Assembly (NCBI GenBank): GCA_002787775.1
Contig: PCUW01000002.1
Location: 60,498 to 124,497 of the forward strand
DNA: 64,000 nucleotides
Direction of reading: 5' to 3'
Origin: Bdellovibrionales bacterium CG12_big_fil_rev_8_21_14_0_65_38_15
GTDB taxonomy: Bacteria > Bdellovibrionota > Bacteriovoracia > Bacteriovoracales > Bacteriovoracaceae
The notes under the pieces were generated by a model, which saw only the letters and a list, made by a program, of their open reading frames with translations, had not been told where the DNA came from and did no database searches. This document shows positions 1 through 64,000 of the stretch, in pieces. The position numbers were made by a program, and so were the translations under genes. The number at the start of each line of letters is the position of its first letter. The stretch's first letter is position 1.

Positions 1-955
1 TCTTTACGTTACTCCACAATCTTTCATGTAGAGGCTCATCAGACAAAATAACATCAAGGCAGCCATCAACTGTAGCAACAGCAGATGGTGGCATCGCTGC
101 ACTAAACATAAATGAGCGAGCAGAGTGTTTTACGTAATCGATAACTTCAGCATTACCAGATAAAACACCACCGATAGTGGCAAAACTTTTTGAGAAAGTT
201 CCCATATTGAAATCGACATCTTTAGTCATTCCAAAATGGTTCATTGTACCGCGACCTTTATCGCCCATGACGCCGATACCGTGAGCATCGTCGACATAAA
301 CGAGGACGTTATGCTTTTTAGCAAGTTCAATCACTCCTGGAAGATTCATTAATTTTCCAGTCATCGAGAAGACGCCATCAGCAACAATAATCATACGATT
401 GAAGCGATGTTTATTAGAAACGATCTGATCCTCAAGTGAGGCCATATCATTATGCTTATATTTAAAAACAGTTCCTAGCGCCAAACGACCAGAGTCGATA
501 ATTGAAGCATGATTTTCACTGTCAAAAAGCATGCAGTCGCGTGGACCGCATAGAGCCGAAAGTGATCCTAGATTGGTTTGCATTCCAGTTGAAAAAATAA
601 GAGTTTTCTCATGGCCTAAATATTTAGCAAGACGTTCTTCAAGGGCTTCATGAATGGCTAAGTTACCATTAAGAAATCTTGAGCCAGTACAGCCTGTGCC
701 GTATTTTTCTACCGCTTTAATAGTCTTTTCGACGACATGGGGATGGTGAGTAAGTCCTAGATAATTATTTGAGCCAACCATAATTTGGTCTTGGCCATCA
801 ACTTTAACTACTGTGCCTTCAGAAGACTCAATCGACCTAAAAAAAGGAAATAGATTTTGCGCCTTAAGAAATTTGGTCTTTTCAACTATCTTGTTGTCAG
901 AGAAGGACATGACACCATCGCTTGTGTAAGTATAAAAAAAGTCTCTATGTGTCAT
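1..955 (-). CDS. Serine palmitoyltransferase-like / AONS-family PLP enzyme (partial)
   Basis: This gene is absent from the ORF track because it runs off the left edge; about 318 N-terminal codons are visible. It is an alpha-oxoamine synthase (fold type I, PLP), which joins an acyl-CoA to an amino acid with loss of CO2. Visible motifs are GTGCTGSRFLNG (about residue 86), ENHASIID with the PLP-stacking His (about 149), VDDAHGIGV (about 221) and GTFSKSFATIGG with the PLP lysine (about 256). The SRFLNG and TFSKS forms, plus the later KHSARSFMFSA stretch, look more like bacterial serine palmitoyltransferase than BioF or Kbl. An N-terminal FFRSIESSEG stretch also fits. SPT starts sphingolipid synthesis, and sphingophosphonolipids are reported from Bacteriovorax stolpii. 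The start is the ATG at 953-955; a second ATG lies 15 codons in. Family certain, substrate inferred. Confidence 0.8.
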   Translation of the reverse strand, partial: MTHRDFFYTYTSDGVMSFSDNKIVEKTKFLKAQNLFPFFRSIESSEGTVVKVDGQDQIMVGSNNYLGLTHHPHVVEKTIKAVEKYGTGCTGSRFLNGNLAIHEALEERLAKYLGHEKTLIFSTGMQTNLGSLSALCGPRDCMLFDSENHASIIDSGRLALGTVFKYKHNDMASLEDQIVSNKHRFNRMIIVADGVFSMTGKLMNLPGVIELAKKHNVLVYVDDAHGIGVMGDKGRGTMNHFGMTKDVDFNMGTFSKSFATIGGVLSGNAEVIDYVKHSARSFMFSAAMPPSAVATVDGCLDVILSDEPLHERLWSNVK

Positions 956-1027
956 ACCTGAGTGAATAACTTGAGTCAATTGGATTTCAGCTATTTGCGC
1001 TAGCTGTGAAAAGATTATCTAATAAAA

Positions 1028-1765
1028 TTAGCTTTGTTTGGCCTTTCTTTCGGCCAATTTCTTACGGACTTCCTCGCCCCTGGCTTCAGAATTCACCTGG
1101 CGGTAAAGATCTTCTTCGATTTGAGGCTTAAGGTCGACAAAGGCGATTCCCACCTTTTTATGCGGTTCTTTAACCTCGGCATCCCAAAGTCCAGCAATAC
1201 GAGCTTTATTGATCTCAAAACGCTTACCACAAAAGAGCAGAGCACAGCCCTCATGAAGATCATCTTTTTCAAAGATAGCCGCCTCTTCAGTTGGAACGAT
1301 GAAGCTCACTCCGCCAGCTGAGATATCTTGGCATTTATAAACAATTTCACCGATTTTGAATTGAATCTTAATATAGCTTGAGGCCATCAAACGATAGTTG
1401 GTTCGCTGTTGACCACGATAGATATCATTGATCAGCGGCAGAACATAAACTTTTTCTTCTTTATCGTACTCAAGAATACTATAGGTAAAATAATGGTATT
1501 TCCCTACAGTCATCTTTAGAAAAACTTCTTTATTTAAGAGGGGAGAGAGTTTTAAAAGTGATAAAAGCTTAGCCGTAGATTTTAGAATGAGTCTGCCATT
1601 TTCCTCATCGTAATCGTGTGCCTCAAAGTCCTCAACCGTGTCTTCGCTTTTACCTTGCTTCCAAAGTTGAACTAAACCTTTATCTTCAGTGTGATCTAGA
1701 GCAACACTTTTAAGCTCATCTTTATCGATGATCATAAAATAATGTTTTTTATTGTGGTCGGCCAA
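1028..1765 (-). CDS. PilZ-domain protein (probable c-di-GMP receptor)
   Basis: This is a 245-aa soluble protein with a C-terminal PilZ domain (about residues 118-225). Both halves of the c-di-GMP binding signature are present: RTNYR (R121 and R125, the RxxxR motif) and DISAGG (147-152, the D/NxSxxG motif). The N-terminal 110 residues have no motif I recognise but resemble the YcgR-like N-domain seen before many PilZ domains. The start is a TTG at 1763-1765 preceded by AAGAGGA at good spacing; the next ATG is ten codons in. The gene lies just upstream of the SPT-like gene on the same strand, with about 70 bp between them. PilZ proteins pass c-di-GMP level to motility, secretion or adhesion machinery; the partner here is unknown. 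Confidence 0.85.
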   Translation of the reverse strand: MADHNKKHYFMIIDKDELKSVALDHTEDKGLVQLWKQGKSEDTVEDFEAHDYDEENGRLILKSTAKLLSLLKLSPLLNKEVFLKMTVGKYHYFTYSILEYDKEEKVYVLPLINDIYRGQQRTNYRLMASSYIKIQFKIGEIVYKCQDISAGGVSFIVPTEEAAIFEKDDLHEGCALLFCGKRFEINKARIAGLWDAEVKEPHKKVGIAFVDLKPQIEEDLYRQVNSEARGEEVRKKLAERKAKQS

Positions 1766-1914
1766 AGAACGTAATCCTCTTTATCTTTTCTACTATTCTA
1801 CGTGATTTCAAGAATTTCGAAAGTATTAGATGCATCATGCCGCAGACTTTTTGGGGCTAAGCGTGTAACAATACCATGTAGTTAAATATATGTACGCAGA
1901 TTCCTGGAGATGTC

Positions 1915-4542
1915 ATGAAAGCTGAACAACCAAAGATGATTAACTTAAAAGATTATAGCCCCGCAAATTACACAATTAGCGATGTTCATCTTACTTTTGA
2001 GCTTCATGATACTAAGACCAAGGTTACGGCAACATCTAGGCTTCTTCAAAATAAAGGTCAGGAAAATACACTGATTTTAAACGGAGAGAATCTGACTTTA
2101 GAATCTGTCTCGATCGATGGACGCAAATTATCAAGCGATGAATATCAACTCAATGATGAATTTCTGACCATTCCACAAACGCCAGCCGCTTTCACTCTTG
2201 AGATCGTTAATTTTAATAACCCGCAAGAAAATAAGGCTTTGGATGGGCTTTATAAATCGGGCAGCATGTTTTGCACTCAAAATGAACCTGAAGGCTTTAG
2301 AAGAATAACTTATTTTCTAGATCGTCCAGACGTCTTGGCAAAGTACACAACTAAAATCATCGCTAATAAAAAGGAATATCCTGTTCTTTTATCAAACGGA
2401 AATCTTGTTGGTTCAGGCGAGTTAGCCGATGGTCTTCATTTTTGTGAATGGGAAGATCCATTTCCTAAGCCAAGTTATCTCTATGCTTTAGTCGCAGGGG
2501 ACTTGGGGATGATTCAAGATTCGTTTACGACTAGGTCTAATCGTAAAATTGATCTTAGAATTTATTGCGATAAAGGCAACGAAGAAAAATGTCATCACGC
2601 TATGGAGTCACTAAAAAACTCAATGAAGTGGGACGAAGAGCGCTTTGGCCTTGAGTATGATCTCGATATCTATATGATTGTTGCCGTAGATTCATTCAAT
2701 ATGGGTGCTATGGAGAATAAAGGCTTAAATATTTTTAACAGTGCCTATGTTTTAGCTAAACCTGAAACTGCCACTGATGATAACTTTCTTGGCATTGAAA
2801 GTGTTGTTGGTCATGAATACTTCCATAACTGGACCGGAAATAGAGTCACTTGCCGTGATTGGTTCCAACTAACTCTTAAGGAAGGTCTAACTGTCTTTAG
2901 AGATCAAGAATTCTCTGGGGATTTAAACTCGAAAGCCGTTCAACGTATTAGTGATGTTGCTAGACTTAGACAGGCACAGTTTCCTGAAGATGCAGGCCCT
3001 ACTTCTCATCCGATTAAACCTCAGTCTTATATCGAAATTAACAATTTCTATACCGCTACAATTTATGAAAAAGGTGCGGAAGTCATTCGTATGATTCATA
3101 CCTTCCTCGGTGAAGAAGGATTCCAAAAAGGGATGAAACTTTATTTTGAACGTCATGATGGTGATGCTGTAACAACTGAAGATTTTGTCGCCGCCATGAG
3201 TGATGCTAACAAATTTGATTTTTCTCAGTTTAAGCGTTGGTACGCGCAAGCGGGAACACCAATTTTAAAAGTAGAGCAGTCTTTTGATGAGGCGAAAGGA
3301 GAGTTTACGTTAACTCTTCATCAATCATGTCCGACCACTCCTGGACAGGATCAAAAAGAGCCTTTCCATTTTCCAATCAAGATTGGATTCATTGATAAAA
3401 ACGGGGCTGAGCTACCATTAAAATTAACTCACTCTGGGCACGATCAGGCATTGATTGCTAAAGGCATTATCCAAGTTAGAGATGCCAATGAGAAGTTTGT
3501 CTTTGCGGGCTTTAAACATAAGCCAACATTATCAATAAATCGTAACTTCTCAGCGCCAGTGAATTTAGAAAAATCGACTTCACTCGAGGAATTGGCCCAT
3601 CTTCTAGCTTTTGATAGTGATGAGTTTAATCGCTACGAAGCGGCTCAAAACCTAGCGACTAAAATGATTGATGAGTTAGTGGGAGATCCAAGTTTTAAAA
3701 TCTCTGGTCAATACTTAGAGGCAATTGCCACTTTAGTTAAGGATCAATCGATTGATAGTGCTTTTAAAGCTCTTGCTCTGTCTTTACCTGCTGAGGAAAT
3801 TTTATTCCAACGTTATAAACCACTTGATCCTTGTCTCGTGGTTAATGCCCGTGATCAACTGAAAAAAGAAATTGCGTTGTTCTTAGAAAAAGATTTTGTA
3901 AATCTTTATAATAATCTCGCTCCTAAATCAGCGGAGTATAAATTAGATCCCAAAACAGTAGGGGATCGTACTCTACGAAATTTGGCCCTAAGCTTTTTAG
4001 CTGCAACAGGGAATCAGGAACAAACTGTTTTAGCTCATTTTAAATCAGCGACAAATATGACTGATGAAATTAGTGGATTAAAACTTCTGGTAAATTATTG
4101 TCCAAATCATGCTGCTGGTGCGATTAAAGACTTTTATCAAAAATGGCGCAAAGAAACTCTTGTCATGCAAAAATGGCTTGGCGTTCAGGCGATGTCTGGT
4201 GCAGACGGTGCCCTAGAGCTAGTGAAGTCGCTTGAAAAAAGTGATGTCTATGATGAGAAAGTTCCAAATCTCGTTCGCTCACTTCTTTTGGCCTTCACAA
4301 GAAACTTCAAGCACTTTCATGCGGCCAATGGTGATGCTTACCGATTTATAGGTGATAAAGTTTTAACTCTTGATGGGATTAATCCACAGGTTGCAGCAAG
4401 ACTGATGTCGGCGTTTGGTTCGTACAAAAAGTTAACTCCAGAATTACAAAAACAAATGGCTCCAGTATTAGAAAAAATCTCTAAAAAAGAAGGGCTTTCA
4501 AAAAATACTTTTGAAGTTGTAACGAAAACGTTGAACAGCTAG
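1915..4542 (+). CDS. pepN: Aminopeptidase N (M1 family)
   Basis: This is an 875-aa zinc metallopeptidase of the M1 family, full length against E. coli PepN (about 870 aa). It removes N-terminal amino acids from peptides, normally in the cytoplasm. The exopeptidase motif GAMENKG is near residue 264. The zinc site HEYFHNW is at about 300-304, with the third ligand Glu in LKEGLTVFRD at about 323. No signal peptide is visible. The N-terminal beta domain (DVHLTFELHDTKTKV) and the long helical C-terminal domain match the bacterial PepN subfamily. The ATG follows a TGGAGA ribosome binding site. It is monocistronic or co-transcribed with the small lipoprotein gene 24 bp downstream. Confidence 0.95.
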   Translation: MKAEQPKMINLKDYSPANYTISDVHLTFELHDTKTKVTATSRLLQNKGQENTLILNGENLTLESVSIDGRKLSSDEYQLNDEFLTIPQTPAAFTLEIVNFNNPQENKALDGLYKSGSMFCTQNEPEGFRRITYFLDRPDVLAKYTTKIIANKKEYPVLLSNGNLVGSGELADGLHFCEWEDPFPKPSYLYALVAGDLGMIQDSFTTRSNRKIDLRIYCDKGNEEKCHHAMESLKNSMKWDEERFGLEYDLDIYMIVAVDSFNMGAMENKGLNIFNSAYVLAKPETATDDNFLGIESVVGHEYFHNWTGNRVTCRDWFQLTLKEGLTVFRDQEFSGDLNSKAVQRISDVARLRQAQFPEDAGPTSHPIKPQSYIEINNFYTATIYEKGAEVIRMIHTFLGEEGFQKGMKLYFERHDGDAVTTEDFVAAMSDANKFDFSQFKRWYAQAGTPILKVEQSFDEAKGEFTLTLHQSCPTTPGQDQKEPFHFPIKIGFIDKNGAELPLKLTHSGHDQALIAKGIIQVRDANEKFVFAGFKHKPTLSINRNFSAPVNLEKSTSLEELAHLLAFDSDEFNRYEAAQNLATKMIDELVGDPSFKISGQYLEAIATLVKDQSIDSAFKALALSLPAEEILFQRYKPLDPCLVVNARDQLKKEIALFLEKDFVNLYNNLAPKSAEYKLDPKTVGDRTLRNLALSFLAATGNQEQTVLAHFKSATNMTDEISGLKLLVNYCPNHAAGAIKDFYQKWRKETLVMQKWLGVQAMSGADGALELVKSLEKSDVYDEKVPNLVRSLLLAFTRNFKHFHAANGDAYRFIGDKVLTLDGINPQVAARLMSAFGSYKKLTPELQKQMAPVLEKISKKEGLSKNTFEVVTKTLNS

Positions 4543-4566
4543 CTTTTAGCCTCTACACTTTAAACC

Positions 4567-4809
4567 ATGAAAATAGTCTCTTTTATTTCAATGCTTTTCA
4601 TCATCGGTTGCTCTTCTGGAGCTACCGGTGGTGCCAAATTCACGAAAGGTAAGTGTATCGAGCAACCTTGGGGTGCCTACACTTATCAAATAGCCGATTC
4701 TTCAAACAATACGTATTTTCTTTATAAAGTTGGATATATGGGCAAAGAGATTATTAAATTGCCCTTTGAACAAGCGCATAAAGACTATGTAGAGACAGCT
4801 TGTCCTTAG
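4567..4809 (+). CDS. Small hypothetical lipoprotein
   Basis: This 80-aa product has a short lipoprotein signal: Lys at position 3, a hydrophobic stretch, then FIIGC, a reasonable lipobox with the lipidated Cys at about residue 15. The mature part is about 65 residues, has two further cysteines (GKCIEQPWG and a C-terminal TACP) and no domain I recognise. It follows pepN by 24 bp on the same strand. It ends immediately next to the stop of the convergent gene at 4810. The lipobox and the tight fit between neighbours support it as a real gene; function unknown. Confidence 0.65.
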   Translation: MKIVSFISMLFIIGCSSGATGGAKFTKGKCIEQPWGAYTYQIADSSNNTYFLYKVGYMGKEIIKLPFEQAHKDYVETACP

Positions 4810-5484
4810 TTATCTTCTAGCAGAATTGAGCTCTCTAAGAGCTTCAGGTGAAAGCCACTGACTTTTTTCTTCCCAAAGCCACCAGCCTTTATTTTCAATG
4901 ACATTTTCAACAGATCTTCTTCGATCTGTTTCATTGATTTTCTCATCAATACGGCCATCTTTAATAATACCTGCCATTCGTGTCGAATTAAACGTATAGG
5001 ATAAATGATCACCAAAAATATTATTAGTGGCATTGATTTCAGAGGTGATGGCATCCTTAGCTGATTGACTAAAGCCAGTGCATTCAGTCTGAGTATATTG
5101 AACTTTATCACTTGATCGCATTTGCCCTGGAAGAACAATTCTTGCACCACAAACGACTCTGTAAACCTTATAGCTACCATTAACGATCTGGTTTTTATCA
5201 ACGACATAATAGGTGACGATGCGATGACGAACATTTGCATTCATTGCATCTCCTAGCTGAAAGCCAGCTCCGCCTGCTGAGAAGGTTCGCTCTAAAAGCG
5301 ATGGCTCTTTGACTTGAACTTCACCAACGATTTCAAGATCGCGCCCAGCTCTTGGTTGACTATTCACTTCACCAAGCATTTGCTCCATTCTTTCACGGGC
5401 CATACCTAAGATGATGGAATTCTCACTTGGAGTGGTTTGAGCTTGGAGTTGAACAGACAATAGAATAAGAATTAAGTATTTCAT
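4810..5484 (-). CDS. Hypothetical exported protein
   Basis: This 224-aa protein has a clear signal peptide (MKYLILILLSVQLQAQ, probable cleavage after QAQ). The mature region is polar, with two cysteines (VVCGARIVLP and TECTGF) that could form a disulfide. No known domain is recognised. The stop codon abuts that of the upstream-strand lipoprotein gene, so the two genes converge with no spacer. The ORF at 4806-5240 on the same strand is a frame shadow of this gene. It probably works in the periplasm or outer membrane; no function can be assigned. Confidence 0.7.
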   Translation of the reverse strand: MKYLILILLSVQLQAQTTPSENSIILGMARERMEQMLGEVNSQPRAGRDLEIVGEVQVKEPSLLERTFSAGGAGFQLGDAMNANVRHRIVTYYVVDKNQIVNGSYKVYRVVCGARIVLPGQMRSSDKVQYTQTECTGFSQSAKDAITSEINATNNIFGDHLSYTFNSTRMAGIIKDGRIDEKINETDRRRSVENVIENKGWWLWEEKSQWLSPEALRELNSARR

Positions 5485-5541
5485 GGGTTAATTATAACCC
5501 AAGATACTTAGTTTTTTGATCAGGCAAAAGTGGCAGAATAT

Positions 5542-5569
5542 AGGTCGTGCCCAATCAAGGGCACGGCCT
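5542..5569 (-). terminator. Strong hairpin downstream of fbaA
   Basis: An 11-bp stem with one G-U pair (AGGTCGTGCCC / GGGCACGGCCT) and a 6-nt loop (AATCAA) lies 8 bp after the aldolase stop codon on the minus strand. No long U tract follows it, so it may be a Rho-dependent or 3'-end-stabilising hairpin rather than a classical intrinsic terminator. Confidence 0.6.
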
Positions 5570-5576
5570 AAAGATA

Positions 5577-6599
5577 TTAAGCGAGTAGGGACTTTCCGTT
5601 AGATTTTAGATCTTTACATGACTGAGCAATTCGCGCGGCCATACTGCCTTCAGCGAGTTTCATCCAGGCTCTTGGGTCATAAGCTTTCTTATCTCCAACT
5701 TCACCTTCGATCTTAAGCATCTTGTCGTAGTTTTTAAGCATATGATCAACCACGGCGCGGGAATAAGCGTACTGAGTATCAGTATCAACATTCATTTTAA
5801 TCACACCGTAATTTAGAGTTTCATGAATTTCAGAAAGCTCAGAACCCGACCCACCGTGGAAAACTAGAAGGTGACGGGCTTCTTTGCCAAACTCTTTTTC
5901 AACAGCTTCTTGGCCAAGCTTTAAAATTTCTGGGCGAAGCTTAACGTTACCTGGTTTATAAACACCATGAACGTTACCAAAAGTAGCCGCGTACATGAAT
6001 TTTCCTAAAGGGCGAAGCTCTTTAGCAACGGCCACCATTTCTTCTGCTGTAGTGTAAAGCTTGTCTGCCGGAGTATTTTCATTACTCACACCATCTTCTT
6101 CTCCACCAACAACACCAGTTTCAACTTCAAGAATAATCTCACTTTGAGCACAGCGATCTAAAAGCTCTTTAGACATGGCCAAGTTTTTTTCAAATGGAAG
6201 TTCTGAGCCGTCAAACATATGGGAGCTAAAAAGATTTGGCTGACCATTCTTTCTTCTTTTTTCAGTTTCTTTAATAAGTGGAAGCATAAATGTTTCAACA
6301 ACATTGGCTTGGCAGTGATCAGTGTGAAGAGCGATATAAACGCCGTACTTTTCAGCCACCAAGTGAACGTGTTGAGCAAGTGAGATCGCACCTAAGGCCA
6401 TGTCACCGACTGCACCAGAAGCAAATTTTCCGCCACCTGTAGAGACTTGAATGATACCGTCAGATTTCATATCAGCAAAAGCCTTGATGGCAGCATTAGC
6501 TGTTGAAGTAGAAGTGACATTAATCGCAGGATAGGCATAGCCGCCTTTGTTGGCAGAATCGAGCATTTTTACGTACTGATCATAATTAGCTACAGGCAT
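5577..6599 (-). CDS. fbaA: Class II fructose-bisphosphate aldolase
   Basis: This is a 340-aa class IIA zinc aldolase that splits fructose-1,6-bisphosphate into DHAP and glyceraldehyde-3-phosphate in glycolysis and gluconeogenesis. Visible family motifs are YGVYIALHTDHC (zinc ligand His and catalytic Asp), LFSSHMFDGSELP, the glutamate-rich zinc region EVETGVVGGEEDG, FGNVHGVYKPG and the phosphate-binding VFHGGSGS. Length fits the E. coli FbaA type (359 aa). The ORF track starts at 6623, but no ribosome binding site precedes that ATG. A GATGGAG sequence lies 5-6 nt before the internal ATG at 6597-6599, so I take that start. A hairpin follows the gene. The gene is divergent from the E1 gene. Confidence 0.95.
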   Translation of the reverse strand: MPVANYDQYVKMLDSANKGGYAYPAINVTSTSTANAAIKAFADMKSDGIIQVSTGGGKFASGAVGDMALGAISLAQHVHLVAEKYGVYIALHTDHCQANVVETFMLPLIKETEKRRKNGQPNLFSSHMFDGSELPFEKNLAMSKELLDRCAQSEIILEVETGVVGGEEDGVSNENTPADKLYTTAEEMVAVAKELRPLGKFMYAATFGNVHGVYKPGNVKLRPEILKLGQEAVEKEFGKEARHLLVFHGGSGSELSEIHETLNYGVIKMNVDTDTQYAYSRAVVDHMLKNYDKMLKIEGEVGDKKAYDPRAWMKLAEGSMAARIAQSCKDLKSNGKSLLA

Positions 6600-6845
6600 T
6601 GAAACTCCATCATTAGTAGTCATTTAAAAATTGCCACTATTAAAACTTTTATAGCGGAGGATGAAAAGGCGGAGAATGTCGATAAAAGTTCTTAAAGCTT
6701 GCGGATATGATTCAGTGCGGCTATACGTAATATTAGAGACTTAAGTTAATAAAACATCTCTGCATAAGTTTGCCATTTTGTGCCACAAGATTTACTTTTG
6801 TGGTCCATTAAAAACCTAACGATTCCAGCTCTTTAAGAGGATTTT

Positions 6846-8894
6846 ATGCTCATGAAAGTGGCCAAAAAATATACTTTGAAAAACACCGACAAGGCGACAC
6901 TCAAGCAGTGGTACATGCTTTTAACTCTTGGACGTCAGATTGATGAACGTGCGCCAAATTATTTAAAGCAAGCACTTGGTTGGTCTTATCACGCACCATA
7001 TGCCGGTCATGATGGAATTCAATTAGCGATCGGACAAGTTTTCACACTTGGTGAAGATCACCTTTTTCCATATTACAGAGATATGTTAACGGCGGTATCA
7101 GCAGGTCTAACTGCAGAAGAAGTTATTCTTAATGGAATTTCTCGCGCCACTGATCTTGCAAGTGGTGGTCGCCATATGAGTAACCACTTCGCGAAACCTG
7201 AGTGGAATATTCATAACGTTTCTTCTTGTACTGGTAACCATACACTTCATGCAGCAGGTGTTGCTCGTGCGATGAAGCGCTATAAGCACACTGGTGTTGC
7301 GATTTCTTCTCAAGGGGAGAGTTCTGTTTCTGAAGGCTATTGCTATGAAGCTATTAATGGTGCATCTACTGAGAAGCTTCCAGTTATTTTTGTTTTCCAA
7401 GATAATGGTTATGGAATTTCTGTTCCTAAGCGCGATCAAACTGCCAATGAGAGAGTTGCCGATAACTTCTCGGGTTTTGCAAATCTAAGAATCATTCACT
7501 GTGATGGTAAAGATATTTTTGATTCAATGAACGCTATGTCAGAAGCTAGAAAGCATGCCATTGAAAAAAGTGAACCAGTAATTGTTCACGCAGATTGTGT
7601 TCGTATTCATTCTCACTCAAACTCAGACAAGCATGAACTTTATCGTGACGATAAAGAACGAGCCGATGCGGCAGCTCAAGATCCGCTTAAGAAATTTAGA
7701 GAGCTGCTTGTTCAAAACAAATTGATGACTAAAAAAGAACTTGATGAAATGGACGCTGAAGCTAAAGCGACTATCATGCAAGCTCACGCTGCTGCCATGA
7801 AAGCGCCTCAGCCAACTCCAGAATCAATCTTTGATTTTGTAATTCCACCAGCCTATGAGGCTTCAAAATATCCTGATGGCACTCATACACAAACAGGTGA
7901 GGGCACAAAGTTTATTGATGCTATTAACGGAACGCTTAAAGCAGAGTTTCGCCACAACCCAGATACATTTATCTGGGGACAAGATATGGCGAATAAAGAC
8001 AAGGGCGGTATCTTTAACGTTTCTAAAGGTATGCAACAAGAGTTTGGCATCGAGCGCGTTTTTAACGGCCCAATTGCTGAAGACTATATTATGGGTACAG
8101 CCAACGGCTTTACTCGTTTTAATAAAAAAATTCGCGTGGTTGTTGAAGGTGCAGAATTCGCCGATTATTTTTGGCCTGCCATGGAGCAAATGGTTGAGAC
8201 GTCTCACGATTATTGGCGCTCAAATGGAGCATTTTCTCCAAATATTACGGTTCGCTTAGCTTCTGGTGGATATATTGGTGGTGGACTTTATCACTCACAA
8301 AATATTGAGGCTTCACTTGCGCCTCTTCCTGGCATTCGTATTGTTTCCCCAGCTTTTGCTGACGATGCTGCCGGTCTTTTAAGAACGGCGATGAGAAGTG
8401 AAGGGGTTACGGTTTATCTTGAACCTAAGTCTCTTTATAATTCTAAACAAGCTATGGCAGTTGTCCCTGAAGACTTTGAAGTTCCGTTTGGAAAATGTCG
8501 TGTAAGACGCGAGGGAACTGATTTAACAGTTCTAACTTACGGCAACACTGTTCATCATTGCCTTGAGGCAGCTGAGCTTATTGCTAAAGAAGATGGGTCA
8601 TCAATAGAGGTTGTTGATCTTCGATCTATTAGTCCACTTGATGAAGAGGGAATCTTAAAATCAGTGGCTAAAACTCATCGCTGTCTAGTTGTTCATGAAG
8701 ATAAGGTCTTTGCTGGTTTTGGTGGCGAACTAGTCGCTCTCATCAATGAAAAAGCGTTTGAGCAACTTGATGCGCCTGTTCGCAGAGTAGGTTCCGAATT
8801 TACTCCTGTAGGCTTTAACCGTATTTTAGAAAAAGCGGTTCTTCCGAATACGGAAAAAGTGATTAAAGGTATGAGAGAGCTTCTCTCCTATTAA
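6846..8894 (+). CDS. Fused alpha/beta E1 component of 2-oxoacid dehydrogenase
   Basis: This 682-aa protein joins E1-alpha (about residues 1-310) and E1-beta (about 345-682) of a thiamine-diphosphate 2-oxoacid dehydrogenase. The likely substrates are branched-chain 2-oxoacids or pyruvate. The TPP/Mg motif starts at residue 157 as GESSVSEG and ends QDNGYGIS, so the usual GDG is GES (D158E) while the second Asn ligand is kept. The beta part shows GPIAEDYIMGTANG, VVEGAEFADYFWPAMEQ and the C-terminal transketolase domain (VVDLRSISPLDEEGI, VHEDKVFAGFGGE). Fused E1 enzymes are known in Bacteroidetes and Bdellovibrio-like bacteria. AAGAGGA precedes the ATG. No E2 or E3 gene is adjacent, so the enzyme complex is encoded elsewhere. 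Exact substrate not determined. Confidence 0.85.
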   Translation: MLMKVAKKYTLKNTDKATLKQWYMLLTLGRQIDERAPNYLKQALGWSYHAPYAGHDGIQLAIGQVFTLGEDHLFPYYRDMLTAVSAGLTAEEVILNGISRATDLASGGRHMSNHFAKPEWNIHNVSSCTGNHTLHAAGVARAMKRYKHTGVAISSQGESSVSEGYCYEAINGASTEKLPVIFVFQDNGYGISVPKRDQTANERVADNFSGFANLRIIHCDGKDIFDSMNAMSEARKHAIEKSEPVIVHADCVRIHSHSNSDKHELYRDDKERADAAAQDPLKKFRELLVQNKLMTKKELDEMDAEAKATIMQAHAAAMKAPQPTPESIFDFVIPPAYEASKYPDGTHTQTGEGTKFIDAINGTLKAEFRHNPDTFIWGQDMANKDKGGIFNVSKGMQQEFGIERVFNGPIAEDYIMGTANGFTRFNKKIRVVVEGAEFADYFWPAMEQMVETSHDYWRSNGAFSPNITVRLASGGYIGGGLYHSQNIEASLAPLPGIRIVSPAFADDAAGLLRTAMRSEGVTVYLEPKSLYNSKQAMAVVPEDFEVPFGKCRVRREGTDLTVLTYGNTVHHCLEAAELIAKEDGSSIEVVDLRSISPLDEEGILKSVAKTHRCLVVHEDKVFAGFGGELVALINEKAFEQLDAPVRRVGSEFTPVGFNRILEKAVLPNTEKVIKGMRELLSY

Positions 8895-8919
8895 GTAATT
8901 TAGTTTATACCATCAACTT

Positions 8920-8972
8920 AGGCTTCAAGTTAAAGACAAAGATATGAAAATCTTGATCTTTAATTTAAGCCT
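8920..8972. repeat. Long imperfect inverted repeat after the E1 gene
   Basis: Two 23-24 nt arms pair around a short ATGAAA loop. Perfect blocks of 6 (AGGCTT/AAGCCT), 7 (TTAAAGA/TCTTTAA) and 5 bp (AAGAT/ATCTT) are separated by small internal mismatches. It lies 26 bp past the E1 stop and 58 bp before the kinase start. No T run follows, so it could be a weak terminator, an mRNA 3' stabiliser or an operator. Confidence 0.5.
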
Positions 8973-9030
8973 CCTTAACATTTGTTGTGATATCGTTTCT
9001 AACTAAAAAAAATTTAAGAGTTAGAGACCT

Positions 9031-10128
9031 ATGAATAAAGAAGAGCTAACACAGATCGTTGATGGTTTGTCACATAATTTAGATCTTATGATCAACCAAA
9101 GCCCATCGTGCCTGAAAATTATTTCAGCAAATGGTGAGCTGATCATGATGAATAAGACTGGTCTCGATTTAATTGAAGCTGAGGATATGGAAAGCGTCTT
9201 TGGTGCAGATGTTTACTTAATAGTCGAAGAAAGTCATCGCGAAAAATTTAAAAAATTTAATGAAGAGATTTGTAATGGAAAGAGTGGGCGATTAACTTTT
9301 GAAATTATTGGACTTAAGGGAACACACCGATGGATGGAGACTCATGCTTCTCCCTATATGCTGCCAAATGGTAAAATTGCCCATATCTCTATCACTAACG
9401 ATATAACAGAACTAAAAATTAAAAGAGATATTGAAGAGATTATCACTGACATAAGACAGAAATATATTGAATCCTATGATAAGCCTTTCTTATTTTTTAA
9501 TGAAGTGTTGAAGAATGTTCTCAATTGTATGAAAGCTGAATTTGGATATTTGGCTGAAGTTGTTTATGACAAAGAAAAACCATATTTAAGATCTTACGCC
9601 CTTTCTAATATCTCTTGGAATACAGAAATACGTAAATATTACGAAGAAAATAAAGAAAAAGGCTTAGTTTTTGAAGACTTAGATACTTTGTATGGTGAAG
9701 TTCTTAAAACAAAAAAAGTCTTTATTAGCAATGATGCAATAAATGATAAAAAAGCGAAAGGAGTACCAGTCGGTCATCCTGCTTTAAAATCTTTTTTAAG
9801 TGTACCTTTGTTTCACGCAGGTGAATTAGTCGCAACCTTTGGGATTGCCAACAGAATCGGGGGTTTTAGTTCTGACCTTGTAGATTTTTATCAGCCTCTA
9901 ATTCAATGTATTGGGGAGCTTGTAGGACTTCTCCAGTTGCAAAAGAAAAATAATGAATCAGAAAAAAAGCTTAAAGAACTCAATAACTACCTAGATCTTG
10001 CCCTGGAGGGTTCTAATCTTGGCGTATGGGAATGGAAGATACCAGAAAATACAGTTCGATATGATAAGCGTTGGGCCGAAATGATTGGATTTAAGGTCGA
10101 AGAAATACAACATACTTTTGAATTTTGA
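9031..10128 (+). CDS. Hybrid histidine kinase, N-terminal part (PAS-GAF-PAS), cut by TGA
   Basis: This 365-aa ORF is the sensory half of a hybrid kinase. It has a first PAS domain (about residues 10-130, ending HISITNDITELK), a GAF domain (about 150-300, with FLSVPLFHAGELVATFGIANR) and the first half of a second PAS domain (from about 320, LEGSNLGVWEWK). It stops at TGA in the middle of this PAS domain. The same frame then continues open without another stop into the kinase ORF at 10324. No transmembrane segment is visible, so the sensor would be cytoplasmic. Without the kinase half it can only bind ligand or a partner. Read as the 5' part of one broken gene; see the stop-codon entry. Confidence 0.7.
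   Translation: MNKEELTQIVDGLSHNLDLMINQSPSCLKIISANGELIMMNKTGLDLIEAEDMESVFGADVYLIVEESHREKFKKFNEEICNGKSGRLTFEIIGLKGTHRWMETHASPYMLPNGKIAHISITNDITELKIKRDIEEIITDIRQKYIESYDKPFLFFNEVLKNVLNCMKAEFGYLAEVVYDKEKPYLRSYALSNISWNTEIRKYYEENKEKGLVFEDLDTLYGEVLKTKKVFISNDAINDKKAKGVPVGHPALKSFLSVPLFHAGELVATFGIANRIGGFSSDLVDFYQPLIQCIGELVGLLQLQKKNNESEKKLKELNNYLDLALEGSNLGVWEWKIPENTVRYDKRWAEMIGFKVEEIQHTFEF
10126..10128 (+). other. In-frame TGA interrupting the hybrid kinase
   Basis: The TGA sits where PAS domains usually have Trp just before the HPDD segment: the frame reads HTFEF-stop-QSRLHPDDVDR. A single G-to-A change from TGG would give it. The frame continues as a normal PAS domain (KHANGEWIYILASAKF) up to the ORF-track start at 10324. 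Real nonsense mutation, readthrough and sequencing error cannot be told apart here. Confidence 0.85.
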
Positions 10129-10323
10129 CAATCAAGGCTTCATCCAGATGATGTCGATCGAACGTCTAAAGTTATTGATGATTATATTCAAGGAAAAACA
10201 AAACAATTTATTAATCCACACCGTCTAAAGCATGCAAATGGAGAATGGATCTATATTTTAGCGTCTGCTAAGTTTTCTGACTGGGGTGAAGATGGAAAGC
10301 CTATACGACTTACCGGCACCCAT

Positions 10324-11514
10324 ATGGATATTACCCAACAAAAAATTCAAGAGCTTGAGTTGATTGATGCTAGAAATAAAGCACTTCTAGCTGAAAAGGC
10401 GAAAACTTTATTTCTCGCCAATATGTCACATGAAATCAGAACTCCAATGAATGGTGTTATTGGAATGCTCGATTTATTAAATGAAACTAATCTTAATGAT
10501 GAACAGCGCGACATGATATCGACGATTCAGTATTGCGGCGACAGTTTAATGACAATCTTAAATGATATTCTTGATTTGACGAAAATCGAATCAGGAAAAC
10601 TTCATCTTGAAAATTTAGAATTTGATTTATTAAAACTTATTAGCGAAGTCATTTCTCTGTTCGATGCTGAGTGTGCGAAAAAAGGTATTACGTTGAAATT
10701 CATCAACGCGCTATCTCATCATCTCTTTATTGGTGATGTGACACGAATAAAGCAGGTTCTTATCAATCTTGTATCAAATGCGGTGAAATTTACAAGAAAA
10801 GGAAAAGTAGAAGTAGAAGTTATCGTTAACTCTAAAGCTCTTTCTCCTCAAAAGATGGAAGTTGAAATAACAGTTCGAGATACTGGGATTGGAATCTCAA
10901 AAGATGTGCAAAGAAAACTTTTTAATGACTTTATGCAAGCAGACGATTCTATAACGAGAGAGTTTGGTGGCACTGGACTGGGTCTTTCAATCTCAAAAAG
11001 ACTGGTACATTTAATGAAAGGAACAATCCATGTTTCTAGTGTTTTAGACACTGGCAGTGAATTTGTAGTTAATTTCCCTTTAAATTTAGCAAATAAACTT
11101 GATGCTAAATCTAAAATACAAGTTTTTGATGGTCGAGATCACCAATCATTGAAAATTTTAGTTGTTGAAGATAATGATATTAACTGTAAATTGATTCACG
11201 CGATGATGGATAAATTATATATCAATCATGATATTGTTCATGATGGAAAAGAAGCTGTAAGAATTATTGGAACAGACAATCCGTTAAATTACAATGTTAT
11301 CTTTATGGATCTTCAAATGCCGATAATGGATGGTTACGAAGCTTCGAAAAATATTTTTAATTATTGCCTAGTCAATTGTCCCAAAATTGTTCCTACCACA
11401 GCTAATGTTTTTGATGACGAACGTGTAAAGTGTAAGGCGTTGGGAATGTTTGATTTTCTACCAAAGCCTATAACTGTTCGTTCTTTAAGTGATCTTTTAC
11501 ATCGACTGACTTAA
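10324..11514 (+). CDS. Hybrid histidine kinase, C-terminal part (HisKA-HATPase-REC)
   Basis: This 396-aa ORF holds the catalytic half of the kinase. The phosphoacceptor H-box is NMSHEIRTPMNG with His at about residue 36 (about 467 of the uninterrupted gene). The N-box is INLVSNAVKF, the G-boxes are DTGIGIS and GGTGLGLSIS, and a C-terminal receiver domain has acidic VVEDND, phosphoacceptor Asp in FMDLQMP (about 329) and Lys in LPKPIT. All catalytic residues are intact, so the decay is recent or only apparent. No ribosome binding site precedes the ATG at 10324, so independent translation is doubtful. The coding frame extends back to the TGA at 10126. The gene ends 8 bp from the convergent cyclase. 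Confidence 0.75.
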   Translation: MDITQQKIQELELIDARNKALLAEKAKTLFLANMSHEIRTPMNGVIGMLDLLNETNLNDEQRDMISTIQYCGDSLMTILNDILDLTKIESGKLHLENLEFDLLKLISEVISLFDAECAKKGITLKFINALSHHLFIGDVTRIKQVLINLVSNAVKFTRKGKVEVEVIVNSKALSPQKMEVEITVRDTGIGISKDVQRKLFNDFMQADDSITREFGGTGLGLSISKRLVHLMKGTIHVSSVLDTGSEFVVNFPLNLANKLDAKSKIQVFDGRDHQSLKILVVEDNDINCKLIHAMMDKLYINHDIVHDGKEAVRIIGTDNPLNYNVIFMDLQMPIMDGYEASKNIFNYCLVNCPKIVPTTANVFDDERVKCKALGMFDFLPKPITVRSLSDLLHRLT

Positions 11515-11522
11515 AAAAAAAA

Positions 11523-13769
11523 TTATTTTGAGGTTAACGTATAAACTCCATCCCATTCTGGTGGGGGAGGTAGTTCTTTAAACTCTTGACATCTTTTAAT
11601 ATAAATTTCAGATGGGTTTGTTTTCTTTCCTTTTAGTTCTGGAAAACGCTGCCATTCTAGCTCTAATGTTTCTGTAAAAATGGTGATGGCTTCATCAAAT
11701 TTTTGAGATTTATAGGCTGTAATTCCTTGCTTGAATTTATACGCCAGATCTTTGAGGTATTCTGGAGCATCTTTTTGCGTATAGAGCAGATCAAATGTTG
11801 TCACTGGAACTGATTTTCCAACCACTTTAATCGTATCAAGCTCACGATATAAGAACTCATCACCAGCCAGCTTAACTGTCTCTCCGGCAATTTGAGTAAA
11901 GATACTATATTGTTTCGCTGATTCTTCTAGACGAGCGGCGAGGTTCACAGAATCGCCCATCATGGTGTAATTCATTCGCTGAGCTGAGCCCATATTTCCA
12001 GTAACAATCTCTCCAGAATTTAGGCCAATTCTCATGCGCATCTCATGCACGATCTTGGGCCATTTTTCTCCTTCAGATGTCCATTTTTTACGAAGTTCAC
12101 CAAGAGCTACTTGCATACGATGGGCAACCATACAGCCGCGGTAGGCATGATCTTCAAGTGGCATAGGTGCACCGAAAAAGGCGATGATAGCATCACCCTC
12201 ATACTTATCAAGAGTACCTTTTTCTTCAAGCAAGATATCAGTCATGACAGTGAGGTATTCGTTTAGAAGTTCAACCAGCTGAGTGGCAGAGAGTTGCTCT
12301 GAAAAGGTTGAAAACCCTTGAATGTCAGTAAACAGCGCTGTTCTAATACCGCAGTCTCCACCAAGCTTTGGAGGCTCTCCAGAGGCATACATATCATCAA
12401 TAAGTTCAGGTGAAATATAAGTACTGAAGGCACTCTTTAAAAAGGCTTTGTCTTTATTGGCAAGATAGAAGTTTAAAAATGTTGTCCACGAATAACAAGC
12501 CACGACTGACAAGAGAATGAAGAACATCCCGACTTCATAACCATTAGGTAAGAAGTATTTAAGATCTATATAATAAACACTGGCGCAAATAATAATTAAG
12601 GCAGCAACATCTAAAAGAGCATTTTTAAAAAGCTGAACTAAAAGAATTAAGAGCGTACACACCGTCAGCATAATCCACGTTACATTCATGGACTCTGATT
12701 GTGGTTTGTAGGCTTTACCGGTTAAAAGTTGGTTAACAACGTTCATATGAGTATAAATACCAGGTGTCTGAGGATTAATTGGAGTATGTCTTAGATCGTG
12801 AGCACCATAGGCCGTCGATGCTACAAAGATAATATTATCTTTTAACGTAAAGAGCATTCTTTGATCATCATCTGGTGCATTTAAAATATCTTTGATACTG
12901 ACTCGTTGAAACTGGGATTCATCTCCAAGCCAGCTAATTTTAAGAGCGCCTTTTGAGTTCACTGGAAATTCAATATTGTTAGCGATTAATCGACTGCCGT
13001 CGCCCTCTTGGACGACTAGTTTTGTTTTTTCACCGGTGAAGGCCTCATAGATAGAAACAGAGAAGCTGGGAAAATATATATCATCAACGTTTGATACAAC
13101 AAAGTAATGTCTAAAAACGCCATCAATGTCAGCGGTAGCTTGAATATGGCCAAGAAGTGGATTCGAGTTAATGATGGTATCAATTGGCCAAACCTCTTTT
13201 GAAACATGGTGCTTGTTGAGGTTGTAGCCACCTGCGGCCTGAGAATCCATAATAAAGTTATAAAGTGAATCTGGAAGTTCCTCAAAAGAGTTCTCTTTTG
13301 GAATCTCATTTACATCCATTGAATAAGGAATGATGACGTGATGGCCTTCTTTGCTTTGAAATTCTTCAATCGATCTGGCAAGCGCTATATCTGGAGACTC
13401 TACATTACAAGCAACTTCATCTTCAGGAAAGAATACGTCGAAGGCGACAACTTTTGCGCCATAGATATTCATTTTTCTCATGAACTCGGCCCAGCGAACC
13501 CTTGTCCAAGGCCATCTTCCTATCGCTTGCAAAGATTCATCATCAATGGCGGCGAGGACAATTTTAGGCTGTTTAGCTTCTTTATCTAGAATACTCCTCA
13601 TTCGAAGGTCGTAAAAACGATCTTCGAGATAGGAGGCGTAAATTGGTGGTTTATCTACTTCAATTTGTTGGGCCGAAAGCTCTCGACTGATTTGATGCAT
13701 GACCGTCGAGAAAATACAAAAGACTAGAATTAGAAAGATACCGCCAAATTTAAGAACTTTTGAAAACAT
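11523..13769 (-). CDS. CHASE2-domain class III adenylate/guanylate cyclase
   Basis: This is a 748-aa membrane cyclase. After an N-terminal membrane segment comes an extracytoplasmic CHASE2 sensor domain (about residues 35-350; IVLAAIDDESLQAIGRWPW and AKVVAFDVFF are typical). About three transmembrane helices follow (about 355-440), then a class III nucleotidyl cyclase domain (about 475-660). The metal-binding aspartates are in FTDIQGF and KYEGDAIIAFFGAP, and MGDSVNLAARLE carries the conserved Asn/Arg segment. A TPR-like tail follows. The enzyme should make cAMP or cGMP in the cytoplasm in response to an envelope signal. It is the last gene of an operon with the TPR-barrel gene (8 bp gap) and the FecR-domain gene. 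Substrate specificity (ATP versus GTP) was not decided. Confidence 0.9.
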   Translation of the reverse strand: MFSKVLKFGGIFLILVFCIFSTVMHQISRELSAQQIEVDKPPIYASYLEDRFYDLRMRSILDKEAKQPKIVLAAIDDESLQAIGRWPWTRVRWAEFMRKMNIYGAKVVAFDVFFPEDEVACNVESPDIALARSIEEFQSKEGHHVIIPYSMDVNEIPKENSFEELPDSLYNFIMDSQAAGGYNLNKHHVSKEVWPIDTIINSNPLLGHIQATADIDGVFRHYFVVSNVDDIYFPSFSVSIYEAFTGEKTKLVVQEGDGSRLIANNIEFPVNSKGALKISWLGDESQFQRVSIKDILNAPDDDQRMLFTLKDNIIFVASTAYGAHDLRHTPINPQTPGIYTHMNVVNQLLTGKAYKPQSESMNVTWIMLTVCTLLILLVQLFKNALLDVAALIIICASVYYIDLKYFLPNGYEVGMFFILLSVVACYSWTTFLNFYLANKDKAFLKSAFSTYISPELIDDMYASGEPPKLGGDCGIRTALFTDIQGFSTFSEQLSATQLVELLNEYLTVMTDILLEEKGTLDKYEGDAIIAFFGAPMPLEDHAYRGCMVAHRMQVALGELRKKWTSEGEKWPKIVHEMRMRIGLNSGEIVTGNMGSAQRMNYTMMGDSVNLAARLEESAKQYSIFTQIAGETVKLAGDEFLYRELDTIKVVGKSVPVTTFDLLYTQKDAPEYLKDLAYKFKQGITAYKSQKFDEAITIFTETLELEWQRFPELKGKKTNPSEIYIKRCQEFKELPPPPEWDGVYTLTSK

Positions 13770-13777
13770 TAAAGCTC

Positions 13778-15361
13778 CTAATACTTAATTCTAAATCTTA
13801 TGCCTGCGACATGTTTGGTGTATTCATATCGAAGCGTATCGTTGGACATATTTTTAGTGTAGTCGTAAGTCAATTGCATTGAAACGTAGTCATTAATCTT
13901 CTTGATAAGTTTAAAAGAAGGATTAATTGTTTTTTCTGTACCACGTGTTTCAGATTGAAGTTTGGTATCTAGGATTGTTAAACCCAAACCAGCAGAAAGA
14001 GTGAAGTTAGAGATAAAATTAGGTCTTAGGTGATCAACGCGAAATAAGAACGCATTAGTTGAATTAAGTTCGGTCTCGGCACTTATAAAGTCAGCATTTA
14101 CCAAAGCAATAAATAGCGTTCCAGTAGAAGTCACAATAATTTGATCTGCAGCTAATGTTATTGTTTTGTTATTTTGTGCTTCTGTGAAGGCTTGATAATC
14201 TTTAATTTTAAATCGAAGAGTGGTATCGCCATAAGTATTAAGTTTTAGAGTTTCAAAAAAAGAGATAGTTGTTGATCGGGCAAAGAGGATCTTCTGCTTT
14301 TGTTGTAAACGATCGCGAGCAATATACTTATAGTCAAAGCCAACTCCAAATGTGGCTGGCTTTTCTTTGAATGTATGTTCTCTTTTAAAAACGGTACTCG
14401 CAGTAATGTCATAGGAATCATTTTGAAATACTGTTGGCTCGGATGTCTCTGCGTACTTTTTGTTATTAATCCTTAGTGATGGTTCGATTAGGTACTTTCC
14501 TTTAAAGGCTGCCAAGTATTTAGCATTAAAGGTTGAATCAAAAATATAAGATTCTTTTTGAGTTGCCGCTGCTGTTGGAACATCGGTAGCTAACGTCACA
14601 TTGTTATCGTAGTTTACTTCTTGTTGAAAACTAATGTCCCATCTTTGTTCAGGAATTAACTTTCCATTGATTAAGCGATTTGGATCAAGTCCATAACGAA
14701 CTTGAATTTCTTTAATACGTGTTTCAATTTCAGGAGCAATATCACTTTTCTCATTTGATTTTCGAGCTTGCTCCATTTGAGGAAGAACGTAAGACTCAAC
14801 CAGTCTATTAGCGTCGTCTCGTGATTCGGCCATAGAGAGTAGTACTTCTCCTAGCTGAAAGCGAGAAACTTGAACGAGGTCTTTATCTGTCTGCGGATGT
14901 TTTCCAAGTTTAATATAATAATCTCTGGCCGATTGATAATCCTCAAGAATCTGAGAGATATGGGCCATATAATAAAGTGACTCTGTTTCTTTATACTTTA
15001 ATGAATATGATTTCTTAAAAGACTGCAGGGACATTCTAAGATCACTGTTGGCATAAGAGGCTTGGCCAAATTCATACCAAATATCAGGAGCATCACTTTT
15101 TAATTGAATCGCGCGCCTTAAGGCGAGTCCTGCTTTTTCATAATTTTGTAATTTGTTATAGGCGATACCTAAAAGATAAAACTTTGTGGCAATTTGTTTT
15201 TGGTTTGGCTTAAATTTTTCAAGACTTTCAACCATCGTTTGATAAGAACCTAACTTATAATTTGTAATTGCATCAGTGAGTACATCAGCTCTTGCTGGCA
15301 GCTGAAAACAAAGACTCAGCAACATCAAGGCCAAGAATGATGGTTGTTTATTGAACGTCAT
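13778..15361 (-). CDS. TPR-repeat protein with C-terminal outer-membrane beta-barrel
   Basis: This 527-aa protein has a signal peptide (MTFNKQPSFLALMLLSLCFQLPARA). Four to five TPR-like helical repeats follow (about residues 40-200; AGLALRRAIQLKSDAPDIWYEFGQASYAN and similar). The second half is a run of alternating amphipathic beta strands ending in an aromatic residue (AGIRFRIKY), the usual end of an outer-membrane barrel. Periplasmic TPR plus a barrel is the plan of Slam/DUF560, PgaA and BcsC-type exporters, but I cannot place it in any one of them. It lies between the FecR-domain gene (about 90 bp upstream) and the CHASE2 cyclase (8 bp downstream), so it probably shares their envelope-sensing role. 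Confidence 0.7.
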   Translation of the reverse strand: MTFNKQPSFLALMLLSLCFQLPARADVLTDAITNYKLGSYQTMVESLEKFKPNQKQIATKFYLLGIAYNKLQNYEKAGLALRRAIQLKSDAPDIWYEFGQASYANSDLRMSLQSFKKSYSLKYKETESLYYMAHISQILEDYQSARDYYIKLGKHPQTDKDLVQVSRFQLGEVLLSMAESRDDANRLVESYVLPQMEQARKSNEKSDIAPEIETRIKEIQVRYGLDPNRLINGKLIPEQRWDISFQQEVNYDNNVTLATDVPTAAATQKESYIFDSTFNAKYLAAFKGKYLIEPSLRINNKKYAETSEPTVFQNDSYDITASTVFKREHTFKEKPATFGVGFDYKYIARDRLQQKQKILFARSTTISFFETLKLNTYGDTTLRFKIKDYQAFTEAQNNKTITLAADQIIVTSTGTLFIALVNADFISAETELNSTNAFLFRVDHLRPNFISNFTLSAGLGLTILDTKLQSETRGTEKTINPSFKLIKKINDYVSMQLTYDYTKNMSNDTLRYEYTKHVAGIRFRIKY

Positions 15362-15450
15362 CGCAAATCCGTTTGCTATAGTAGGTTATTTTCTAATAAT
15401 CCTATATATTTTAAGATGATATGCGATTTATTACTAGGGAGAATCAGTCT

Positions 15451-16767
15451 TTATTGGACATTAAGATTAAAGTTGACCGTTGAGGTTGAGTTACTCAGTC
15501 CCAGGTCCTGGTTATCAGTAATAGTTTCTTGTGCATCTACCAATAGCTCTCCACCAGTTTCAAGTAATTGAGCTTCTTCTTGTGTTTGAGCTACAGCCAC
15601 AGTTGGACCTGCAAGCAGTGGGTTGCCAGCTGGGGCACCACCGACTGAGGCAGGGGAGCGAGCTGCTGTTTGAGTTTGAATGGCGACTTGATTCGCTGTA
15701 TTTAGCGATACCACGACAGTATCAATTGATTTTGCCGCTTCCATATTAACCACTCCTGTATTTGATAAAACACTCGAAGCACCAGTTAGAATTGGAAGAC
15801 CAGTGTTTGTATCAATCGGAGCATTCTTTGGAGGTAGTAGTAAGTTACCTGTTGCTACATCGACGACCGCACCTGCAGCTGCCGTATTTGTTATTTTCGT
15901 TGGAGCAAAACCATTTTTAACAGTGTTGGCAGCCGCAGTTGCTTTATTCACAACTGTTTGACCTGATGACTTAGCCACTTGGCTTTCAACTTTTGCTTTA
16001 TTAGAAAACTTTTGACCGTTAACCCCTGGTGGAACAATCGATTTAACTGGTTTTACAGCGGCACTAGATTCACTAGGCTCTTCTGCAGAACCAGACTGAT
16101 TTTTTTCCATATTTTCTAATTGCATTGGATTAATTTTAACTGGAATCGTTGCAGTACCAGTTTCAGGAGATGAACCAGAAAATTGTCCACGAGTCACGGT
16201 AACAGCTTGATCAGACGATACAATTCTTTCAAGTCGAGTTTGATCAAAGAGATCAGCAGATTTACCAAAAGAGGTAAGGGACGCCATCGCAACAGCACCT
16301 TCAAAAGTTACTAGAGATGTAAAGTCATTAGACGGATTATAGTCAACTTGAAAATCTGTACCACGAACACCCATGGCTGCTGTTTTTGTTTTAATGAATA
16401 GTTTGGATTTATCTTTCTTATCCATTTCCATATAGTTCTTGGAAACTTTTGATCTAAGCTGACCCTTTACAAGGGTCACAATTCCAGGATCGTTCTCTGG
16501 GAACTTATCAATTTTCATTTGAGAATTTGGACCTAAATTCATTTGAGATTTATCGATGAAAAGAAGTTTTACGAAACTTTTATCAGCTGTTTTAACCTGA
16601 GTTCCTTCTTTGAACCACATGCCCTGTTTCGCTTCAACGACTTTGCCATCAGGCATTTGTGCCATGGCCTTGCCTCTTACAACAATCGCCTTTGCAACGT
16701 CACCAGCGCCAGCAAAGGCGAAAGATGACATTGAGATCAATACAGATAGAAGAATTTTAAGCATCAT
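15451..16767 (-). CDS. Exported FecR-domain protein
   Basis: This 438-aa protein has a signal peptide (MMLKILLSVLISMSSFAFA) and a FecR domain at about residues 25-165. Visible FecR features are the SH3-like opening (VRGKAMAQMPDG), TADKSFVKLLFIDKSQMNLGPNS and KTKTAAMGVRGTDFQV. The rest (about 180-438) is low complexity, rich in Ala, Thr, Val, Asn and Gln. It lacks an N-terminal anti-sigma segment or transmembrane helix, so it is the secreted FecR type, probably a surface or periplasmic carbohydrate- or peptidoglycan-binding module. I moved the start from 16809 to the ATG at 16765-16767 because AAGGA lies 8 nt upstream and the signal peptide begins there. First gene of the FecR/TPR-barrel/CHASE2-cyclase operon. 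Confidence 0.8.
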   Translation of the reverse strand: MMLKILLSVLISMSSFAFAGAGDVAKAIVVRGKAMAQMPDGKVVEAKQGMWFKEGTQVKTADKSFVKLLFIDKSQMNLGPNSQMKIDKFPENDPGIVTLVKGQLRSKVSKNYMEMDKKDKSKLFIKTKTAAMGVRGTDFQVDYNPSNDFTSLVTFEGAVAMASLTSFGKSADLFDQTRLERIVSSDQAVTVTRGQFSGSSPETGTATIPVKINPMQLENMEKNQSGSAEEPSESSAAVKPVKSIVPPGVNGQKFSNKAKVESQVAKSSGQTVVNKATAAANTVKNGFAPTKITNTAAAGAVVDVATGNLLLPPKNAPIDTNTGLPILTGASSVLSNTGVVNMEAAKSIDTVVVSLNTANQVAIQTQTAARSPASVGGAPAGNPLLAGPTVAVAQTQEEAQLLETGGELLVDAQETITDNQDLGLSNSTSTVNFNLNVQ

Positions 16768-16776
16768 AGTTGTAGT

Positions 16777-16799
16777 CCTTAAACTTAATTCACTTAAGG
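16777..16799 (-). promoter_or_regulatory. Inverted repeat covering the FecR-gene ribosome binding site
   Basis: In mRNA sense, CCTTAA pairs with TTAAGG across an 11-nt loop. The second arm includes the AAGGA ribosome binding site of the FecR-domain gene, so the hairpin could mask translation starts. The stem is short (6 bp, AT-rich), so the effect is speculative. Confidence 0.3.
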
Positions 16800-16915
16800 T
16801 TATCGACATTTTAGAGTCGAACTTGATGAAATAGGCTAAGTCCTAGAAAAGACGTAAAATGGGGTTTTTCTTTTTTAAAAACCGACAACTTTTGTTGCTT
16901 TGGTTGGCTAAGTGA

Positions 16916-17593
16916 TTAAAAGAACACGATTCCAAAGTTAATCATAAAGATGGAGGTGTAGATATTAGTTCGGACCTTATCGGTGTTTAGAGTTTCAACA
17001 TTTTTGAAGTCTGAATTATCTAGTAAAGCGATCTCATAGGCGGTCTGATACGAATATAAAAACTCGATAAAGGTAGGTTTTAAGTATTTAGTCGCTAAAC
17101 CTTCTTCAAATCCAAGAGCAACCAGCCAGCCTCGTGATGTATAGGAGTAGCGGTACTCTTCTTTGTATGCCCCACTTTCGATCGTAAAGTCCTCGAGCTT
17201 AAAGGTATTTAAGGACCAAACGGGGCCGACGGACAAATAGCATTTCCAATTTCCATTTTCTTTCACATCGAAGTAGTAGCGAGCTGTTGGAGCAAAGTTG
17301 ACGTGATTAAAACTACCTTCACCTTGCACTCGAGTATTACCAATTTGGTAAGTCAGTTTTTCCATTTCACCGAAAGCGATGAAAGAAGTGAGGTTAAATT
17401 CCCAGCGCTTAAATTTATAGCCAAAGTTTGTATTAAAACCAATCCCCAGAGCATTGTCTTGGCTGTGATCAATATACTTAAGATGACTAAAAGCCGTCGA
17501 GAAGCCACCTTTTAAAGCGAACTCATTTTCGTAAGCAAAAACAAACGTTGAGTTCAATAGCGTTAGAATAAAGAGTAGAAGTTTAGAATTCAT
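16916..17593 (-). CDS. Putative outer-membrane beta-barrel protein
   Basis: This 225-aa protein has a signal peptide (MNSKLLLFILTLLNSTFVFA). The mature part consists of alternating polar/hydrophobic beta strands with many aromatic residues, ending SIFMINFGIVFF with a terminal Phe, as in small 8-12 strand outer-membrane barrels. No named family is recognised. Its ATG overlaps the end of the upstream DUF3943-like gene by 11 bp, so the two are translationally coupled and probably work together in the envelope. Confidence 0.7.
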   Translation of the reverse strand: MNSKLLLFILTLLNSTFVFAYENEFALKGGFSTAFSHLKYIDHSQDNALGIGFNTNFGYKFKRWEFNLTSFIAFGEMEKLTYQIGNTRVQGEGSFNHVNFAPTARYYFDVKENGNWKCYLSVGPVWSLNTFKLEDFTIESGAYKEEYRYSYTSRGWLVALGFEEGLATKYLKPTFIEFLYSYQTAYEIALLDNSDFKNVETLNTDKVRTNIYTSIFMINFGIVFF

Positions 17594-18227
17594 AAATGAA
17601 TGTCACTCCCGCCCCGCCCTTACCATCAAGGCTTGGAACTGTTCTAACTTTACCTTCAAAAAATCCAAACATCGTTGAAGGGTTTAATGTGTGGCCTAAA
17701 AATTTTGCTATTGGATGATTTGTATTAAGCAGCCAAAGGCTGAGGTTCTCAATACCATAACCTAAAATACTGCCTAGAATCGGTGTCTGATAGAGGTCTT
17801 GAATACTGGCAGGCTCTGTATAAACTTCGACCGTGAATTCAAACAACGTACTTGAAATAAAAGTCAGTCCAACAGAATCGATTCGGTTGTAACCATTGGC
17901 TCGGTAGTAAAGATAAAGTTGGCTACCTGAAATAGGGTGAACTAACCAATTCCAAAAAGGAGTGTCACGATCAAAAACTACCTCTCCAAAATTATTGCCA
18001 TAATTTTTAAAGCTTCCATTGTCTTTAAAAACTGTAGGCTGAGTCAAAGGGTAGAGCGCCCATGAGGCAGCGTAAATAATCCCTAAATGTTTCCATGTTT
18101 CTGATTTTTCGTGATTTCTATCGATATACTCGTAATGCCACATAGCGTCACGTGTTGGATTACTTTCTTCTCCATGGATAAATCCACTGAAAAGAGAAAA
18201 AACAATCAAAATGCTGATCTTAAGCAT
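17583..18227 (-). CDS. DUF3943-like exported protein
   Basis: This is a 214-aa protein with an N-terminal signal peptide (MLKISILIVFSLFSGFIHG). It carries the pattern I associate with DUF3943 proteins: WNWLVHPISGSQLYLYYRANGY, then a conserved TLFEFTVEVYTEPASIQDL segment and PILGSILGYGIE. These proteins are predicted envelope proteins without a known reaction. The ORF track starts at 18383, which would overlap hemF by 90 bp. I use the ATG at 18225-18227 because the signal peptide begins there. It is coupled to the barrel gene downstream (11-bp overlap) and divergent from hemF (66-bp gap). Confidence 0.65.
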   Translation of the reverse strand: MLKISILIVFSLFSGFIHGEESNPTRDAMWHYEYIDRNHEKSETWKHLGIIYAASWALYPLTQPTVFKDNGSFKNYGNNFGEVVFDRDTPFWNWLVHPISGSQLYLYYRANGYNRIDSVGLTFISSTLFEFTVEVYTEPASIQDLYQTPILGSILGYGIENLSLWLLNTNHPIAKFLGHTLNPSTMFGFFEGKVRTVPSLDGKGGAGVTFIYEF

Positions 18228-18293
18228 GGTTCTATTCAACTGTATTAAGTATAAAAGTAATCGTAGCGCAGTGAGTATCACGTCGAGGTTAAC

Positions 18294-19199
18294 ATGCCAA
18301 TAAATCAACTTGAATCTACTAAGAATGCATTTGCAGATCACGTCAAAAAACTGCAAGACGAAATAACGGCGAAGCTTAAACAATTAGACCCTGAAACTAC
18401 AATGATTGAAGATCTATGGGATCGTCTGGACCATGCAGGACAACCCGGCGGTGGCGGAAGAACTAGAGCGTTTAAAGGTCATATCATCGAAAATGGTGGT
18501 GTTAATTATAGCCAAGTCTTTGGCAAAGTTGATCCTAAGTTTGCAAGCTCCTTAGGCGGTGACAGCGATGAGATGTGGGCCAGTGGCATTTCACTCATCC
18601 TACATCCAAGAAACCCTCGAATTCCAACTGTGCATATGAACTTTAGGATGATTCAAGTTGGAACAAAGTATTGGTTTGGTGGAGGCGCAGATCTGACACC
18701 ATTTTACCCTCACGAAGATGATTTTCGTCACTTCCACGGTGTGTGGAAAGAGGCGACAACAAAATATAATCAATGGGAAGCGATGAAGAAAAAATGTGAC
18801 GAATATTTCGTCAATACTCATCGTCAAAATGAAATGAGAGGGATTGGTGGAATTTTCTTTGATCACTTCAATAGTGGTTCAATCCAAGATGATTTCAATA
18901 TGGCGTGTGATCTTTCAAATCACTTCATTTCTTCTTATTTTCCAATTGCAGGAAAACGTCTAAATGAAGAATTTACACCAGAAGATGAGGATTTCATGCT
19001 TCACAGGCGTGGACGCTACGTAGAGTTCAATCTGCTGCATGATCGTGGAACTTTATTTGGTCTTAAGACCAATGGGCGTATCGACTCTATTTTGATCTCA
19101 TTGCCAGCGCGCTGTAATTATACCTACCAATACGCGCCAAAAGCTGGTTCTGCTCACGAAAAAATGCTGGACTTTTATAGGCCAAACGAATGGGCTTGA
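18294..19199 (+). CDS. hemF: Oxygen-dependent coproporphyrinogen III oxidase
   Basis: This 301-aa enzyme uses O2 to decarboxylate coproporphyrinogen III to protoporphyrinogen IX in haem synthesis, in the cytoplasm. HemF landmarks are QPGGGGRTRAFKG, VHMNFRMIQ, FGGGADLTPFYPHEDDFRHFH, RGIGGIFFDHFNSG, the RRGRYVEFNLLHDRGTLFGL signature and SLPARCNYTY. Length and the C-terminal NEWA match the family. A GAGGT site precedes the ATG. It shares a 66-bp divergent promoter region with the DUF3943-like gene. Presence of this form indicates an aerobic lifestyle. Confidence 0.96.
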   Translation: MPINQLESTKNAFADHVKKLQDEITAKLKQLDPETTMIEDLWDRLDHAGQPGGGGRTRAFKGHIIENGGVNYSQVFGKVDPKFASSLGGDSDEMWASGISLILHPRNPRIPTVHMNFRMIQVGTKYWFGGGADLTPFYPHEDDFRHFHGVWKEATTKYNQWEAMKKKCDEYFVNTHRQNEMRGIGGIFFDHFNSGSIQDDFNMACDLSNHFISSYFPIAGKRLNEEFTPEDEDFMLHRRGRYVEFNLLHDRGTLFGLKTNGRIDSILISLPARCNYTYQYAPKAGSAHEKMLDFYRPNEWA

Positions 19200-19315
19200 G
19201 TTGTCCAACCTAAATCAAGAGTTTTGATAGAGTTTGAAATCTCAAACAATTGATCGGATGAAAAGTCCTATTGAAATTGCTAAAATGCTTACAATTACTA
19301 AACAAAGGATTAAAT

Positions 19316-19672
19316 ATGAATAACTCACGTCGTGCATTTTTCAAAAAAAGCTTAATGGCTTTGGTTGCATTGCCATTATTAAAATCCAATAAAGTTGTCG
19401 CAGCAGTAGCTTGTCCACAAGCCGCTCCAAAAGATAAAAAAGCTGCAGGAAAACTTCTTGAAGAGGATTCATCGACTGGCAAAAGATTAGAGTATGTTGC
19501 TAATGCTGCTGATTCAAAAAACAAAAAGCACAAAGCTGGTGAGCATTGTGGAAACTGTAACTTCTATCAAGAAAAGAAAATGGTAGAAAACTATGCTCCA
19601 TGTTCGATGGCCGCCAATCGTTACGTCGCTGATTGTGGCTGGTGTAAAAGCTATAGAGCTAAGAAAGCATAA
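19316..19672 (+). CDS. High-potential iron-sulfur protein (HiPIP)
   Basis: This 118-aa protein begins with a twin-arginine signal (NNSRRAFFKKSLMALVALPLL), so it should be exported folded to the periplasm by Tat. The mature part carries the four HiPIP cysteines that bind one 4Fe-4S cluster: HCGNCNFYQ (Cx2C), then APCSMAANRY and DCGWCKSY. The Trp before the last Cys is typical. HiPIPs carry electrons to terminal oxidases or reductases. I moved the start from 19271 to the ATG at 19316, which has AAAGGA upstream and begins the Tat signal. A strong terminator follows. Confidence 0.88.
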   Translation: MNNSRRAFFKKSLMALVALPLLKSNKVVAAVACPQAAPKDKKAAGKLLEEDSSTGKRLEYVANAADSKNKKHKAGEHCGNCNFYQEKKMVENYAPCSMAANRYVADCGWCKSYRAKKA

Positions 19673-19692
19673 TTTTAAAAAAGTAAAAAAAG

Positions 19693-19720
19693 AAAAGCCC
19701 CGAAATTCGGGGCTTTTTTT
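19693..19720. terminator. Bidirectional intrinsic terminator
   Basis: AAAAGCCCCGAA pairs with TTCGGGGCTTTT with a very short loop, followed by a T run on the plus strand and, because the stem starts with an A run, by T residues on the minus strand too. It serves both the HiPIP gene (+) and the coiled-coil gene (-), whose stop codon overlaps it. Confidence 0.93.
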
Positions 19721-20423
19721 ATTGGTTAATAGCTCTTGTTAACTGATCATTCTCTCGAGCAAAGCGATCAAGCTCAACACCCATTCTGGCATTGAGTCGT
19801 TGTTGCTGCTTCGAGCGACTTTCTAAATCATCAATACGTGCCTGCAAGCGAGTAATCAGATCATCTTTAGAAATGACTTCAAGTTGAAGCATTTCATTGC
19901 TTTTTTGTTGTTGTCCAAGCGCAACTTCCATCTCGCTTCGAAGTTTACTTTCAGCAGAGAATCTTTTTTTATATGTTTCAATTTCAGAGTACTGACTGCG
20001 TTGAACGGCATCCAGTGAACTTTCATACTTTTGCAAGCGATCTAAGTTATTTTGAGTTGTTTCGAGGAGAGTTGAAACCTCATTAAGAGTGGAAGTTTTC
20101 GCATCAATCTCAGATCTAAGAATAGCAATTTGCTTTTTTGAAGAATCAATTAAAGATTGATGTTGAATTGTTTGCGCTTCGATCTTTCTTTGAAGTTTTT
20201 GTATTTCTAGATCAAGCTCTTCTTGCTGCTTTTGTTTTTGCTCATCAAGAGAGTCATAACTAGCTTTTAAACTTGTTAATTGAAGCTTGAGTGATTGAAT
20301 TTCAGGCTCTCTGGCTTCCCAAACACCTTGGCAAACATTGAATGCACTGGTTTTACGATGAGGCTTAAATAACGCTTCATGCGAATGGACTAGATCCTCG
20401 AAACTTTCATAGAGCTTGTTCAT
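19719..20423 (-). CDS. Coiled-coil protein
   Basis: This 234-aa product is almost entirely predicted coiled coil from about residue 35 to the end, with heptad-like Leu/Ile spacing and Glu, Lys and Gln richness. It has no signal peptide, membrane segment or known catalytic motif. The ORF track begins at 20474, but only the ATG at 20421-20423 has a ribosome binding site (GGAG, 5 nt away). It may be a cytoskeletal or scaffold protein, which is inference from composition alone. It converges on the HiPIP gene at the shared terminator. Confidence 0.65.
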   Translation of the reverse strand: MNKLYESFEDLVHSHEALFKPHRKTSAFNVCQGVWEAREPEIQSLKLQLTSLKASYDSLDEQKQKQQEELDLEIQKLQRKIEAQTIQHQSLIDSSKKQIAILRSEIDAKTSTLNEVSTLLETTQNNLDRLQKYESSLDAVQRSQYSEIETYKKRFSAESKLRSEMEVALGQQQKSNEMLQLEVISKDDLITRLQARIDDLESRSKQQQRLNARMGVELDRFARENDQLTRAINQ

Positions 20424-20625
20424 GCTCACTCCATCCTTGAGTAAGTTTAAGTTACTGATATTTAATTGTGACATAAACTTGACCCAAGGATCAAACTTTT
20501 AATAACTGCTTGATATTACATAGGTTTTGACAGCTTTCCACCATTCTTGTCAACGGATTTTAGTGATATAGGTCAATGACGTTGCTAGAAATCCTCATCG
20601 AAACAAATGAATCCGGGAGGACAAG

Positions 20626-21147
20626 ATGAAAAATATCGTAACGATTTTAATGACCCTATCTCTTTTTATCACTTCAAATGCTGCTATCGCCAATGATGTC
20701 GCTCAGCTTTTTAAGCTTGATTCAAAAGAGGAATTCTTTAAAGACTTTGATAAAAAAATGGATGCGTCTAAAAAACAAATTAAAAAAATTCTTAAAAAAG
20801 ATGACGCTTTTTTAGAAAAGAACTTTGGAAAACAAGTTCAACTCTTAAAAGAAGATCAAGAAGAGTTATTGTTTGATCTAGGTCTTGATCATGTTTCTAC
20901 GACTCGTGAAGTGGTTGAAGCTATGGCCACAGATGAAGCTCAAGCTGTTATCTTAACTCATATCGAAAATAAAATTGTTGAAGCTGGTGGTTTTGATTCA
21001 TTTAAAGCAAAAGTAGATTCAAATCAAAAAGGCTTCTTTAGCGATATTTTTAGAGGTCTAGTTCGTGCTGTTGGAACAGTTTTGTTTTGGGTTTTTGTTT
21101 ACCCATTCATGATTCTAATGATTCTAACCGGTGCTTGGCAGCTCTAA
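20626..21147 (+). CDS. Hypothetical exported protein with C-terminal membrane helix
   Basis: This 173-aa protein has a signal peptide (MKNIVTILMTLSLFITSNAAIA). A charged Lys-rich helical middle follows (FDKKMDASKKQIKKILKK), then one C-terminal hydrophobic segment (about residues 145-172, VGTVLFWVFVYPFMILMIL). The likely topology is a periplasmic helical domain anchored in the inner membrane. A strong GGGAGGA site precedes the ATG. It overlaps the convergent TetR-type gene by 4 bp. No family recognised. Confidence 0.65.
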   Translation: MKNIVTILMTLSLFITSNAAIANDVAQLFKLDSKEEFFKDFDKKMDASKKQIKKILKKDDAFLEKNFGKQVQLLKEDQEELLFDLGLDHVSTTREVVEAMATDEAQAVILTHIENKIVEAGGFDSFKAKVDSNQKGFFSDIFRGLVRAVGTVLFWVFVYPFMILMILTGAWQL

Positions 21148-21644
21148 TTGAGCTTTTCAAAAAGAGTGTCGATCATCTCATGGTCGACATCCCCATGAAG
21201 AGCGCAACCAAGCTCTAAAAGATAAATCATCATAAAGCTTTCTTTCGTTAACCCGGGAGAAAGCTTTTTTAATAAACTAAATAAGCTTTCTTCTGCGTCT
21301 TTGATAATTTGTCCGATTTCATTGTCAGCACGACGATTCAGGTAAAACAGGACAAGCAGGTAAGGCATTTGATTAAGCTGTTGCAGAACAAGCTTAATTC
21401 GCTCTCGCGGCATGATTGGATCTAATCCTTCAAGATTAAATACCGTCTGGACCATATACTTCATGGCTTCACTTAAAAGTTTTTCTTTTTCTTTGCCGTA
21501 ATAATAATAAATTAATGTTCTGGATACGCCAGAATCCGTGGCGACTTGTGAGATTGTCCAAAGCAGATGGCCTTTATTGACCTCAAGTTTGGTTACACTA
21601 CCAAGTATTTTGTAGTGAATATCTTCTTTAGATTCTTGGACCAT
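21144..21644 (-). CDS. TetR-family regulator at the end of the suf operon
   Basis: This 166-aa protein has an N-terminal helix-turn-helix of TetR type (TISQVATDSGVSRTLIYYYYG, about residues 30-50). A shorter than usual all-helical C-terminal domain follows. The recognition helix is followed by YYYYGKEKEKLL, as in typical TetR (YYHF.SKe.L). Its ATG overlaps the nfu stop codon (TAATG), so it is translated with the suf genes. It may adjust this operon or an unrelated target; the ligand is unknown. Full TetR proteins are usually about 190-220 aa. Confidence 0.8.
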   Translation of the reverse strand: MVQESKEDIHYKILGSVTKLEVNKGHLLWTISQVATDSGVSRTLIYYYYGKEKEKLLSEAMKYMVQTVFNLEGLDPIMPRERIKLVLQQLNQMPYLLVLFYLNRRADNEIGQIIKDAEESLFSLLKKLSPGLTKESFMMIYLLELGCALHGDVDHEMIDTLFEKLN

Positions 21645-22213
21645 TAGAAGTCTGGGGCAATATAGACTTCAATTTCAGGGTCGTATTCATCTCTTAGAAT
21701 GCCTTTGATGGCTTCAAGAGTACCTGTGGTTGAGCTTGGGCAAGTCCCGCAAGCACCTTGGTACTTAACGACCAAAACGTGGTCTTCGTAGCTCATCGCC
21801 ACGATATCACCACCGTCACCTTGAAGACCTGGACGAATGGTACGATCTAGAATTTGCTCAATTTCTAAGAGTTCTGGTTTTAATGCTTTTCTGCGATCCG
21901 CTTCTGGATCAGGATCAAAATAATCAGCATTATGAGTTGGCATATTCTCGTTAATGACTTCAAGAATTTTACCTTCTAGATTATCCCATTCTTCATAATT
22001 AAATTTTGTCACAGTAACGACGTTATCAAAAAAGTGTAGCTGGTCTACACCTCTGATCATAAAAAGCTTAAGCGCTAATTTATTCTCGCCGCATTCCATT
22101 GGAGATTTATAACTTGAGTTTCCTTCAAGCTTAAATGGTTTATCAGCGATAAACTTAAGCGCGTTTGGATTTGGAGTAGGTTGGATATCAATTTCTAAAA
22201 CATTTTGTTCCAT
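21644..22213 (-). CDS. nfu: Nfu-type Fe-S cluster scaffold/carrier
   Basis: This 189-aa protein has an N-terminal Nfu domain (about residues 5-90, beginning IQPTPNPNALKFI). A NifU-like C-terminal domain (about 115-185) follows, with QGDGGDI and the cluster-binding CGTCPSS (CxxC). Nfu proteins accept an Fe-S cluster from the SUF complex and pass it to target enzymes. It starts 3 bp after the sufS stop, with AGGA formed at the end of sufS, and overlaps the TetR gene by one base. It probably fills the cluster-carrier role, since no sufA is seen in the operon. Confidence 0.92.
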   Translation of the reverse strand: MEQNVLEIDIQPTPNPNALKFIADKPFKLEGNSSYKSPMECGENKLALKLFMIRGVDQLHFFDNVVTVTKFNYEEWDNLEGKILEVINENMPTHNADYFDPDPEADRRKALKPELLEIEQILDRTIRPGLQGDGGDIVAMSYEDHVLVVKYQGACGTCPSSTTGTLEAIKGILRDEYDPEIEVYIAPDF

Positions 22214-22216
22214 ATT

Positions 22217-23434
22217 TTATCCTAAAAGCTCGATGGCCTTATTAATGCCAGCAACGAGTTTATCTATTTCTTCTTTCGTATTATAAAAACAAAAACTCGC
22301 CCTTGTTGTTCCGGTAATGCCAAAACGTTTCATGAGCGGTTGAGTACAATGGTGTCCCGTTCTAACGGCGATGCCTTGTTGGTCTAGAATCGTTCCAATA
22401 TCTTGTGGATGCAGGCCATCGATAACAAATGAAATCACAGCACTTTTATGTTTTGCCGTACCGATTATTTTTAAACCTTTAATATCGCTAAATTTTTTGG
22501 TCGCATAGGTTAGAAGTTCGTGTTCAATCTCCTCAATGCGAGACAATCCGATTTCTTGGATATATTCGATAGCGTATTTTAGACCAATCACACCTGCGAT
22601 ATGGGGAGTTCCTGCCTCAAATTTATGAGGAAGCTCATTGTAGGTCGTCTTTTCAAAAGTAACGACATCGATCATATCTCCGCCGCCTTGCCACGGTGAC
22701 ATGGCATTAAGCAGATCTTTTTTTCCATATAAAACGCCAACACCTGTTGGGGCAAACATTTTATGGGATGAGAAGGCTAGAAAGTCACAGTCAAGCTCTT
22801 GCACATCAATTTTCATGTGAGCAATGGCCTGAGCAGCATCAACAAGTGTTTTGGCACCAACTGATTTGGCCATCTCAATAATTTCTTTAACTGGATTAAT
22901 TGTTCCAAGAGCATTTGAAATTAAATTAAACGCCACCATCTTGGTATTAGAGTTTAATTTCTTTTTTAATTCAGAAAGAATGATGTCACCATTATCATCG
23001 ACTGGTGCTTCAACAACTTTTGCACCCGTACGCTCGGCCACAAGCTGCCAAGGAACGATATTTGAATGGTGTTCAAGTGTGGTTAGGATGATCTCGTCAC
23101 CTTTTTTAAGATTGTCTATGCCCCAAGACCAAGCCACTAAATTGATTGATTCAGTGGTTCCTTTGGTGAAGATAACCTGCTCACGAGATTCAGAGTTGAT
23201 AAACTCTCTAAGCGCATCACGAGTCGACTCGTACTGCATTGTTCCTGTTTCTGATAAGTAATGAACACCGCGGTGAATATTAGCAGCATCAAAAGAGTAG
23301 TGGCGAGTCACGGCATCAATAACGCTTTTACACTTAATCGTACTAGCAGCGTTATCTAAATAGATAAGAGTCTTGTTATGAACAATGCGCTCTAGTTCAG
23401 GGAAATCGGCACGAATTTGTTCAATCGTTTTCAT
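22217..23434 (-). CDS. sufS: Cysteine desulfurase SufS
   Basis: This is a 405-aa group II cysteine desulfurase (PLP, fold type I) that takes sulfur from cysteine for Fe-S assembly. Landmarks are YLDNAAST near the N-terminus, the TLEHHSNIVPW segment, the PLP-lysine site SSHKMFAPTGVGVLYG, the GGGDMID loop and the persulfide-bearing Cys in RTGHHCTQPLM. Length matches SufS. It overlaps sufD by 4 bp (ATGA). Neither SufE nor SufU, the usual sulfur acceptors for SufS, is visible in the operon. Confidence 0.95.
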   Translation of the reverse strand: MKTIEQIRADFPELERIVHNKTLIYLDNAASTIKCKSVIDAVTRHYSFDAANIHRGVHYLSETGTMQYESTRDALREFINSESREQVIFTKGTTESINLVAWSWGIDNLKKGDEIILTTLEHHSNIVPWQLVAERTGAKVVEAPVDDNGDIILSELKKKLNSNTKMVAFNLISNALGTINPVKEIIEMAKSVGAKTLVDAAQAIAHMKIDVQELDCDFLAFSSHKMFAPTGVGVLYGKKDLLNAMSPWQGGGDMIDVVTFEKTTYNELPHKFEAGTPHIAGVIGLKYAIEYIQEIGLSRIEEIEHELLTYATKKFSDIKGLKIIGTAKHKSAVISFVIDGLHPQDIGTILDQQGIAVRTGHHCTQPLMKRFGITGTTRASFCFYNTKEEIDKLVAGINKAIELLG

Positions 23435-24609
23435 GATTCGAATTTCTCCAAAGCAAACTGCTCAAAATTTTCAAACAGAAGATCATTAACCCAATGTCTG
23501 ATCACTTCAGATTTAATTCTTAAAATGGCATCAGAGGCAAAAGCATGACAAAGAATTTTCTGTGCGCGCTGCTGATTGATACCGCGAGATCTGAGATAAA
23601 AAACTTCTTCAGGTGAAAGCTGGCCAACTGTCGCGCCGTGAGCACATTTGACATCATCGGCATGAACTAGAAGTTGTGGTCTAGTATCGACATGAGCTTT
23701 TTTAGAAAGGACTAGGTTTTTATTCAACTGAGAGGCATCCACTTTTTGAGCGTCTTTTGCGATCTCAAGTCTGCCGGTGAAAACACCGCGTGATTCATCA
23801 TCTAAAACCATCTTAAACAACTGATCAGAAGTAGTATGAGCTGCATTATGATTAAGTGTTATATGTTGATCAGCGTGTTGATTCGCTCGCAAAGCAAATA
23901 GCCCGTGAGCATTAACGTGTGAGCCACTTTGATTAATTTCAGCAAGTAACTCTTGTCTGGTTAATTTTGAACCAGAGGCAAAAATAAAGAAGTCTGCTGT
24001 TGCATTCTTGGCAATAGTTGCTGTTGTTTTGGCGATATGAATTTGCTCGGCACCACCAATGACAGTTTTAATATGTTGAACATGAGCACCATCTTCAACA
24101 GTCAGTTTTACTCTGGCGTAGGTAGTCGACTCTTGCTCAGCATCTGGCGCAAAAGATTCAAGAAAAGCAATCTCAGCAAACTGGCCGACCTTGATTTCAA
24201 AGCTTGGCGCAATTTCATTGGTATGAATAATTAAAATAGGCTGATCTATTATCGTCTTTTTTTCAACTTCTAATAGATAGTTTTGTGCGTTGTGAAGTCT
24301 ATTCAGTGCTGAGGAAAAATCAATGACTTCGTCTGCGAGGTTATTCTTTTTTAGATTAACGCCAGCAGGAAGGTTTGAAGCAATATCATTTGCACTTACT
24401 TTAATAAAGTAAGGCGAGAGTTTTTCTAAACTCTTTGATTGAACAACCTTAGGCGCCAGGCTTTTGCCCGTCATAAATTTGGCTGGATTGGTGTATTTCC
24501 AAGACTCATCTCTATTGGTTGGAACACCATTATTTTTTAGCCAAGTCTTTGCTTGTTCATTTGATGAACTAGCTGAAGAATCGAGAATGTTATCTAGTAT
24601 GCTTGTCAT
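23431..24609 (-). CDS. sufD: Fe-S assembly protein SufD
   Basis: This 392-aa subunit of the SufBC2D scaffold has the right-handed beta-helix SufBD core (about residues 130-360) ending in the family motif VGQLSPEEVFYLRSRGI and AQKILCHAFASD. The N-terminal region is helical and variable, as in SufD (WKYTNPAKF). The conserved His in VKCAHGATVGQ is present. It lies 2 bp after sufC and overlaps sufS by 4 bp. Compared with SufB it lacks the cysteine-rich cluster region. Confidence 0.93.
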   Translation of the reverse strand: MTSILDNILDSSASSSNEQAKTWLKNNGVPTNRDESWKYTNPAKFMTGKSLAPKVVQSKSLEKLSPYFIKVSANDIASNLPAGVNLKKNNLADEVIDFSSALNRLHNAQNYLLEVEKKTIIDQPILIIHTNEIAPSFEIKVGQFAEIAFLESFAPDAEQESTTYARVKLTVEDGAHVQHIKTVIGGAEQIHIAKTTATIAKNATADFFIFASGSKLTRQELLAEINQSGSHVNAHGLFALRANQHADQHITLNHNAAHTTSDQLFKMVLDDESRGVFTGRLEIAKDAQKVDASQLNKNLVLSKKAHVDTRPQLLVHADDVKCAHGATVGQLSPEEVFYLRSRGINQQRAQKILCHAFASDAILRIKSEVIRHWVNDLLFENFEQFALEKFES

Positions 24610-24611
24610 TA

Positions 24612-25367
24612 TTAAGCCTTAATTAACCAGTCGTATCCGCGTTTTTCTAATTCAAGTGCTAATTCTTTGCCACCCGATTTAATGATTTTTCCTTGCCATA
24701 AAACATGGACGTAGTCAGGAACAATAAAATCAAGTAGGCGTTGATAGTGAGTCACAAGAACAACGGCATTATATTTTGTTTTAAGAGCGTTAACTCCCTT
24801 AGCTACAATTTGTAGAGCATCGATGTCTAAACCCGAGTCAGTTTCATCTAAAAGGGCAAGTCTTGGATTTAAAACTGCCATTTGTAGAATTTCATTTTTC
24901 TTTTTCTCACCACCAGAAAAACCAGTATTAACGGCGCGATCTAAAAAAGAAGAGTCCATTGAAAGAAGTTCAAGTTTTGGTCTTAAAAAGAGTCTGAACT
25001 CTTCTTCGTCCATGGCCTTAGCACCTTGGTGGGTACAAACAGCGTTATAGCTCTCTCTTAAAAAGTGAAGGTTCGTTACACCTGGAATTTCTACCGGGTA
25101 TTGAAAACCTAAGAAGATGCCTTCTTTAGATCTTTCATCCGCTTCAAGTTCAAGCAGGTTCTTCTCTTTCTTGTTGATGGTGTAATTGACTTCGCCGTCT
25201 GTTACTTCAAAAGAAGGGTGGCCAGCAATGACTTTTGCTAATGTTGATTTACCAGAACCGTTTGGTCCCATAATGGCATGTACTTCGCCGGCCTTAATCT
25301 CAAGATTAATCCCTTTTAGGATTTCTTTGTCTTCAACTTTGGCGTGCAGGTTTTTAATTGAAATCAT
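24612..25367 (-). CDS. sufC: SUF ATPase SufC
   Basis: This is a 251-aa ABC-type ATPase of the Fe-S scaffold. It has Walker A GPNGSGKST (about residue 36), the Q-loop GFQYPVEIPG, the SufC-specific signature FSGGEKKKNEILQM, Walker B LALLDETDSGLD and the switch His in VTHYQRLL. It drives the shape change of SufBD that lets iron and sulfur enter. It is soluble. It starts 9 bp after sufB, and sufD follows after 2 bp. Confidence 0.96.
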   Translation of the reverse strand: MISIKNLHAKVEDKEILKGINLEIKAGEVHAIMGPNGSGKSTLAKVIAGHPSFEVTDGEVNYTINKKEKNLLELEADERSKEGIFLGFQYPVEIPGVTNLHFLRESYNAVCTHQGAKAMDEEEFRLFLRPKLELLSMDSSFLDRAVNTGFSGGEKKKNEILQMAVLNPRLALLDETDSGLDIDALQIVAKGVNALKTKYNAVVLVTHYQRLLDFIVPDYVHVLWQGKIIKSGGKELALELEKRGYDWLIKA

Positions 25368-25376
25368 TTGTTTTTC

Positions 25377-26825
25377 CTATCCAATACTATTTTCAAGTTT
25401 CATTTCTAATAATTTTACAGCTTCAACAGAGAACTCAAGCGGTAGCTCCTTAAAGACTTCCTTACAAAAGCCATTCACGATCATGGAGATACATTTTTCA
25501 CTATCAAGACCACGGCTCTTTAAATAAAACAGCTGATCTTCAGAGATACGAGAAGTCGAAGCTTCATGCTCAACTGTCGCCGTATCATTTTTAACGTCGA
25601 TATAAGGGAAGGTGTGGGCCGAGCTCTTATCACCAACCAGCATTGAGTCACACTGAGAGTAATTTCTTGCTCCGTGGGCCGAAGGCATAATTTTAACTAA
25701 GCCTCTATAAGCATTGCTACTTTGTTCGGCCGAAATCCCTTTAGAGATAATCGTCGACTTCGTATTTTTACCGATATGGATCATCTTAGTTCCAGTATCA
25801 GCTTGCATTTTATTATTGGTTAAAGCGACAGAGTAGAACTCACCTTGAGAGTTATCTCCAATCAAATTACATGATGGATATTTCCAAGTGATGGCCGAAC
25901 CGGCTTCAACCTGTGTCCAAGAGACATAAGAGTTTTTACCAAGGCAGTTGGCTCTTTTAGTAACGAAATTATAAATGCCGCCTTTACCTTCTTTGTCACC
26001 GGCGTACCAGTTTTGAACAGTAGAATAGCGAATAGTGGCATCATCAAGAGCGACTAACTCTACGATAGCAGCGTGAAGTTGATTTTCATCACGTTGAGGC
26101 GCGGTACAGCCTTCAAGGTAGTTAACGTAACTTCCTTCATCAGCAACAACGAGCGTTCTTTCAAATTGTCCGGTCTCTTTGGCATTGATTCTAAAATAAG
26201 TTGAAAGATCCAGCGGACACTTCACACCTTTTGGAATGTAGACAAATGAGCCATCTGAAAAGACCGCAGCATTGAGAGCGGCGAAGTAATTGTCTGATGG
26301 TGGAACCACTGTTCCAAGATACTTTTTAACCAGTTCTGGATGTTCTCTAACAGCTTCTGAAATCGAGCAGAAGATCACGCCAACTTTTTCAAGATCTTCT
26401 TTGTAAGTTGTAGCAACAGAAACTGAATCGAAGACTGCATCAACGGCTACACCTGAAATTCTTTTTTGCTCCGTTAATGGAATCCCAAGTTTTTCAAAGG
26501 TCGCTAAGAGCTCAGGATCAACCTCATCAAGTGACGTTAGGTTTTCTTTTTTCTTAGGAGCAGCGTAGTAGTACAGGTTTTGATAATCAATCTTTGGGTA
26601 ATCAAGATGTGCCCATGTTGGCTCGCTCATGGTTAGCCATTTTGCATAAGCCTTTAGACGGTAATCAAGTAACCACTGTGGTTCTTGTTTCTTGGCTGAT
26701 AATAAGCGAATGACGTCTTCGTTAAGACCTCTAGGAAACTCTTCAGTTTCAATGTCAGTGAAGAAGCCATACTTATAGTCATCGCCCTGGCCACTTAGAT
26801 TTGCATTTTTATTATCTGATTCCAT
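25377..26825 (-). CDS. sufB: Fe-S assembly scaffold SufB
   Basis: This 482-aa scaffold subunit matches SufB across its length. It shows the N-terminal [17 protein letters not shown] segment, [74 protein letters not shown] and the C-terminal [21 protein letters not shown]. The cysteines in EGCTAP and SQCDSML are those thought to carry sulfur or cluster. It overlaps the 3' end of the Rrf2 gene by 14 bp, so regulator and scaffold are coupled. First structural gene of the operon. Confidence 0.96.
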
Positions 26826-27273
26826 TTATACTTCCTTCAATCTGCCACGTGGGGAGTTGAATATTAGTTTCTTGAGTTAAGAGCTGATTCAGCGTTAAGA
26901 CGTCTAGAAAACTGTTAACGTGTTTGTTTAACGTTGTAATCGGAGTAACGATATTGCAGGTGCCATGCAGTTCGCAGCGACCATTATTTTTAGTACAGAC
27001 ATCTTCGTTTTCTTGGCCTTCAATCACACGATTGAGTTGCATAAAGCTAATCATGGATAGATCCATGCACAACACATAGCCGCCCTTGATGCCTTTAATT
27101 GAACTTAACCAGCCAGCTTGATTCATTGCTTGCAGAACTTTGGCCATGGTGTCGAATGGAGTGTTGAATTCGTCGCAAAGTTCGCGTGCAGAAGTTAGCT
27201 CATCCTTAGGTTTGGATGACATAAACTTAAGCGCCATCAGCGCGTACTCGACCTTTTTTGTGATTTTAAGCAC
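26812..27273 (-). CDS. Rrf2-family Fe-S-responsive regulator of the suf operon
   Basis: This 153-aa protein has a winged helix-turn-helix of Rrf2/IscR type (residues 1-70: [42 protein letters not shown]). A cysteine cluster, [15 protein letters not shown] (Cx6Cx5C, about residues 92-106), is placed like the cluster ligands of IscR (Cx5Cx5C). It should sense Fe-S status and repress or activate the operon it heads. It starts at a GTG (27271-27273) after a weak GGGG site, and its end overlaps sufB by 14 bp. A repeat element lies in the 106-bp upstream gap. Confidence 0.9.
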
Positions 27274-27310
27274 TTAAAGCCCCATTTATTAATAATTACA
27301 ACTTCTTATC

Positions 27311-27366
27311 TTGAAATAGGGTATTTGAAAACCTATTTTCAATCGAAGTCTAACATAAATAGGGTA
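27311..27366. promoter_or_regulatory. Repeat element upstream of the suf operon (candidate Rrf2 operator)
   Basis: AAATAGGGTA occurs twice as an exact direct repeat (27314-27323 and 27357-27366), 43 bp apart, close to four helical turns. The first copy is also one arm of an inverted repeat: TTGAAATAGG (27311-27320) and CCTATTTTCAA (27332-27342), which match except for one inserted A. The element fills most of the gap upstream of the Rrf2 regulator gene. It is not the known IscR type I consensus. Confidence 0.5.
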
Positions 27367-27379
27367 AAAATTAACTTAT

Positions 27380-27628
27380 TTAGGCTGCGCGAACTTTATT
27401 TGTTTCAGTCTTAAGTGCTTCAAACCATAGATAGTCTAATTCACGATCTTTTGAGTGAGTTAGACATTCTTCCACCAAGTAAGCAAAAGCCTGCCAAGGT
27501 GTCTTTCCATCTTTGGTCATTAATTCAATTGTCCACTTGGCTTGTTCAGTTGGTTTATCCCAACCGTAGTAGCTTGAAATCTTTTCTAGGATCTGTGGGT
27601 AGGTATTAAAAATATTTTGAGTCGTCAT
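27380..27628 (-). CDS. Small hypothetical protein
   Basis: This 82-aa protein with many aromatic and charged residues (SYYGWDKPTEQAKWTIELM, YLVEECLTH) and no signal peptide has a very strong ribosome binding site, AAGGAGGT. Its spacing fits the second of two tandem ATGs (27626-27628) better than the first. It lies upstream of the suf regulator on the same strand but across the 106-bp repeat-bearing gap, so it is probably a separate unit. Function unknown. Confidence 0.6.
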   Translation of the reverse strand: MTTQNIFNTYPQILEKISSYYGWDKPTEQAKWTIELMTKDGKTPWQAFAYLVEECLTHSKDRELDYLWFEALKTETNKVRAA

Positions 27629-27722
27629 CATGACCTCCTTAACAACTTATCTTCTAGTTCCTTCATGGGACTCGGTCGGGTAGTATACATGAATGAAACA
27701 ACCATGGCGACAGGATTAGTAA

Positions 27723-28610
27723 ATGCCTTATTTGTTTGGTCAACTTCAAGATGAAAAAACAGCAGCTTTGATTTGTAAGCGCCTCGGTGATCGTGGAATT
27801 ACCGCGCAATATACTCGGGCAAATGATGGCTCGATTGGATTATTTGTTGATAAGGAAGAAGAGTTTGTTCTTGCTCACGATATCTACCGTGTCAGCGTTG
27901 GTATGCCTCCAAAATTTGAAATACCCAAAGAAACAATCGAGATGGCAAAAATTCCATTTGGATTATTAACCAAAGGAATCATTCTCGTTTGTGTATCAAT
28001 CTCTATCTTGATGTGGATAGGTGATGCTTCAGTCATAAGATCAACGCTTCTGATTTCAAAATATACGCAAGGGCTTGATGAGATCTTGAATGAAGGTCAG
28101 TGGTGGCGCCTGTTTACACCAGCACTAGTTCATTTTGGAATCATGCATATTCTTTTTAATATGTTGTGGTTTAAAAGCCTTGGCAGCATGATCGAGTTTA
28201 CGCGCGGAAAATACTTTTTTGCGGGTTTAATTCTTGTCAGTGCTGTTTTTTCCAATCTTTTTCAGTGGTGGTTTAAAGGCCCAAGTTTTGGTGGGATGAG
28301 TGGAGTTGTGTATTCGCTTTTAGGTTTTATTTGGATGGTTAAAACATTTAACCCCAAAGAGGAGTTCTCTCTTCCTAAGCAAGATGTTTATATGATGATT
28401 GGCTGGTTTGTTTTATGTCTTACGGGATTACTGGGGCCAATTGCTAACTTTGCCCATGCCGGTGGATTATTTGTTGGTATGGTGGCGGGGATTTTTTGTG
28501 GAATTCAATCGAGCGAAGAGTACAGAATTGTTGATGTCTTAAAATATGTAAGCGCATCAATTGTAGTTATTATTGGAACAATCTTTGTCGAGTTAACTTT
28601 TAATCTCTAG
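27723..28610 (+). CDS. Rhomboid-family intramembrane serine protease (GlpG-like)
   Basis: This 295-aa protein has a small N-terminal cytosolic domain (about residues 1-75, like the GlpG N-domain). About six transmembrane helices follow. Rhomboid hallmarks are present: WWRLFTPALVHFGIMHILFN (the L1 loop WR motif and the HxxxN region), the catalytic Ser in GGMSGVVYSLLG (about residue 200) and the catalytic His in NFAHAGGLFVG (about 250). It would cut transmembrane substrates in the inner membrane. It overlaps the convergent gene at 28600 by 11 bp. Confidence 0.93.
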   Translation: MPYLFGQLQDEKTAALICKRLGDRGITAQYTRANDGSIGLFVDKEEEFVLAHDIYRVSVGMPPKFEIPKETIEMAKIPFGLLTKGIILVCVSISILMWIGDASVIRSTLLISKYTQGLDEILNEGQWWRLFTPALVHFGIMHILFNMLWFKSLGSMIEFTRGKYFFAGLILVSAVFSNLFQWWFKGPSFGGMSGVVYSLLGFIWMVKTFNPKEEFSLPKQDVYMMIGWFVLCLTGLLGPIANFAHAGGLFVGMVAGIFCGIQSSEEYRIVDVLKYVSASIVVIIGTIFVELTFNL

Positions 28611-29016
28611 AACACTGAGAAATCCACTCACCATTTAAGTAGTGAGCATAACCCCAAAACCAAAGTATTGAGTCTGTGGTAGATTTTATTTCAACTTCGT
28701 TAGGATAGAGTTCAGGAATAACTCCGTTATACGAATAACACCAACCGAATGACTTCATTTCTTGATCACTAATAATAACTAAAGCATCTAGTCCTAACGG
28801 TGAATTTAAAACAGAATTTAATCCAAGCTCACTGCCTTGATAATCCACTTGGTAAAGCTCAAGCATTTCAATCGTTAATTGACCGACAGATTTACCTAAA
28901 TCACTTTGTTTAAGCGGAAGATTAAAAGCATGGACACCATCATGAGAAACTAAGCTTAGCGTGGCACTAGCATTTAGAGTGAAGAAGAAAGCAGCAAGGA
29001 GTGTAAGAATTTTCAT
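28600..29016 (-). CDS. Hypothetical exported protein (weakly DUF4430-like)
   Basis: This 138-aa protein has a signal peptide (MKILTLLAAFFFTLNASA). The mature part shows VGQLTIEMLELYQVDY, FGWCYSYNG and a C-terminal STTDSILWFWGYAHY. This recalls the layout of the DUF4430/cobalamin-binding-like domain (a VNG segment then GD.I.W.Y), but the match is loose. Two cysteines (GWCYS and SQCSRD) could pair. It overlaps the DUF1304 gene by 4 bp, indicating one transcript, and overlaps the convergent rhomboid gene by 11 bp. Confidence 0.6.
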   Translation of the reverse strand: MKILTLLAAFFFTLNASATLSLVSHDGVHAFNLPLKQSDLGKSVGQLTIEMLELYQVDYQGSELGLNSVLNSPLGLDALVIISDQEMKSFGWCYSYNGVIPELYPNEVEIKSTTDSILWFWGYAHYLNGEWISQCSRD

Positions 29017-29378
29017 AGACTGCTTGATAGTACGAGAAGCAGAGCTAGTAAAGCCGGAAGGGCTTGGACAAAAAAGATTTTCTTATTCACGCTATAAGCG
29101 CCGTAGATACCTGCAATGACGACACAAGCAAGAAAGAAAGCCTTAAACTGAAGGGCTGTTTCTGGACTTGAAACAAGTAATCCCCAGATCAAGCCAGCGC
29201 TTAGAAAGCCGTTGTACAGACCTTGATTAGAGGCTAGGACCTTTGAAGCCTCAGCCTTATCAAGGGATTGAGCAAAGACTTTAAGTCCAAGTGGCTTGGT
29301 CCAAAAAAACATTTCTAGCACCAAAAAATAAACATGAAGAGCGGCGACTAAAGCAACAAGGATATTGGCTATCATCAT
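29013..29378 (-). CDS. DUF1304-family membrane protein
   Basis: This 121-aa protein is very hydrophobic with about four transmembrane helices. It has the DUF1304 pattern: ALHVYFLVLEMFFWTKPLG, then NQGLYNGFLSAGLIWGL and a helix with VVIAGIYGAYSVNKKI. The family has no proven function. It lies 2 bp after argS and overlaps the next exported-protein gene by 4 bp, so all three are probably co-transcribed. Confidence 0.85.
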   Translation of the reverse strand: MMIANILVALVAALHVYFLVLEMFFWTKPLGLKVFAQSLDKAEASKVLASNQGLYNGFLSAGLIWGLLVSSPETALQFKAFFLACVVIAGIYGAYSVNKKIFFVQALPALLALLLVLSSSL

Positions 29379-29379
29379 T

Positions 29380-31134
29380 TCACATTCTCTTTGGTGCAGT
29401 AATGCCTAGAGCAGCAAGGCCGTGCTCAAGAATACCACCAGTGGCTTTAGCTAGAGCTAGTCTAGCTTGTTTTAATTCGTTTGTTTCAGCTTTACCAATA
29501 GGGCACTCAACATAAAAACTATTAAAGAGTCTGGATAAATCGTAGAGATAAGAGCAAAGTCCGATAGTTTTTAAATCATTCCATCCTTTCTCGATAATAT
29601 CATTGTAGCGTGAAATTTTAGAAGCCAGCATCAACTCAGCATTGGTTTTAAGTTGGGTGAAATCAATATTTTCTTCAACTGGTCCTAGCTTATCAACCAG
29701 TGAAGTAATTCTGGCTCTAGCATACTGAAGATAGGGTCCAGTTTCTCCATCAAGTTTTAACCATTCATCCATATCGAATACAATTTTGCGATTGTTATCA
29801 ACGCGAACCATGCCATAGATAATCGCTCCACCAGCGACAGCGTGAGCAGTCTGTTTGATCTCTTCATTACTCCAGTCCCCACGGTATTTTTCAAGATAAT
29901 CAGTTGTGATCCTTGCTTCCATTTGTTCAACAAGATCCATCAAAGGAACGATATTTCCTTTTCTTGAGCTCATCGCTCCATCAGGTAATTCCACCACATC
30001 ATAAGCTAAATGAAAGCAGTCCTTGGCCTGATCGAATCCAATTTTTTCCAGCACTTTAAACACTTGCTTGAAGTGATGGCTTTGACGGTTATCCACGATA
30101 TAAACTGATTTTTTGACTTTAAACTCTTCAAACTTTACTTTAGCCAGCTGAACGTCTTTAGTGGCGTAAAGTCCATTGCCGTCACTTTTAACTAATAGAC
30201 AAAATCCAAGTTTGTCGTCAGTTAAGTCCATGCCGATGGCACCGTCGTCTTTAACTAGTTTTCCTTGATCAAAGAGTTCTTTAATAAATTTAAGCGATGG
30301 AGCATCGACTTCACTTTCAAAAAACCAACGATCAAATTTCACGTCTGCCCAAGAATAGGCTTTTTCCATTAAACGAAGGGACCATTCTCTGGTTTCACGC
30401 CAAAGATCAAAGTATTCACCACTTCCTGATTCAAGCTGTTTTAAAATGGCAGTGAGTTCGGCGCGATTTTTCTCTTCTTGATCTGTGCCTAGTTCATCGT
30501 CGAGTTTATGAGACGCTTTAGTATAAATTTGTCCCAGCCAGGCTCCTTTTGTTTCAGGTGAGCCTTCAGGAATAGGAGAGTTGTTATGCTTTTTTAAATA
30601 CCACAGGCATTTAGCTACGTGAGTGCCAACATCACCTGGATAAGTCACAGAGATAATATCGGCATTAATCGATCTTCCCATTTTAATCAAAGCATTACCA
30701 AGACATAAATTTCTCATATGTCCCACGTGTAAAACTTTGTGGGTATTGGGCTGAGAATATTCAATCATCGTTTTTGGATTAGTTTCTAGGATCTCACGCT
30801 TAAAAAAGCTTTCATCTAAAACGGGATTAATGACAAGATCGCCGTACGCTTTTGCGTTAATAATAAAATTTAAATACGGTCCCGCTGCGCTAACACTTTT
30901 AAGCATGTCATCGCTTTGAATCTTTGTGGCAAGCTCAGCCGCAATGGCAGGTGGAGCTTTTTTCATGGCCTTGGCCAAACGAAAACATCCAAAAGCAAAA
31001 TGTCCCATTTCAAATTGAGGCGGCTCAACGATAGCGCTGTAGGCTTCTTCAAGAGTGAGGGTTGCTCCAAGCTCAAGGGCTGCCTTTTCGACGCGCTTTG
31101 CCAGTTCAAGAATTAAATGATTGTGAGTTTTCAT
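29380..31134 (-). CDS. argS: Arginyl-tRNA synthetase
   Basis: This 584-aa class I aminoacyl-tRNA synthetase charges tRNA-Arg in the cytoplasm. It has an N-terminal additional domain (about residues 1-110), the HIGH-like motif HKVLHVGHMRNLCLG after the family SQPNTHK segment, a degenerate KMSKS (MSSRKGNIV) and a C-terminal DALR anticodon-binding domain with LYDLSRLFNSFY. Length fits bacterial ArgS. It lies 28 bp from the divergent exported-protein gene and heads a unit with the DUF1304 gene. Confidence 0.96.
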   Translation of the reverse strand: MKTHNHLILELAKRVEKAALELGATLTLEEAYSAIVEPPQFEMGHFAFGCFRLAKAMKKAPPAIAAELATKIQSDDMLKSVSAAGPYLNFIINAKAYGDLVINPVLDESFFKREILETNPKTMIEYSQPNTHKVLHVGHMRNLCLGNALIKMGRSINADIISVTYPGDVGTHVAKCLWYLKKHNNSPIPEGSPETKGAWLGQIYTKASHKLDDELGTDQEEKNRAELTAILKQLESGSGEYFDLWRETREWSLRLMEKAYSWADVKFDRWFFESEVDAPSLKFIKELFDQGKLVKDDGAIGMDLTDDKLGFCLLVKSDGNGLYATKDVQLAKVKFEEFKVKKSVYIVDNRQSHHFKQVFKVLEKIGFDQAKDCFHLAYDVVELPDGAMSSRKGNIVPLMDLVEQMEARITTDYLEKYRGDWSNEEIKQTAHAVAGGAIIYGMVRVDNNRKIVFDMDEWLKLDGETGPYLQYARARITSLVDKLGPVEENIDFTQLKTNAELMLASKISRYNDIIEKGWNDLKTIGLCSYLYDLSRLFNSFYVECPIGKAETNELKQARLALAKATGGILEHGLAALGITAPKRM

Positions 31135-31162
31135 ATGTTATAATTAACACGGAGCTTACCCC

Positions 31163-31585
31163 ATGAGAATGCTGTTATTACATTTCTTTGCTTTTTTCCT
31201 AGTTCATAACTATGCCTTGGCACAGCCTGCGATTGATGTGTCTACCGAGCGAGAGTTACGTGAATTAGAAAAATTAAAAAACGGCGATACAGGGCCAAAA
31301 GATTTCCTGTCTGGAACGGGCATTCGTCTGTCGACGAAATATTTTAAAGGCGAAATTTTAGTTTATGACTGTGTTGATAGGCATTTTGTTTGTACTAGCC
31401 TTGAAAGTGCAACAGAGTGCCGTGAAGAGCGTGATCGTTTTCTAGCTAAAAATAGATTTGAGCTTCCGTGTGCACCTATAAAAGGCTTCAAAAGTCACGA
31501 AGAGTGCTCTGAAGAACAGTATAAGCGTGTTCACGATATTCCTGATCGCGTCTGGTGCTTTAACGAGAAAAAATTAAGATTTTAG
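31163..31585 (+). CDS. Hypothetical exported cysteine-rich protein
   Basis: This 140-aa protein has a signal peptide (MRMLLLHFFAFFLVHNYALA) and seven cysteines in the mature part (VYDCVDRHFVCTSL, ATECREER, LPCAPIKG, HEECSEE, VWCFNEK). This suggests a disulfide-stabilised periplasmic protein. GGAG precedes the ATG by 8 nt. No known domain. The gene overlaps the convergent acetyltransferase gene by 4 bp. Confidence 0.65.
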   Translation: MRMLLLHFFAFFLVHNYALAQPAIDVSTERELRELEKLKNGDTGPKDFLSGTGIRLSTKYFKGEILVYDCVDRHFVCTSLESATECREERDRFLAKNRFELPCAPIKGFKSHEECSEEQYKRVHDIPDRVWCFNEKKLRF

Positions 31586-32016
31586 ATTTTTCGAAACATT
31601 AGCAAATGCTCGCCAATAATAGGCACTTCAAACACATCACCAAATGAAGTAAATCCAGTTTTTTCGTAAAATCCGACGGCACTAACACGGGCATTACACC
31701 AAACAAGAGAGCAAAAATTCTGTTTGATGATAGGAAAGGCCGTACGAAGTAGAGCTCTTGAGTGTCCACCACCGCGGTGATCTTCAAGGGTGGCCATGCC
31801 ACGTAAGCGATATTGATCAACATCTTCAAAAGCTGGATTTCTTTCGTAGAAAAAAGAAGCCACGCTTACCAGTTTTGTTTCAACAAAAGCACCTAAGTGA
31901 AATGTTTGATCGTCTTCATCACCATCGAAGTAACACTCTTCTATGGGGCGACCTTGGCGTAAAACTTTATGCCTTAGGGAGTGAGTATCTCTTGCGCTGA
32001 TCTGTAGAACTTTCAT
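31582..32016 (-). CDS. GNAT-family N-acetyltransferase
   Basis: This is a protein of about 144 aa with the GNAT fold. Beta strand 4 carries LRGMATLEDHRGGGHSRALLRTA, where DHRGGGHS corresponds to the acetyl-CoA pyrophosphate loop (R/QxxGxG/A). A C-terminal SAVGFYEKTGFTSFGDVFEV is the typical end of the domain. The substrate is unknown. The ORF track starts at 32034; I prefer the ATG at 32014-32016 (MKVLQIS), though neither has a clear ribosome binding site. Confidence 0.85.
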   Translation of the reverse strand: MKVLQISARDTHSLRHKVLRQGRPIEECYFDGDEDDQTFHLGAFVETKLVSVASFFYERNPAFEDVDQYRLRGMATLEDHRGGGHSRALLRTAFPIIKQNFCSLVWCNARVSAVGFYEKTGFTSFGDVFEVPIIGEHLLMFRKI

Positions 32017-32050
32017 AAGAATGCAATTATGCATGGCCTAAGTATGTTTG

Positions 32051-32629
32051 TCACAATTTACTTGAGAACCTAAAAATACGCTCCATGGCAGCTTTTCCGA
32101 GGTTTTTAGAAAAGAATTCAAACACAGTGTCGGGAATACTCGAGTTTGGGCCGATCCATTTTGCGGTACCAATGAACAAGCATTTTGATTTTTCATCTTT
32201 GACGGTAATTGTGCCGACTAAACCCTTTAAAAAACCTTTTTCAAAGACAAATTCATAGATTCCAGGCTGTTCAATGCGTGGCAGTTTAAAGCTTAAAAGC
32301 ATGTCATATGGCAGAAGAATGGAGCTAAAATCAAAAAAAACTGTTTGTGACTCTTCGCTATATGAACTTTTTTTTACGAAATCGATAAAAGTTGAATATT
32401 TTTCGTAACGGCTTATTTTTTTTAGGGCAAAGCTACATTTTTTGGAATGGAGTCCATAAATTTTATAGTCGAGGCTTTGAGCTTCAGGGCCGAGCTCTTT
32501 TGAGCTTTCAACATCGCTATAAGCAAGAATGTAGCCCTCTTTGAGCTTTTTCCACATATCAGAATCAATCTGTGCGCTATGCAGCGAAGTTGAAACAAAG
32601 AATATCAATAAAAGTTTAATATGGCGCAT
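32051..32629 (-). CDS. Hypothetical exported protein (possible START/SRPBCC fold)
   Basis: This 192-aa protein has a signal peptide (MRHIKLLLIFFVSTSLHSA). Its layout, with a central YEFVFEKGFLKGLVGTITV and TAKWIGP segment and a long C-terminal helix (SIPDTVFEFFSKNLGKAAMERIF), resembles START/SRPBCC lipid-binding proteins found as exported proteins in bdellovibrios. This is a structural impression, not a motif match. Two cysteines (KKCSFA and SKCLFI). It is divergent from the topoisomerase gene. Confidence 0.6.
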   Translation of the reverse strand: MRHIKLLLIFFVSTSLHSAQIDSDMWKKLKEGYILAYSDVESSKELGPEAQSLDYKIYGLHSKKCSFALKKISRYEKYSTFIDFVKKSSYSEESQTVFFDFSSILLPYDMLLSFKLPRIEQPGIYEFVFEKGFLKGLVGTITVKDEKSKCLFIGTAKWIGPNSSIPDTVFEFFSKNLGKAAMERIFRFSSKL

Positions 32630-32712
32630 CGTTCCTTTTCGAGGGCACAGCGGCCCTTTAACCTAGAAAACACGTTACTAAAATCAGAGACTTATTGCTA
32701 GGTAATATAAAT

Positions 32713-34839
32713 ATGGCCGACATTGGAACAGTGAAACGACGCGGAAAAACAAAAGATGCTGAAATTGAGAGCAAAGATCAGCGCTGGCACGTAAGAAATC
32801 GTCTTACCTTAGTGTTTGGTTCAAACGATATTGAAGATCTTGAAACTTACACTTACACCGACAAAGGTGTTGAGTTTAAAACCGTTCCTTTTCACCAAGC
32901 AAAATCAAAAGCGATTGAAGAACTTTTAGATAACTGTATTGATGAATACTACCGCGGACACGTAACGGAAATTCATACTGTTTTAGCAAGTGATGGAAAA
33001 ACAGTAACCGTAAGAGATAACGGTATTGGTTTTCCGCTTAATAAAGTCGAGCAGGTTTATACTGAGTTTAGAACAGGTTCAAAATTTAAAGATGAAGAGA
33101 CGGATGAGAAGGGTTTTTTACATAGAACTCTTGGGCAAAACGGACTTGGTGCCGCTGCCACTTGTTTAACTTCTGATTTATTCAAAGTGACAGTTAAGCA
33201 TTATAACTCTGGAAAAGAGCAAACTTATACGTTTACTGATGGTGCACTTAAAACAGCTAAAACAAAGCCAAAAGCTTTTAAAGGCGCTTCAGGTGTAGAA
33301 GTTGAAATTCAACTGTCAAAGCAAGTTTATAAAGATAATACCGTTAATTCTGAACTTTTAAGAAAACGTATTATCGATCTTGCTTATAATAATCCAGGTC
33401 TAACGTTCACGTTTAATAAAGAAAAATTCTTGTTTAAAAAGGGTGTTTTAGAGCTTTGTGAACGGGTTGATCCGAATAATGCCCAGCTTTTAGGTGAAGA
33501 GTCTTATGTTTATGAGACGACCAACGTAAAAGGCAAAAAAGTTAAAGGTAAAATCGATCTAACCATCGCTGTTGCGGTTGATCCTGATAGTGATGAGCGT
33601 GAAAGATTCATCTCTTTTGTGAATTCTACCCCTACATACGACGGTGGATTTCACCACGATAAGGCGAAACGTCTTTTTATTAACGCGATTAAAGAAAAGT
33701 TAGAGCGTCAGGCGAAAAAAGAAAAAATCAGCTTCGTGGATAACGATATTTTGGCTGGAGCGACATTTGTTATTGGTCTAACCATGCCAAATCCTCGCTT
33801 TGAATCACAAACAAAACGTAAACTTGTACGTGATCTTAACCTTGAAAAATGTATCGATGGTTTCATGGCCAAGGCCATGGATAAATTTATTAGAAAAAAT
33901 AAAGATATGATGGAAGCTTTTGTTGAAAGAGCAAAATCTCGTACAAAATATCAGGTGCTTAAAGAAGCTTCTAAAAAAGGCAAAAAACTCAAAAAACAAA
34001 AAGTTGAAAAACTTCTTGATGCTAACGAGCGCAAAGACCGCTCAAAGTGTACGTTGTTTATTTGTGAAGGAGACTCAGCGATTGGTGGTCTTCGTTCGGC
34101 TCGAAATAAGCTTTATCAAGGCGGCATCGCTCTTCGCGGTAAGCCGATGAACGTTTCTCAATCAACCATTTCAGATATTCTTGAAAACCAAGAATTTATG
34201 GATATTACTGCGTCTGTTGGACTTACTATTGGTCAACCAGCTGAACCAAAAGATCTTCGTTATTCGAAGATTGTTTTCCTTGCTGACTCTGATGTCGACG
34301 GCGGACATATCAACACACTTTTAACTAATTTCTTCTATCATTTTTGGCCAGAATTGTTTGATCAAGGTGCTATTCAGCTAGCAAAAGCTCCACTTTTTGA
34401 GGTGGTAACGGATAAAACTGTTGAGTACGCTGAAACACCTGATGAGCTTGAATCAATGAAGAAAAAAGGTGTGAAAATTAAAGAAATTCATCGCAATAAA
34501 GGGCTAGGGGAGATGTCTCCTGAGGCCTGGAAGCATCTTCTTCAACGTGAAAACTTCACTCGAATTGATGTTGTTGATAAGAAAAATGCGCGTCAAATGC
34601 TACATGTTTGTTTCGGTAAAGACGCCAATCTTAGAAAAGATTTATTGATGGATAGTTCAAGCTCAAGAAGTAGTGAACAGATTTCTGTTTCTTCTACCTC
34701 TGGTGGGCAAAGAAAAGCCAAAGCACTAACTACAAAAGCCGCACCAGCAAAAAAAGCTGCTGCGAAAAAAGCACCAGTCAAAAAAGCTAGTGCTGCCAAG
34801 AAAGTAACAAAAAAGAAAACAGTAAAGAAAGCTAAGTAA
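32713..34839 (+). CDS. Type IIA topoisomerase B subunit (ParE/GyrB-like) with Lys-rich tail
   Basis: This 708-aa ATPase/TOPRIM subunit has a GHKL ATPase (EELLDNCIDEYYRG, VRDNGIGFP, GQNGLGAAATC), a transducer domain, and a TOPRIM with EGDSAIGGLRSARN and the metal site ADSDVDGGH. The EGDSAIGGL and LRGKPMNV forms look closer to phage T4 or eukaryotic topoisomerase II than to standard bacterial GyrB (EGDSAGGSA). The last roughly 40 residues are a basic Lys/Ala/Pro tail (KKAAAKKAPVKKAS) like histone H1. I use the ATG at 32713 (AGGT upstream) rather than the TTG at 32695. The partner subunit starts 10 bp downstream. Together they would relax or decatenate DNA. Confidence 0.85.
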   Translation: MADIGTVKRRGKTKDAEIESKDQRWHVRNRLTLVFGSNDIEDLETYTYTDKGVEFKTVPFHQAKSKAIEELLDNCIDEYYRGHVTEIHTVLASDGKTVTVRDNGIGFPLNKVEQVYTEFRTGSKFKDEETDEKGFLHRTLGQNGLGAAATCLTSDLFKVTVKHYNSGKEQTYTFTDGALKTAKTKPKAFKGASGVEVEIQLSKQVYKDNTVNSELLRKRIIDLAYNNPGLTFTFNKEKFLFKKGVLELCERVDPNNAQLLGEESYVYETTNVKGKKVKGKIDLTIAVAVDPDSDERERFISFVNSTPTYDGGFHHDKAKRLFINAIKEKLERQAKKEKISFVDNDILAGATFVIGLTMPNPRFESQTKRKLVRDLNLEKCIDGFMAKAMDKFIRKNKDMMEAFVERAKSRTKYQVLKEASKKGKKLKKQKVEKLLDANERKDRSKCTLFICEGDSAIGGLRSARNKLYQGGIALRGKPMNVSQSTISDILENQEFMDITASVGLTIGQPAEPKDLRYSKIVFLADSDVDGGHINTLLTNFFYHFWPELFDQGAIQLAKAPLFEVVTDKTVEYAETPDELESMKKKGVKIKEIHRNKGLGEMSPEAWKHLLQRENFTRIDVVDKKNARQMLHVCFGKDANLRKDLLMDSSSSRSSEQISVSSTSGGQRKAKALTTKAAPAKKAAAKKAPVKKASAAKKVTKKKTVKKAK

Positions 34840-34849
34840 AAGGTAGATA

Positions 34850-36280
34850 ATGGACAATTTCCTACACTCAATGGAGTCAATTCCGCTAACGGATATCGTT
34901 AAGGAAGAATACCGCAATTATCAGATCTATACGTTGATGGATCGTGCGATTCCATATCTTCAAGATGGTTTAAAACCAGGTCAGCGTCGTATTTTGTACA
35001 CGCTTTGGAGAAACCAATCAAAAGGTCTGACCAAAGTGAGTTCGGCCACGGGTCTTGTTTTAACTCTTCACCCACACGGACCTGCTTCAATTGAAAGTGC
35101 TATCGTCAACATGGCACAAGATTATACTTTTTCTAATAACTACCCATTAATTGATAAGAAAGGGTACTTCGGTGAACGAATGGAAACAGCACCAGCTGCT
35201 GGTCGTTATATCGAGTGTCGTCTTGGCAAAGTTTCAGAATTTTTACTTTTTGATGATATGAACCAAGTTCAAATGGTTCCAAACTACGATGAAACGGTGA
35301 TGGAACCAGTTGCTCTTTTACCAAAACTTCCTATCATGCTTCTTAATGGGGCTGAAGGGATTGGAACAGGCTTTAGTTCTGTTATTCCAAGTTTTAACCA
35401 TAAAGATATTTGCGCTTCACTTCAAGCTTACTTAGAAACAGGAAAGCCTAAAAAACTAAAACCTTACGTTCATTACTATAGTGATAAAATTGATGTTGAT
35501 AAAAAAGGCCGCATGGTCTTTGGGATGCGCTTTGAAAAAATTGGCGAATCTATTTATATAACCGAGCTTCCTCGCGGTTATGACGCTCAAAAAATTTACC
35601 GCTTATTAACTAAGCATATTGATAGCGATTATTTAAAAGATTTCATCGATAGCTCTGTTTCTAATGAAATCAAAATTGAGCTTATTTTTAAGCGTGGCCA
35701 ACAGCCAAGTCTAGAAGAAGTTCAGGAAAAAATCGGTGTTCAGACCTCAATGGTTCCAAATTACACGCTCATTTCAGAGCGAGGAGTTCGAATTTTCGAT
35801 GCTCCGGAAGAAATTATTGAAATTTTTGCCGAGCAAAGACTTGTCGTTGTTCGTCGTCGCTACGAACTTTTGTCAGAAGAGTTTGAGAAAAAAATTCGCC
35901 AAAATAATGAAATCATCAAGTTTATTAAGCAAAAAGAATATGAGATAGCAACAAAGTCGGCTAATAGAAAAACTTACGTCGAATATCTTGTAAAAAGAAA
36001 GTTCACTTTCGCTGAGTATCTGGCCGACATGCCGATCTACCGCATGACTAAGGAAGAAGTGGCCAAGCGAGAACTGCTTGTAAAAAGCGATACCGCTAAG
36101 CTTAAAGAGTTCCAGAAAATTGCTAGTTCTCCTAAATTAGTGAGATCAAAATTGGTCGATGAGCTCAAAGAAGTCGATGAATTTCTGACTGAATGGCTCA
36201 AGAATAAAGACAGAGAACAAGCCAATTTATACAAGAAATTAGAGAAAGAAGGGGCCAAAAAAGGGCGCCGCAAAAGATAA
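34850..36280 (+). CDS. Type IIA topoisomerase A subunit (ParC/GyrA-like), short form
   Basis: This 476-aa breakage-reunion subunit has DGLKPGQRRILYTL near the N-terminus, HPHGPASIESAIVNMAQDY, KGYFGERMETAPAAGRYIECRL with the probable catalytic Tyr in GRYIE, and LPIMLLNGAEGIGTGFSS. Eukaryotic and T4 enzymes have a similar RYI context and NGAEGIGTG, while ParC/GyrA have AMRYTE and NGSSGIAVG. The protein stops after the coiled-coil gate region (ending GAKKGRRKR). It has no beta-pinwheel C-terminal domain, being about 250-400 residues shorter than ParC or GyrA. AAAGGT precedes the ATG. It forms an operon with the B subunit. Confidence 0.85.
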   Translation: MDNFLHSMESIPLTDIVKEEYRNYQIYTLMDRAIPYLQDGLKPGQRRILYTLWRNQSKGLTKVSSATGLVLTLHPHGPASIESAIVNMAQDYTFSNNYPLIDKKGYFGERMETAPAAGRYIECRLGKVSEFLLFDDMNQVQMVPNYDETVMEPVALLPKLPIMLLNGAEGIGTGFSSVIPSFNHKDICASLQAYLETGKPKKLKPYVHYYSDKIDVDKKGRMVFGMRFEKIGESIYITELPRGYDAQKIYRLLTKHIDSDYLKDFIDSSVSNEIKIELIFKRGQQPSLEEVQEKIGVQTSMVPNYTLISERGVRIFDAPEEIIEIFAEQRLVVVRRRYELLSEEFEKKIRQNNEIIKFIKQKEYEIATKSANRKTYVEYLVKRKFTFAEYLADMPIYRMTKEEVAKRELLVKSDTAKLKEFQKIASSPKLVRSKLVDELKEVDEFLTEWLKNKDREQANLYKKLEKEGAKKGRRKR

Positions 36281-36298
36281 ATCACAAAGGCGTGATTT
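36279..36298 (+). terminator. Hairpin after the topoisomerase A gene
   Basis: AAATCAC pairs with GTGATTT (7 bp, loop AAAGGC) right at the stop codon. Only a short T run is present at the end of the stem, so it is a weak candidate terminator. Confidence 0.4.
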
Positions 36299-36329
36299 TA
36301 TGTTGGAATAAAATCTTCTTTCTTGCTAA

Positions 36330-36388
36330 CCTATTGTTAATAGGAGTTTAAATAAACAGCGTTCATATGTAGGAAACACTGTTTATTT
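36330..36388. promoter_or_regulatory. Two inverted repeats in the leader of the IHF-like gene
   Basis: CCTATT-GTT-AATAGG (36330-36344) is followed by a perfect 10-bp inverted repeat, AAATAAACAG (36350-36359) and CTGTTTATTT (36379-36388), with a 19-nt loop. Both sit 27-85 bp upstream of the start of the IHF/HU-like gene. They could be an operator (IHF genes are often autoregulated) or leader hairpins. Confidence 0.5.
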
Positions 36389-36414
36389 CATGGTTGAGTC
36401 ACGGAGGATGCAGC

Positions 36415-36837
36415 ATGAGTCTCACGAAGGCCGACATTGTCGAGAGAGTTTACAAGGAAGCAGGTTTCTCTAAGAAGGAAGCGGCTGACTTAGTTGATCT
36501 CGTTTTTAAAGTGATTAAAGACACTTTAGCTCGCGGTGAAAAAGTTAAAATTTCTGGTTTTGGTAATTTCTCTATCCGCGATAAAGCAACGCGAATCGGA
36601 CGAAATCCTCAAACAGGTGATGCGATGGAAATCTCAGCACGACGTGTTTTAACTTTTAAACCATCCCAGGTATTAAAAGAAGACGTGACGGCAAGATACT
36701 CACATCGTCTGGATGATAAGGGTGGTGAGAATACTTCACTTCCTGCTAAAGAAGGCACGAACCGCGCCCTTAGCTTATTTATGTCTAATTCTGAAGATGG
36801 CTATGCCACTGACGATGACGACAACGATGATTATTAA
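36415..36837 (+). CDS. ihfA: Integration host factor alpha-like DNA-bending protein with acidic tail
   Basis: This 140-aa protein has an HU/IHF core (residues 1-95: SLTKADIVERVYKEAGFSKKEA, the GFGNFSIRDKATRIGRNPQTG arm with the DNA-intercalating Pro in RNPQTG, then RRVLTFKPSQVLK). The start and arm sequence fit IhfA. The roughly 45-residue C-terminal extension ends in an acidic run (DDDDNDDY) and is not part of normal IhfA (about 99 aa). GGAGG lies 7 nt before the ATG at 36415; the ORF-track start at 36394 has none. The MerR gene follows after 26 bp, the usual ihfA-merR order in proteobacteria. Confidence 0.88.
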   Translation: MSLTKADIVERVYKEAGFSKKEAADLVDLVFKVIKDTLARGEKVKISGFGNFSIRDKATRIGRNPQTGDAMEISARRVLTFKPSQVLKEDVTARYSHRLDDKGGENTSLPAKEGTNRALSLFMSNSEDGYATDDDDNDDY

Positions 36838-36863
36838 TCATGCTTGAAACGATTGGAGCCCCC

Positions 36864-37274
36864 ATGATCCAACTTCCTAATAAATCACATTTTAAAGCGG
36901 ATGAAGTTTGTGGCTTCACAGGTGTTAAGCCTTACGTTTTAAGGTTTTGGGAAACTGAGTTCGATTCTATTTCTCCCGTTGTTTCTTCTTCAGGTCAAAA
37001 GCTCTACGAGCAAAGTGACGTTGAAGCTATTCTAGAAATTAAAAGACTTCTCTTTGACGATAAGATGACTGTCGAGCAAGCTCGCCATGAAATGTCTCTT
37101 AGAAAAGAAACTCCAAGTGTTTCTGATTTTACAGAAAATGAGATGCCGTCTGCAAGAACTGAGCTGCAAGGGTTTGGGGCGAATGATCTTAAAAAACTTG
37201 GGGATGCCAAAATTCTGCTTCAAGAATTAGTTGGTCTTACTCAAAATATTCAACAGAGACATAACTGGCTGTAG
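36864..37274 (+). CDS. MerR-family transcriptional regulator
   Basis: This 136-aa protein has an N-terminal MerR winged helix (about residues 8-75: FKADEVCGFTGVKPYVLRFWETEFDSISP, then LYEQSDVEAILEIKRLLFDDKMTVEQAR). It is the short ihfA-linked MerR type that lacks an obvious effector-binding domain. No metal-binding cysteine pair is visible. The start is the ATG at 36864 with GGAG 5 nt upstream rather than 36840. The 3' end overlaps the convergent polyprenyl synthase gene by 48 bp. Confidence 0.88.
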   Translation: MIQLPNKSHFKADEVCGFTGVKPYVLRFWETEFDSISPVVSSSGQKLYEQSDVEAILEIKRLLFDDKMTVEQARHEMSLRKETPSVSDFTENEMPSARTELQGFGANDLKKLGDAKILLQELVGLTQNIQQRHNWL

Positions 37275-38141
37275 CTGGTTATTGTCTCTGATATGAGTTT
37301 CAATATTCTTTTGACCTTTCAGTGCTGCCTCTAACGTTTTCTTATAATACAACGCCAATTCATTCTTAATATTTTTGCTCGCCATCTGATCAACCGTTTT
37401 TAAAAGCTTTTGCGTTTTGTTTGAACACTTCGCTGTTAATTTTGGCCATGGATTAATATCTTTTTCATGCTGACTAAGTGTCTCATCGCAAAGCTCAAGC
37501 AAATCATCAAGTAGTTGAAAAGAAACACCAACAGCGTAACCTAAGCGCCAAAGCTGCTTAAGAGACTTGGTTTCAACTTTAGGAGTGGCTAGCAAAGCCC
37601 CGCCGACTAAAGACAACTGAATCAGTCTCGCAGTTTTTAGCTCATGGGTTTTAAGTAGGTTTTCAAACGAGAGATTCATCTCATGAGACAGATCAAGTGC
37701 CTGGCCTTGAATCAAACCTTTCGGCCCAAGTGCATGAGCGCTAATTTGACTCAGCAGTTGTGCGCTTGGGTGAGTAATTCGGCTTAGCAGTCTAAAACTA
37801 GCAATGGATAAACCATCACCTGCGAGAATGGCCTGCCATTGGCCAAATTTTTTATGAGTGGAGAGTTGACCTCTACGCATATCATCATCGTCCATAGCGG
37901 GAAGATCATCATGAATTAACGTATATGCGTGATGAATTTCTAAAGCAGTACACAACTTCCATAGATCTTCGTTGTAAGCGGCTTGATCGCGGCTAGAATC
38001 GTTGAAAGAGGCTAAGGCTAACTTAGGTCTAAAGAGTTTACCTGCTGGCAATACGCCGTATTTGTAGACGTCTGCGAACGAATGTCTTGGAAGGCATTGG
38101 TTAAGATAGAATTCAATTTTTTGATCAAGCTGATTATTCAT
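37227..38141 (-). CDS. ispA: Polyprenyl (farnesyl/geranylgeranyl) diphosphate synthase
   Basis: This 304-aa trans-isoprenyl diphosphate synthase condenses DMAPP or GPP with IPP in the cytoplasm. The first Asp-rich motif is DDLPAMDDDDMRRG (about residue 80). The second motif reads DDLLE instead of the usual DDxxD. GQALDLS and the LIQGQ segment are typical of IspA-type short-chain synthases. It overlaps gspN by 4 bp at its start, so it sits at the end of the secretion operon, and it overlaps the convergent MerR gene by 48 bp at its end. Product length (C15 or C20) not determined. Confidence 0.88.
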   Translation of the reverse strand: MNNQLDQKIEFYLNQCLPRHSFADVYKYGVLPAGKLFRPKLALASFNDSSRDQAAYNEDLWKLCTALEIHHAYTLIHDDLPAMDDDDMRRGQLSTHKKFGQWQAILAGDGLSIASFRLLSRITHPSAQLLSQISAHALGPKGLIQGQALDLSHEMNLSFENLLKTHELKTARLIQLSLVGGALLATPKVETKSLKQLWRLGYAVGVSFQLLDDLLELCDETLSQHEKDINPWPKLTAKCSNKTQKLLKTVDQMASKNIKNELALYYKKTLEAALKGQKNIETHIRDNNQLQPVMSLLNILSKTN

Positions 38142-39055
38142 AGAAAATTAGGGCGAGTTTGCCCTAAAGGACCTTTCAATTCAAGCTTATAAAAGCCGTC
38201 GGTCGGCTCTTTGCCCTGCAATAAAAGTTTGACCAGAGGAATCGCTTCAAAAAATTCATCAGAAAAGCGAATTTCTCCAGTCAAATCAGCGTTTGAATAA
38301 AGCATATTGTAACGATTGAGTGTCAAATTACCTTTAAAGTTTGCAGCAAGAGTTGAGTTTGGTGCACCCAGAGTTAGTTTTTCAATAAAGAGTTTTCCTC
38401 CAGCATCCATTTCTGAAAGCAGAACAAGAGAGCCAAGATTCATGGGAGGAAGTAAAAATCCTGCGATATTGGCGATCTTGGTTTTAAGACTTTGAGATTC
38501 AATTTTTAATTTTGCGTTACTGATTTGATTTTCAGCAATTTCAACAAGTCCATCAATTGCAAGCTCGCCTGCAATGAGATCCATTCCAGATAATGTAGAA
38601 ATAATATCCGAGCCAATTTTTGTATCAGCAATTCGAATCACACGGCCTGATAGACCAATGGCAGGATAAGCTTCAATATGACTTTCTTCAGTTGTTGCAA
38701 GAATCTTAAATCGAACACCAAAAGGAGAAAAGTTTGGTCCTGCAAAAGTGACGGCCAATTGATCGAGGGCCAAGTCACTGCCAGGTTTTTGAAAACATGC
38801 ACCGGTGATGACTGGGTTTTTAAAACTAATTCCTGGAAAAAGGTAGGACAATTCAATTTTATCATAAGAGATAGGACAAGCTCGTTGAGAACGGATGATT
38901 TTCTCCGTCATACCAACCAATGTTTTTTCAAAAGGAAAAGTAAAAATAAAGGTGACAATGAAAAGCAGAAGAACCAGTAACCAACGTTTGAAACCTTTGC
39001 CAGTTTCACTAACATAGATTTCTGGTTGGAGATGATTTTCTGGCATTTTCTTCAT
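38138..39055 (-). CDS. gspN: Type II secretion system protein GspN
   Basis: This 305-aa bitopic inner-membrane protein has one transmembrane segment (about residues 25-45, WLLVLLLFIVTFIFTFPF). The long periplasmic region rich in beta strands fits the GspN family found in delta-type bacteria (YDKIELSYLFPGISFKNP, repeated GxL strands). GspN is an accessory of the secretion platform. It starts 2 bp after gspM and overlaps ispA by 4 bp. Confidence 0.85.
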   Translation of the reverse strand: MKKMPENHLQPEIYVSETGKGFKRWLLVLLLFIVTFIFTFPFEKTLVGMTEKIIRSQRACPISYDKIELSYLFPGISFKNPVITGACFQKPGSDLALDQLAVTFAGPNFSPFGVRFKILATTEESHIEAYPAIGLSGRVIRIADTKIGSDIISTLSGMDLIAGELAIDGLVEIAENQISNAKLKIESQSLKTKIANIAGFLLPPMNLGSLVLLSEMDAGGKLFIEKLTLGAPNSTLAANFKGNLTLNRYNMLYSNADLTGEIRFSDEFFEAIPLVKLLLQGKEPTDGFYKLELKGPLGQTRPNFL

Positions 39056-39057
39056 AA

Positions 39058-39675
39058 CTATCTTTGGCTAGAAACAAATAATAAGTTGATCTTACCTTTC
39101 AAAATACTTTGATCGATACGATTTTCAATTCTCATCCCACTGACTTTGATACGTTCTCTTTCTTCAAGATTCTTAACTAGTTCGGTGAACTGTTCAGTCG
39201 ATAGTTTATCAAAGCTAATGGCGGCGTCGTAAGACTTAAGGCTGCCAGCAGCTTTGCCTTCTTGAAAGCTAGTTACAGTCACAATACTTGTTGGTATGCG
39301 AATACGGCCTAAAACATTTGCAATACGAGTTTGTAGTTCTGATTGAGCAGAGATTGGAGCTTGTAAGACGATCTCACGACCCTTGTTGTCACTTTCAATT
39401 CTTTTGCTATTAAACAATTCAATCTGACTTAAAATTTCATTTTTGTTTTCAATATTTGAGCGAAGAGATGAATTCATTAACCAGACCACCATTAAAAGTA
39501 GAACTGGAATAAATAACAAAAGATAAGACATCGTAAGATTAGCAATTTTTTGTTGTTGATCAGTTAATTTGCCAACCACAGATTGAAATTGGCCATAGAA
39601 TGCTTGGTTTTTAAGTTGGTCTACCAGCTTAAAAAGTGCTTCATCTAGTTGTTGAAATGGAGATTTCTTATTCAT
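39058..39675 (-). CDS. gspM: Type II secretion system protein GspM
   Basis: This 205-aa protein has a cytoplasmic N-terminus, one transmembrane helix (about residues 50-68, YLLLFIPVLLLMVVWLM) and a periplasmic coiled-coil plus ferredoxin-like domain, the GspM plan. GspM pairs with GspL to anchor the GspE ATPase to the membrane. Sequence similarity in this family is low, so the call rests on topology and position between gspL (7 bp) and gspN (2 bp). Confidence 0.8.
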   Translation of the reverse strand: MNKKSPFQQLDEALFKLVDQLKNQAFYGQFQSVVGKLTDQQQKIANLTMSYLLLFIPVLLLMVVWLMNSSLRSNIENKNEILSQIELFNSKRIESDNKGREIVLQAPISAQSELQTRIANVLGRIRIPTSIVTVTSFQEGKAAGSLKSYDAAISFDKLSTEQFTELVKNLEERERIKVSGMRIENRIDQSILKGKINLLFVSSQR

Positions 39676-39682
39676 AACAGTC

Positions 39683-41263
39683 TCAATACTTAAAAGTAAT
39701 TGTTACTTCTTTACTACTATTACCAGGTCCTGAAGCGTAATCAGTTAAGTTTGCACTTGAAAGAGCGGCTTGGGCCTTCATTAGATCGTCATTATTATCA
39801 GAAGTTAACACTAGTCTGGCGTTACCATTTTCTGCTTCAAAATAGGCAACCTTAGTCGTTCCTGCTTGAGCGAGAGCTTGGCTTACTTCAACTAATGGAG
39901 CGATGGCTTTTTCTTTGATAGCGGACTGAACCAATGAAACTTCTTGGCTCATTTCTAAATTCTTCTTTTTAAGTGCAGCTAGAATTCGTTTTGGTTGTGA
40001 AGGGTAGTAACGTCTTTCGGTCACAGGGATACCAAGAGTTGGTGTCTTTAGTGAGCGAATAACTTCAGCATCAACTAATTTATTTTCACGCTCTAGAAAA
40101 ACAAATCTTTCAACCATCATGAAGGTTATAAGTAATAAGCAAATAGCAGCCGTTCTTACAGCTAAAAAGCTAATTGAATATAATGGCAGTTGACCTGACA
40201 TCGTATTGGCAAAAGCTCCTGATAAGAAATTTGGAATTATTTCTTTATCAAGCTGAGAGATACCCATCATGTTAACACTAGACATACTTAATGATGAATC
40301 TTCAAACGAATCATCACTACCTTGAACCCATGTTGAGTAATCTAAAAGTTCAACTCTTACACCAATCGCTTGAGATAAGAAGTTGGCAATATTATTAATC
40401 CTTGAAGAACCACCGCAAAGATAGATCGTCTCAACTGACTGGCCGTACTTAACTCTAAAGCCAAGTTCCCAGCGCTTAATTTCTGAAATCAAAGGCCACA
40501 GAGTTTGCTTCATAATATTAGCAAACTCACGTTGCTCTGCTGAAACCTCGTTGTACTGCGCATCTGTAAGGAAAAAAGCATTAGCCTGTTTATAGGCAAC
40601 GGCCTCAGCTAGTGGAATCGCATATGTTTTAGAAATAACATCGTCAATGATTCGTCCCGCTGTATGAGAGATATGATTTGAGACGACTTCGGCGCCATTG
40701 ATGAAGTAACCCTTAGTGGTGGAGTGACCAATATCAATAATGGCATAAGGCTGGTTTGCAGCATTGACTCTAGCAAACGAGTCATAAAAATTAAGTTCAG
40801 AAGCTAGAAGCCCTGGAAGAATTTCACTCTTTTCTAATTTTTCGTGAAAGGCTTCAAAGTCATCAACTTTTGAAATTGAAACCAAAGCATCGAAGCTATC
40901 GTTTCTTTTTCTCATCGACGTTGTGTAATGAGCTTTTGAAATGAGAAAGGGAAGGTTTTCATCTAATTGAAAAGGAACCATGAGTTCCGCTTTCTTTTTG
41001 CTGGCAATTGGTAAATGCAAATAACGAGAGGTCACCATTTGTGAAGGCACCTGCATGATGACTTTGCTTTCTGTGCCGTCTTCTAAATAACTTTTGATAA
41101 TGGAGAGTTGGACATCTTGAATAGTGTCTTCAGGGCCAAACTGGCTTAGAACTTTTTGCAGAGGAATTTCTCTATGACTGATAAGAGAAAAATTCTTTTT
41201 GCTTGGATTACATTCAAGAAACTTAATAGAGTAAGTTCCAATGTCGATACAAAGCACGCTCAA
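39683..41263 (-). CDS. gspL: Type II secretion system protein GspL (PilM-like cytoplasmic domain)
   Basis: This 526-aa protein has an actin-like (ASKHA) cytoplasmic domain (residues 1-345), with CIDIGTYSIKFLE, AIIDIGHSTTKGYF and IYLCGGSSRINNI. One transmembrane helix (about 370-392) and a periplasmic domain ending VTITFKY follow. The cytoplasmic part looks nearly PilM-like. It binds the GspE N-domain and couples ATP use to pseudopilus growth. The start is a TTG at 41261-41263 with AGGAGG 7 nt upstream. It follows gspK after a 95-bp gap, the largest within the operon. Confidence 0.88.
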   Translation of the reverse strand: MSVLCIDIGTYSIKFLECNPSKKNFSLISHREIPLQKVLSQFGPEDTIQDVQLSIIKSYLEDGTESKVIMQVPSQMVTSRYLHLPIASKKKAELMVPFQLDENLPFLISKAHYTTSMRKRNDSFDALVSISKVDDFEAFHEKLEKSEILPGLLASELNFYDSFARVNAANQPYAIIDIGHSTTKGYFINGAEVVSNHISHTAGRIIDDVISKTYAIPLAEAVAYKQANAFFLTDAQYNEVSAEQREFANIMKQTLWPLISEIKRWELGFRVKYGQSVETIYLCGGSSRINNIANFLSQAIGVRVELLDYSTWVQGSDDSFEDSSLSMSSVNMMGISQLDKEIIPNFLSGAFANTMSGQLPLYSISFLAVRTAAICLLLITFMMVERFVFLERENKLVDAEVIRSLKTPTLGIPVTERRYYPSQPKRILAALKKKNLEMSQEVSLVQSAIKEKAIAPLVEVSQALAQAGTTKVAYFEAENGNARLVLTSDNNDDLMKAQAALSSANLTDYASGPGNSSKEVTITFKY

Positions 41264-41358
41264 AAAAAGACCTCCTGTCTAACCCCGTCTTAGAAAACTA
41301 GTGTCCACCCTAAAATGATACGGGAAAAGTCAGATAAGTGAAAGAATTGTATGTCTGA

Positions 41359-42651
41359 CTAACTTGGACGGATTTCGATTACTCGAGGCTCAAGTAGTTG
41401 CGTAGGGGCAGGTGTTGGAGTCGGCGTCGGTTGTGGTGGAGGTTGCAATTCGTCTGGATCGGGCGTTGGAGTCGGCTTAGGCTTAGCTGGCTCAGGTGCT
41501 GTTGGAAGATCAATCCAAGCCGTAATTTCATACTCAGAGCGATTGTAAATCCCTTTGCTGACGACTTTAAATAATTTTCCAGCTACTCCAAGTTTAATTC
41601 CTAGATCAGCAAACTCTTTGATACGAGTTTCATAATCAGCTTCACTAGTAATCGCCAATCTTCCAGTCACAAGGGACTTAAATTCTTCTACGGCTTTGAA
41701 TGGATGTGGTTCATCACCTAGCTCAGCATTACCATCACGCCATTTAAAGAATTCTTCGGCCTGTTCTGGAGTAATTTCTGGAAAGAGTAATTGTAATTGA
41801 TCTTTAGTCATTTCATTAAGTGGAATGACACTGACTTCATGGACAGTCAGACGATCCTTAACCAGATCAACAATGGCATCGTTCCAACCCTGTAGAGTAT
41901 AAAGTTCATCAATTGAGGTAAAAGGCGCATGTCTTGGAGTAACATTTTTATCAGAGTATAGGGCAGCAATATTACCAACTAGAGGATCTTCTATTGAATC
42001 TGGAGGATTGACCACATACTTAAGTTCTTTTACTAAAAGCTCTGGATCTGCTTCGCCGTAGATCAGGTCAAAGTTTTCATTTGTTTCACGTTCATCTTGT
42101 AATTCTTTTTCAAACATCTCGGTGAATTTTTTCTCAATAATATTATGTGGAGCTTTTTCTGGATCAGGTTGTTGAGCTGACTGACCTGACTGAGAGTCTG
42201 GGTCAACAGTGGGTTGGATTAAAGTATTTGGATTTAAAAAGCCCGAGACGGCTTGAATGCTCAAACTGATTTGTCCTTGAATTAAGCTATCATCGACAAA
42301 TTTAGTTAAAGCTTCTTTTTGAATAGCAGATGAATTACCCGGAATAGGAATTGGAAAAATAAACGGTTGGGTCACAACATTTTCTAGCATCGATGGCTTA
42401 ATAATATCTTTGACCGAAGGATTTGTTTCTAACGTGTTTAAGGCTTGGCGATAAATTCTAAGTTTAGTCAAAGCCAGAGTTATTCCTGCTTCTGCATTTA
42501 ATCTAGCTTGTTCGCGCTCTTGAAAATTATAAATTTTAATTTTATTAAGCTTCGTCTCAAAGGTGAAGTCGGCCAAAAGATAAGACAAGATGGCAATGGT
42601 ACTAATGACCATTAAAATAGCGACACCTTGTTGGTTTTTAACTGGTTTCAT
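41359..42651 (-). CDS. gspK: Type II secretion minor pseudopilin GspK
   Basis: This is a 430-aa minor pseudopilin. The N-terminal prepilin leader ends QQGVAILMVISTIAILSYL (cleavage after Gly), and RLNAEAGITLALTKL follows as in GspK. The large helical insertion domain with a SIDELYTLQGWNDAIV segment is present. The last roughly 45 residues form a Pro/Thr-rich tail (KPKPTPTPDPDE), which I do not know from classical GspK. GspK caps the pseudopilus tip with GspI and GspJ. It overlaps gspJ by 4 bp. Confidence 0.92.
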   Translation of the reverse strand: MKPVKNQQGVAILMVISTIAILSYLLADFTFETKLNKIKIYNFQEREQARLNAEAGITLALTKLRIYRQALNTLETNPSVKDIIKPSMLENVVTQPFIFPIPIPGNSSAIQKEALTKFVDDSLIQGQISLSIQAVSGFLNPNTLIQPTVDPDSQSGQSAQQPDPEKAPHNIIEKKFTEMFEKELQDERETNENFDLIYGEADPELLVKELKYVVNPPDSIEDPLVGNIAALYSDKNVTPRHAPFTSIDELYTLQGWNDAIVDLVKDRLTVHEVSVIPLNEMTKDQLQLLFPEITPEQAEEFFKWRDGNAELGDEPHPFKAVEEFKSLVTGRLAITSEADYETRIKEFADLGIKLGVAGKLFKVVSKGIYNRSEYEITAWIDLPTAPEPAKPKPTPTPDPDELQPPPQPTPTPTPAPTQLLEPRVIEIRPS

Positions 42652-43535
42652 TCATCACCCTCATCAGGAGGAGGAATAATACCGCCAGTGCCACCACCAC
42701 CGGAGCCAGATGTGTTGGTCTTTCTAAAGATTTGCTTCTCTTCTTCGTCTTTTTTTGTATCAAATTTAGGCCATAACGGACGGATGATTCTTTCAAAAAC
42801 TTGCTCTTGGCCATCAGAGTCGATCCATGTCACTTTAGCTTTAACAATCTTTAAAATATCTTTTTCACTTGAATCATTAAGTCGATCAACGAATTTTTCA
42901 CTACGTTGATCCCAAAAGAAAAACTCTAAGGCTTTAACACTTCTAAGTAGAACTTGAGGGGCACTTTCATCAAAATTAAATTGATCTTCCCAAAGGTCGG
43001 TATTTTGAATCGTTCTAATCCATTCATATTCACCTTCAGGGATGGTTTCTTCTGAGGTTACGACTTTATCTTTTTTTCTAAGCGAGTGTTTAACCCAGGC
43101 ATAGCGAGATTGTTTAGAGTCTTGAAGCTTTCTTCGGTTGGCCGCCGTAAAAAAGATGAGCTCTGATTTTTCTTCAGAAATAACGGCTGGGGCGGCACGA
43201 CCAGTGACTGATTCAAACGGAAAGCGCTCATTAGCTTTAAATTTTGAGGGTACAAACTCTCGTTGTTCTTGCTGGGCTTGCTCTCTAGCGATGGTGGCAT
43301 TGTATTTAGCATGGGCGTAAAGTGGTGACCATGCTTGAGCAAGATCAGATTGTAGGCGATCAAGGGCCCTCATGACTTGAACAAAGGATTTGTCTTCTTT
43401 AAGCACTCGATCTTTTGTTTCGATACTGTTTGAGACGATGGTGTAAATACCGACCATTAAAAAAGCTAAGATGGTAATGGCGATTAAAACTTCGATAAGA
43501 GTAAAACCGCGCTGTGATTTCAATAGATTTTTCAT
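42648..43535 (-). CDS. gspJ: Type II secretion minor pseudopilin GspJ
   Basis: This 295-aa minor pseudopilin has the leader SQRGFTLIEVLIAITILAFLMVGIYTIV. The GspJ-typical body follows (DRLQSDLAQAWSPLY, ELIFFTAANRRK, VLLRSVKALEFFFWD). After the core comes a roughly 45-residue tail ending in a Gly-rich run and PPPDEGDE. It is longer than usual GspJ (about 200 aa). It starts in a TGATG overlap with gspI and overlaps gspK by 4 bp. Confidence 0.92.
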   Translation of the reverse strand: MKNLLKSQRGFTLIEVLIAITILAFLMVGIYTIVSNSIETKDRVLKEDKSFVQVMRALDRLQSDLAQAWSPLYAHAKYNATIAREQAQQEQREFVPSKFKANERFPFESVTGRAAPAVISEEKSELIFFTAANRRKLQDSKQSRYAWVKHSLRKKDKVVTSEETIPEGEYEWIRTIQNTDLWEDQFNFDESAPQVLLRSVKALEFFFWDQRSEKFVDRLNDSSEKDILKIVKAKVTWIDSDGQEQVFERIIRPLWPKFDTKKDEEEKQIFRKTNTSGSGGGGTGGIIPPPDEGDE

Positions 43536-44023
43536 CAGTATTGAAACCTCACGGTCGCTTTATCATTTTGTAGCCAAGTCGATAGGCTTGAAGTCTGACC
43601 TGTCTCTTTGTTTTTGACGGTGACTCGAACCTGCCACAGCATCTTTTCAAGATTCTCTTTTATTCTAGAATAAACACGATTTTGAGTTTCTTGCTCTGCC
43701 GGAACTTCTTCTTGGCCTGAAGCTGCGGTAAACTCTGGAATTTCAAATTTTTTAAATTCCACACTCCATTCATAGTTTTGTTCTTCTTCAAATGTCTTGG
43801 TATCGATATTTGAAGTTAATGATTCAGAAAACTCTGGAGGATTATTGATAATTTCGGAGAGTTTATTGTTGGCGAGAGTAAACATACGTTGCTCTTCTCG
43901 CATTGATGTAGAATCTAGAATGTTGCCACCTTGTCCCGAAACAAAGGCGACGATGAATACACCAAAGATCGCTAAGGCAATCATCACTTCAATGAGAGTA
44001 AATCCTTTTTGATTATTTCTCAT
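43535..44023 (-). CDS. gspI: Type II secretion minor pseudopilin GspI
   Basis: This 162-aa minor pseudopilin has the leader NNQKGFTLIEVMIALAIFGVFIVAF, cleaved after Gly, with Glu5 present. The body shows REEQRMFTLANNKLSEI and a C-terminal WQVRVTVKNKETG like the GspI core. A Gln/Glu-rich loop lies in the middle. It overlaps gspH by 11 bp and gspJ by 1 bp. It forms the tip complex with GspJ and GspK. Confidence 0.9.
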   Translation of the reverse strand: MRNNQKGFTLIEVMIALAIFGVFIVAFVSGQGGNILDSTSMREEQRMFTLANNKLSEIINNPPEFSESLTSNIDTKTFEEEQNYEWSVEFKKFEIPEFTAASGQEEVPAEQETQNRVYSRIKENLEKMLWQVRVTVKNKETGQTSSLSTWLQNDKATVRFQY

Positions 44024-44687
44024 TTAGCCAGTCCTTAAAAAGATCGTTGGCTTTTTCTAAACGATTGGCAAAAGACGAATTGTTTTCAACTTTATAATAA
44101 TTAAGATCGATTTGATCAGTAAATGCTTCACTAGTGAGGACCGCAATTTCTTGATCTGTTGAAATAGCGATAAAAGCAGCATCACGCTCGCCAGTCGGGT
44201 AGACATAGATTGAGGCGTTGCCTTCGGGAATGAATTTTCCAGTCACTTTTGTACCAACACCAAGAACGCGAATAGGCTCTTCAATTTTTAATGTATCTTC
44301 AGAAAGTTCTTTAATACGATTAAAATCTTTATCAACTTTTTTATTAGCTTCAAGCCTAGCTTCTTGTTCGGCCAAACTTTCAACGAGATCAATTTTTACT
44401 AACGCCGTTGGAATAACAAAGTCCGCATCTGGCCCGTATTCAACAGCAAACTCTTGAACTTCACCATCAAGCTTGAAATTGACACGTGTAATGACATTTC
44501 TTAGAGCTGCTTCATCGACACTAAGTCTGAGGCTGCGCTCAATCATGGAGGTGGATTCTTCAAGTTTACTTCGAGAGGAAAATCCGTCGCCGACGACGAC
44601 GGTTAAGACTAAAGAAACCAGGGCCAAAGCGACGAGAATTTCGATTAAGCTAAAGCCCTTTTGCGATTGATGAATTCTTTGAATCAG
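44013..44687 (-). CDS. gspH: Type II secretion minor pseudopilin GspH, non-ATG start
   Basis: The ORF track begins at a TTG at 44627, inside the pilin helix. Reading back in frame gives IQRIHQSQKGFSLIEIL followed by VALALVSLV, a full type IV prepilin leader with cleavage after Gly and Glu at +5. The frame is closed by a stop at 44691-44693, and no ATG exists. Possible starts are CTG at 44687, or ATT at 44690 or 44684. I take CTG because GAGGGAG lies 7 nt upstream. The ATT at 44684 would overlap the gspG stop as TGATT, mirroring the TGATG at gspI/gspJ. The product is about 224 aa. GspH lies below the tip of the pseudopilus. Confidence 0.82.
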   Translation of the reverse strand: MIQRIHQSQKGFSLIEILVALALVSLVLTVVVGDGFSSRSKLEESTSMIERSLRLSVDEAALRNVITRVNFKLDGEVQEFAVEYGPDADFVIPTALVKIDLVESLAEQEARLEANKKVDKDFNRIKELSEDTLKIEEPIRVLGVGTKVTGKFIPEGNASIYVYPTGERDAAFIAISTDQEIAVLTSEAFTDQIDLNYYKVENNSSFANRLEKANDLFKDWLNEK

Positions 44688-45202
44688 AATTCAGCTCCCT
44701 CTGCGGAGTCACCCTGTTGCTCAGCTCCAGCAGGAGGTCTAAACCAAATATCAAGTCCTTCATCTTCACCACCCTCGGCTAGATCAGAACCATAAGAAAC
44801 CATATTAAATTTATTACCTTCATTAACGTAACCATAGAAATTATCCCATGGATCGTTTGGAACTGAGCCTGTGCCGCCGATGAATCCATCAGGTGGATAG
44901 TTTTTACATTCACGACCAACACTTGGTTTTGAAGATAAAGCTTCTAGACCTTGCTCAGTCTCTGGATAGAAACCACACTTTCTTCTAAATTCCTGCAGTC
45001 TTTCTGCTAGTTGGTTCATTTGAATTTTAGCAGCAGAAACTTTTCCTTCATGAAGACTTTGAAAGATCTTACCAGCAACGAAAGTACCGGCAATACCTAA
45101 AAGAGTTAACGCCACTAAGATTTCGACCAACGAGAAACCGCGCTGAGAACGAAGAGCAGTTTTAAAAGTTTTATGAGAATTTGATAAGCGCGCAAGCAAC
45201 AT
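44684..45202 (-). CDS. gspG: Type II secretion major pseudopilin GspG
   Basis: This 172-aa major pseudopilin has a 22-residue leader ending SQRG, then FSLVEILVALTLLGIAGTFV. The GspG-specific body is clear: FYPETEQGLEALSSKP, PPDGFIGG and VPNDPWDNFYGYVNEG, then the calcium-loop region YGSDLAEGGEDEGLDI. A short acidic tail (GDSAEGAEF) extends beyond the usual end. AAGGAG precedes the ATG. It is the main subunit of the piston that pushes substrates through GspD. Overlaps gspH. Confidence 0.95.
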   Translation of the reverse strand: MLLARLSNSHKTFKTALRSQRGFSLVEILVALTLLGIAGTFVAGKIFQSLHEGKVSAAKIQMNQLAERLQEFRRKCGFYPETEQGLEALSSKPSVGRECKNYPPDGFIGGTGSVPNDPWDNFYGYVNEGNKFNMVSYGSDLAEGGEDEGLDIWFRPPAGAEQQGDSAEGAEF

Positions 45203-45234
45203 GAAGTCTCCTTAACATTAAATACAAAATTAGA

Positions 45235-46452
45235 TTATCGTATGGTGTTGAGTTCCATCATCGGTACAACAACAGAGAACACAACAAAAGCTACGACTAC
45301 ACCCATTACGACCATCATTATAGGCTCTAGGGTAGATGTGAGTCCACTAAGTTTCGAATCAACTTGTTCTTCATAATTTTCTGCAACAATTTGCAGCATC
45401 GTTTCAAGCTCACCAGATTTCTCACCGAGTCGCACCATATGGGTCACCATTGGTGGGAATAATCCCGAGCGAAGGAGTGGGCCAGACAGTGAAGCCCCTT
45501 CTTTGACGGCATCTCTTGAGTCGGCCACGGCTTTTTGCATGTGGACGTTTCCGATCAAGTTTTTAACAATATTCATTGAGACGAGGATCGGCACACCAGA
45601 GTTGAGCAGTGTGGCAAGTGTTGAACAAAATCTTGATACGTTAATCATCATGACAATTTCAGAGATAATTGGTGCCTTAAGCAAAAACATATCCCATTTA
45701 GCTCGGCCTTTTACACTGGCTTTCCATCGATTAAATAAGTTCCAGGCCACAAAAAAGCTAATAATAACGGCCCACCACCAATTGGTTAAAAAATTTGAAA
45801 TCCAAATACAGATTTCAGTTTGAAGTGGCAGTGCTTTTTTCATAGAAACAAAGATTTTAGTAATCTTTGGAATTACAAAAATAAAGATAATGGAAATCAT
45901 GACGGTTCCAACAAGCATCATAATCACAGGATAGGTCATTGAACCTTTGATTTTTCTAGCAAGCTTCACTTGTGCTTCAGTGAACTCTGCAAGTCTGATG
46001 AGTACGACTTCAAGTGTTCCCGAGGCTTCGCCGGCTTCAACCATATTCACATAAACGTTATTAAATGTTTTTGGATAATCGGCCAAGGCTTGAGCAAGAG
46101 AGAAACCTTCATTCACTTTTTGTCTGATTTCAGACAGGATAATTTGAAATTTTGGATTTTCGGTCTGATCCATCAAAGCGTTAAAGGCTTCAACAATTTG
46201 AACTTTTGCTTTAATAAGAGTGGCAAGCTGTCTTGTCATTAGAGCAAGCTCTTCTGTCGAGACTGCTTGACCAAAACTAAAACTTGAGGCAGTGGCTTTT
46301 TTAGCAGATGTAGATTTTTGCTCTTCGATTTCGATGAGCATGATGCCTAAGGTTTTTAGACGCTGTTTAGCCTGCGAAAGACCTTCGGCAGTGACATTGT
46401 CTTTAACTTCTTTTCCTGTAGAAGTTAGTCCTTTATAAGCATAAATTGGCAT
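45235..46452 (-). CDS. gspF: Type II secretion inner-membrane platform protein GspF
   Basis: This 405-aa polytopic membrane protein has two GspF domains (about residues 70-190 and 275-395), each with the EAGEASGTL or LGEKSGELETML motif. Three transmembrane regions are present (about 170-190, 220-240, 375-395). The N-terminus MPIYAYKGLTSTGKEVK is standard. It is the platform on which GspE acts. The family is also close to PilC, but the surrounding gsp genes fix the assignment. Lies 2 bp after gspE. Confidence 0.95.
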   Translation of the reverse strand: MPIYAYKGLTSTGKEVKDNVTAEGLSQAKQRLKTLGIMLIEIEEQKSTSAKKATASSFSFGQAVSTEELALMTRQLATLIKAKVQIVEAFNALMDQTENPKFQIILSEIRQKVNEGFSLAQALADYPKTFNNVYVNMVEAGEASGTLEVVLIRLAEFTEAQVKLARKIKGSMTYPVIMMLVGTVMISIIFIFVIPKITKIFVSMKKALPLQTEICIWISNFLTNWWWAVIISFFVAWNLFNRWKASVKGRAKWDMFLLKAPIISEIVMMINVSRFCSTLATLLNSGVPILVSMNIVKNLIGNVHMQKAVADSRDAVKEGASLSGPLLRSGLFPPMVTHMVRLGEKSGELETMLQIVAENYEEQVDSKLSGLTSTLEPIMMVVMGVVVAFVVFSVVVPMMELNTIR

Positions 46453-46454
46453 AA

Positions 46455-48191
46455 CTAATTTTCTTCTGTCATTTCATCTTGGTTAACAACACGAACCATC
46501 TCATCGACGGAAGTCACGCCGGTGCAAACTTTAAAGAAGGCATCTTCTTTTAATGTTTTCATTCCAAGCGACATGGCTAATTTTTTTAGAGTCGATGCAT
46601 CGGCTTTTTCTAAAATCAAAGGACGAATTTCGTCCGAGACAATAAGTAGCTCTGAAATTACTGATCGTCCTGCGTAACCTCTAAAATTACATTTTGGACA
46701 ACCAACAGCTTTAAAGATCGTGGCATTTGGTGGAACTTGACCAACGGCCAAAGCTTTAAGTTCTTCTTTAGTAATATCGTGAACTTCTTTACAATCAGGG
46801 CAAAGTGTTTGAACGAGTCGTTGTGCCAAGATGCCGGCCAAAGAAGACGCGATCAAAAATGGCTGAACTCCCATATCAATAAGTCTGTTCGGTGCACTGG
46901 CAGCATCATTGGTGTGAATAGTGGATAGAACAAAGTGACCTGTGAGTGACGCTTCAATTGCCATGTGAGCCGTTTCACCGTCACGTGTTTCCCCAACCAT
47001 GATGACATCAGGGTCTTGACGAACTATGGAGCGCAGAGCTCTAGCAAAGGTCAGATCAATTTTTGAATTCACCTGGATCTGGGAGATACCACCGATTTCA
47101 TATTCTACCGGATCTTCAACTGTAATAATCATTTTTTCAGGATCATTAATACGTGAAAGGATGGCAGATAGAGTGGTCGTTTTACCTGAACCAGTAGGTC
47201 CAGAAACATAAAGAACACCGTGTTTTCTTTTTGAAAGCTCATCAAGTTGCTTTAAAACTTTACCGTGAAAGCCAAGTTTTTCTAATTCAAGAATATTGGC
47301 ACTCTTTTCAAGAATACGCATAACAATACGTTCGCCGTTTTGAACGGGAACAGTTGATAGACGAATATCAATATCTTTACCGGCCATTTTAATTTTAATA
47401 CGACCATCTTGTGGTAGACGTTTTTCAGCAATATCAAGCTTGGCCATAACTTTAATACGTGAACTGACGGCAGCTTGAGTTTTAAGCGGTTGCCTTAAAA
47501 TTTCCGACATAATGCCGTTGATTCTAAAACGATAAGCCACTTCTTTTTCATAAGGCTCAACGTGAATATCAGAAGCCTTTTCTTTGACCGCTCTAAAAAT
47601 AATTGAGTTCACAAAACGAATGACTGGCGCTTCATCAGCTCCAGCGTCGAGAATATCAATCGGGCCATCAAGATCAAGGTTTTCATCAAACTCGTCTTCG
47701 AGACTATCAACGATATTTCGATTAGCTTTTTCGTAGACACGGTTAATCGCGTCTTGGATCTTAAGCGGAGACGTCACTATCGGAACGATCTCTTTTTTAA
47801 AAATTTCTTGAAGATCATTAAAAATATCCGGATTAAACGGATCAGTGACTAAGACTTGTAATGTGTAGTCCGTTTCCAAAAAGGGTAGGACTTCATGCTG
47901 TTTTGCATAGTTGATCGGAAGATCGTTAACCAGTTCAGGATTGATTTCATCAATTTTAAGATCCACTAAATAAGGAATCTCAATTTGATGACAGATCACT
48001 TTTACGATGTCATGAGGATGGATATAATTCTTTTTAAGAAGAATTTGTCCCACCATCATGCCAGATTCTTTTTGAAGATCTAAAGCCTCTTTTAGCTGAT
48101 CATCAGTTAAAGAAGTATGCTTGATCAAAAGCTGACCAATCTTTTCCTTTTGTCCCTCAAATCTAGTGAGGAGTTGATCCGTTAGTCTCAA
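46455..48191 (-). CDS. gspE: Type II secretion ATPase GspE
   Basis: This 578-aa hexameric ATPase has an N-terminal MshEN/GspE_N domain (about residues 40-150). The catalytic part follows, with DIHVEPYEKEVAYRFRING, Walker A GPTGSGKTTTLSAIL, the Asp box VEDPVEYEI, Walker B RQDPDVIMVGETRDGETA and the His box GHFVLSTIHTND. A four-cysteine zinc motif (CPDC and CPKC) is in the C-terminal part. It powers pseudopilus assembly. The start is a TTG at 48189-48191 with GGGAG 7 nt upstream, lying within the end of gspD. The next gene, gspF, follows after 2 bp. Confidence 0.95.
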   Translation of the reverse strand: MRLTDQLLTRFEGQKEKIGQLLIKHTSLTDDQLKEALDLQKESGMMVGQILLKKNYIHPHDIVKVICHQIEIPYLVDLKIDEINPELVNDLPINYAKQHEVLPFLETDYTLQVLVTDPFNPDIFNDLQEIFKKEIVPIVTSPLKIQDAINRVYEKANRNIVDSLEDEFDENLDLDGPIDILDAGADEAPVIRFVNSIIFRAVKEKASDIHVEPYEKEVAYRFRINGIMSEILRQPLKTQAAVSSRIKVMAKLDIAEKRLPQDGRIKIKMAGKDIDIRLSTVPVQNGERIVMRILEKSANILELEKLGFHGKVLKQLDELSKRKHGVLYVSGPTGSGKTTTLSAILSRINDPEKMIITVEDPVEYEIGGISQIQVNSKIDLTFARALRSIVRQDPDVIMVGETRDGETAHMAIEASLTGHFVLSTIHTNDAASAPNRLIDMGVQPFLIASSLAGILAQRLVQTLCPDCKEVHDITKEELKALAVGQVPPNATIFKAVGCPKCNFRGYAGRSVISELLIVSDEIRPLILEKADASTLKKLAMSLGMKTLKEDAFFKVCTGVTSVDEMVRVVNQDEMTEEN

Positions 48192-48195
48192 CTTA

Positions 48196-50598
48196 TTACT
48201 CCCTTACTGGAGCTGCTGCTCCTGATTTGATGACTTGAACTTCTTCGATGATCTTATCGTAGGCAGGAATTTCAAGATCAGCACTTTCTGATTCAAAAAT
48301 TAAATCTTCAACTTCATCTTGATCTCCACTTCCTACGCCTGGACCTTCATTTTCTTGTTGGTAGCGACTTGCATCCTTAAGATCATAAAGAGGACCTTTT
48401 TCTTGTTTCTCAGCTTTCTCGTAAAGTCCCTTAACCGTTGTGCGGTAAGGATCATCTTCACCAAGAGCACCTTTTAAGTGAGCATTACGACGAGCCAAAA
48501 CATCTTTGGTGGTTGAAGCCACAGATTTTTGATACGGCGACATAATTCTTGGAGTTAAGAATAAAAGAAGATTCACTTTCGTGGTTGAAGTTCTTGAGTT
48601 CTTAAACAACCAACCAAGAACCGGAATGTCTCCAAGAAGTGGAACTTTTGAAACTGAAGATTCTTCACGGTCTCTCATGAGTCCACCCATAGCGATGGTA
48701 TCACGATCGCGCACAACAACAGTTGTTACAGCACTACGCTCAGTTGTTGCAACACCTTCGTTGGCCAGACCTTCTGGTAGTGGACGAGAAGAGAAGTCTT
48801 GAATTTTTTGATCGATCTTAAGTTTTACAAAACGAGTTACTTTATTAATTTGCGGCGTGATTTTTAGAGTCAAAGCAACTTTTTGTTGTTTTGTACTGGT
48901 TGTAATCGTACCGTTCGTATTTGTTCTCTCAATTGTTGGAACAGATTCACCAACTTCAAACACTGCATCGGTATTATCAAGTGCTAGTATTTGAGGAGTT
49001 GCTAGAACGTTAGTATTACCGTTTCGAGCAATCGCGGTAATTAGAGCGTTGACGCTGTTAATTTGAATCGCTGATCCACCTGGCGGAGTATATTCAATTT
49101 TATTACCAATACCTGCACCAGCGAATAATCCACCAAGTGAAGTGATATTACCGGCCAAAAGATTCACAAGATCACTGCTACCACCGGTAAAGCCAGCGCG
49201 TTGAGCGCCACCTGCACCATAAGCACCAAGAATAGAGATACCAAAACCTTTTTCACGGTTAACTTGCGTCTCCATGATCATCCCTTCGACGTAAACTTGG
49301 TCGCGAGGAATATCGAGCTTCTTAATAACATCTTTAACAGTAAGGTAATCTGTAGGTGAAGCCGTAACAACTAAAGCGTTATTATCTTTATCGGCAGTGA
49401 TTTTAACAGGGTTGTTAAATAAACTTTCGTTGTCATTATTGGCAGTGAAACGACTAGGCCTAGCACCTGCTGTTCCACCCGCAGATGGAGCGCCAGCGCT
49501 TTGAACAAGAGTGGCTAGAGTTTTAGCAAGTGTTTCAGCATCGCCGTAGTTCAAATAGTAAACGTGAATCTGGCCACCAGTATTAGATAAGCCTTTCACA
49601 TCTAGTTTAAGAATAAGTTCTCTTAACTGCCTAGCACCTTCAGCATTGGCCATAGCAATAATAGAGTTTGTTCTTGGTTCAGCAATGATTTTACTAATGT
49701 TTTCTTGTTGATCTGGAGCTTGAGTTCTTCTTCTCGCAGCTGCAGTACCAGTACTATTACTTTTTAAAATTTGATCAAGAAGCTTCGCAATCTCCTGCGC
49801 TGATGAGTTTCTTACAGGAATGATTTGAAGACTTTCTTCATGTCCTGGGACATCTATGAATTTAATAAGACGAACAAGGCGATTAATATTTTCACCAGTA
49901 TCTTGGACAATCAAAGTATTGGTTTGTTTAATATCAATCAATCGACCATAACGAGTCATAAATGGTCTAAATGAACGAGTCACTTCTGTAACTGAAATAT
50001 TTTTAAGAGGGATAATACGCATGACATAGTTTTCTGTGTCAGGAGTATAGTTACCGGTATACATCTTTGTAGGTGTGTAGCGAATATCACGAGAATTTAC
50101 GACTTTCCAAAATGCGCCGGCTTTAACAAGGGTGTAACCATTAACATTAAGAGCTGTAAGATAAGCTTTCCATGCGTCACCAACAGTAATAGCTTGTGGC
50201 GCAGAAATAGTGATCTTACCTTTAAGATCTTTATCTAGAATCAAATTGATTCCAGTCAGTTTTTGCATATGCTTAGTTAAATCAACTAAAGAGACATCTT
50301 TAAATTCAAAACTTGTGACAACTTCAGGGCCAAAAGACGTTTCAGGATTTAATTGAACGTATTTACTGGCTTCAGGTCCGCTTGGAGCAGGAGAGCCATT
50401 TTCTCTTCCAAAATCATCGACATTTTGTTTTTCTGCTTGGCCTTGAATAAAGGTTTTAGCTGAAGTATTGGCATTATCATTATTGAAGTTTGTACGGCTT
50501 CTATATTGATCAAATTGAGCATACACAGAGGTTGAACCCAAGGTGAATAGAAGAGGCCATACTAGTTTCTTCATTGAAAAGGCCATTGAAATTGCCAT
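48196..50598 (-). CDS. gspD: Type II secretion secretin GspD
   Basis: This 800-aa outer-membrane secretin has a signal peptide (MKKLVWPLLFTLGSTSVYA after a short leader). Periplasmic N0-N3 domains follow (FEFKDVSLVDLTKHMQKLTGINLILD; NTLIVQDTGENINRLVRLIKFID; NSIIAMANAEGARQLRELI). The secretin core contains VEGMIMETQVNREKGFGI, NVLATPQILALDNTDAVFEVGE and the C-terminal TVVVRDRDTIAMGGLMRDRE and VPLLGDIPVLGWLFK. A roughly 110-residue acidic tail follows the core. AAGGA precedes the ATG at 50598. It forms the exit gate for folded exoproteins. Confidence 0.96.
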   Translation of the reverse strand: MAISMAFSMKKLVWPLLFTLGSTSVYAQFDQYRSRTNFNNDNANTSAKTFIQGQAEKQNVDDFGRENGSPAPSGPEASKYVQLNPETSFGPEVVTSFEFKDVSLVDLTKHMQKLTGINLILDKDLKGKITISAPQAITVGDAWKAYLTALNVNGYTLVKAGAFWKVVNSRDIRYTPTKMYTGNYTPDTENYVMRIIPLKNISVTEVTRSFRPFMTRYGRLIDIKQTNTLIVQDTGENINRLVRLIKFIDVPGHEESLQIIPVRNSSAQEIAKLLDQILKSNSTGTAAARRRTQAPDQQENISKIIAEPRTNSIIAMANAEGARQLRELILKLDVKGLSNTGGQIHVYYLNYGDAETLAKTLATLVQSAGAPSAGGTAGARPSRFTANNDNESLFNNPVKITADKDNNALVVTASPTDYLTVKDVIKKLDIPRDQVYVEGMIMETQVNREKGFGISILGAYGAGGAQRAGFTGGSSDLVNLLAGNITSLGGLFAGAGIGNKIEYTPPGGSAIQINSVNALITAIARNGNTNVLATPQILALDNTDAVFEVGESVPTIERTNTNGTITTSTKQQKVALTLKITPQINKVTRFVKLKIDQKIQDFSSRPLPEGLANEGVATTERSAVTTVVVRDRDTIAMGGLMRDREESSVSKVPLLGDIPVLGWLFKNSRTSTTKVNLLLFLTPRIMSPYQKSVASTTKDVLARRNAHLKGALGEDDPYRTTVKGLYEKAEKQEKGPLYDLKDASRYQQENEGPGVGSGDQDEVEDLIFESESADLEIPAYDKIIEEVQVIKSGAAAPVRE

Positions 50599-50607
50599 AG
50601 AGCATCC

Positions 50608-52065
50608 TTACTCAAAGTTGTATTCAAGGGTTTGGTCAGATCCTTCACGTTCCATCGAGATCTGGAAATTATCTATATCTCTAACTTTCGAAAACAATGT
50701 CATTACTTCGTTAAGATTGTTGAAGCTCTTACCATTAATACCTGTAATCACATCACCATCTTGGATATTTAATTTTGAATAAATAGATCCGGGGACGATT
50801 TCAGTCATTTTAAATGCCAATGTACCGTCCGGTCTTTTCATTTGGACAGCGCGCGCTTGAGTTAAGACTTCCGCCATATTATTAGTTAATAGCTCATCGC
50901 GAACAGACTTTTTAATAGTGAAGCGATTACCTTCATTTTTAATTCCAGTTTCTTGTTGGCTTTTAATGATGGCCTGACCTTTAGAAGGGGAGACAACCTT
51001 TATAGGAGAAACTTTTGAAGCCGGCTCTTTATCAGTGCCTTCAATAAATTCACATTCACCTGTTGAAAGATTTTTAACAATCAGTCTTAAACGATCAATT
51101 CTGCCAACTTCGGCCAAGTTTTGAACCTTGTCACCTTCACGTAGATTCATAAACTCTCTTGATCCACGGCTTTGAACTGAAGCAATGGATTTGACGGAGT
51201 CTTTTAAGACGACAGTATTTAAAAGCTCTAAAGGAAGTGAGCTTTTTCTATTCGCCGACTTACAAATAATATTTTCGTTAATTGGCTTTTTAGGTGAAAG
51301 TTCTTCATTTCGAACATCACCCTTAGCACCAAAAATATCACCGCGTTTAATGCTGTCATAATCACGATTTGTAGTTCTTGCCACGCCTGCAGCTGGTAGT
51401 GCCTTAAGTGACTGTTGGTTTGGGGCAACGGCTAAAGCTAACATTTTGGCAGCTTGAAAAGAAAAACAAGCAAAAACCGCCCATAAAAAGAAATGATGAA
51501 TTTTAGGCCTAGATTCAGGTTTGAAAGGGCTTAAAAGAATTTCTTCTCCACCAACCTTGCTCCACCATTCTTTTAACGCTTTAAAATCAACTTTCTTGCC
51601 TTCAGTCTTCTTAAAGACGTTAGCAATTTTTAACTTTATACCCGATGTATCAGGATTAAATTTTTGTTGTAATTTTTCACGCAAAGTTTGTTTGGCACTT
51701 CCAAGGTTAAACTTCATCTCTTTAGGACTTGTTCCACCAGGAAGTGTTGCGTGCGCCGTGTGTGCAGCAACTTGTTCTTTATAGTCTTCTTCATCTTGAT
51801 CTGAAAAATCCATCGGGATATCAGGAGGTGAGTCTATTTCAGGTTTTGGAATTTCCATTGGCTGAGGAGGAAGCTCATCTAATTCATCCTCTTCATAGTC
51901 TTCGTAATTTTCACTACTAAGAACATCTTCGGCTTCTGCTTCGGGGTCAGTCTCGTCATAATAACGATCTTCAAAGTCATCTATTGACTCTTGTCCCTTT
52001 TTGCCACCAAAGGTTAGTAAGCTTTTGATGCGGTTTTTGATACCGCCAAAGTCAGGTTTTTTCAT
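50608..52065 (-). CDS. gspC: Type II secretion protein GspC with long cytoplasmic extension and PDZ
   Basis: This 485-aa protein, first gene of the operon, has a single transmembrane helix at about residues 191-213 (HHFFLWAVFACFSFQAAKML). A periplasmic HR domain follows (LNTVVLKDSVKSIASVQ) and a C-terminal PDZ domain (about 405-485, IVPGSIYSKLNIQDGDVITGINGKSF). The roughly 190 residues before the membrane are strongly acidic and Pro-rich (about 28-95), then basic. Classical GspC has only about 20-30 residues there. GspC links the inner-membrane platform to GspD and helps choose substrates. It lies 9 bp upstream of gspD. Confidence 0.88.
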   Translation of the reverse strand: MKKPDFGGIKNRIKSLLTFGGKKGQESIDDFEDRYYDETDPEAEAEDVLSSENYEDYEEDELDELPPQPMEIPKPEIDSPPDIPMDFSDQDEEDYKEQVAAHTAHATLPGGTSPKEMKFNLGSAKQTLREKLQQKFNPDTSGIKLKIANVFKKTEGKKVDFKALKEWWSKVGGEEILLSPFKPESRPKIHHFFLWAVFACFSFQAAKMLALAVAPNQQSLKALPAAGVARTTNRDYDSIKRGDIFGAKGDVRNEELSPKKPINENIICKSANRKSSLPLELLNTVVLKDSVKSIASVQSRGSREFMNLREGDKVQNLAEVGRIDRLRLIVKNLSTGECEFIEGTDKEPASKVSPIKVVSPSKGQAIIKSQQETGIKNEGNRFTIKKSVRDELLTNNMAEVLTQARAVQMKRPDGTLAFKMTEIVPGSIYSKLNIQDGDVITGINGKSFNNLNEVMTLFSKVRDIDNFQISMEREGSDQTLEYNFE

Positions 52066-52099
52066 CAGTTAATCATTCATCCTTGAATTCATTGATATT

Positions 52100-52129
52100 A
52101 TTGTAGGGTATTCGACAATGATGCAGCAA
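52100..52129 (-). promoter_or_regulatory. Candidate sigma-70 promoter of the gsp operon
   Basis: On the minus strand, TTGCTG (rc of 52124-52129) and TACAAT (rc of 52100-52105) are separated by 18 bp and lie about 35 bp upstream of the gspC ATG. Both hexamers match the consensus at four or five positions. Sequence-based guess only. Confidence 0.4.
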
Positions 52130-52152
52130 GTTTATTCCTCAAATTGATTTTG

Positions 52153-52171
52153 CCTGACGACTTTTGTCAGG
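52153..52171. repeat. Inverted repeat in the gspC/acyl-CoA dehydrogenase divergent region
   Basis: CCTGAC and GTCAGG form a 6-bp perfect inverted repeat with a 7-nt spacer. It is centrally placed in the 200-bp divergent intergenic region, about 25-70 bp upstream of both candidate promoters. It could be an operator site. Confidence 0.35.
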
Positions 52172-52230
52172 ATAAAACTTGTCAAGCATTTCTAACTTCT
52201 CAAAAACGCCCGTGTAGCCTACTCTGATTG

Positions 52231-52236
52231 TATAAT
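52231..52236 (+). promoter_or_regulatory. Candidate -10 box of the acyl-CoA dehydrogenase gene
   Basis: A perfect TATAAT followed by a T run lies 29 bp before the ATG at 52266. No good -35 hexamer is seen at the expected distance, so it may depend on an activator or be an extended -10 type (GATTGTATAAT). Confidence 0.4.
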
Positions 52237-52265
52237 TTTTTTTAGTAACGAAGGATGGTTCTAGC

Positions 52266-54050
52266 ATGTCACAGCAAAAGTCAGAAAATAATAAATTTCC
52301 CTCAGTCGCCGGAAACTTTTTTTACGGTGAAATAGACGAAAATACAGTTTTCCCATTTCCAACTTTCAGCACTGAACAAAAAGAAATGGCAAAAGCGATG
52401 ACCGATGCTGTTTGCAAATTTGCTGCAGACTCGATTGATTCAGAAAAAATGGATGCAGAAGCAAAAATTCCTGCAGAAGTCATTACTGGTCTTGGAGAAT
52501 TAGGACTTTGCGGTCTTGCTGTTGAAGAAGAGTACGGCGGGATGGGACTTGATTACACTTTATATGCTCGCGTCTTTCAAGAGATGGCAGGCATTGATGG
52601 TTCAACGGCTACAATGCTTGGGGCTCACCAATCAATTGGTTACCGTGCCCTTATTAATGAAGGAACGCCTGAACAAAAAGCTAAGTGGCTTCCAGATCTA
52701 GCTAGCGGAAAAAAACTGGCTTCATTTTGTTTGACTGAGCCAGGTTCAGGTTCAGATGCTTATTCGATTAAAACTAAAGCCGTAGATAATGGTGATGGTA
52801 CATACACTATTAATGGTCAAAAACTTTGGATTACTAACGGTGGCTCAGCTGAGTTTTATTCTGTTTATTGTAAAACTGAACACGAAGAAAACGGAAAGAA
52901 AGTAGAAAAGATTACTTGTTTTGCGGTCGAGAAGGGCGTTCCAGGTTCTGAAGGTCTTACCTTTGGTGAAAAAGAAAATAAAATGGGTATCCGTGCTTCT
53001 GAAACTCGTGCCGTTTACTTTGATAATATCGTTGTTCCAAAAGAAAATATTTTAGGTGAGCTTGGTAAAGGCTTTAAAGTTGCCATGAACGTTTTAAACT
53101 CTGGCCGCCTATCTCTTGGCTCAGGTTGCGTTGGTGGAATGAAGGCCATCTTAAAACTTGCTACTGAACATGCTGCTGGCAGAAAACAATTTGATCGCCC
53201 AATTGCTGAGTTTGGCTTGATTCAAGAAAAACTAACTGATATGGCCGCGACAATTTATTCATTAGAATCAACTGTCTATATGACCACTGGTCTTATGGAT
53301 AAAGGAATGGGCGATTACCAACTTGAAAGTGCTATCTGTAAAGTTTATGGCTCTGAAAGTCTTTGGAAAGTTGTTGATACGGGTCTTCAGATTGCAGCCG
53401 GTAACGGTTATATGCGCGAGTATCCTTATGAGCGTATTATGCGTGACTCACGTATTAATTTAATTTTTGAAGGAACGAATGAAATTCTTCGCGTCTTTAC
53501 GGCTCTTGCAGGTATTCGCGGGCCATCAGAATCTCTAAAAGAGCTTGGCAAAATCAGCGATGTTTCATCAGTCTTAAGTGATCCTATTAAATCAGTTGGT
53601 GTTTTAACTGACTTTGCTAAATCACGTTTTTCTAAGATGATGGTGACACGTTCTTTAACTAAAGCTCACGACTCGTTAGAAGAAGAAGCGAACTACTTCT
53701 CTGGCATGCTTTCTGGTTTTGCTATTCAAGTTGAAAACACGCTAATTAAGTACGGTAAAAACATTATTGGTAATGAATTCCCACAGGGAAGAATTGCGAA
53801 TATGACGATTGAACTTTATGTCATGTTAGCGCTTCTATCTCGTACGACCTCAATCCTTAATGACAGTTCGGTTGATCAAGCCAAAAAAGACTATGTTTCT
53901 AAACTTTGTAAATTGTCTTTCTCTGATTCAAGACGTCGTTTTGTTTCGAATCTTAAAGGTATGACAAAGAACAAAGATAAGATGATCAAAGAGATCTCTG
54001 AAATGGTTGTTCAAAATGGTGGCTACGGTCTTGATATCATCGACTACTAA
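52266..54050 (+). CDS. Acyl-CoA dehydrogenase
   Basis: This 594-aa FAD enzyme oxidises acyl-CoA to trans-2-enoyl-CoA in beta-oxidation. FAD and substrate motifs are FCLTEPGSGSDAYSIKT and KLWITNGGSAEFYSVYCK. The catalytic Glu is in the family region MRDSRINLIFEGTNEILRVF. The roughly 180-residue C-terminal extension after this (to NGGYGLDIIDY) makes it like very-long-chain acyl-CoA dehydrogenases (VLCAD/ACAD9 type) rather than the 380-aa short forms. AGGA precedes the ATG. The next gene starts inside its 3' end. Confidence 0.93.
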   Translation: MSQQKSENNKFPSVAGNFFYGEIDENTVFPFPTFSTEQKEMAKAMTDAVCKFAADSIDSEKMDAEAKIPAEVITGLGELGLCGLAVEEEYGGMGLDYTLYARVFQEMAGIDGSTATMLGAHQSIGYRALINEGTPEQKAKWLPDLASGKKLASFCLTEPGSGSDAYSIKTKAVDNGDGTYTINGQKLWITNGGSAEFYSVYCKTEHEENGKKVEKITCFAVEKGVPGSEGLTFGEKENKMGIRASETRAVYFDNIVVPKENILGELGKGFKVAMNVLNSGRLSLGSGCVGGMKAILKLATEHAAGRKQFDRPIAEFGLIQEKLTDMAATIYSLESTVYMTTGLMDKGMGDYQLESAICKVYGSESLWKVVDTGLQIAAGNGYMREYPYERIMRDSRINLIFEGTNEILRVFTALAGIRGPSESLKELGKISDVSSVLSDPIKSVGVLTDFAKSRFSKMMVTRSLTKAHDSLEEEANYFSGMLSGFAIQVENTLIKYGKNIIGNEFPQGRIANMTIELYVMLALLSRTTSILNDSSVDQAKKDYVSKLCKLSFSDSRRRFVSNLKGMTKNKDKMIKEISEMVVQNGGYGLDIIDY

Positions 54051-55809
54051 GTTTTTTAATATTCTATTCCTCATGGTCTTGGTGGCTTGCGCAAGTAAGC
54101 CCAAGCCTGTGAGGGTGTTAACTGTAGAAGAGCAGCAGCAAAGAGAAGTCACGTTTGTCGCTGGACCAAGCCAAGAAGGTGTTTCAACTTTTTTTAAAGA
54201 TGAAACCAACTCACTGGGACTGACTGGCACTTCGGGTACTCAAAACTACGCCGTAGATTTTGATCTTGATGGTCATACTGACCTCGCTGTTTTACCTGAT
54301 CATTACTCCATTCCTAAGTTTTTTCGCTTTCAGCCAAAGGTTAAAAAGTTTGTCCCAATTCCAAGTCCCTTTGAAGAAGTCTTAAGAGCAAGCTTTCTTT
54401 TATTCTATGATTTTGATGGAGACACGATTCGTGATTGTATCGTTGGGACTCTTAATCAAAAAACAGAACTCACTCGATATCCACTGCGAATGTTTAAAGG
54501 CTCGCTTCGAAAAGGGCGCTATGTCTTAACAGAAGTGAAAGATGCTTTTCCAACAAAAATCGAGCCTACGGCTTCAGTTATTCCGCTAGATTTTGATCTT
54601 GATGGAAAACTTGATCTGTTCTTAGCCAATTGGTATCGAAAAGAAGGTGGCAAAAATGTTGCGCGTCCGGATCGCCTATTAAAAGGAGACGGGCTTAAGT
54701 TTTTAGATGTTAGTAATCTACTTGGAAATGAGCATGAAACTTCACGCGATGATGTAAAGTACCCAAATGCGATGCCATCTTTTGCAGCATCAGTTTGTGA
54801 TATTGATCAAAATGGTTATCCCGATATTTTGGTCAGTAACTCAAGCGGCTTTCCAGATAAATTATGGATGAATCTAAAGGATTCAAGACGAAAGAGTGTT
54901 CATTACGTTGATGTTGGTGTCGCCAGTGGATTTGCTCAAGACGGTGACGGCATCTTCGCGCCTAGAGGAGCTGGCAACAGCTTTTATGCTGTATGCGCTG
55001 ACTATAATAATGATGGCATTATGGATATCGCCAAAGGCGAGTTGTTTCACTCTTATGATCCAGAATCAAGAGACCGCTCAGCGATCTTAAGTGGTAGTAG
55101 TTTTGATTATCCGCCAAAGTTTATTCGCACCGAATATCACCGTGATGATGGTTCAGGAAACTGGTCCCAAGGAGATAGAAGAGGAGTGTGGGAAGACCTT
55201 AATCAAGATGGCCTTATTGATCTTGTCGTTGAAAATTCTGGCTTTCCTCCTAAATCGAGATTTGTATTTTTCGAGCAACAACTTAATCACGCTTATGAAG
55301 ACAAAGCAGAAATTTATGGCCTTGATTTAGTTAATCCCAGTGGGACGGTGACGATGGACTGGAATCGTGACGGAAAGCCTGATCTGTTAATTGGTCAAAG
55401 CTCGCTTCGAACTGAATCAATCCAACCTCGTCTCTATGCTTTTCAAAATGAATTTCCAAGTCAGTATCCGAGTGTCAGGTTTTTTCTGCGTGGCAAGAAG
55501 GCGAATAAATTTGGGATTGGTGCTTTAGTTATTCTTAAAACTTCTCAGGATACACAGCGCCGTATGGCAATTGAAAGCTTTGGTAATCTTCCATCTCAAG
55601 TTAGTGAAGGAGTGAGTTTTGGTTTGGGACAATCCGAAGCAAAATTTGTCGAAGTTCGCTGGCCTATTTTAACGAAAGTAAAAGGTGGCAAGATGATGCC
55701 GCTTTTAAAATCTTATAATTTATCAAAATATGATTTGTCCAAAGTTCACGAGATCACTCTTTGTGAGAATGGCAAAAGCTATGAAGGCTTTAGAAAGAGT
55801 TGCCCTTAA
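54016..55809 (+). CDS. FG-GAP/VCBS-repeat lipoprotein with UnbV-like C-terminus
   Basis: This is a protein of about 597 aa with a lipoprotein signal ending LMVLVACAS (lipidated Cys at about residue 23). The body holds several calcium-binding FG-GAP/VCBS repeats with a DxDxDG pattern: DFDLDGHTDLAV, DFDGDTIRD, DFDLDGKLDLFLANW, DIDQNGYPDILVSN, DYNNDGIMDIAKG, DLNQDGLIDLVVEN and DWNRDGKPDLLIG. The end (SEGVSFGLGQ and VEVRWPILTK) resembles ASPIC/UnbV. It probably forms a beta-propeller on the cell surface. The ORF track gives a TTG start at 54007; I use the ATG at 54016. It overlaps the dehydrogenase gene by 35 bp and the convergent gene by 4 bp. Confidence 0.82.
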   Translation: MVATVLISSTTKFFNILFLMVLVACASKPKPVRVLTVEEQQQREVTFVAGPSQEGVSTFFKDETNSLGLTGTSGTQNYAVDFDLDGHTDLAVLPDHYSIPKFFRFQPKVKKFVPIPSPFEEVLRASFLLFYDFDGDTIRDCIVGTLNQKTELTRYPLRMFKGSLRKGRYVLTEVKDAFPTKIEPTASVIPLDFDLDGKLDLFLANWYRKEGGKNVARPDRLLKGDGLKFLDVSNLLGNEHETSRDDVKYPNAMPSFAASVCDIDQNGYPDILVSNSSGFPDKLWMNLKDSRRKSVHYVDVGVASGFAQDGDGIFAPRGAGNSFYAVCADYNNDGIMDIAKGELFHSYDPESRDRSAILSGSSFDYPPKFIRTEYHRDDGSGNWSQGDRRGVWEDLNQDGLIDLVVENSGFPPKSRFVFFEQQLNHAYEDKAEIYGLDLVNPSGTVTMDWNRDGKPDLLIGQSSLRTESIQPRLYAFQNEFPSQYPSVRFFLRGKKANKFGIGALVILKTSQDTQRRMAIESFGNLPSQVSEGVSFGLGQSEAKFVEVRWPILTKVKGGKMMPLLKSYNLSKYDLSKVHEITLCENGKSYEGFRKSCP

Positions 55810-56852
55810 TTTTTAATCTGAAAATAGTCGGCATAAATTTGGAACTCTTTTTTATCTTCTGGTTTAATTTTATCCTTAATATTTAAAAGCATTTTCTTTG
55901 TTCTTGTTGTCGCAACTATCGTAAATTTTTTTGCAATAATTTCATTTACAAGTGTTAATAACTCTTCTTCGTTAGTGAAGTCATTGATGTAATTTCGAAG
56001 ATGAATAATGTCATTATCAATTATTCTTAATAAACCAATACTTAAATCTTTGCTTTCTTTTACTTCTTCAAAACCGTTTCGTAGTCTGTCCTGCCCAGTT
56101 TCAAAGAAGTCAGTTGAAGCTGGCAGTCTATTTATTTTTGGATACAGCTTATTTGTTTTCATTAATCCTAGATGGCTCGCTTTTGCTAAGTCTAAAATTG
56201 CCCTGACGAGGATTTGAATTCTTTTGTCCTTTTCTGTTGTTACTGTAAGTGACTCTTTTTTTTCATGCATTGTTTCTTTTGCTAAAACCGCAATCCATAA
56301 AATAATTGAAGTATTATCAATTGTAGTTGCTTCTAATGAATGCTTGTTCATTTCGAAGGCACATTCTTTTGCCGTAGGGTACTGGCACCATCTTTTGATT
56401 TTATTTTTATCTTTTAGTTTGTGCTTTGCATTTAAAACAGTGAATGCATTAATACCAGTGTTAATAATGAATGAAGTTGAAACTCCCATTGTTACGTCCA
56501 TCAAATTTAGTATAGTAGGTAGGGCTATATCATTTGCTAGAACTGGTGATAATGAAGGGAATATTTGGGCCAATGGGTAACGCCATTGCTTCATTCCATT
56601 TAATCCAAGATAGAACCTACCACTAAAACTTATTAATCCTATTATTAAAAAACACTCGAGAAAATGATCAAATTTTTTGTTGTCATAAATTCTTCTATAC
56701 CAATGCCAAGGTAGAAAACTTAGACAGCCGATTATTGCAAACTTGTAAATGAAAGGAAGTTCCATAGATGGATCTAATGACCAAAAATCCATGATAATAA
56801 TTAGCAGTACAAAACTAAAAATTGCGCTTAAAACTTTAATTGTTTTCATCAA
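55806..56852 (-). CDS. Hypothetical membrane protein
   Basis: This 348-aa protein has three to four hydrophobic segments in the first 140 residues (FSFVLLIIIMDFW, FAIIGCLSFLPWHWY, FLIIGLISFSGRFYLGL). A long charged, helical cytoplasmic part follows (about 145-348, rich in Lys, Glu and Ile). No known domain. The DNA is noticeably more AT-rich than that of its neighbours and the codon use leans to AAA, ATT and TTT, which suggests separate ancestry. It overlaps the VCBS lipoprotein gene by 4 bp at the end and lies 37 bp after the LysR stop. Confidence 0.55.
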   Translation of the reverse strand: MMKTIKVLSAIFSFVLLIIIMDFWSLDPSMELPFIYKFAIIGCLSFLPWHWYRRIYDNKKFDHFLECFLIIGLISFSGRFYLGLNGMKQWRYPLAQIFPSLSPVLANDIALPTILNLMDVTMGVSTSFIINTGINAFTVLNAKHKLKDKNKIKRWCQYPTAKECAFEMNKHSLEATTIDNTSIILWIAVLAKETMHEKKESLTVTTEKDKRIQILVRAILDLAKASHLGLMKTNKLYPKINRLPASTDFFETGQDRLRNGFEEVKESKDLSIGLLRIIDNDIIHLRNYINDFTNEEELLTLVNEIIAKKFTIVATTRTKKMLLNIKDKIKPEDKKEFQIYADYFQIKN

Positions 56853-56889
56853 CTAATTATCGGACAAAAACGGATATTTTCTAAGCTAA

Positions 56890-57690
56890 TTAGACTTTTT
56901 GGACTAACTCAGCGAATTCACGTAAATGTGCTGGCATACTCTTGTAGTTAAGAGTTGTCATAAAGACCTCATCATTGGCCATGCCAGGGATCTCTTGCAC
57001 AATAAGAGTATCATTCTTTTTTAAGACGTGATCAGGCACAACCGCAATCCCAACGTTTTGACGAGCAAGATTCACGATTGTTGAAATATCATCAACCATA
57101 GTGATTTGATCACTTGGTTTTTTAGAAAGCTCAAATAAGTGATCGTTGGAAGAAAAAACGATCCAACGATAATCAGATAGCTTCTTACGATTCACTTCAG
57201 ACTTAGAAATTAAGACGAATTTTTCATCAAAAAGTTTAAGTGAAGAGATGAGTTCAGATTGAATATTTTCAGTAGAAAAAACAATATCGAATTTGCCGTC
57301 TTCAACTCCGCGCTTAAGCTCGTTTTGTTCAGCAATTTTGATATTAATATTTCGATTTGATTTTTTATAGTACTTCACAAGAATAGGGGTGAACCAATTC
57401 TTTAGTAGGCCGTGTAGGATTCCAATATTAATTGGGCGATCATCTTCGCGAGCAAAAATTTCAAGCGCGACTTTATCAAAGCTTTGTCCTGCCATGAAAA
57501 GCTCTTTGCCTTTATTGGTCAAAAGAACTTTTTTCGATGATCTCACGATCAGCTCTTCTCCCACAGATTCTTCAAGCAGTTTAATTTGGCGACTTACCGC
57601 CGATTGAGCAATATTGAGACTTTCAGCTGCTTTAGAAAAACTTGAATAACTAGCGGTAAGAATAAAAGCTTTTAAATAACGATATTCCAT
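56890..57690 (-). CDS. LysR-family transcriptional regulator
   Basis: This 266-aa protein has an N-terminal winged HTH (residues 1-60: YRYLKAFILTASYSSFSKAAESLNIAQSAVSRQIKLLEESVG). A substrate-binding domain follows (INIGILHGLLKNWFTP, VGIAVVPDHVLK). It is shorter than typical LysR (about 300). The ATG follows directly after the stop of the A-type-carrier-like gene with no gap, so the two are co-translated and the regulator may sense iron, redox or the carrier's partners (inference). AGGT lies 9 nt upstream. Confidence 0.9.
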   Translation of the reverse strand: MEYRYLKAFILTASYSSFSKAAESLNIAQSAVSRQIKLLEESVGEELIVRSSKKVLLTNKGKELFMAGQSFDKVALEIFAREDDRPINIGILHGLLKNWFTPILVKYYKKSNRNINIKIAEQNELKRGVEDGKFDIVFSTENIQSELISSLKLFDEKFVLISKSEVNRKKLSDYRWIVFSSNDHLFELSKKPSDQITMVDDISTIVNLARQNVGIAVVPDHVLKKNDTLIVQEIPGMANDEVFMTTLNYKSMPAHLREFAELVQKV

Positions 57691-58101
57691 CTATTGCTGA
57701 CCTTTGAGAGGAAGTTCTTTGGTTGGATCCTTACGCCAAAATTTACCTTTAAAATCTGTTTGGGCCAGATTAGTAACGACAAATCCTTCGGTATTATTTT
57801 GAAAATCTTGCTTGAAATCGAGCTGAACGAACGGCATATAGCGCGCTGCAAATGGATCAAAAGCGAAGAACTTGTTTTCGCTTCCTTCCACTAGAACTTT
57901 AAAGTCTTCATCGTGGGCAACGTCAAAGCCACAGGCGTAGTCAAAACCATCACAGCCTTTGCCATCAATACTAAAGCGAAACACCTTGTCTTCAAGAGTT
58001 GGATCAAATTTCCACATCATGATAAGCTGATTTCGCGCTTCATCTTCAAGCTGAATCTGTGGTGTGTTAATTCTATCTCTGTCGATGACTGAATCACTCA
58101 T
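57691..58101 (-). CDS. Divergent A-type Fe-S carrier-like protein (ErpA/IscA fold)
   Basis: This 136-aa protein aligns by eye with ErpA/IscA across its length. ITGGGCSGFQYGFTFD of ErpA corresponds to SIDGKGCDGFDYACGFD here, DPMSLQYL to DPFAARYM, and GLEGSRFIVTNPN to NNTEGFVVTNLAQ. The first ligand Cys is kept (GKGCDG) and an extra Cys is present (DYACGF). The C-terminal CGCG that supplies the other two ligands is replaced by DFKGKFW. It therefore probably cannot hold a cluster in the standard way. It directly precedes the LysR gene with no gap. Function inferred from fold only. Confidence 0.7.
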   Translation of the reverse strand: MSDSVIDRDRINTPQIQLEDEARNQLIMMWKFDPTLEDKVFRFSIDGKGCDGFDYACGFDVAHDEDFKVLVEGSENKFFAFDPFAARYMPFVQLDFKQDFQNNTEGFVVTNLAQTDFKGKFWRKDPTKELPLKGQQ

Positions 58102-58190
58102 GATAGACTTTTCATCCCTTAGCTAATATCTATATTTCAGATAGACCTTCATAGCAGAAGACAAGAAATAGGGCAAAGGAAACAAACAAA

Positions 58191-59912
58191 ATGCACTTAT
58201 CCTATAAAATTTCTATTCCAAAACCATCAAATCATATGCTGAACGTGAAAATATCACTCAGTGAATTTGACTTTGATGCACCATTTACCTTCTTTATGCC
58301 GGTCTGGTCTCCCGGCTCTTACTTAGTGCGTGAATATTCAAGACACGTGCAGGGAGTGCGCTGCTTTGATGAGCAGGGCAGGAGAGTCTTTGTTGAGCAG
58401 AGTGATAAAAATCGCTATACCGTTAATTGCCAGCATCCAGATTTTAAAGTGGCGCCTAGATCGATTAGTTTTGAGTACGAAGTCTATTGCAATGAGCTAA
58501 CGGTTAGAACGTCTCATATTGATAGCACTCACGCCTTTATTCATGGCCCTTCAGTCTTTATGGGAATTGAAGATCACGCCATGAAAGATCTTGTGCTTGA
58601 AGTTGAATTTCCACCTCTATGGAGTAATTTAAGTACCACGCTTAAGGATATCTCCACTGAGCGAGCCGTCTTTAAGTATCAAGCTAGTGATTATGATGAG
58701 CTATTAGATTCTCCGATTGAAATTGGTTGCCAGGAAACTGATGGCTTTATGTACGAAGGCAAAGAGCATTGGTGGATCTATTGGGGACTTCTTCCTAAAT
58801 TAGAATGGAATCTTAAACAAGATATCGAAAAGCTTGTGGCCGAAGTGGCAAAAGTTCCAGGCGAGCTGCCTTATGAAAAATATATGTTCATGGCGCATTT
58901 TGCTCCAGGTTTATATGGTGGATTAGAACATTCTTCATCCACCGTCTTGGCCTTTGATCCGCTAAAAATGGTGAACAGGAAAAGTTATCTTGATTGGCTC
59001 TCACTTGTAGCGCATGAATATTTTCACGTTTGGAATGTGAAGCGTATTCGTCCTAAAGCGCTTGGGCCATTTGATTATCAAAAAGAAAATTACACCAAGA
59101 TGTTGTGGCTATCAGAAGGCCTAACCGTTTTTATGGATGAGCTCTTTGTGCTTAGAAGTGGACTCTCAACTGTTGAAGAATATCTTGAGCAGCAAAAAAC
59201 GAATATGAATCGTTTACTTTCAACAGCTGGTCGAAAATTTGATTCACTAGAAGATAGCTCTTTTAATGCTTGGATAAAACTCTATCGTCCCAACGAAAAC
59301 TCAATGAACTCGACGGTAAGCTACTATCTTAAGGGTGGGTTAGCATTTTTTGTGTTAAACGCATGGCTAAAGCCTTTTGATAAATCTATTAATGATTTCA
59401 TCGCTAAACTTTGGAGTGATTATAAGTCACATCCAGAAAGTGGCATTGATGAGGATATTGTTTTTAATATTATTGAAAGTCTTAGCGATAAAAAAACCAG
59501 AGATGACTTCTCTTACCTGATTAGCGGCACTGATGATTTACCTCTAGAGGCCGCGGCGAAAGAGTGTGGTCTTGAAATAGTCTTTGAGCAGTCTTTAAAA
59601 GTTTGGACCGGACTTGATATGAAGTTTCAGGCCGAACAAGTTTTTATCGATAGAGTTCATCTGGATTCTCCGGGTATGAAAGACGAGTTTAATAGTGGCG
59701 ATGAGCTAATCACTATCGATGGACTAAGAGTGATGAAGTCTCAGTGGGATAAACATAGCGAATGGTTAAAACCGGAGCAGAAATATCAAGTAGTGGTAGC
59801 TCGTCATGGGCGGCTCACGGAGCTTGAATTAACGCCGGCAAGATCTCCAAGCCTTATTAAAGAAATCAAGGTGTTAGATGCCAAGGCCGTATCTAAGGCG
59901 TTTGGACTTTAG
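58191..59912 (+). CDS. M61-family peptidase (glycyl aminopeptidase type) with PDZ domain
   Basis: This 573-aa zinc peptidase of family M61 has an N-terminal beta domain (about residues 1-180, FMPVWSPGSYLVREYSRHVQ). The catalytic domain has HEYFHVWNVKRIRPKALGPF (zinc-binding HExxH, near residue 280) and the downstream Glu in LWLSEGLTVFMDEL. GGLEHSSST precedes it, as in the family. A C-terminal PDZ-like domain follows (about 460-560, VHLDSPGMKDEFNSGDELITIDGL). No signal peptide is visible, so it is probably cytoplasmic. It is divergent from the A-type carrier gene, with AAGGA about 10 nt before the ATG. Confidence 0.92.
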   Translation: MHLSYKISIPKPSNHMLNVKISLSEFDFDAPFTFFMPVWSPGSYLVREYSRHVQGVRCFDEQGRRVFVEQSDKNRYTVNCQHPDFKVAPRSISFEYEVYCNELTVRTSHIDSTHAFIHGPSVFMGIEDHAMKDLVLEVEFPPLWSNLSTTLKDISTERAVFKYQASDYDELLDSPIEIGCQETDGFMYEGKEHWWIYWGLLPKLEWNLKQDIEKLVAEVAKVPGELPYEKYMFMAHFAPGLYGGLEHSSSTVLAFDPLKMVNRKSYLDWLSLVAHEYFHVWNVKRIRPKALGPFDYQKENYTKMLWLSEGLTVFMDELFVLRSGLSTVEEYLEQQKTNMNRLLSTAGRKFDSLEDSSFNAWIKLYRPNENSMNSTVSYYLKGGLAFFVLNAWLKPFDKSINDFIAKLWSDYKSHPESGIDEDIVFNIIESLSDKKTRDDFSYLISGTDDLPLEAAAKECGLEIVFEQSLKVWTGLDMKFQAEQVFIDRVHLDSPGMKDEFNSGDELITIDGLRVMKSQWDKHSEWLKPEQKYQVVVARHGRLTELELTPARSPSLIKEIKVLDAKAVSKAFGL

Positions 59913-59983
59913 CTATTTTCTCAACTTTTTATCTAAAACAGCCGAAAAACGAGTAGATAGACCTCAAAATGGAGGATTCGCTC

Positions 59984-61459
59984 GTGAAATGGATCGCGCG
60001 CTGGCCGGGTAAAATTCTTAAACCCCATGATGCACAAGAGTTACTGCAACTCTTAGGCGCCGGTGCGATTAATATTTTCGATTACGTTTTCGATCCTCAT
60101 AGTAAGGCGTGGACTCGTATTTTTGAAATCAATGATATCGCTGATCAATTTGAAACAGCGATTGGTTTTAGACCAAATGCCAATGCGCCAGAAGCGAGTG
60201 CTTTTTCAAAACCAGATTTTTATCCTCCAACACTTCTTATTCAGCATGCCATGTCGAGTGAGCGTGACTTTGAAGGGATGAATTTAAATTTTGAAGCACC
60301 TGTTTATGAAGACAATTCGGCCGAGCTAGAATTTCAAAAGACTTTAGTTGTTGATCTTCAAAATCAAAACCATGAACTCAATCAACGCATTACTGAAATG
60401 CAAGAAGACTCGACGGCCAGTGATGAGATTGCTCAGCTGCAAAGAGAAATTGATTATTTAAAAGCAGAAGTCCAAAACTTCGAAGATCAAATACAAAACC
60501 ATTCGATGGAGAAAACACTTCTTAATAATCGAATTGGTGAACTTGAAGATGGTAATAAGCAGCTTAACCAAGCGCTTGTGGCAAAAGATTTAAAACTCGA
60601 AGAATACCTCAAAGAAAATGAGAAGATTGTTCTTGAGTTTAAAAAACTTGGACAAAATAATCAGGCGATGAAAGATCGTTTGGCAGAAGTTGCGAATAAA
60701 GTTGATCGCGAGCGAAAAACAAGTGCCACACTTAAACAAAATATCTTAAAGCTTAATGAAGGCCTAGTGCTACTTAAGCGTAAAGGTGAGCGTGACAAAA
60801 GCGTTATTCAAGATCTTGAGCGCTATAAGAAAATCCATGACGCTAAAGAAGAGCAAGAGATCAATCGCTTGATTGGTGACTCTTTTGAAGTCGATAATTC
60901 AGTTGTGTGGTGGATTAAGCACGACGGTGAAGATAAGGGCCCATATTCCTACGGCGATATGAGAGCTTTCATGAAATACGGCAAAATCAATATGTCGACC
61001 ACGTCTAAAAAGACAGGCGGCGAGTGGATGAAGCTTGAAGGTCATTTTGAATTTAAAAACGACGTTCTTTCTAAAGAAGAGTTTCGTGATGGTAAGAAAA
61101 TTCAGCGCTTCTTTATTAAGCGCGGCGACTTTAGAGCACCATTCTATGATCTGGCCCAGCTTGAAATTGGCGCCAATTCCTTTAAAGGCTATTGTTCATC
61201 ATTATCTGTTGGTGGCTGTTTCATCGAACTATCAAAACTTGATAAAGTTAGAATGGAAAAAGATGGAAAGGTTTTAGTCAAGATCAAAGCAGGAACTCTT
61301 TCTGAAGAGCTTAATATTCGCGCTGTGATTAGAAATATTTCTGATAAACGTCCACGTGGTCTAGGCCTTCAGTTTGAACATATCACTGAAGCTCAAAAAG
61401 ATGTCATCATCAACTTCGTTAAACAGTATGTGGCTTCTTCATCGAAGAAAGCGGCTTAA
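59984..61459 (+). CDS. GYF-like / coiled-coil / PilZ domain protein
   Basis: This is a protein of about 491 aa with four parts: an N-terminal GYF_2-like domain (about residues 1-55), a long coiled coil (about 105-280), a second GYF_2 domain (about 295-350, VVWWIKHDGEDKGPYSYGDMRAFM) and a C-terminal PilZ domain (about 370-485). The PilZ part has RGDFR (RxxxR), then SSLSVGG, where the usual D/N of D/NxSxxG is Ser, so c-di-GMP binding is uncertain. The start is taken as GTG at 59984 because GGAGGA lies 7 nt upstream; the ORF-track ATG at 59969 sits within that site. It could tether a partner in a c-di-GMP-dependent way. Confidence 0.78.
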   Translation: MKWIARWPGKILKPHDAQELLQLLGAGAINIFDYVFDPHSKAWTRIFEINDIADQFETAIGFRPNANAPEASAFSKPDFYPPTLLIQHAMSSERDFEGMNLNFEAPVYEDNSAELEFQKTLVVDLQNQNHELNQRITEMQEDSTASDEIAQLQREIDYLKAEVQNFEDQIQNHSMEKTLLNNRIGELEDGNKQLNQALVAKDLKLEEYLKENEKIVLEFKKLGQNNQAMKDRLAEVANKVDRERKTSATLKQNILKLNEGLVLLKRKGERDKSVIQDLERYKKIHDAKEEQEINRLIGDSFEVDNSVVWWIKHDGEDKGPYSYGDMRAFMKYGKINMSTTSKKTGGEWMKLEGHFEFKNDVLSKEEFRDGKKIQRFFIKRGDFRAPFYDLAQLEIGANSFKGYCSSLSVGGCFIELSKLDKVRMEKDGKVLVKIKAGTLSEELNIRAVIRNISDKRPRGLGLQFEHITEAQKDVIINFVKQYVASSSKKAA

Positions 61460-61628
61460 TCAAGTTTAATTTCCATAACTATTGGTAAAACTTAGTAAGT
61501 TAATTTCTGCAAATAATTAGTAGAATATCGATATTGATTTATAATAATAATTATTGAGAAGAGTATAATTTAAGAGCATCCGACAGCTGTGCGGGAACTT
61601 TTTCTGTAACCCTTTTACTGGAAATTAA

Positions 61629-62621
61629 ATGCTAACTAGAATGTTAAAATTAGTCATGTTTGCTTCTTGTATTTTAGGATTGCTATCTTGTGATCAAAAC
61701 ATAAAGTCAGCAGAAAAAAAAGAACAGCCAGCTATAAAATATGAAGAATATGTAGCTAGCTTTGATCGCAATTACGATAAAATATCGTCTCGGTTTTATT
61801 ACTTTATAGCGATTCTTCCCAATTACAGTATTAAAGAAAAACTAAGCAGTGATCATTACTTTGATGTACCTGATATACTATGTCGGCAACCGGATGAATT
61901 AAACTTGTTAACACTTTCGGGCAAGGTTCTCAAAGCTAAAAAAATAAGGCTAGTAAATGAGGAAGAGAAGTCACATTATCCAGGAACAGTCTTTGAAGAG
62001 AATGAGTACAAAAATCAATGTTTTTATAGATATGAAACTGATCTTCCAATAGAAGTCGGTGTAGCTGTTGCTTTACCTGTAATGTTTAGTATCTCTGACT
62101 TTAAAGTTTTTCAATATAGCGAAAGGCAGGCGAGACTTGATGACTCTAGCTTTACAAAGACATCACCGAATAGAAAATATTTTTATGGTAAAGAGCGAAA
62201 TTATATTACAGAATACTATCCAACGGCCGAAAAGTTTGTCACAAGCTTGAAAGAGCAGCTTCCGAATTGTCTGACGTTAGAAAGCGCTTTAGCTTTAAAA
62301 ATTATTTGTGTGAGTAAAGAATCAATTGATGATGCAGTGAATGCTTATTGTTGGAATAGCAAAAAACTAGGTTTTTACTGTTTAGACTTCGAAAGTGGTT
62401 GGCATGCTTATGATAAAACATTACACAAACAATTTAGAGGGCCTATCGCAAGTCTAAAGATTGAAGATAAATATTATGAATTAGGTCTTCATAGTGACGA
62501 GCTTTCCAGTTGGTTTATTTTTGACTCAATTGATGAATATGTGTCGTTGAATGCATCCGAAAGTGTTTATGCTGATGTTAACCTAAAATCGAAATTAATT
62601 TTATCAAAGGATATAAAATGA
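61629..62621 (+). CDS. Hypothetical lipoprotein
   Basis: This 330-aa protein has a lipoprotein signal (LKLVMFASCILGLLSCDQN, lipobox GLLSC). The mature part is charged, with several cysteines (ILCRQPDE, NQCFYRYE, LPNCLTLES, IICVSKE, AYCWNS, FYCLDFE). No known domain. The DNA is very AT-rich. The stop TGA overlaps the ATG of a short broken ORF (ATGA), which suggests it once headed an operon. A 169-bp AT-rich gap with TATAAT sequences precedes it. Confidence 0.65.
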   Translation: MLTRMLKLVMFASCILGLLSCDQNIKSAEKKEQPAIKYEEYVASFDRNYDKISSRFYYFIAILPNYSIKEKLSSDHYFDVPDILCRQPDELNLLTLSGKVLKAKKIRLVNEEEKSHYPGTVFEENEYKNQCFYRYETDLPIEVGVAVALPVMFSISDFKVFQYSERQARLDDSSFTKTSPNRKYFYGKERNYITEYYPTAEKFVTSLKEQLPNCLTLESALALKIICVSKESIDDAVNAYCWNSKKLGFYCLDFESGWHAYDKTLHKQFRGPIASLKIEDKYYELGLHSDELSSWFIFDSIDEYVSLNASESVYADVNLKSKLILSKDIK

Positions 62622-62729
62622 AGCTTGCTTTTATAGTTTTCCTTTATATGTTCAAATAAGCTCAAACACACTTGGCCGGATGATGTGCGTTGCTTGAAAG
62701 TGAAAAATATTAAGAGTTTTTTAATTTAA
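62618..62729 (+). pseudogene. Probable frameshifted remnant of a small exported-protein gene
   Basis: ATG at 62618 (overlapping the previous stop as ATGA, with AAAGGA upstream) begins a signal-like MKLAFIVFLYMFK and stops at once. The +1 frame reads FSFICSNKLKHTWPDDVRCLKVKNIKSFLI, then stop, so one missing base near 62640 would give a short protein with a signal peptide. It is too short to identify. Confidence 0.4.
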
Positions 62730-62778
62730 ATTGGTGTTCGTCTTTTAACTCAAGTATTGAGCTTAGTTGGAGGTATTT

Positions 62779-62805
62779 ATGCCAAGAAATCTAATCGAAA
62801 ATTAG
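62779..62805 (+). other. Mini-ORF of 8 codons with a strong ribosome binding site
   Basis: TTGGAGG lies 5 nt before an ATG that opens MPRNLIEN and then stops. It lies 40 bp upstream of the gene at 62845. It could be a leader peptide or a decayed gene start. Nothing else was recognised in the gap from 62622 to 62844. Confidence 0.35.
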
Positions 62806-62844
62806 TTCACATTCATATACTCGTTCATTAATTAAAGGGTGTGT

Positions 62845-63339
62845 ATGGATTTGAATAAAATAGGTAAAGAACTGGATAAGAGAATTCAACTAGCGGACGT
62901 AAAATCTTACGTAGATCAAGGCGTTGGACTTGTTCCCAAAGACATCGAAATGAAAATCATGGGTCAGATAGCATTACTGGCCGACGAAGAGATCTCTTCA
63001 CTTATTGAACTTAATACGACCTTTGATGTTGATGCTCAAGTCAAAGCAAGTGCTGAAGTGGCAAATATTCTCGATCAGCTTCTTAAAGAAAAGGGTCTAG
63101 CTCTTGATAGGCTTAGTGATGAGATTTGGATGCCACCAGATACCATTTGGGAAACACAATATGATGGTGAATATGTAAAGATTTTGAAAGCAAGACCAAT
63201 CGATGTGCTGGTTTCAAAGGGTGTTAAAGCTCCAGCTAAAAATAAGAAGCTTATAAGAGATGCTATGGGCATTTATGGCAATGAACTATTAAAACGTATT
63301 GATGATTTTGGTGGAGATTCTTCCTTTTTTAATATTTAG
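62845..63339 (+). CDS. Hypothetical protein (possible nucleotidyltransferase-like fold)
   Basis: This 164-aa soluble protein starts at the ATG at 62845 with AAAGGG upstream; the ORF-track start is a GTG six bases earlier. The segment IWMPPDTIWETQYDGEYVKILKARPIDVLVSKGVKAP followed by KNKKLIRDAMGIYG resembles the substrate half of nucleotidyltransferase-like proteins of the DUF6036/AbiEii kind, in which a P..VL..K..R.KDK segment is common. The match is weak and the catalytic GS..D motif is not evident. It lies about 90 bp upstream of another hypothetical gene of similar size, possibly as a pair. Confidence 0.55.
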   Translation: MDLNKIGKELDKRIQLADVKSYVDQGVGLVPKDIEMKIMGQIALLADEEISSLIELNTTFDVDAQVKASAEVANILDQLLKEKGLALDRLSDEIWMPPDTIWETQYDGEYVKILKARPIDVLVSKGVKAPAKNKKLIRDAMGIYGNELLKRIDDFGGDSSFFNI

Positions 63340-63397
63340 CCTTCTAAGTCATCGTTTTTACAATCGGTTAATGCTGTACGTACACTATTTTTTAAGT

Positions 63398-63403
63398 TAT
63401 AAT
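63398..63403 (+). promoter_or_regulatory. Candidate -10 box for the gene at 63428
   Basis: A TATAAT preceded by a T run lies 24 bp before the ATG. The -35 region is poor. It suggests the last gene has its own promoter rather than reading through from 62845. Confidence 0.3.
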
Positions 63404-63427
63404 TGTTATGGCTCATAGAAGGCACAT

Positions 63428-63919
63428 ATGAAAGAGACTTACAAAATAAACACATTTACTAACCATGCAGATAGGCTGGCTTACGTTCTGATTAAGTTTG
63501 GTGCTATGGGGACTAATAGGCCTAAGAAGTATGAAGGGGCCACAGTTATTGTTGAAACGATTGATCTAGAAAATGCTCTAGATTACGAGCCAAGATATCT
63601 TGCACCTCTCATTGTTCTTTTAGTTCAGCATCCAAAGTTTCTTACTCAATTTAAAAATATCCCAGAGGATATCTATAATACTGTTGCTAAAATTAGAGCG
63701 GGAAATAAACTAGGCGAAGACTGCAGATATGAAGCCTTTAAAAATCTAGTCAGTCTCTGTGGGATTATCAAAGATGGAAGAGTTAAAGGTCCTAATAAAA
63801 AAATTCGAAAACAGTATAGGTTTGATCAAGCAATTGCTAAGAAGCTAGACGAGCTAATGGCTAGTGGTGGCTTTGATAACGAAACACAGTTAATTGAGAA
63901 GTTAATCTCTAAAGCTTAA
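63428..63919 (+). CDS. Hypothetical protein
   Basis: This is a 163-aa soluble, basic protein. The N-terminal half is compact (TNHADRLAYVLIKFGAMG, TVIVETIDLENALDYEPRYLAPLIVLLVQHPKFL). The C-terminal part has a basic stretch (KGPNKKIRKQYRFDQ) and ends in a short helix, FDNETQLIEKLISKA. It could bind nucleic acid, but no domain is recognised. A TATAAT sits 24 bp upstream. The ATG follows GAAGG at about 6 nt. Confidence 0.55.
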   Translation: MKETYKINTFTNHADRLAYVLIKFGAMGTNRPKKYEGATVIVETIDLENALDYEPRYLAPLIVLLVQHPKFLTQFKNIPEDIYNTVAKIRAGNKLGEDCRYEAFKNLVSLCGIIKDGRVKGPNKKIRKQYRFDQAIAKKLDELMASGGFDNETQLIEKLISKA

Positions 63920-63962
63920 ATTTGGTAGAAGAGTTTGAGTCTTCTTTATTCAAAAGAGCGGC

Positions 63963-64000
63963 TTAACCAACCCAAGCCACGGCCGTCATCACGCCATCAT
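63963..64000 (-). CDS. Possible 3' end of a gene running off the right edge (partial)
   Basis: The last 38 bases on the minus strand read DGVMTAVAWVG and then TAA in one frame. It is compatible with a gene ending just inside the window, but 11 codons are too few to be sure. Confidence 0.25.
   Translation of the reverse strand, partial: DGVMTAVAWVG

Follow-up and report, generated by a model that had tools for sequence, protein, structure and literature searches.

Three adjacent genes in a genome of the Bacteriovoracaceae encode a FecR-domain protein, a β-barrel with tetratricopeptide repeats (TPR) and a cyclase with a CHASE2 sensor, and the question they raise is whether they act together to carry a signal from the cell envelope to cyclic nucleotide synthesis inside the cell. 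The initial annotation had put forward such a module. The evidence assembled here upholds it as a conserved module, on the grounds of gene order and the class IIIb adenylate cyclase residues, and makes it probable that the locus is an outer-to-inner-membrane cAMP relay, a split form of the type represented by NsrA-CyaK.

Composition of the locus

The window, the whole 64,000-nt stretch of DNA that was analysed, comes from a 3.3 Mb genome that is 92.7% complete and in 68 contigs. Its open reading frames include three consecutive genes on the minus strand, for the FecR protein, the TPR-barrel and the CHASE2 cyclase. Open reading frames, Pfam matches and AlphaFold2 models agree with the trio as first annotated, including the 8 bp that separate the last two genes, and 89 bp lie between the barrel and FecR genes. 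Terminator-like sites were sought in the gaps between the three genes and none was found, though this is a weak test. The features, with two accessory genes described below, are as follows.

11523..13769, minus strand: CHASE2 sensor with predicted class III adenylate cyclase, 748 aa (Pfam; hydrophobic segments)
12648..13631, minus strand: CHASE2 extracytoplasmic sensor domain, aa 47-374 (Pfam)
11805..12341, minus strand: predicted class IIIb adenylate cyclase catalytic domain, aa 477-655 (alignment to Spirulina CyaC)
13778..15361, minus strand: outer-membrane β-barrel with N-terminal periplasmic TPR, 527 aa (TPR matches; AlphaFold2; PDB folds)
15451..16767 or 16809, minus strand: FecR-domain protein, predicted exported, 438 aa from the ATG at 16767 or 452 aa from the alternative ATG at 16809 (Pfam; model)
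16291..16599, minus strand: FecR domain (PF04773 match)
15454..15489, minus strand: C-terminal β-strand tail of the FecR protein, STSTVNFNLNVQ-COOH (conserved in barrel-paired FecR proteins)
16916..17593, minus strand: OMP-like protein, 225 aa, exported, accessory module gene (family recurs beside trio loci)
17583..18383, minus strand: DUF3943 protein, 266-aa open reading frame with an uncertain TTG start, accessory module gene (PF13084, 3e-26)

The cyclase matches Pfam CHASE2 (1.8e-46) and Guanylate_cyc (3.1e-22), and hydrophobic segments at residues 1-29 and 359-434 flank CHASE2 on both sides. Spirulina CyaC (1wc0/1wc1; 7e-30) can be aligned along the full length of the cyclase domain, which conserves both metal-binding Asp residues, the Lys and Thr that bind the purine, and the Asn-Arg pair of the transition state, their roles being those generally attributed to these positions in class III cyclases. 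Because all of these residues are present, the enzyme is expected to convert ATP to cAMP. The residues point to ATP, and guanylate cyclase activity was rejected on this basis, so that of the two products first suggested, cAMP and cGMP, only the former is retained. The nearest named relative by cyclase is Halobacteriovorax sp. SP4097 (70% identity), and the remaining close matches belong to the Halobacteriovoraceae and Bacteriovoracaceae.

Signal peptides are visible in the sequences of both the TPR-barrel and FecR proteins. Pfam detects the TPR repeats (3e-6), and no Pfam model matches the barrel part of the protein. The AlphaFold2 model (mean pLDDT 89) places TPR helices at residues 27-222 and 14 β-strands at 241-526, and the nearest solved folds include BcsC, which combines TPR with a barrel, and OmpG, which has 14 strands (TMt 0.69).

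The FecR protein carries a FecR domain (PF04773, 7.9e-13) and has no transmembrane helix besides the signal peptide. In its model a β domain at residues 23-225 is well folded; apart from a small ordered patch (297-355), the remainder is made up of long disordered linkers. The β domain is similar in fold to the cell-surface signalling domain of PupR (4.1e-7, TMt 0.51), with a weaker resemblance to a cell-surface anchoring domain. A FecR domain with the fold of the PupR/anti-sigma signalling domain is what would be expected if the protein regulated a sigma factor in the manner of classical cell-surface signalling, and by inspection a sigma-factor-like gene adjoins the FecR/TPR genes of one related locus (L162). 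However, Pfam finds neither an anti-sigma nor a FecR_N domain, in keeping with the initial description of a FecR protein devoid of sigma-factor control parts, and the scanned neighbouring genes include neither a sigma gene nor one for a TonB-dependent transporter. With no cytoplasmic anti-sigma domain, no transmembrane helix and no adjacent ECF sigma gene, sigma-factor signalling was rejected as extremely improbable. The resemblance to FecR/PupR signalling is that a periplasmic FecR-fold domain would take its signal from an outer-membrane barrel; the difference is that anti-sigma domain and sigma factor are missing here and the output is probably cAMP.

Conservation of the gene cluster

Conservation of the three-gene order in relatives had been named beforehand as a check, and the order FecR, TPR-barrel, cyclase is found through the Bacteriovoracia, including about a dozen genera of the host's own family. 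A search of named genomes yielded 75 loci; in 33 of these both partner genes adjoin the cyclase gene, and almost all of the 33 keep the same order. In a non-redundant set drawn from all loci, the barrel gene lies directly upstream of the cyclase gene on the same strand in 40, with a median gap of 18 nt (range -37 to 37), and the FecR gene is directly upstream of the barrel gene in 37 of those 40. The 37 non-redundant loci in the same order, together with the tight barrel-cyclase gaps, rule out a chance arrangement. Loci with partner genes are also strongly clustered on the cyclase tree, where the 'partner' label changes 7 times compared with 21.1 in shuffles.

Cyclases that lack partners fall mainly in one other clade, and many directly adjoin a divergent gene of ~300 aa, which on inspection we take to be hemF-like. 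Many of the partner-less genomes carry a FecR/TPR-barrel pair elsewhere, adjoining lipoprotein or two-component genes. The barrel was found in 28 of the 30 family genomes that have a CHASE2 cyclase and in about 1 of the 7 that do not (Fisher p about 8e-5), in a hand tally of 37 genomes, most of them incomplete, where the p value ignores both kinship and incompleteness. The tally scored a fragment in G002 as present and counted as absent both the stop-ridden copy of G006 and the partial one of G023. Barrel presence thus tracks cyclase presence across genomes even when the genes are unlinked.

The module is larger than the trio first reported, as the region 16916-18383 belongs to the unit. The family of the 225-aa OMP-like protein is represented beside 26 of 41 trio loci and 2 of 61 cyclase-only loci, and the corresponding counts for the DUF3943 gene are 25 of 41 and 2 of 61. 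An ArsC-like gene of 113-118 aa adjoins 17 of the 41 trios; this gene was not counted in the module, being probably a neighbour by position.

Relationship to NsrA-CyaK and other known systems

The initial annotation was aware of no pathway described for exactly these three proteins, a statement that does not stand. The NsrA-CyaK-Clr pathway of Sinorhizobium meliloti was reportedly described by Garnerone et al. in 2018. In two later reports (PMC7529298, PMC13001267), NsrA acts as the outer-membrane receptor of a signal that depends on CyaK and cAMP, the cAMP signalling through CyaK in turn requires NsrA, and only the loops of the NsrA barrel are said to be exposed at the surface. A domain scan of the NsrA sequence places FecR at 66-160, TPR at about 417-531 and then a C-terminal barrel, all in one chain of 1197 aa, and nsrA immediately precedes cyaK, the gene for the CHASE2 cyclase, which it overlaps by 1 bp (annotated nsrA-cyaK in CP140934). 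Methylocystis encodes a similar FecR and TPR chain next to a CHASE2 cyclase, and FecR genes are neighbours of such cyclases in Paracoccus, Shinella, Ruegeria and Methyloprofundus.

The window and nsrA-cyaK are alike in that FecR, TPR and an outer-membrane barrel are encoded immediately upstream of an inner-membrane CHASE2 class III adenylate cyclase, and both the FecR domains (hhalign 5.9e-7) and the cyclases (35% identity over the catalytic part) are homologous. They differ in that NsrA is a single fused chain, whereas FecR and TPR-barrel are here two proteins, with a tail strand on FecR, and that DUF3943 and the 225-aa OMP are two extra genes in the window. The barrel itself has no detectable homology to that of NsrA (hhalign E 0.035, confined to the TPR part), and the locus is for this reason better regarded as a variant that works alike than as a member of the NsrA family. 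Searching plasmids with the TPR-barrel as query retrieved nothing resembling NsrA, and the barrel is therefore lineage-specific in sequence.

A second precedent is a 2022 survey of the Campylobacterota, which reported clusters of CHASE2-cyclase, FecR, TPR and phosphodiesterase genes and proposed a single cAMP pathway for them (PMC9239204). Clustered CHASE2 adenylate cyclase, FecR and TPR genes are common to those clusters and to the window. The Campylobacterota cluster, described without structural or mechanistic detail (PMC9239204), includes a cAMP phosphodiesterase, whereas none is among the 7 genes scanned at 9031-18383. Thus the concept is already known; as far as the literature search found, the split arrangement of the Bacteriovoracia, the accessory genes and the tail had not been described.

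The C-terminal strand of the FecR protein

FecR proteins paired with a TPR-barrel have a characteristic C-terminal end. A short strand of alternating hydrophobic residues ends 52 of 57 such proteins and 13% of other open reading frames, the 57 being mutually related so that the 52 are not independent events. The consensus at the extreme C-terminus is [ST][RK]VxF[IN][IF]N[VA]Q. Occupancy is 0.97 in the tail and 0.75 in the poorly conserved linker preceding it, where the majority fraction is 0.29. Four small stand-alone FecR proteins were examined and end differently. Single-chain proteins that combine FecR and barrel exist in the same family, and where a C-terminal barrel is fused to FecR the chain terminates in barrel strands. 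In the single-chain FecR model the tail strand is of low confidence. It is plausible that this strand replaces the covalent link of NsrA-type fusions with a non-covalent tether, in which case it would dock on the barrel or on the TPR domain.

The same strand could serve as an export signal. A TPR-barrel acting as a Slam-like translocator would export or display FecR (elsewhere, neighbouring lipoproteins), and the cyclase would read the state of assembly or of the envelope. The architecture is that of the type XI (Slam) outer-membrane proteins (PMC8406197, PMC12282271), an N-terminal TPR and a 14-stranded barrel adjoining a partner gene; FecR and TPR-barrel genes travel as pairs, often next to a lipoprotein gene, and the FecR partners of Paracoccus and Shinella give weak, sub-threshold matches to the TbpB_B_D/FHBP_C cargo barrels. 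However, the TPR-barrel has no match to PF04575 (SlipAM/DUF560) at E 0.1, and the modelled FecR protein ends not in an 8-stranded barrel but in disorder and a short tail. The locus further differs from type XI systems in being linked to a cyclase, and NsrA has FecR and TPR fused to a barrel whose loops alone are said to be exposed at the surface. Membership of the type XI family was rejected on the lack of both PF04575 and a cargo barrel. Display or export of FecR by the barrel, as first suggested, is left unsupported, and we consider Slam-like export unlikely.

A probable split outer-to-inner-membrane relay

The three genes might instead be co-transcribed yet have separate envelope functions, with FecR and TPR-barrel forming a structural or transport pair and CHASE2 sensing something else. 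Separate halves do exist, as cyclase-only loci and as FecR/TPR-barrel pairs elsewhere. Against this, the barrel follows the cyclase genome-wide even where the two are unlinked, and in other phyla FecR or barrel genes are again found beside CHASE2 cyclases, some as fusions for which the pathway is proven. Separate functions are accordingly judged quite unlikely. FecR/TPR-barrel pairs also stand away from cyclases, and the pair may for that reason serve other outputs too.

The reading we favour as probable remains the split NsrA-CyaK-type cAMP relay, in which we infer the direction of signalling, the physical contacts and the role of the tail. In this scheme the receptor would be the TPR-barrel in the outer membrane, and the periplasmic transmitter the exported FecR protein, held non-covalently to the barrel, probably via its C-terminal strand; a long flexible linker would let the FecR domain span the periplasm. 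A ligand or a change in envelope state would alter the engagement of the FecR domain, the TPR domain or both with CHASE2, and so change cAMP synthesis within the cell. The cAMP would then be read by Crp-type or other cNMP-binding proteins. The genome has 10 cNMP-binding matches, one of them Crp-like with an HTH; a cNMP protein (L114) was considered as a Bd1971-like EAL enzyme and dismissed, as it has no EAL domain.

Counted in favour of the relay are the conserved order and tight spacing, the clustering on the cyclase tree and the genome-wide co-occurrence of barrel and cyclase; the NsrA fusion precedent, the FecR genes beside CHASE2 cyclases elsewhere and the FecR-barrel single chains of the same family; and the PupR-like FecR fold, the conserved adenylate cyclase residues and the ten cNMP-binding matches. 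Counted against it are the undetectable homology of the window barrel to that of NsrA, the related cyclase clade that has no adjacent partners, and the FecR/TPR-barrel pairs remote from any cyclase.

A more specific proposal is that FecR, docked to the TPR-barrel by the C-terminal strand, forms a two-protein non-covalent receptor whose disordered tether spans the periplasm and which switches the CHASE2 adenylate cyclase; together with DUF3943 and the OMP-like protein this would be a five-gene envelope-sensing system of predatory-type bacteria, its FecR/TPR-barrel cassette being reused for other outputs at other sites in these genomes. In this full form the proposal is tentative, and we hold it to be possible rather than probable.

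Implications

The route by which an outer-membrane signal reaches an inner-membrane cyclase appears unsettled even for NsrA-CyaK, the best-studied case. The natural split found here makes barrel, transmitter and enzyme separate parts, open to purifying, deleting and mixing, and points to the short FecR strand as the likely joint. The split version is conserved across a bacterial class that includes cultivated predators. In Bdellovibrio, cAMP acts on c-di-GMP turnover (PMC6717892), and the present locus suggests that signals received at the cell surface and passed on through cAMP belong to the envelope biology of these organisms.

Genes adjoining the trio

The trio is accompanied by genes for a DUF3943 protein and a 225-aa OMP-like protein (16916-18383), whereas most loci that carry a CHASE2 cyclase gene with no FecR or TPR-barrel gene beside it lack them. 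The other side of the trio is occupied by two ORFs identified in a domain scan.

9031-10128, plus strand: PAS/GAF sensor ORF
10324-11514, plus strand: histidine kinase and receiver ORF

These look like a single hybrid kinase gene that has been broken around 10128. Between this position and the second ORF, a PAS-like protein seems to continue in a different frame.

FecR and CHASE2 proteins

The disordered linker of the FecR protein includes one small ordered patch in the predicted structure.

15703-15879 (aa 297-355): small ordered patch of the FecR protein

The patch was modelled with a pLDDT of about 75-92, and D-x-x-T-G and PP-x-G motifs are conserved within it. Elsewhere in the family, FecR and a C-terminal beta-barrel are found in a single chain of about 600-710 aa that has no TPR (L205, L207, L208, L209 and L213), and a single-chain protein of this type, also without TPR, is encoded in the window's own genome (contig C19, L195). 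Apart from the cyclase, the only CHASE2 protein in that genome is a 626-aa histidine kinase (L002; contig C58, 4175-5074), and nearly every genome of the family also has a CHASE2 match in a frame close to that length, at about 630 aa.

FecR/TPR-barrel genes outside the trio arrangement

In a Halobacteriovorax locus (L162, 4549-8873), the FecR and TPR genes are divergent from the CHASE2 cyclase gene. By inspection, the gene that follows them resembles an ECF sigma factor. The TPR-barrel gene of G006, a genome without a CHASE2 cyclase, contains stop codons (contig C7, 18053-18730), as if it were decaying once its cyclase partner had been lost. FecR/TPR-barrel pairs also occur at a distance from the cyclase (L090-L109), often adjoined by large lipoprotein genes or two-component pairs, so the FecR/TPR-barrel cassette may serve other outputs.
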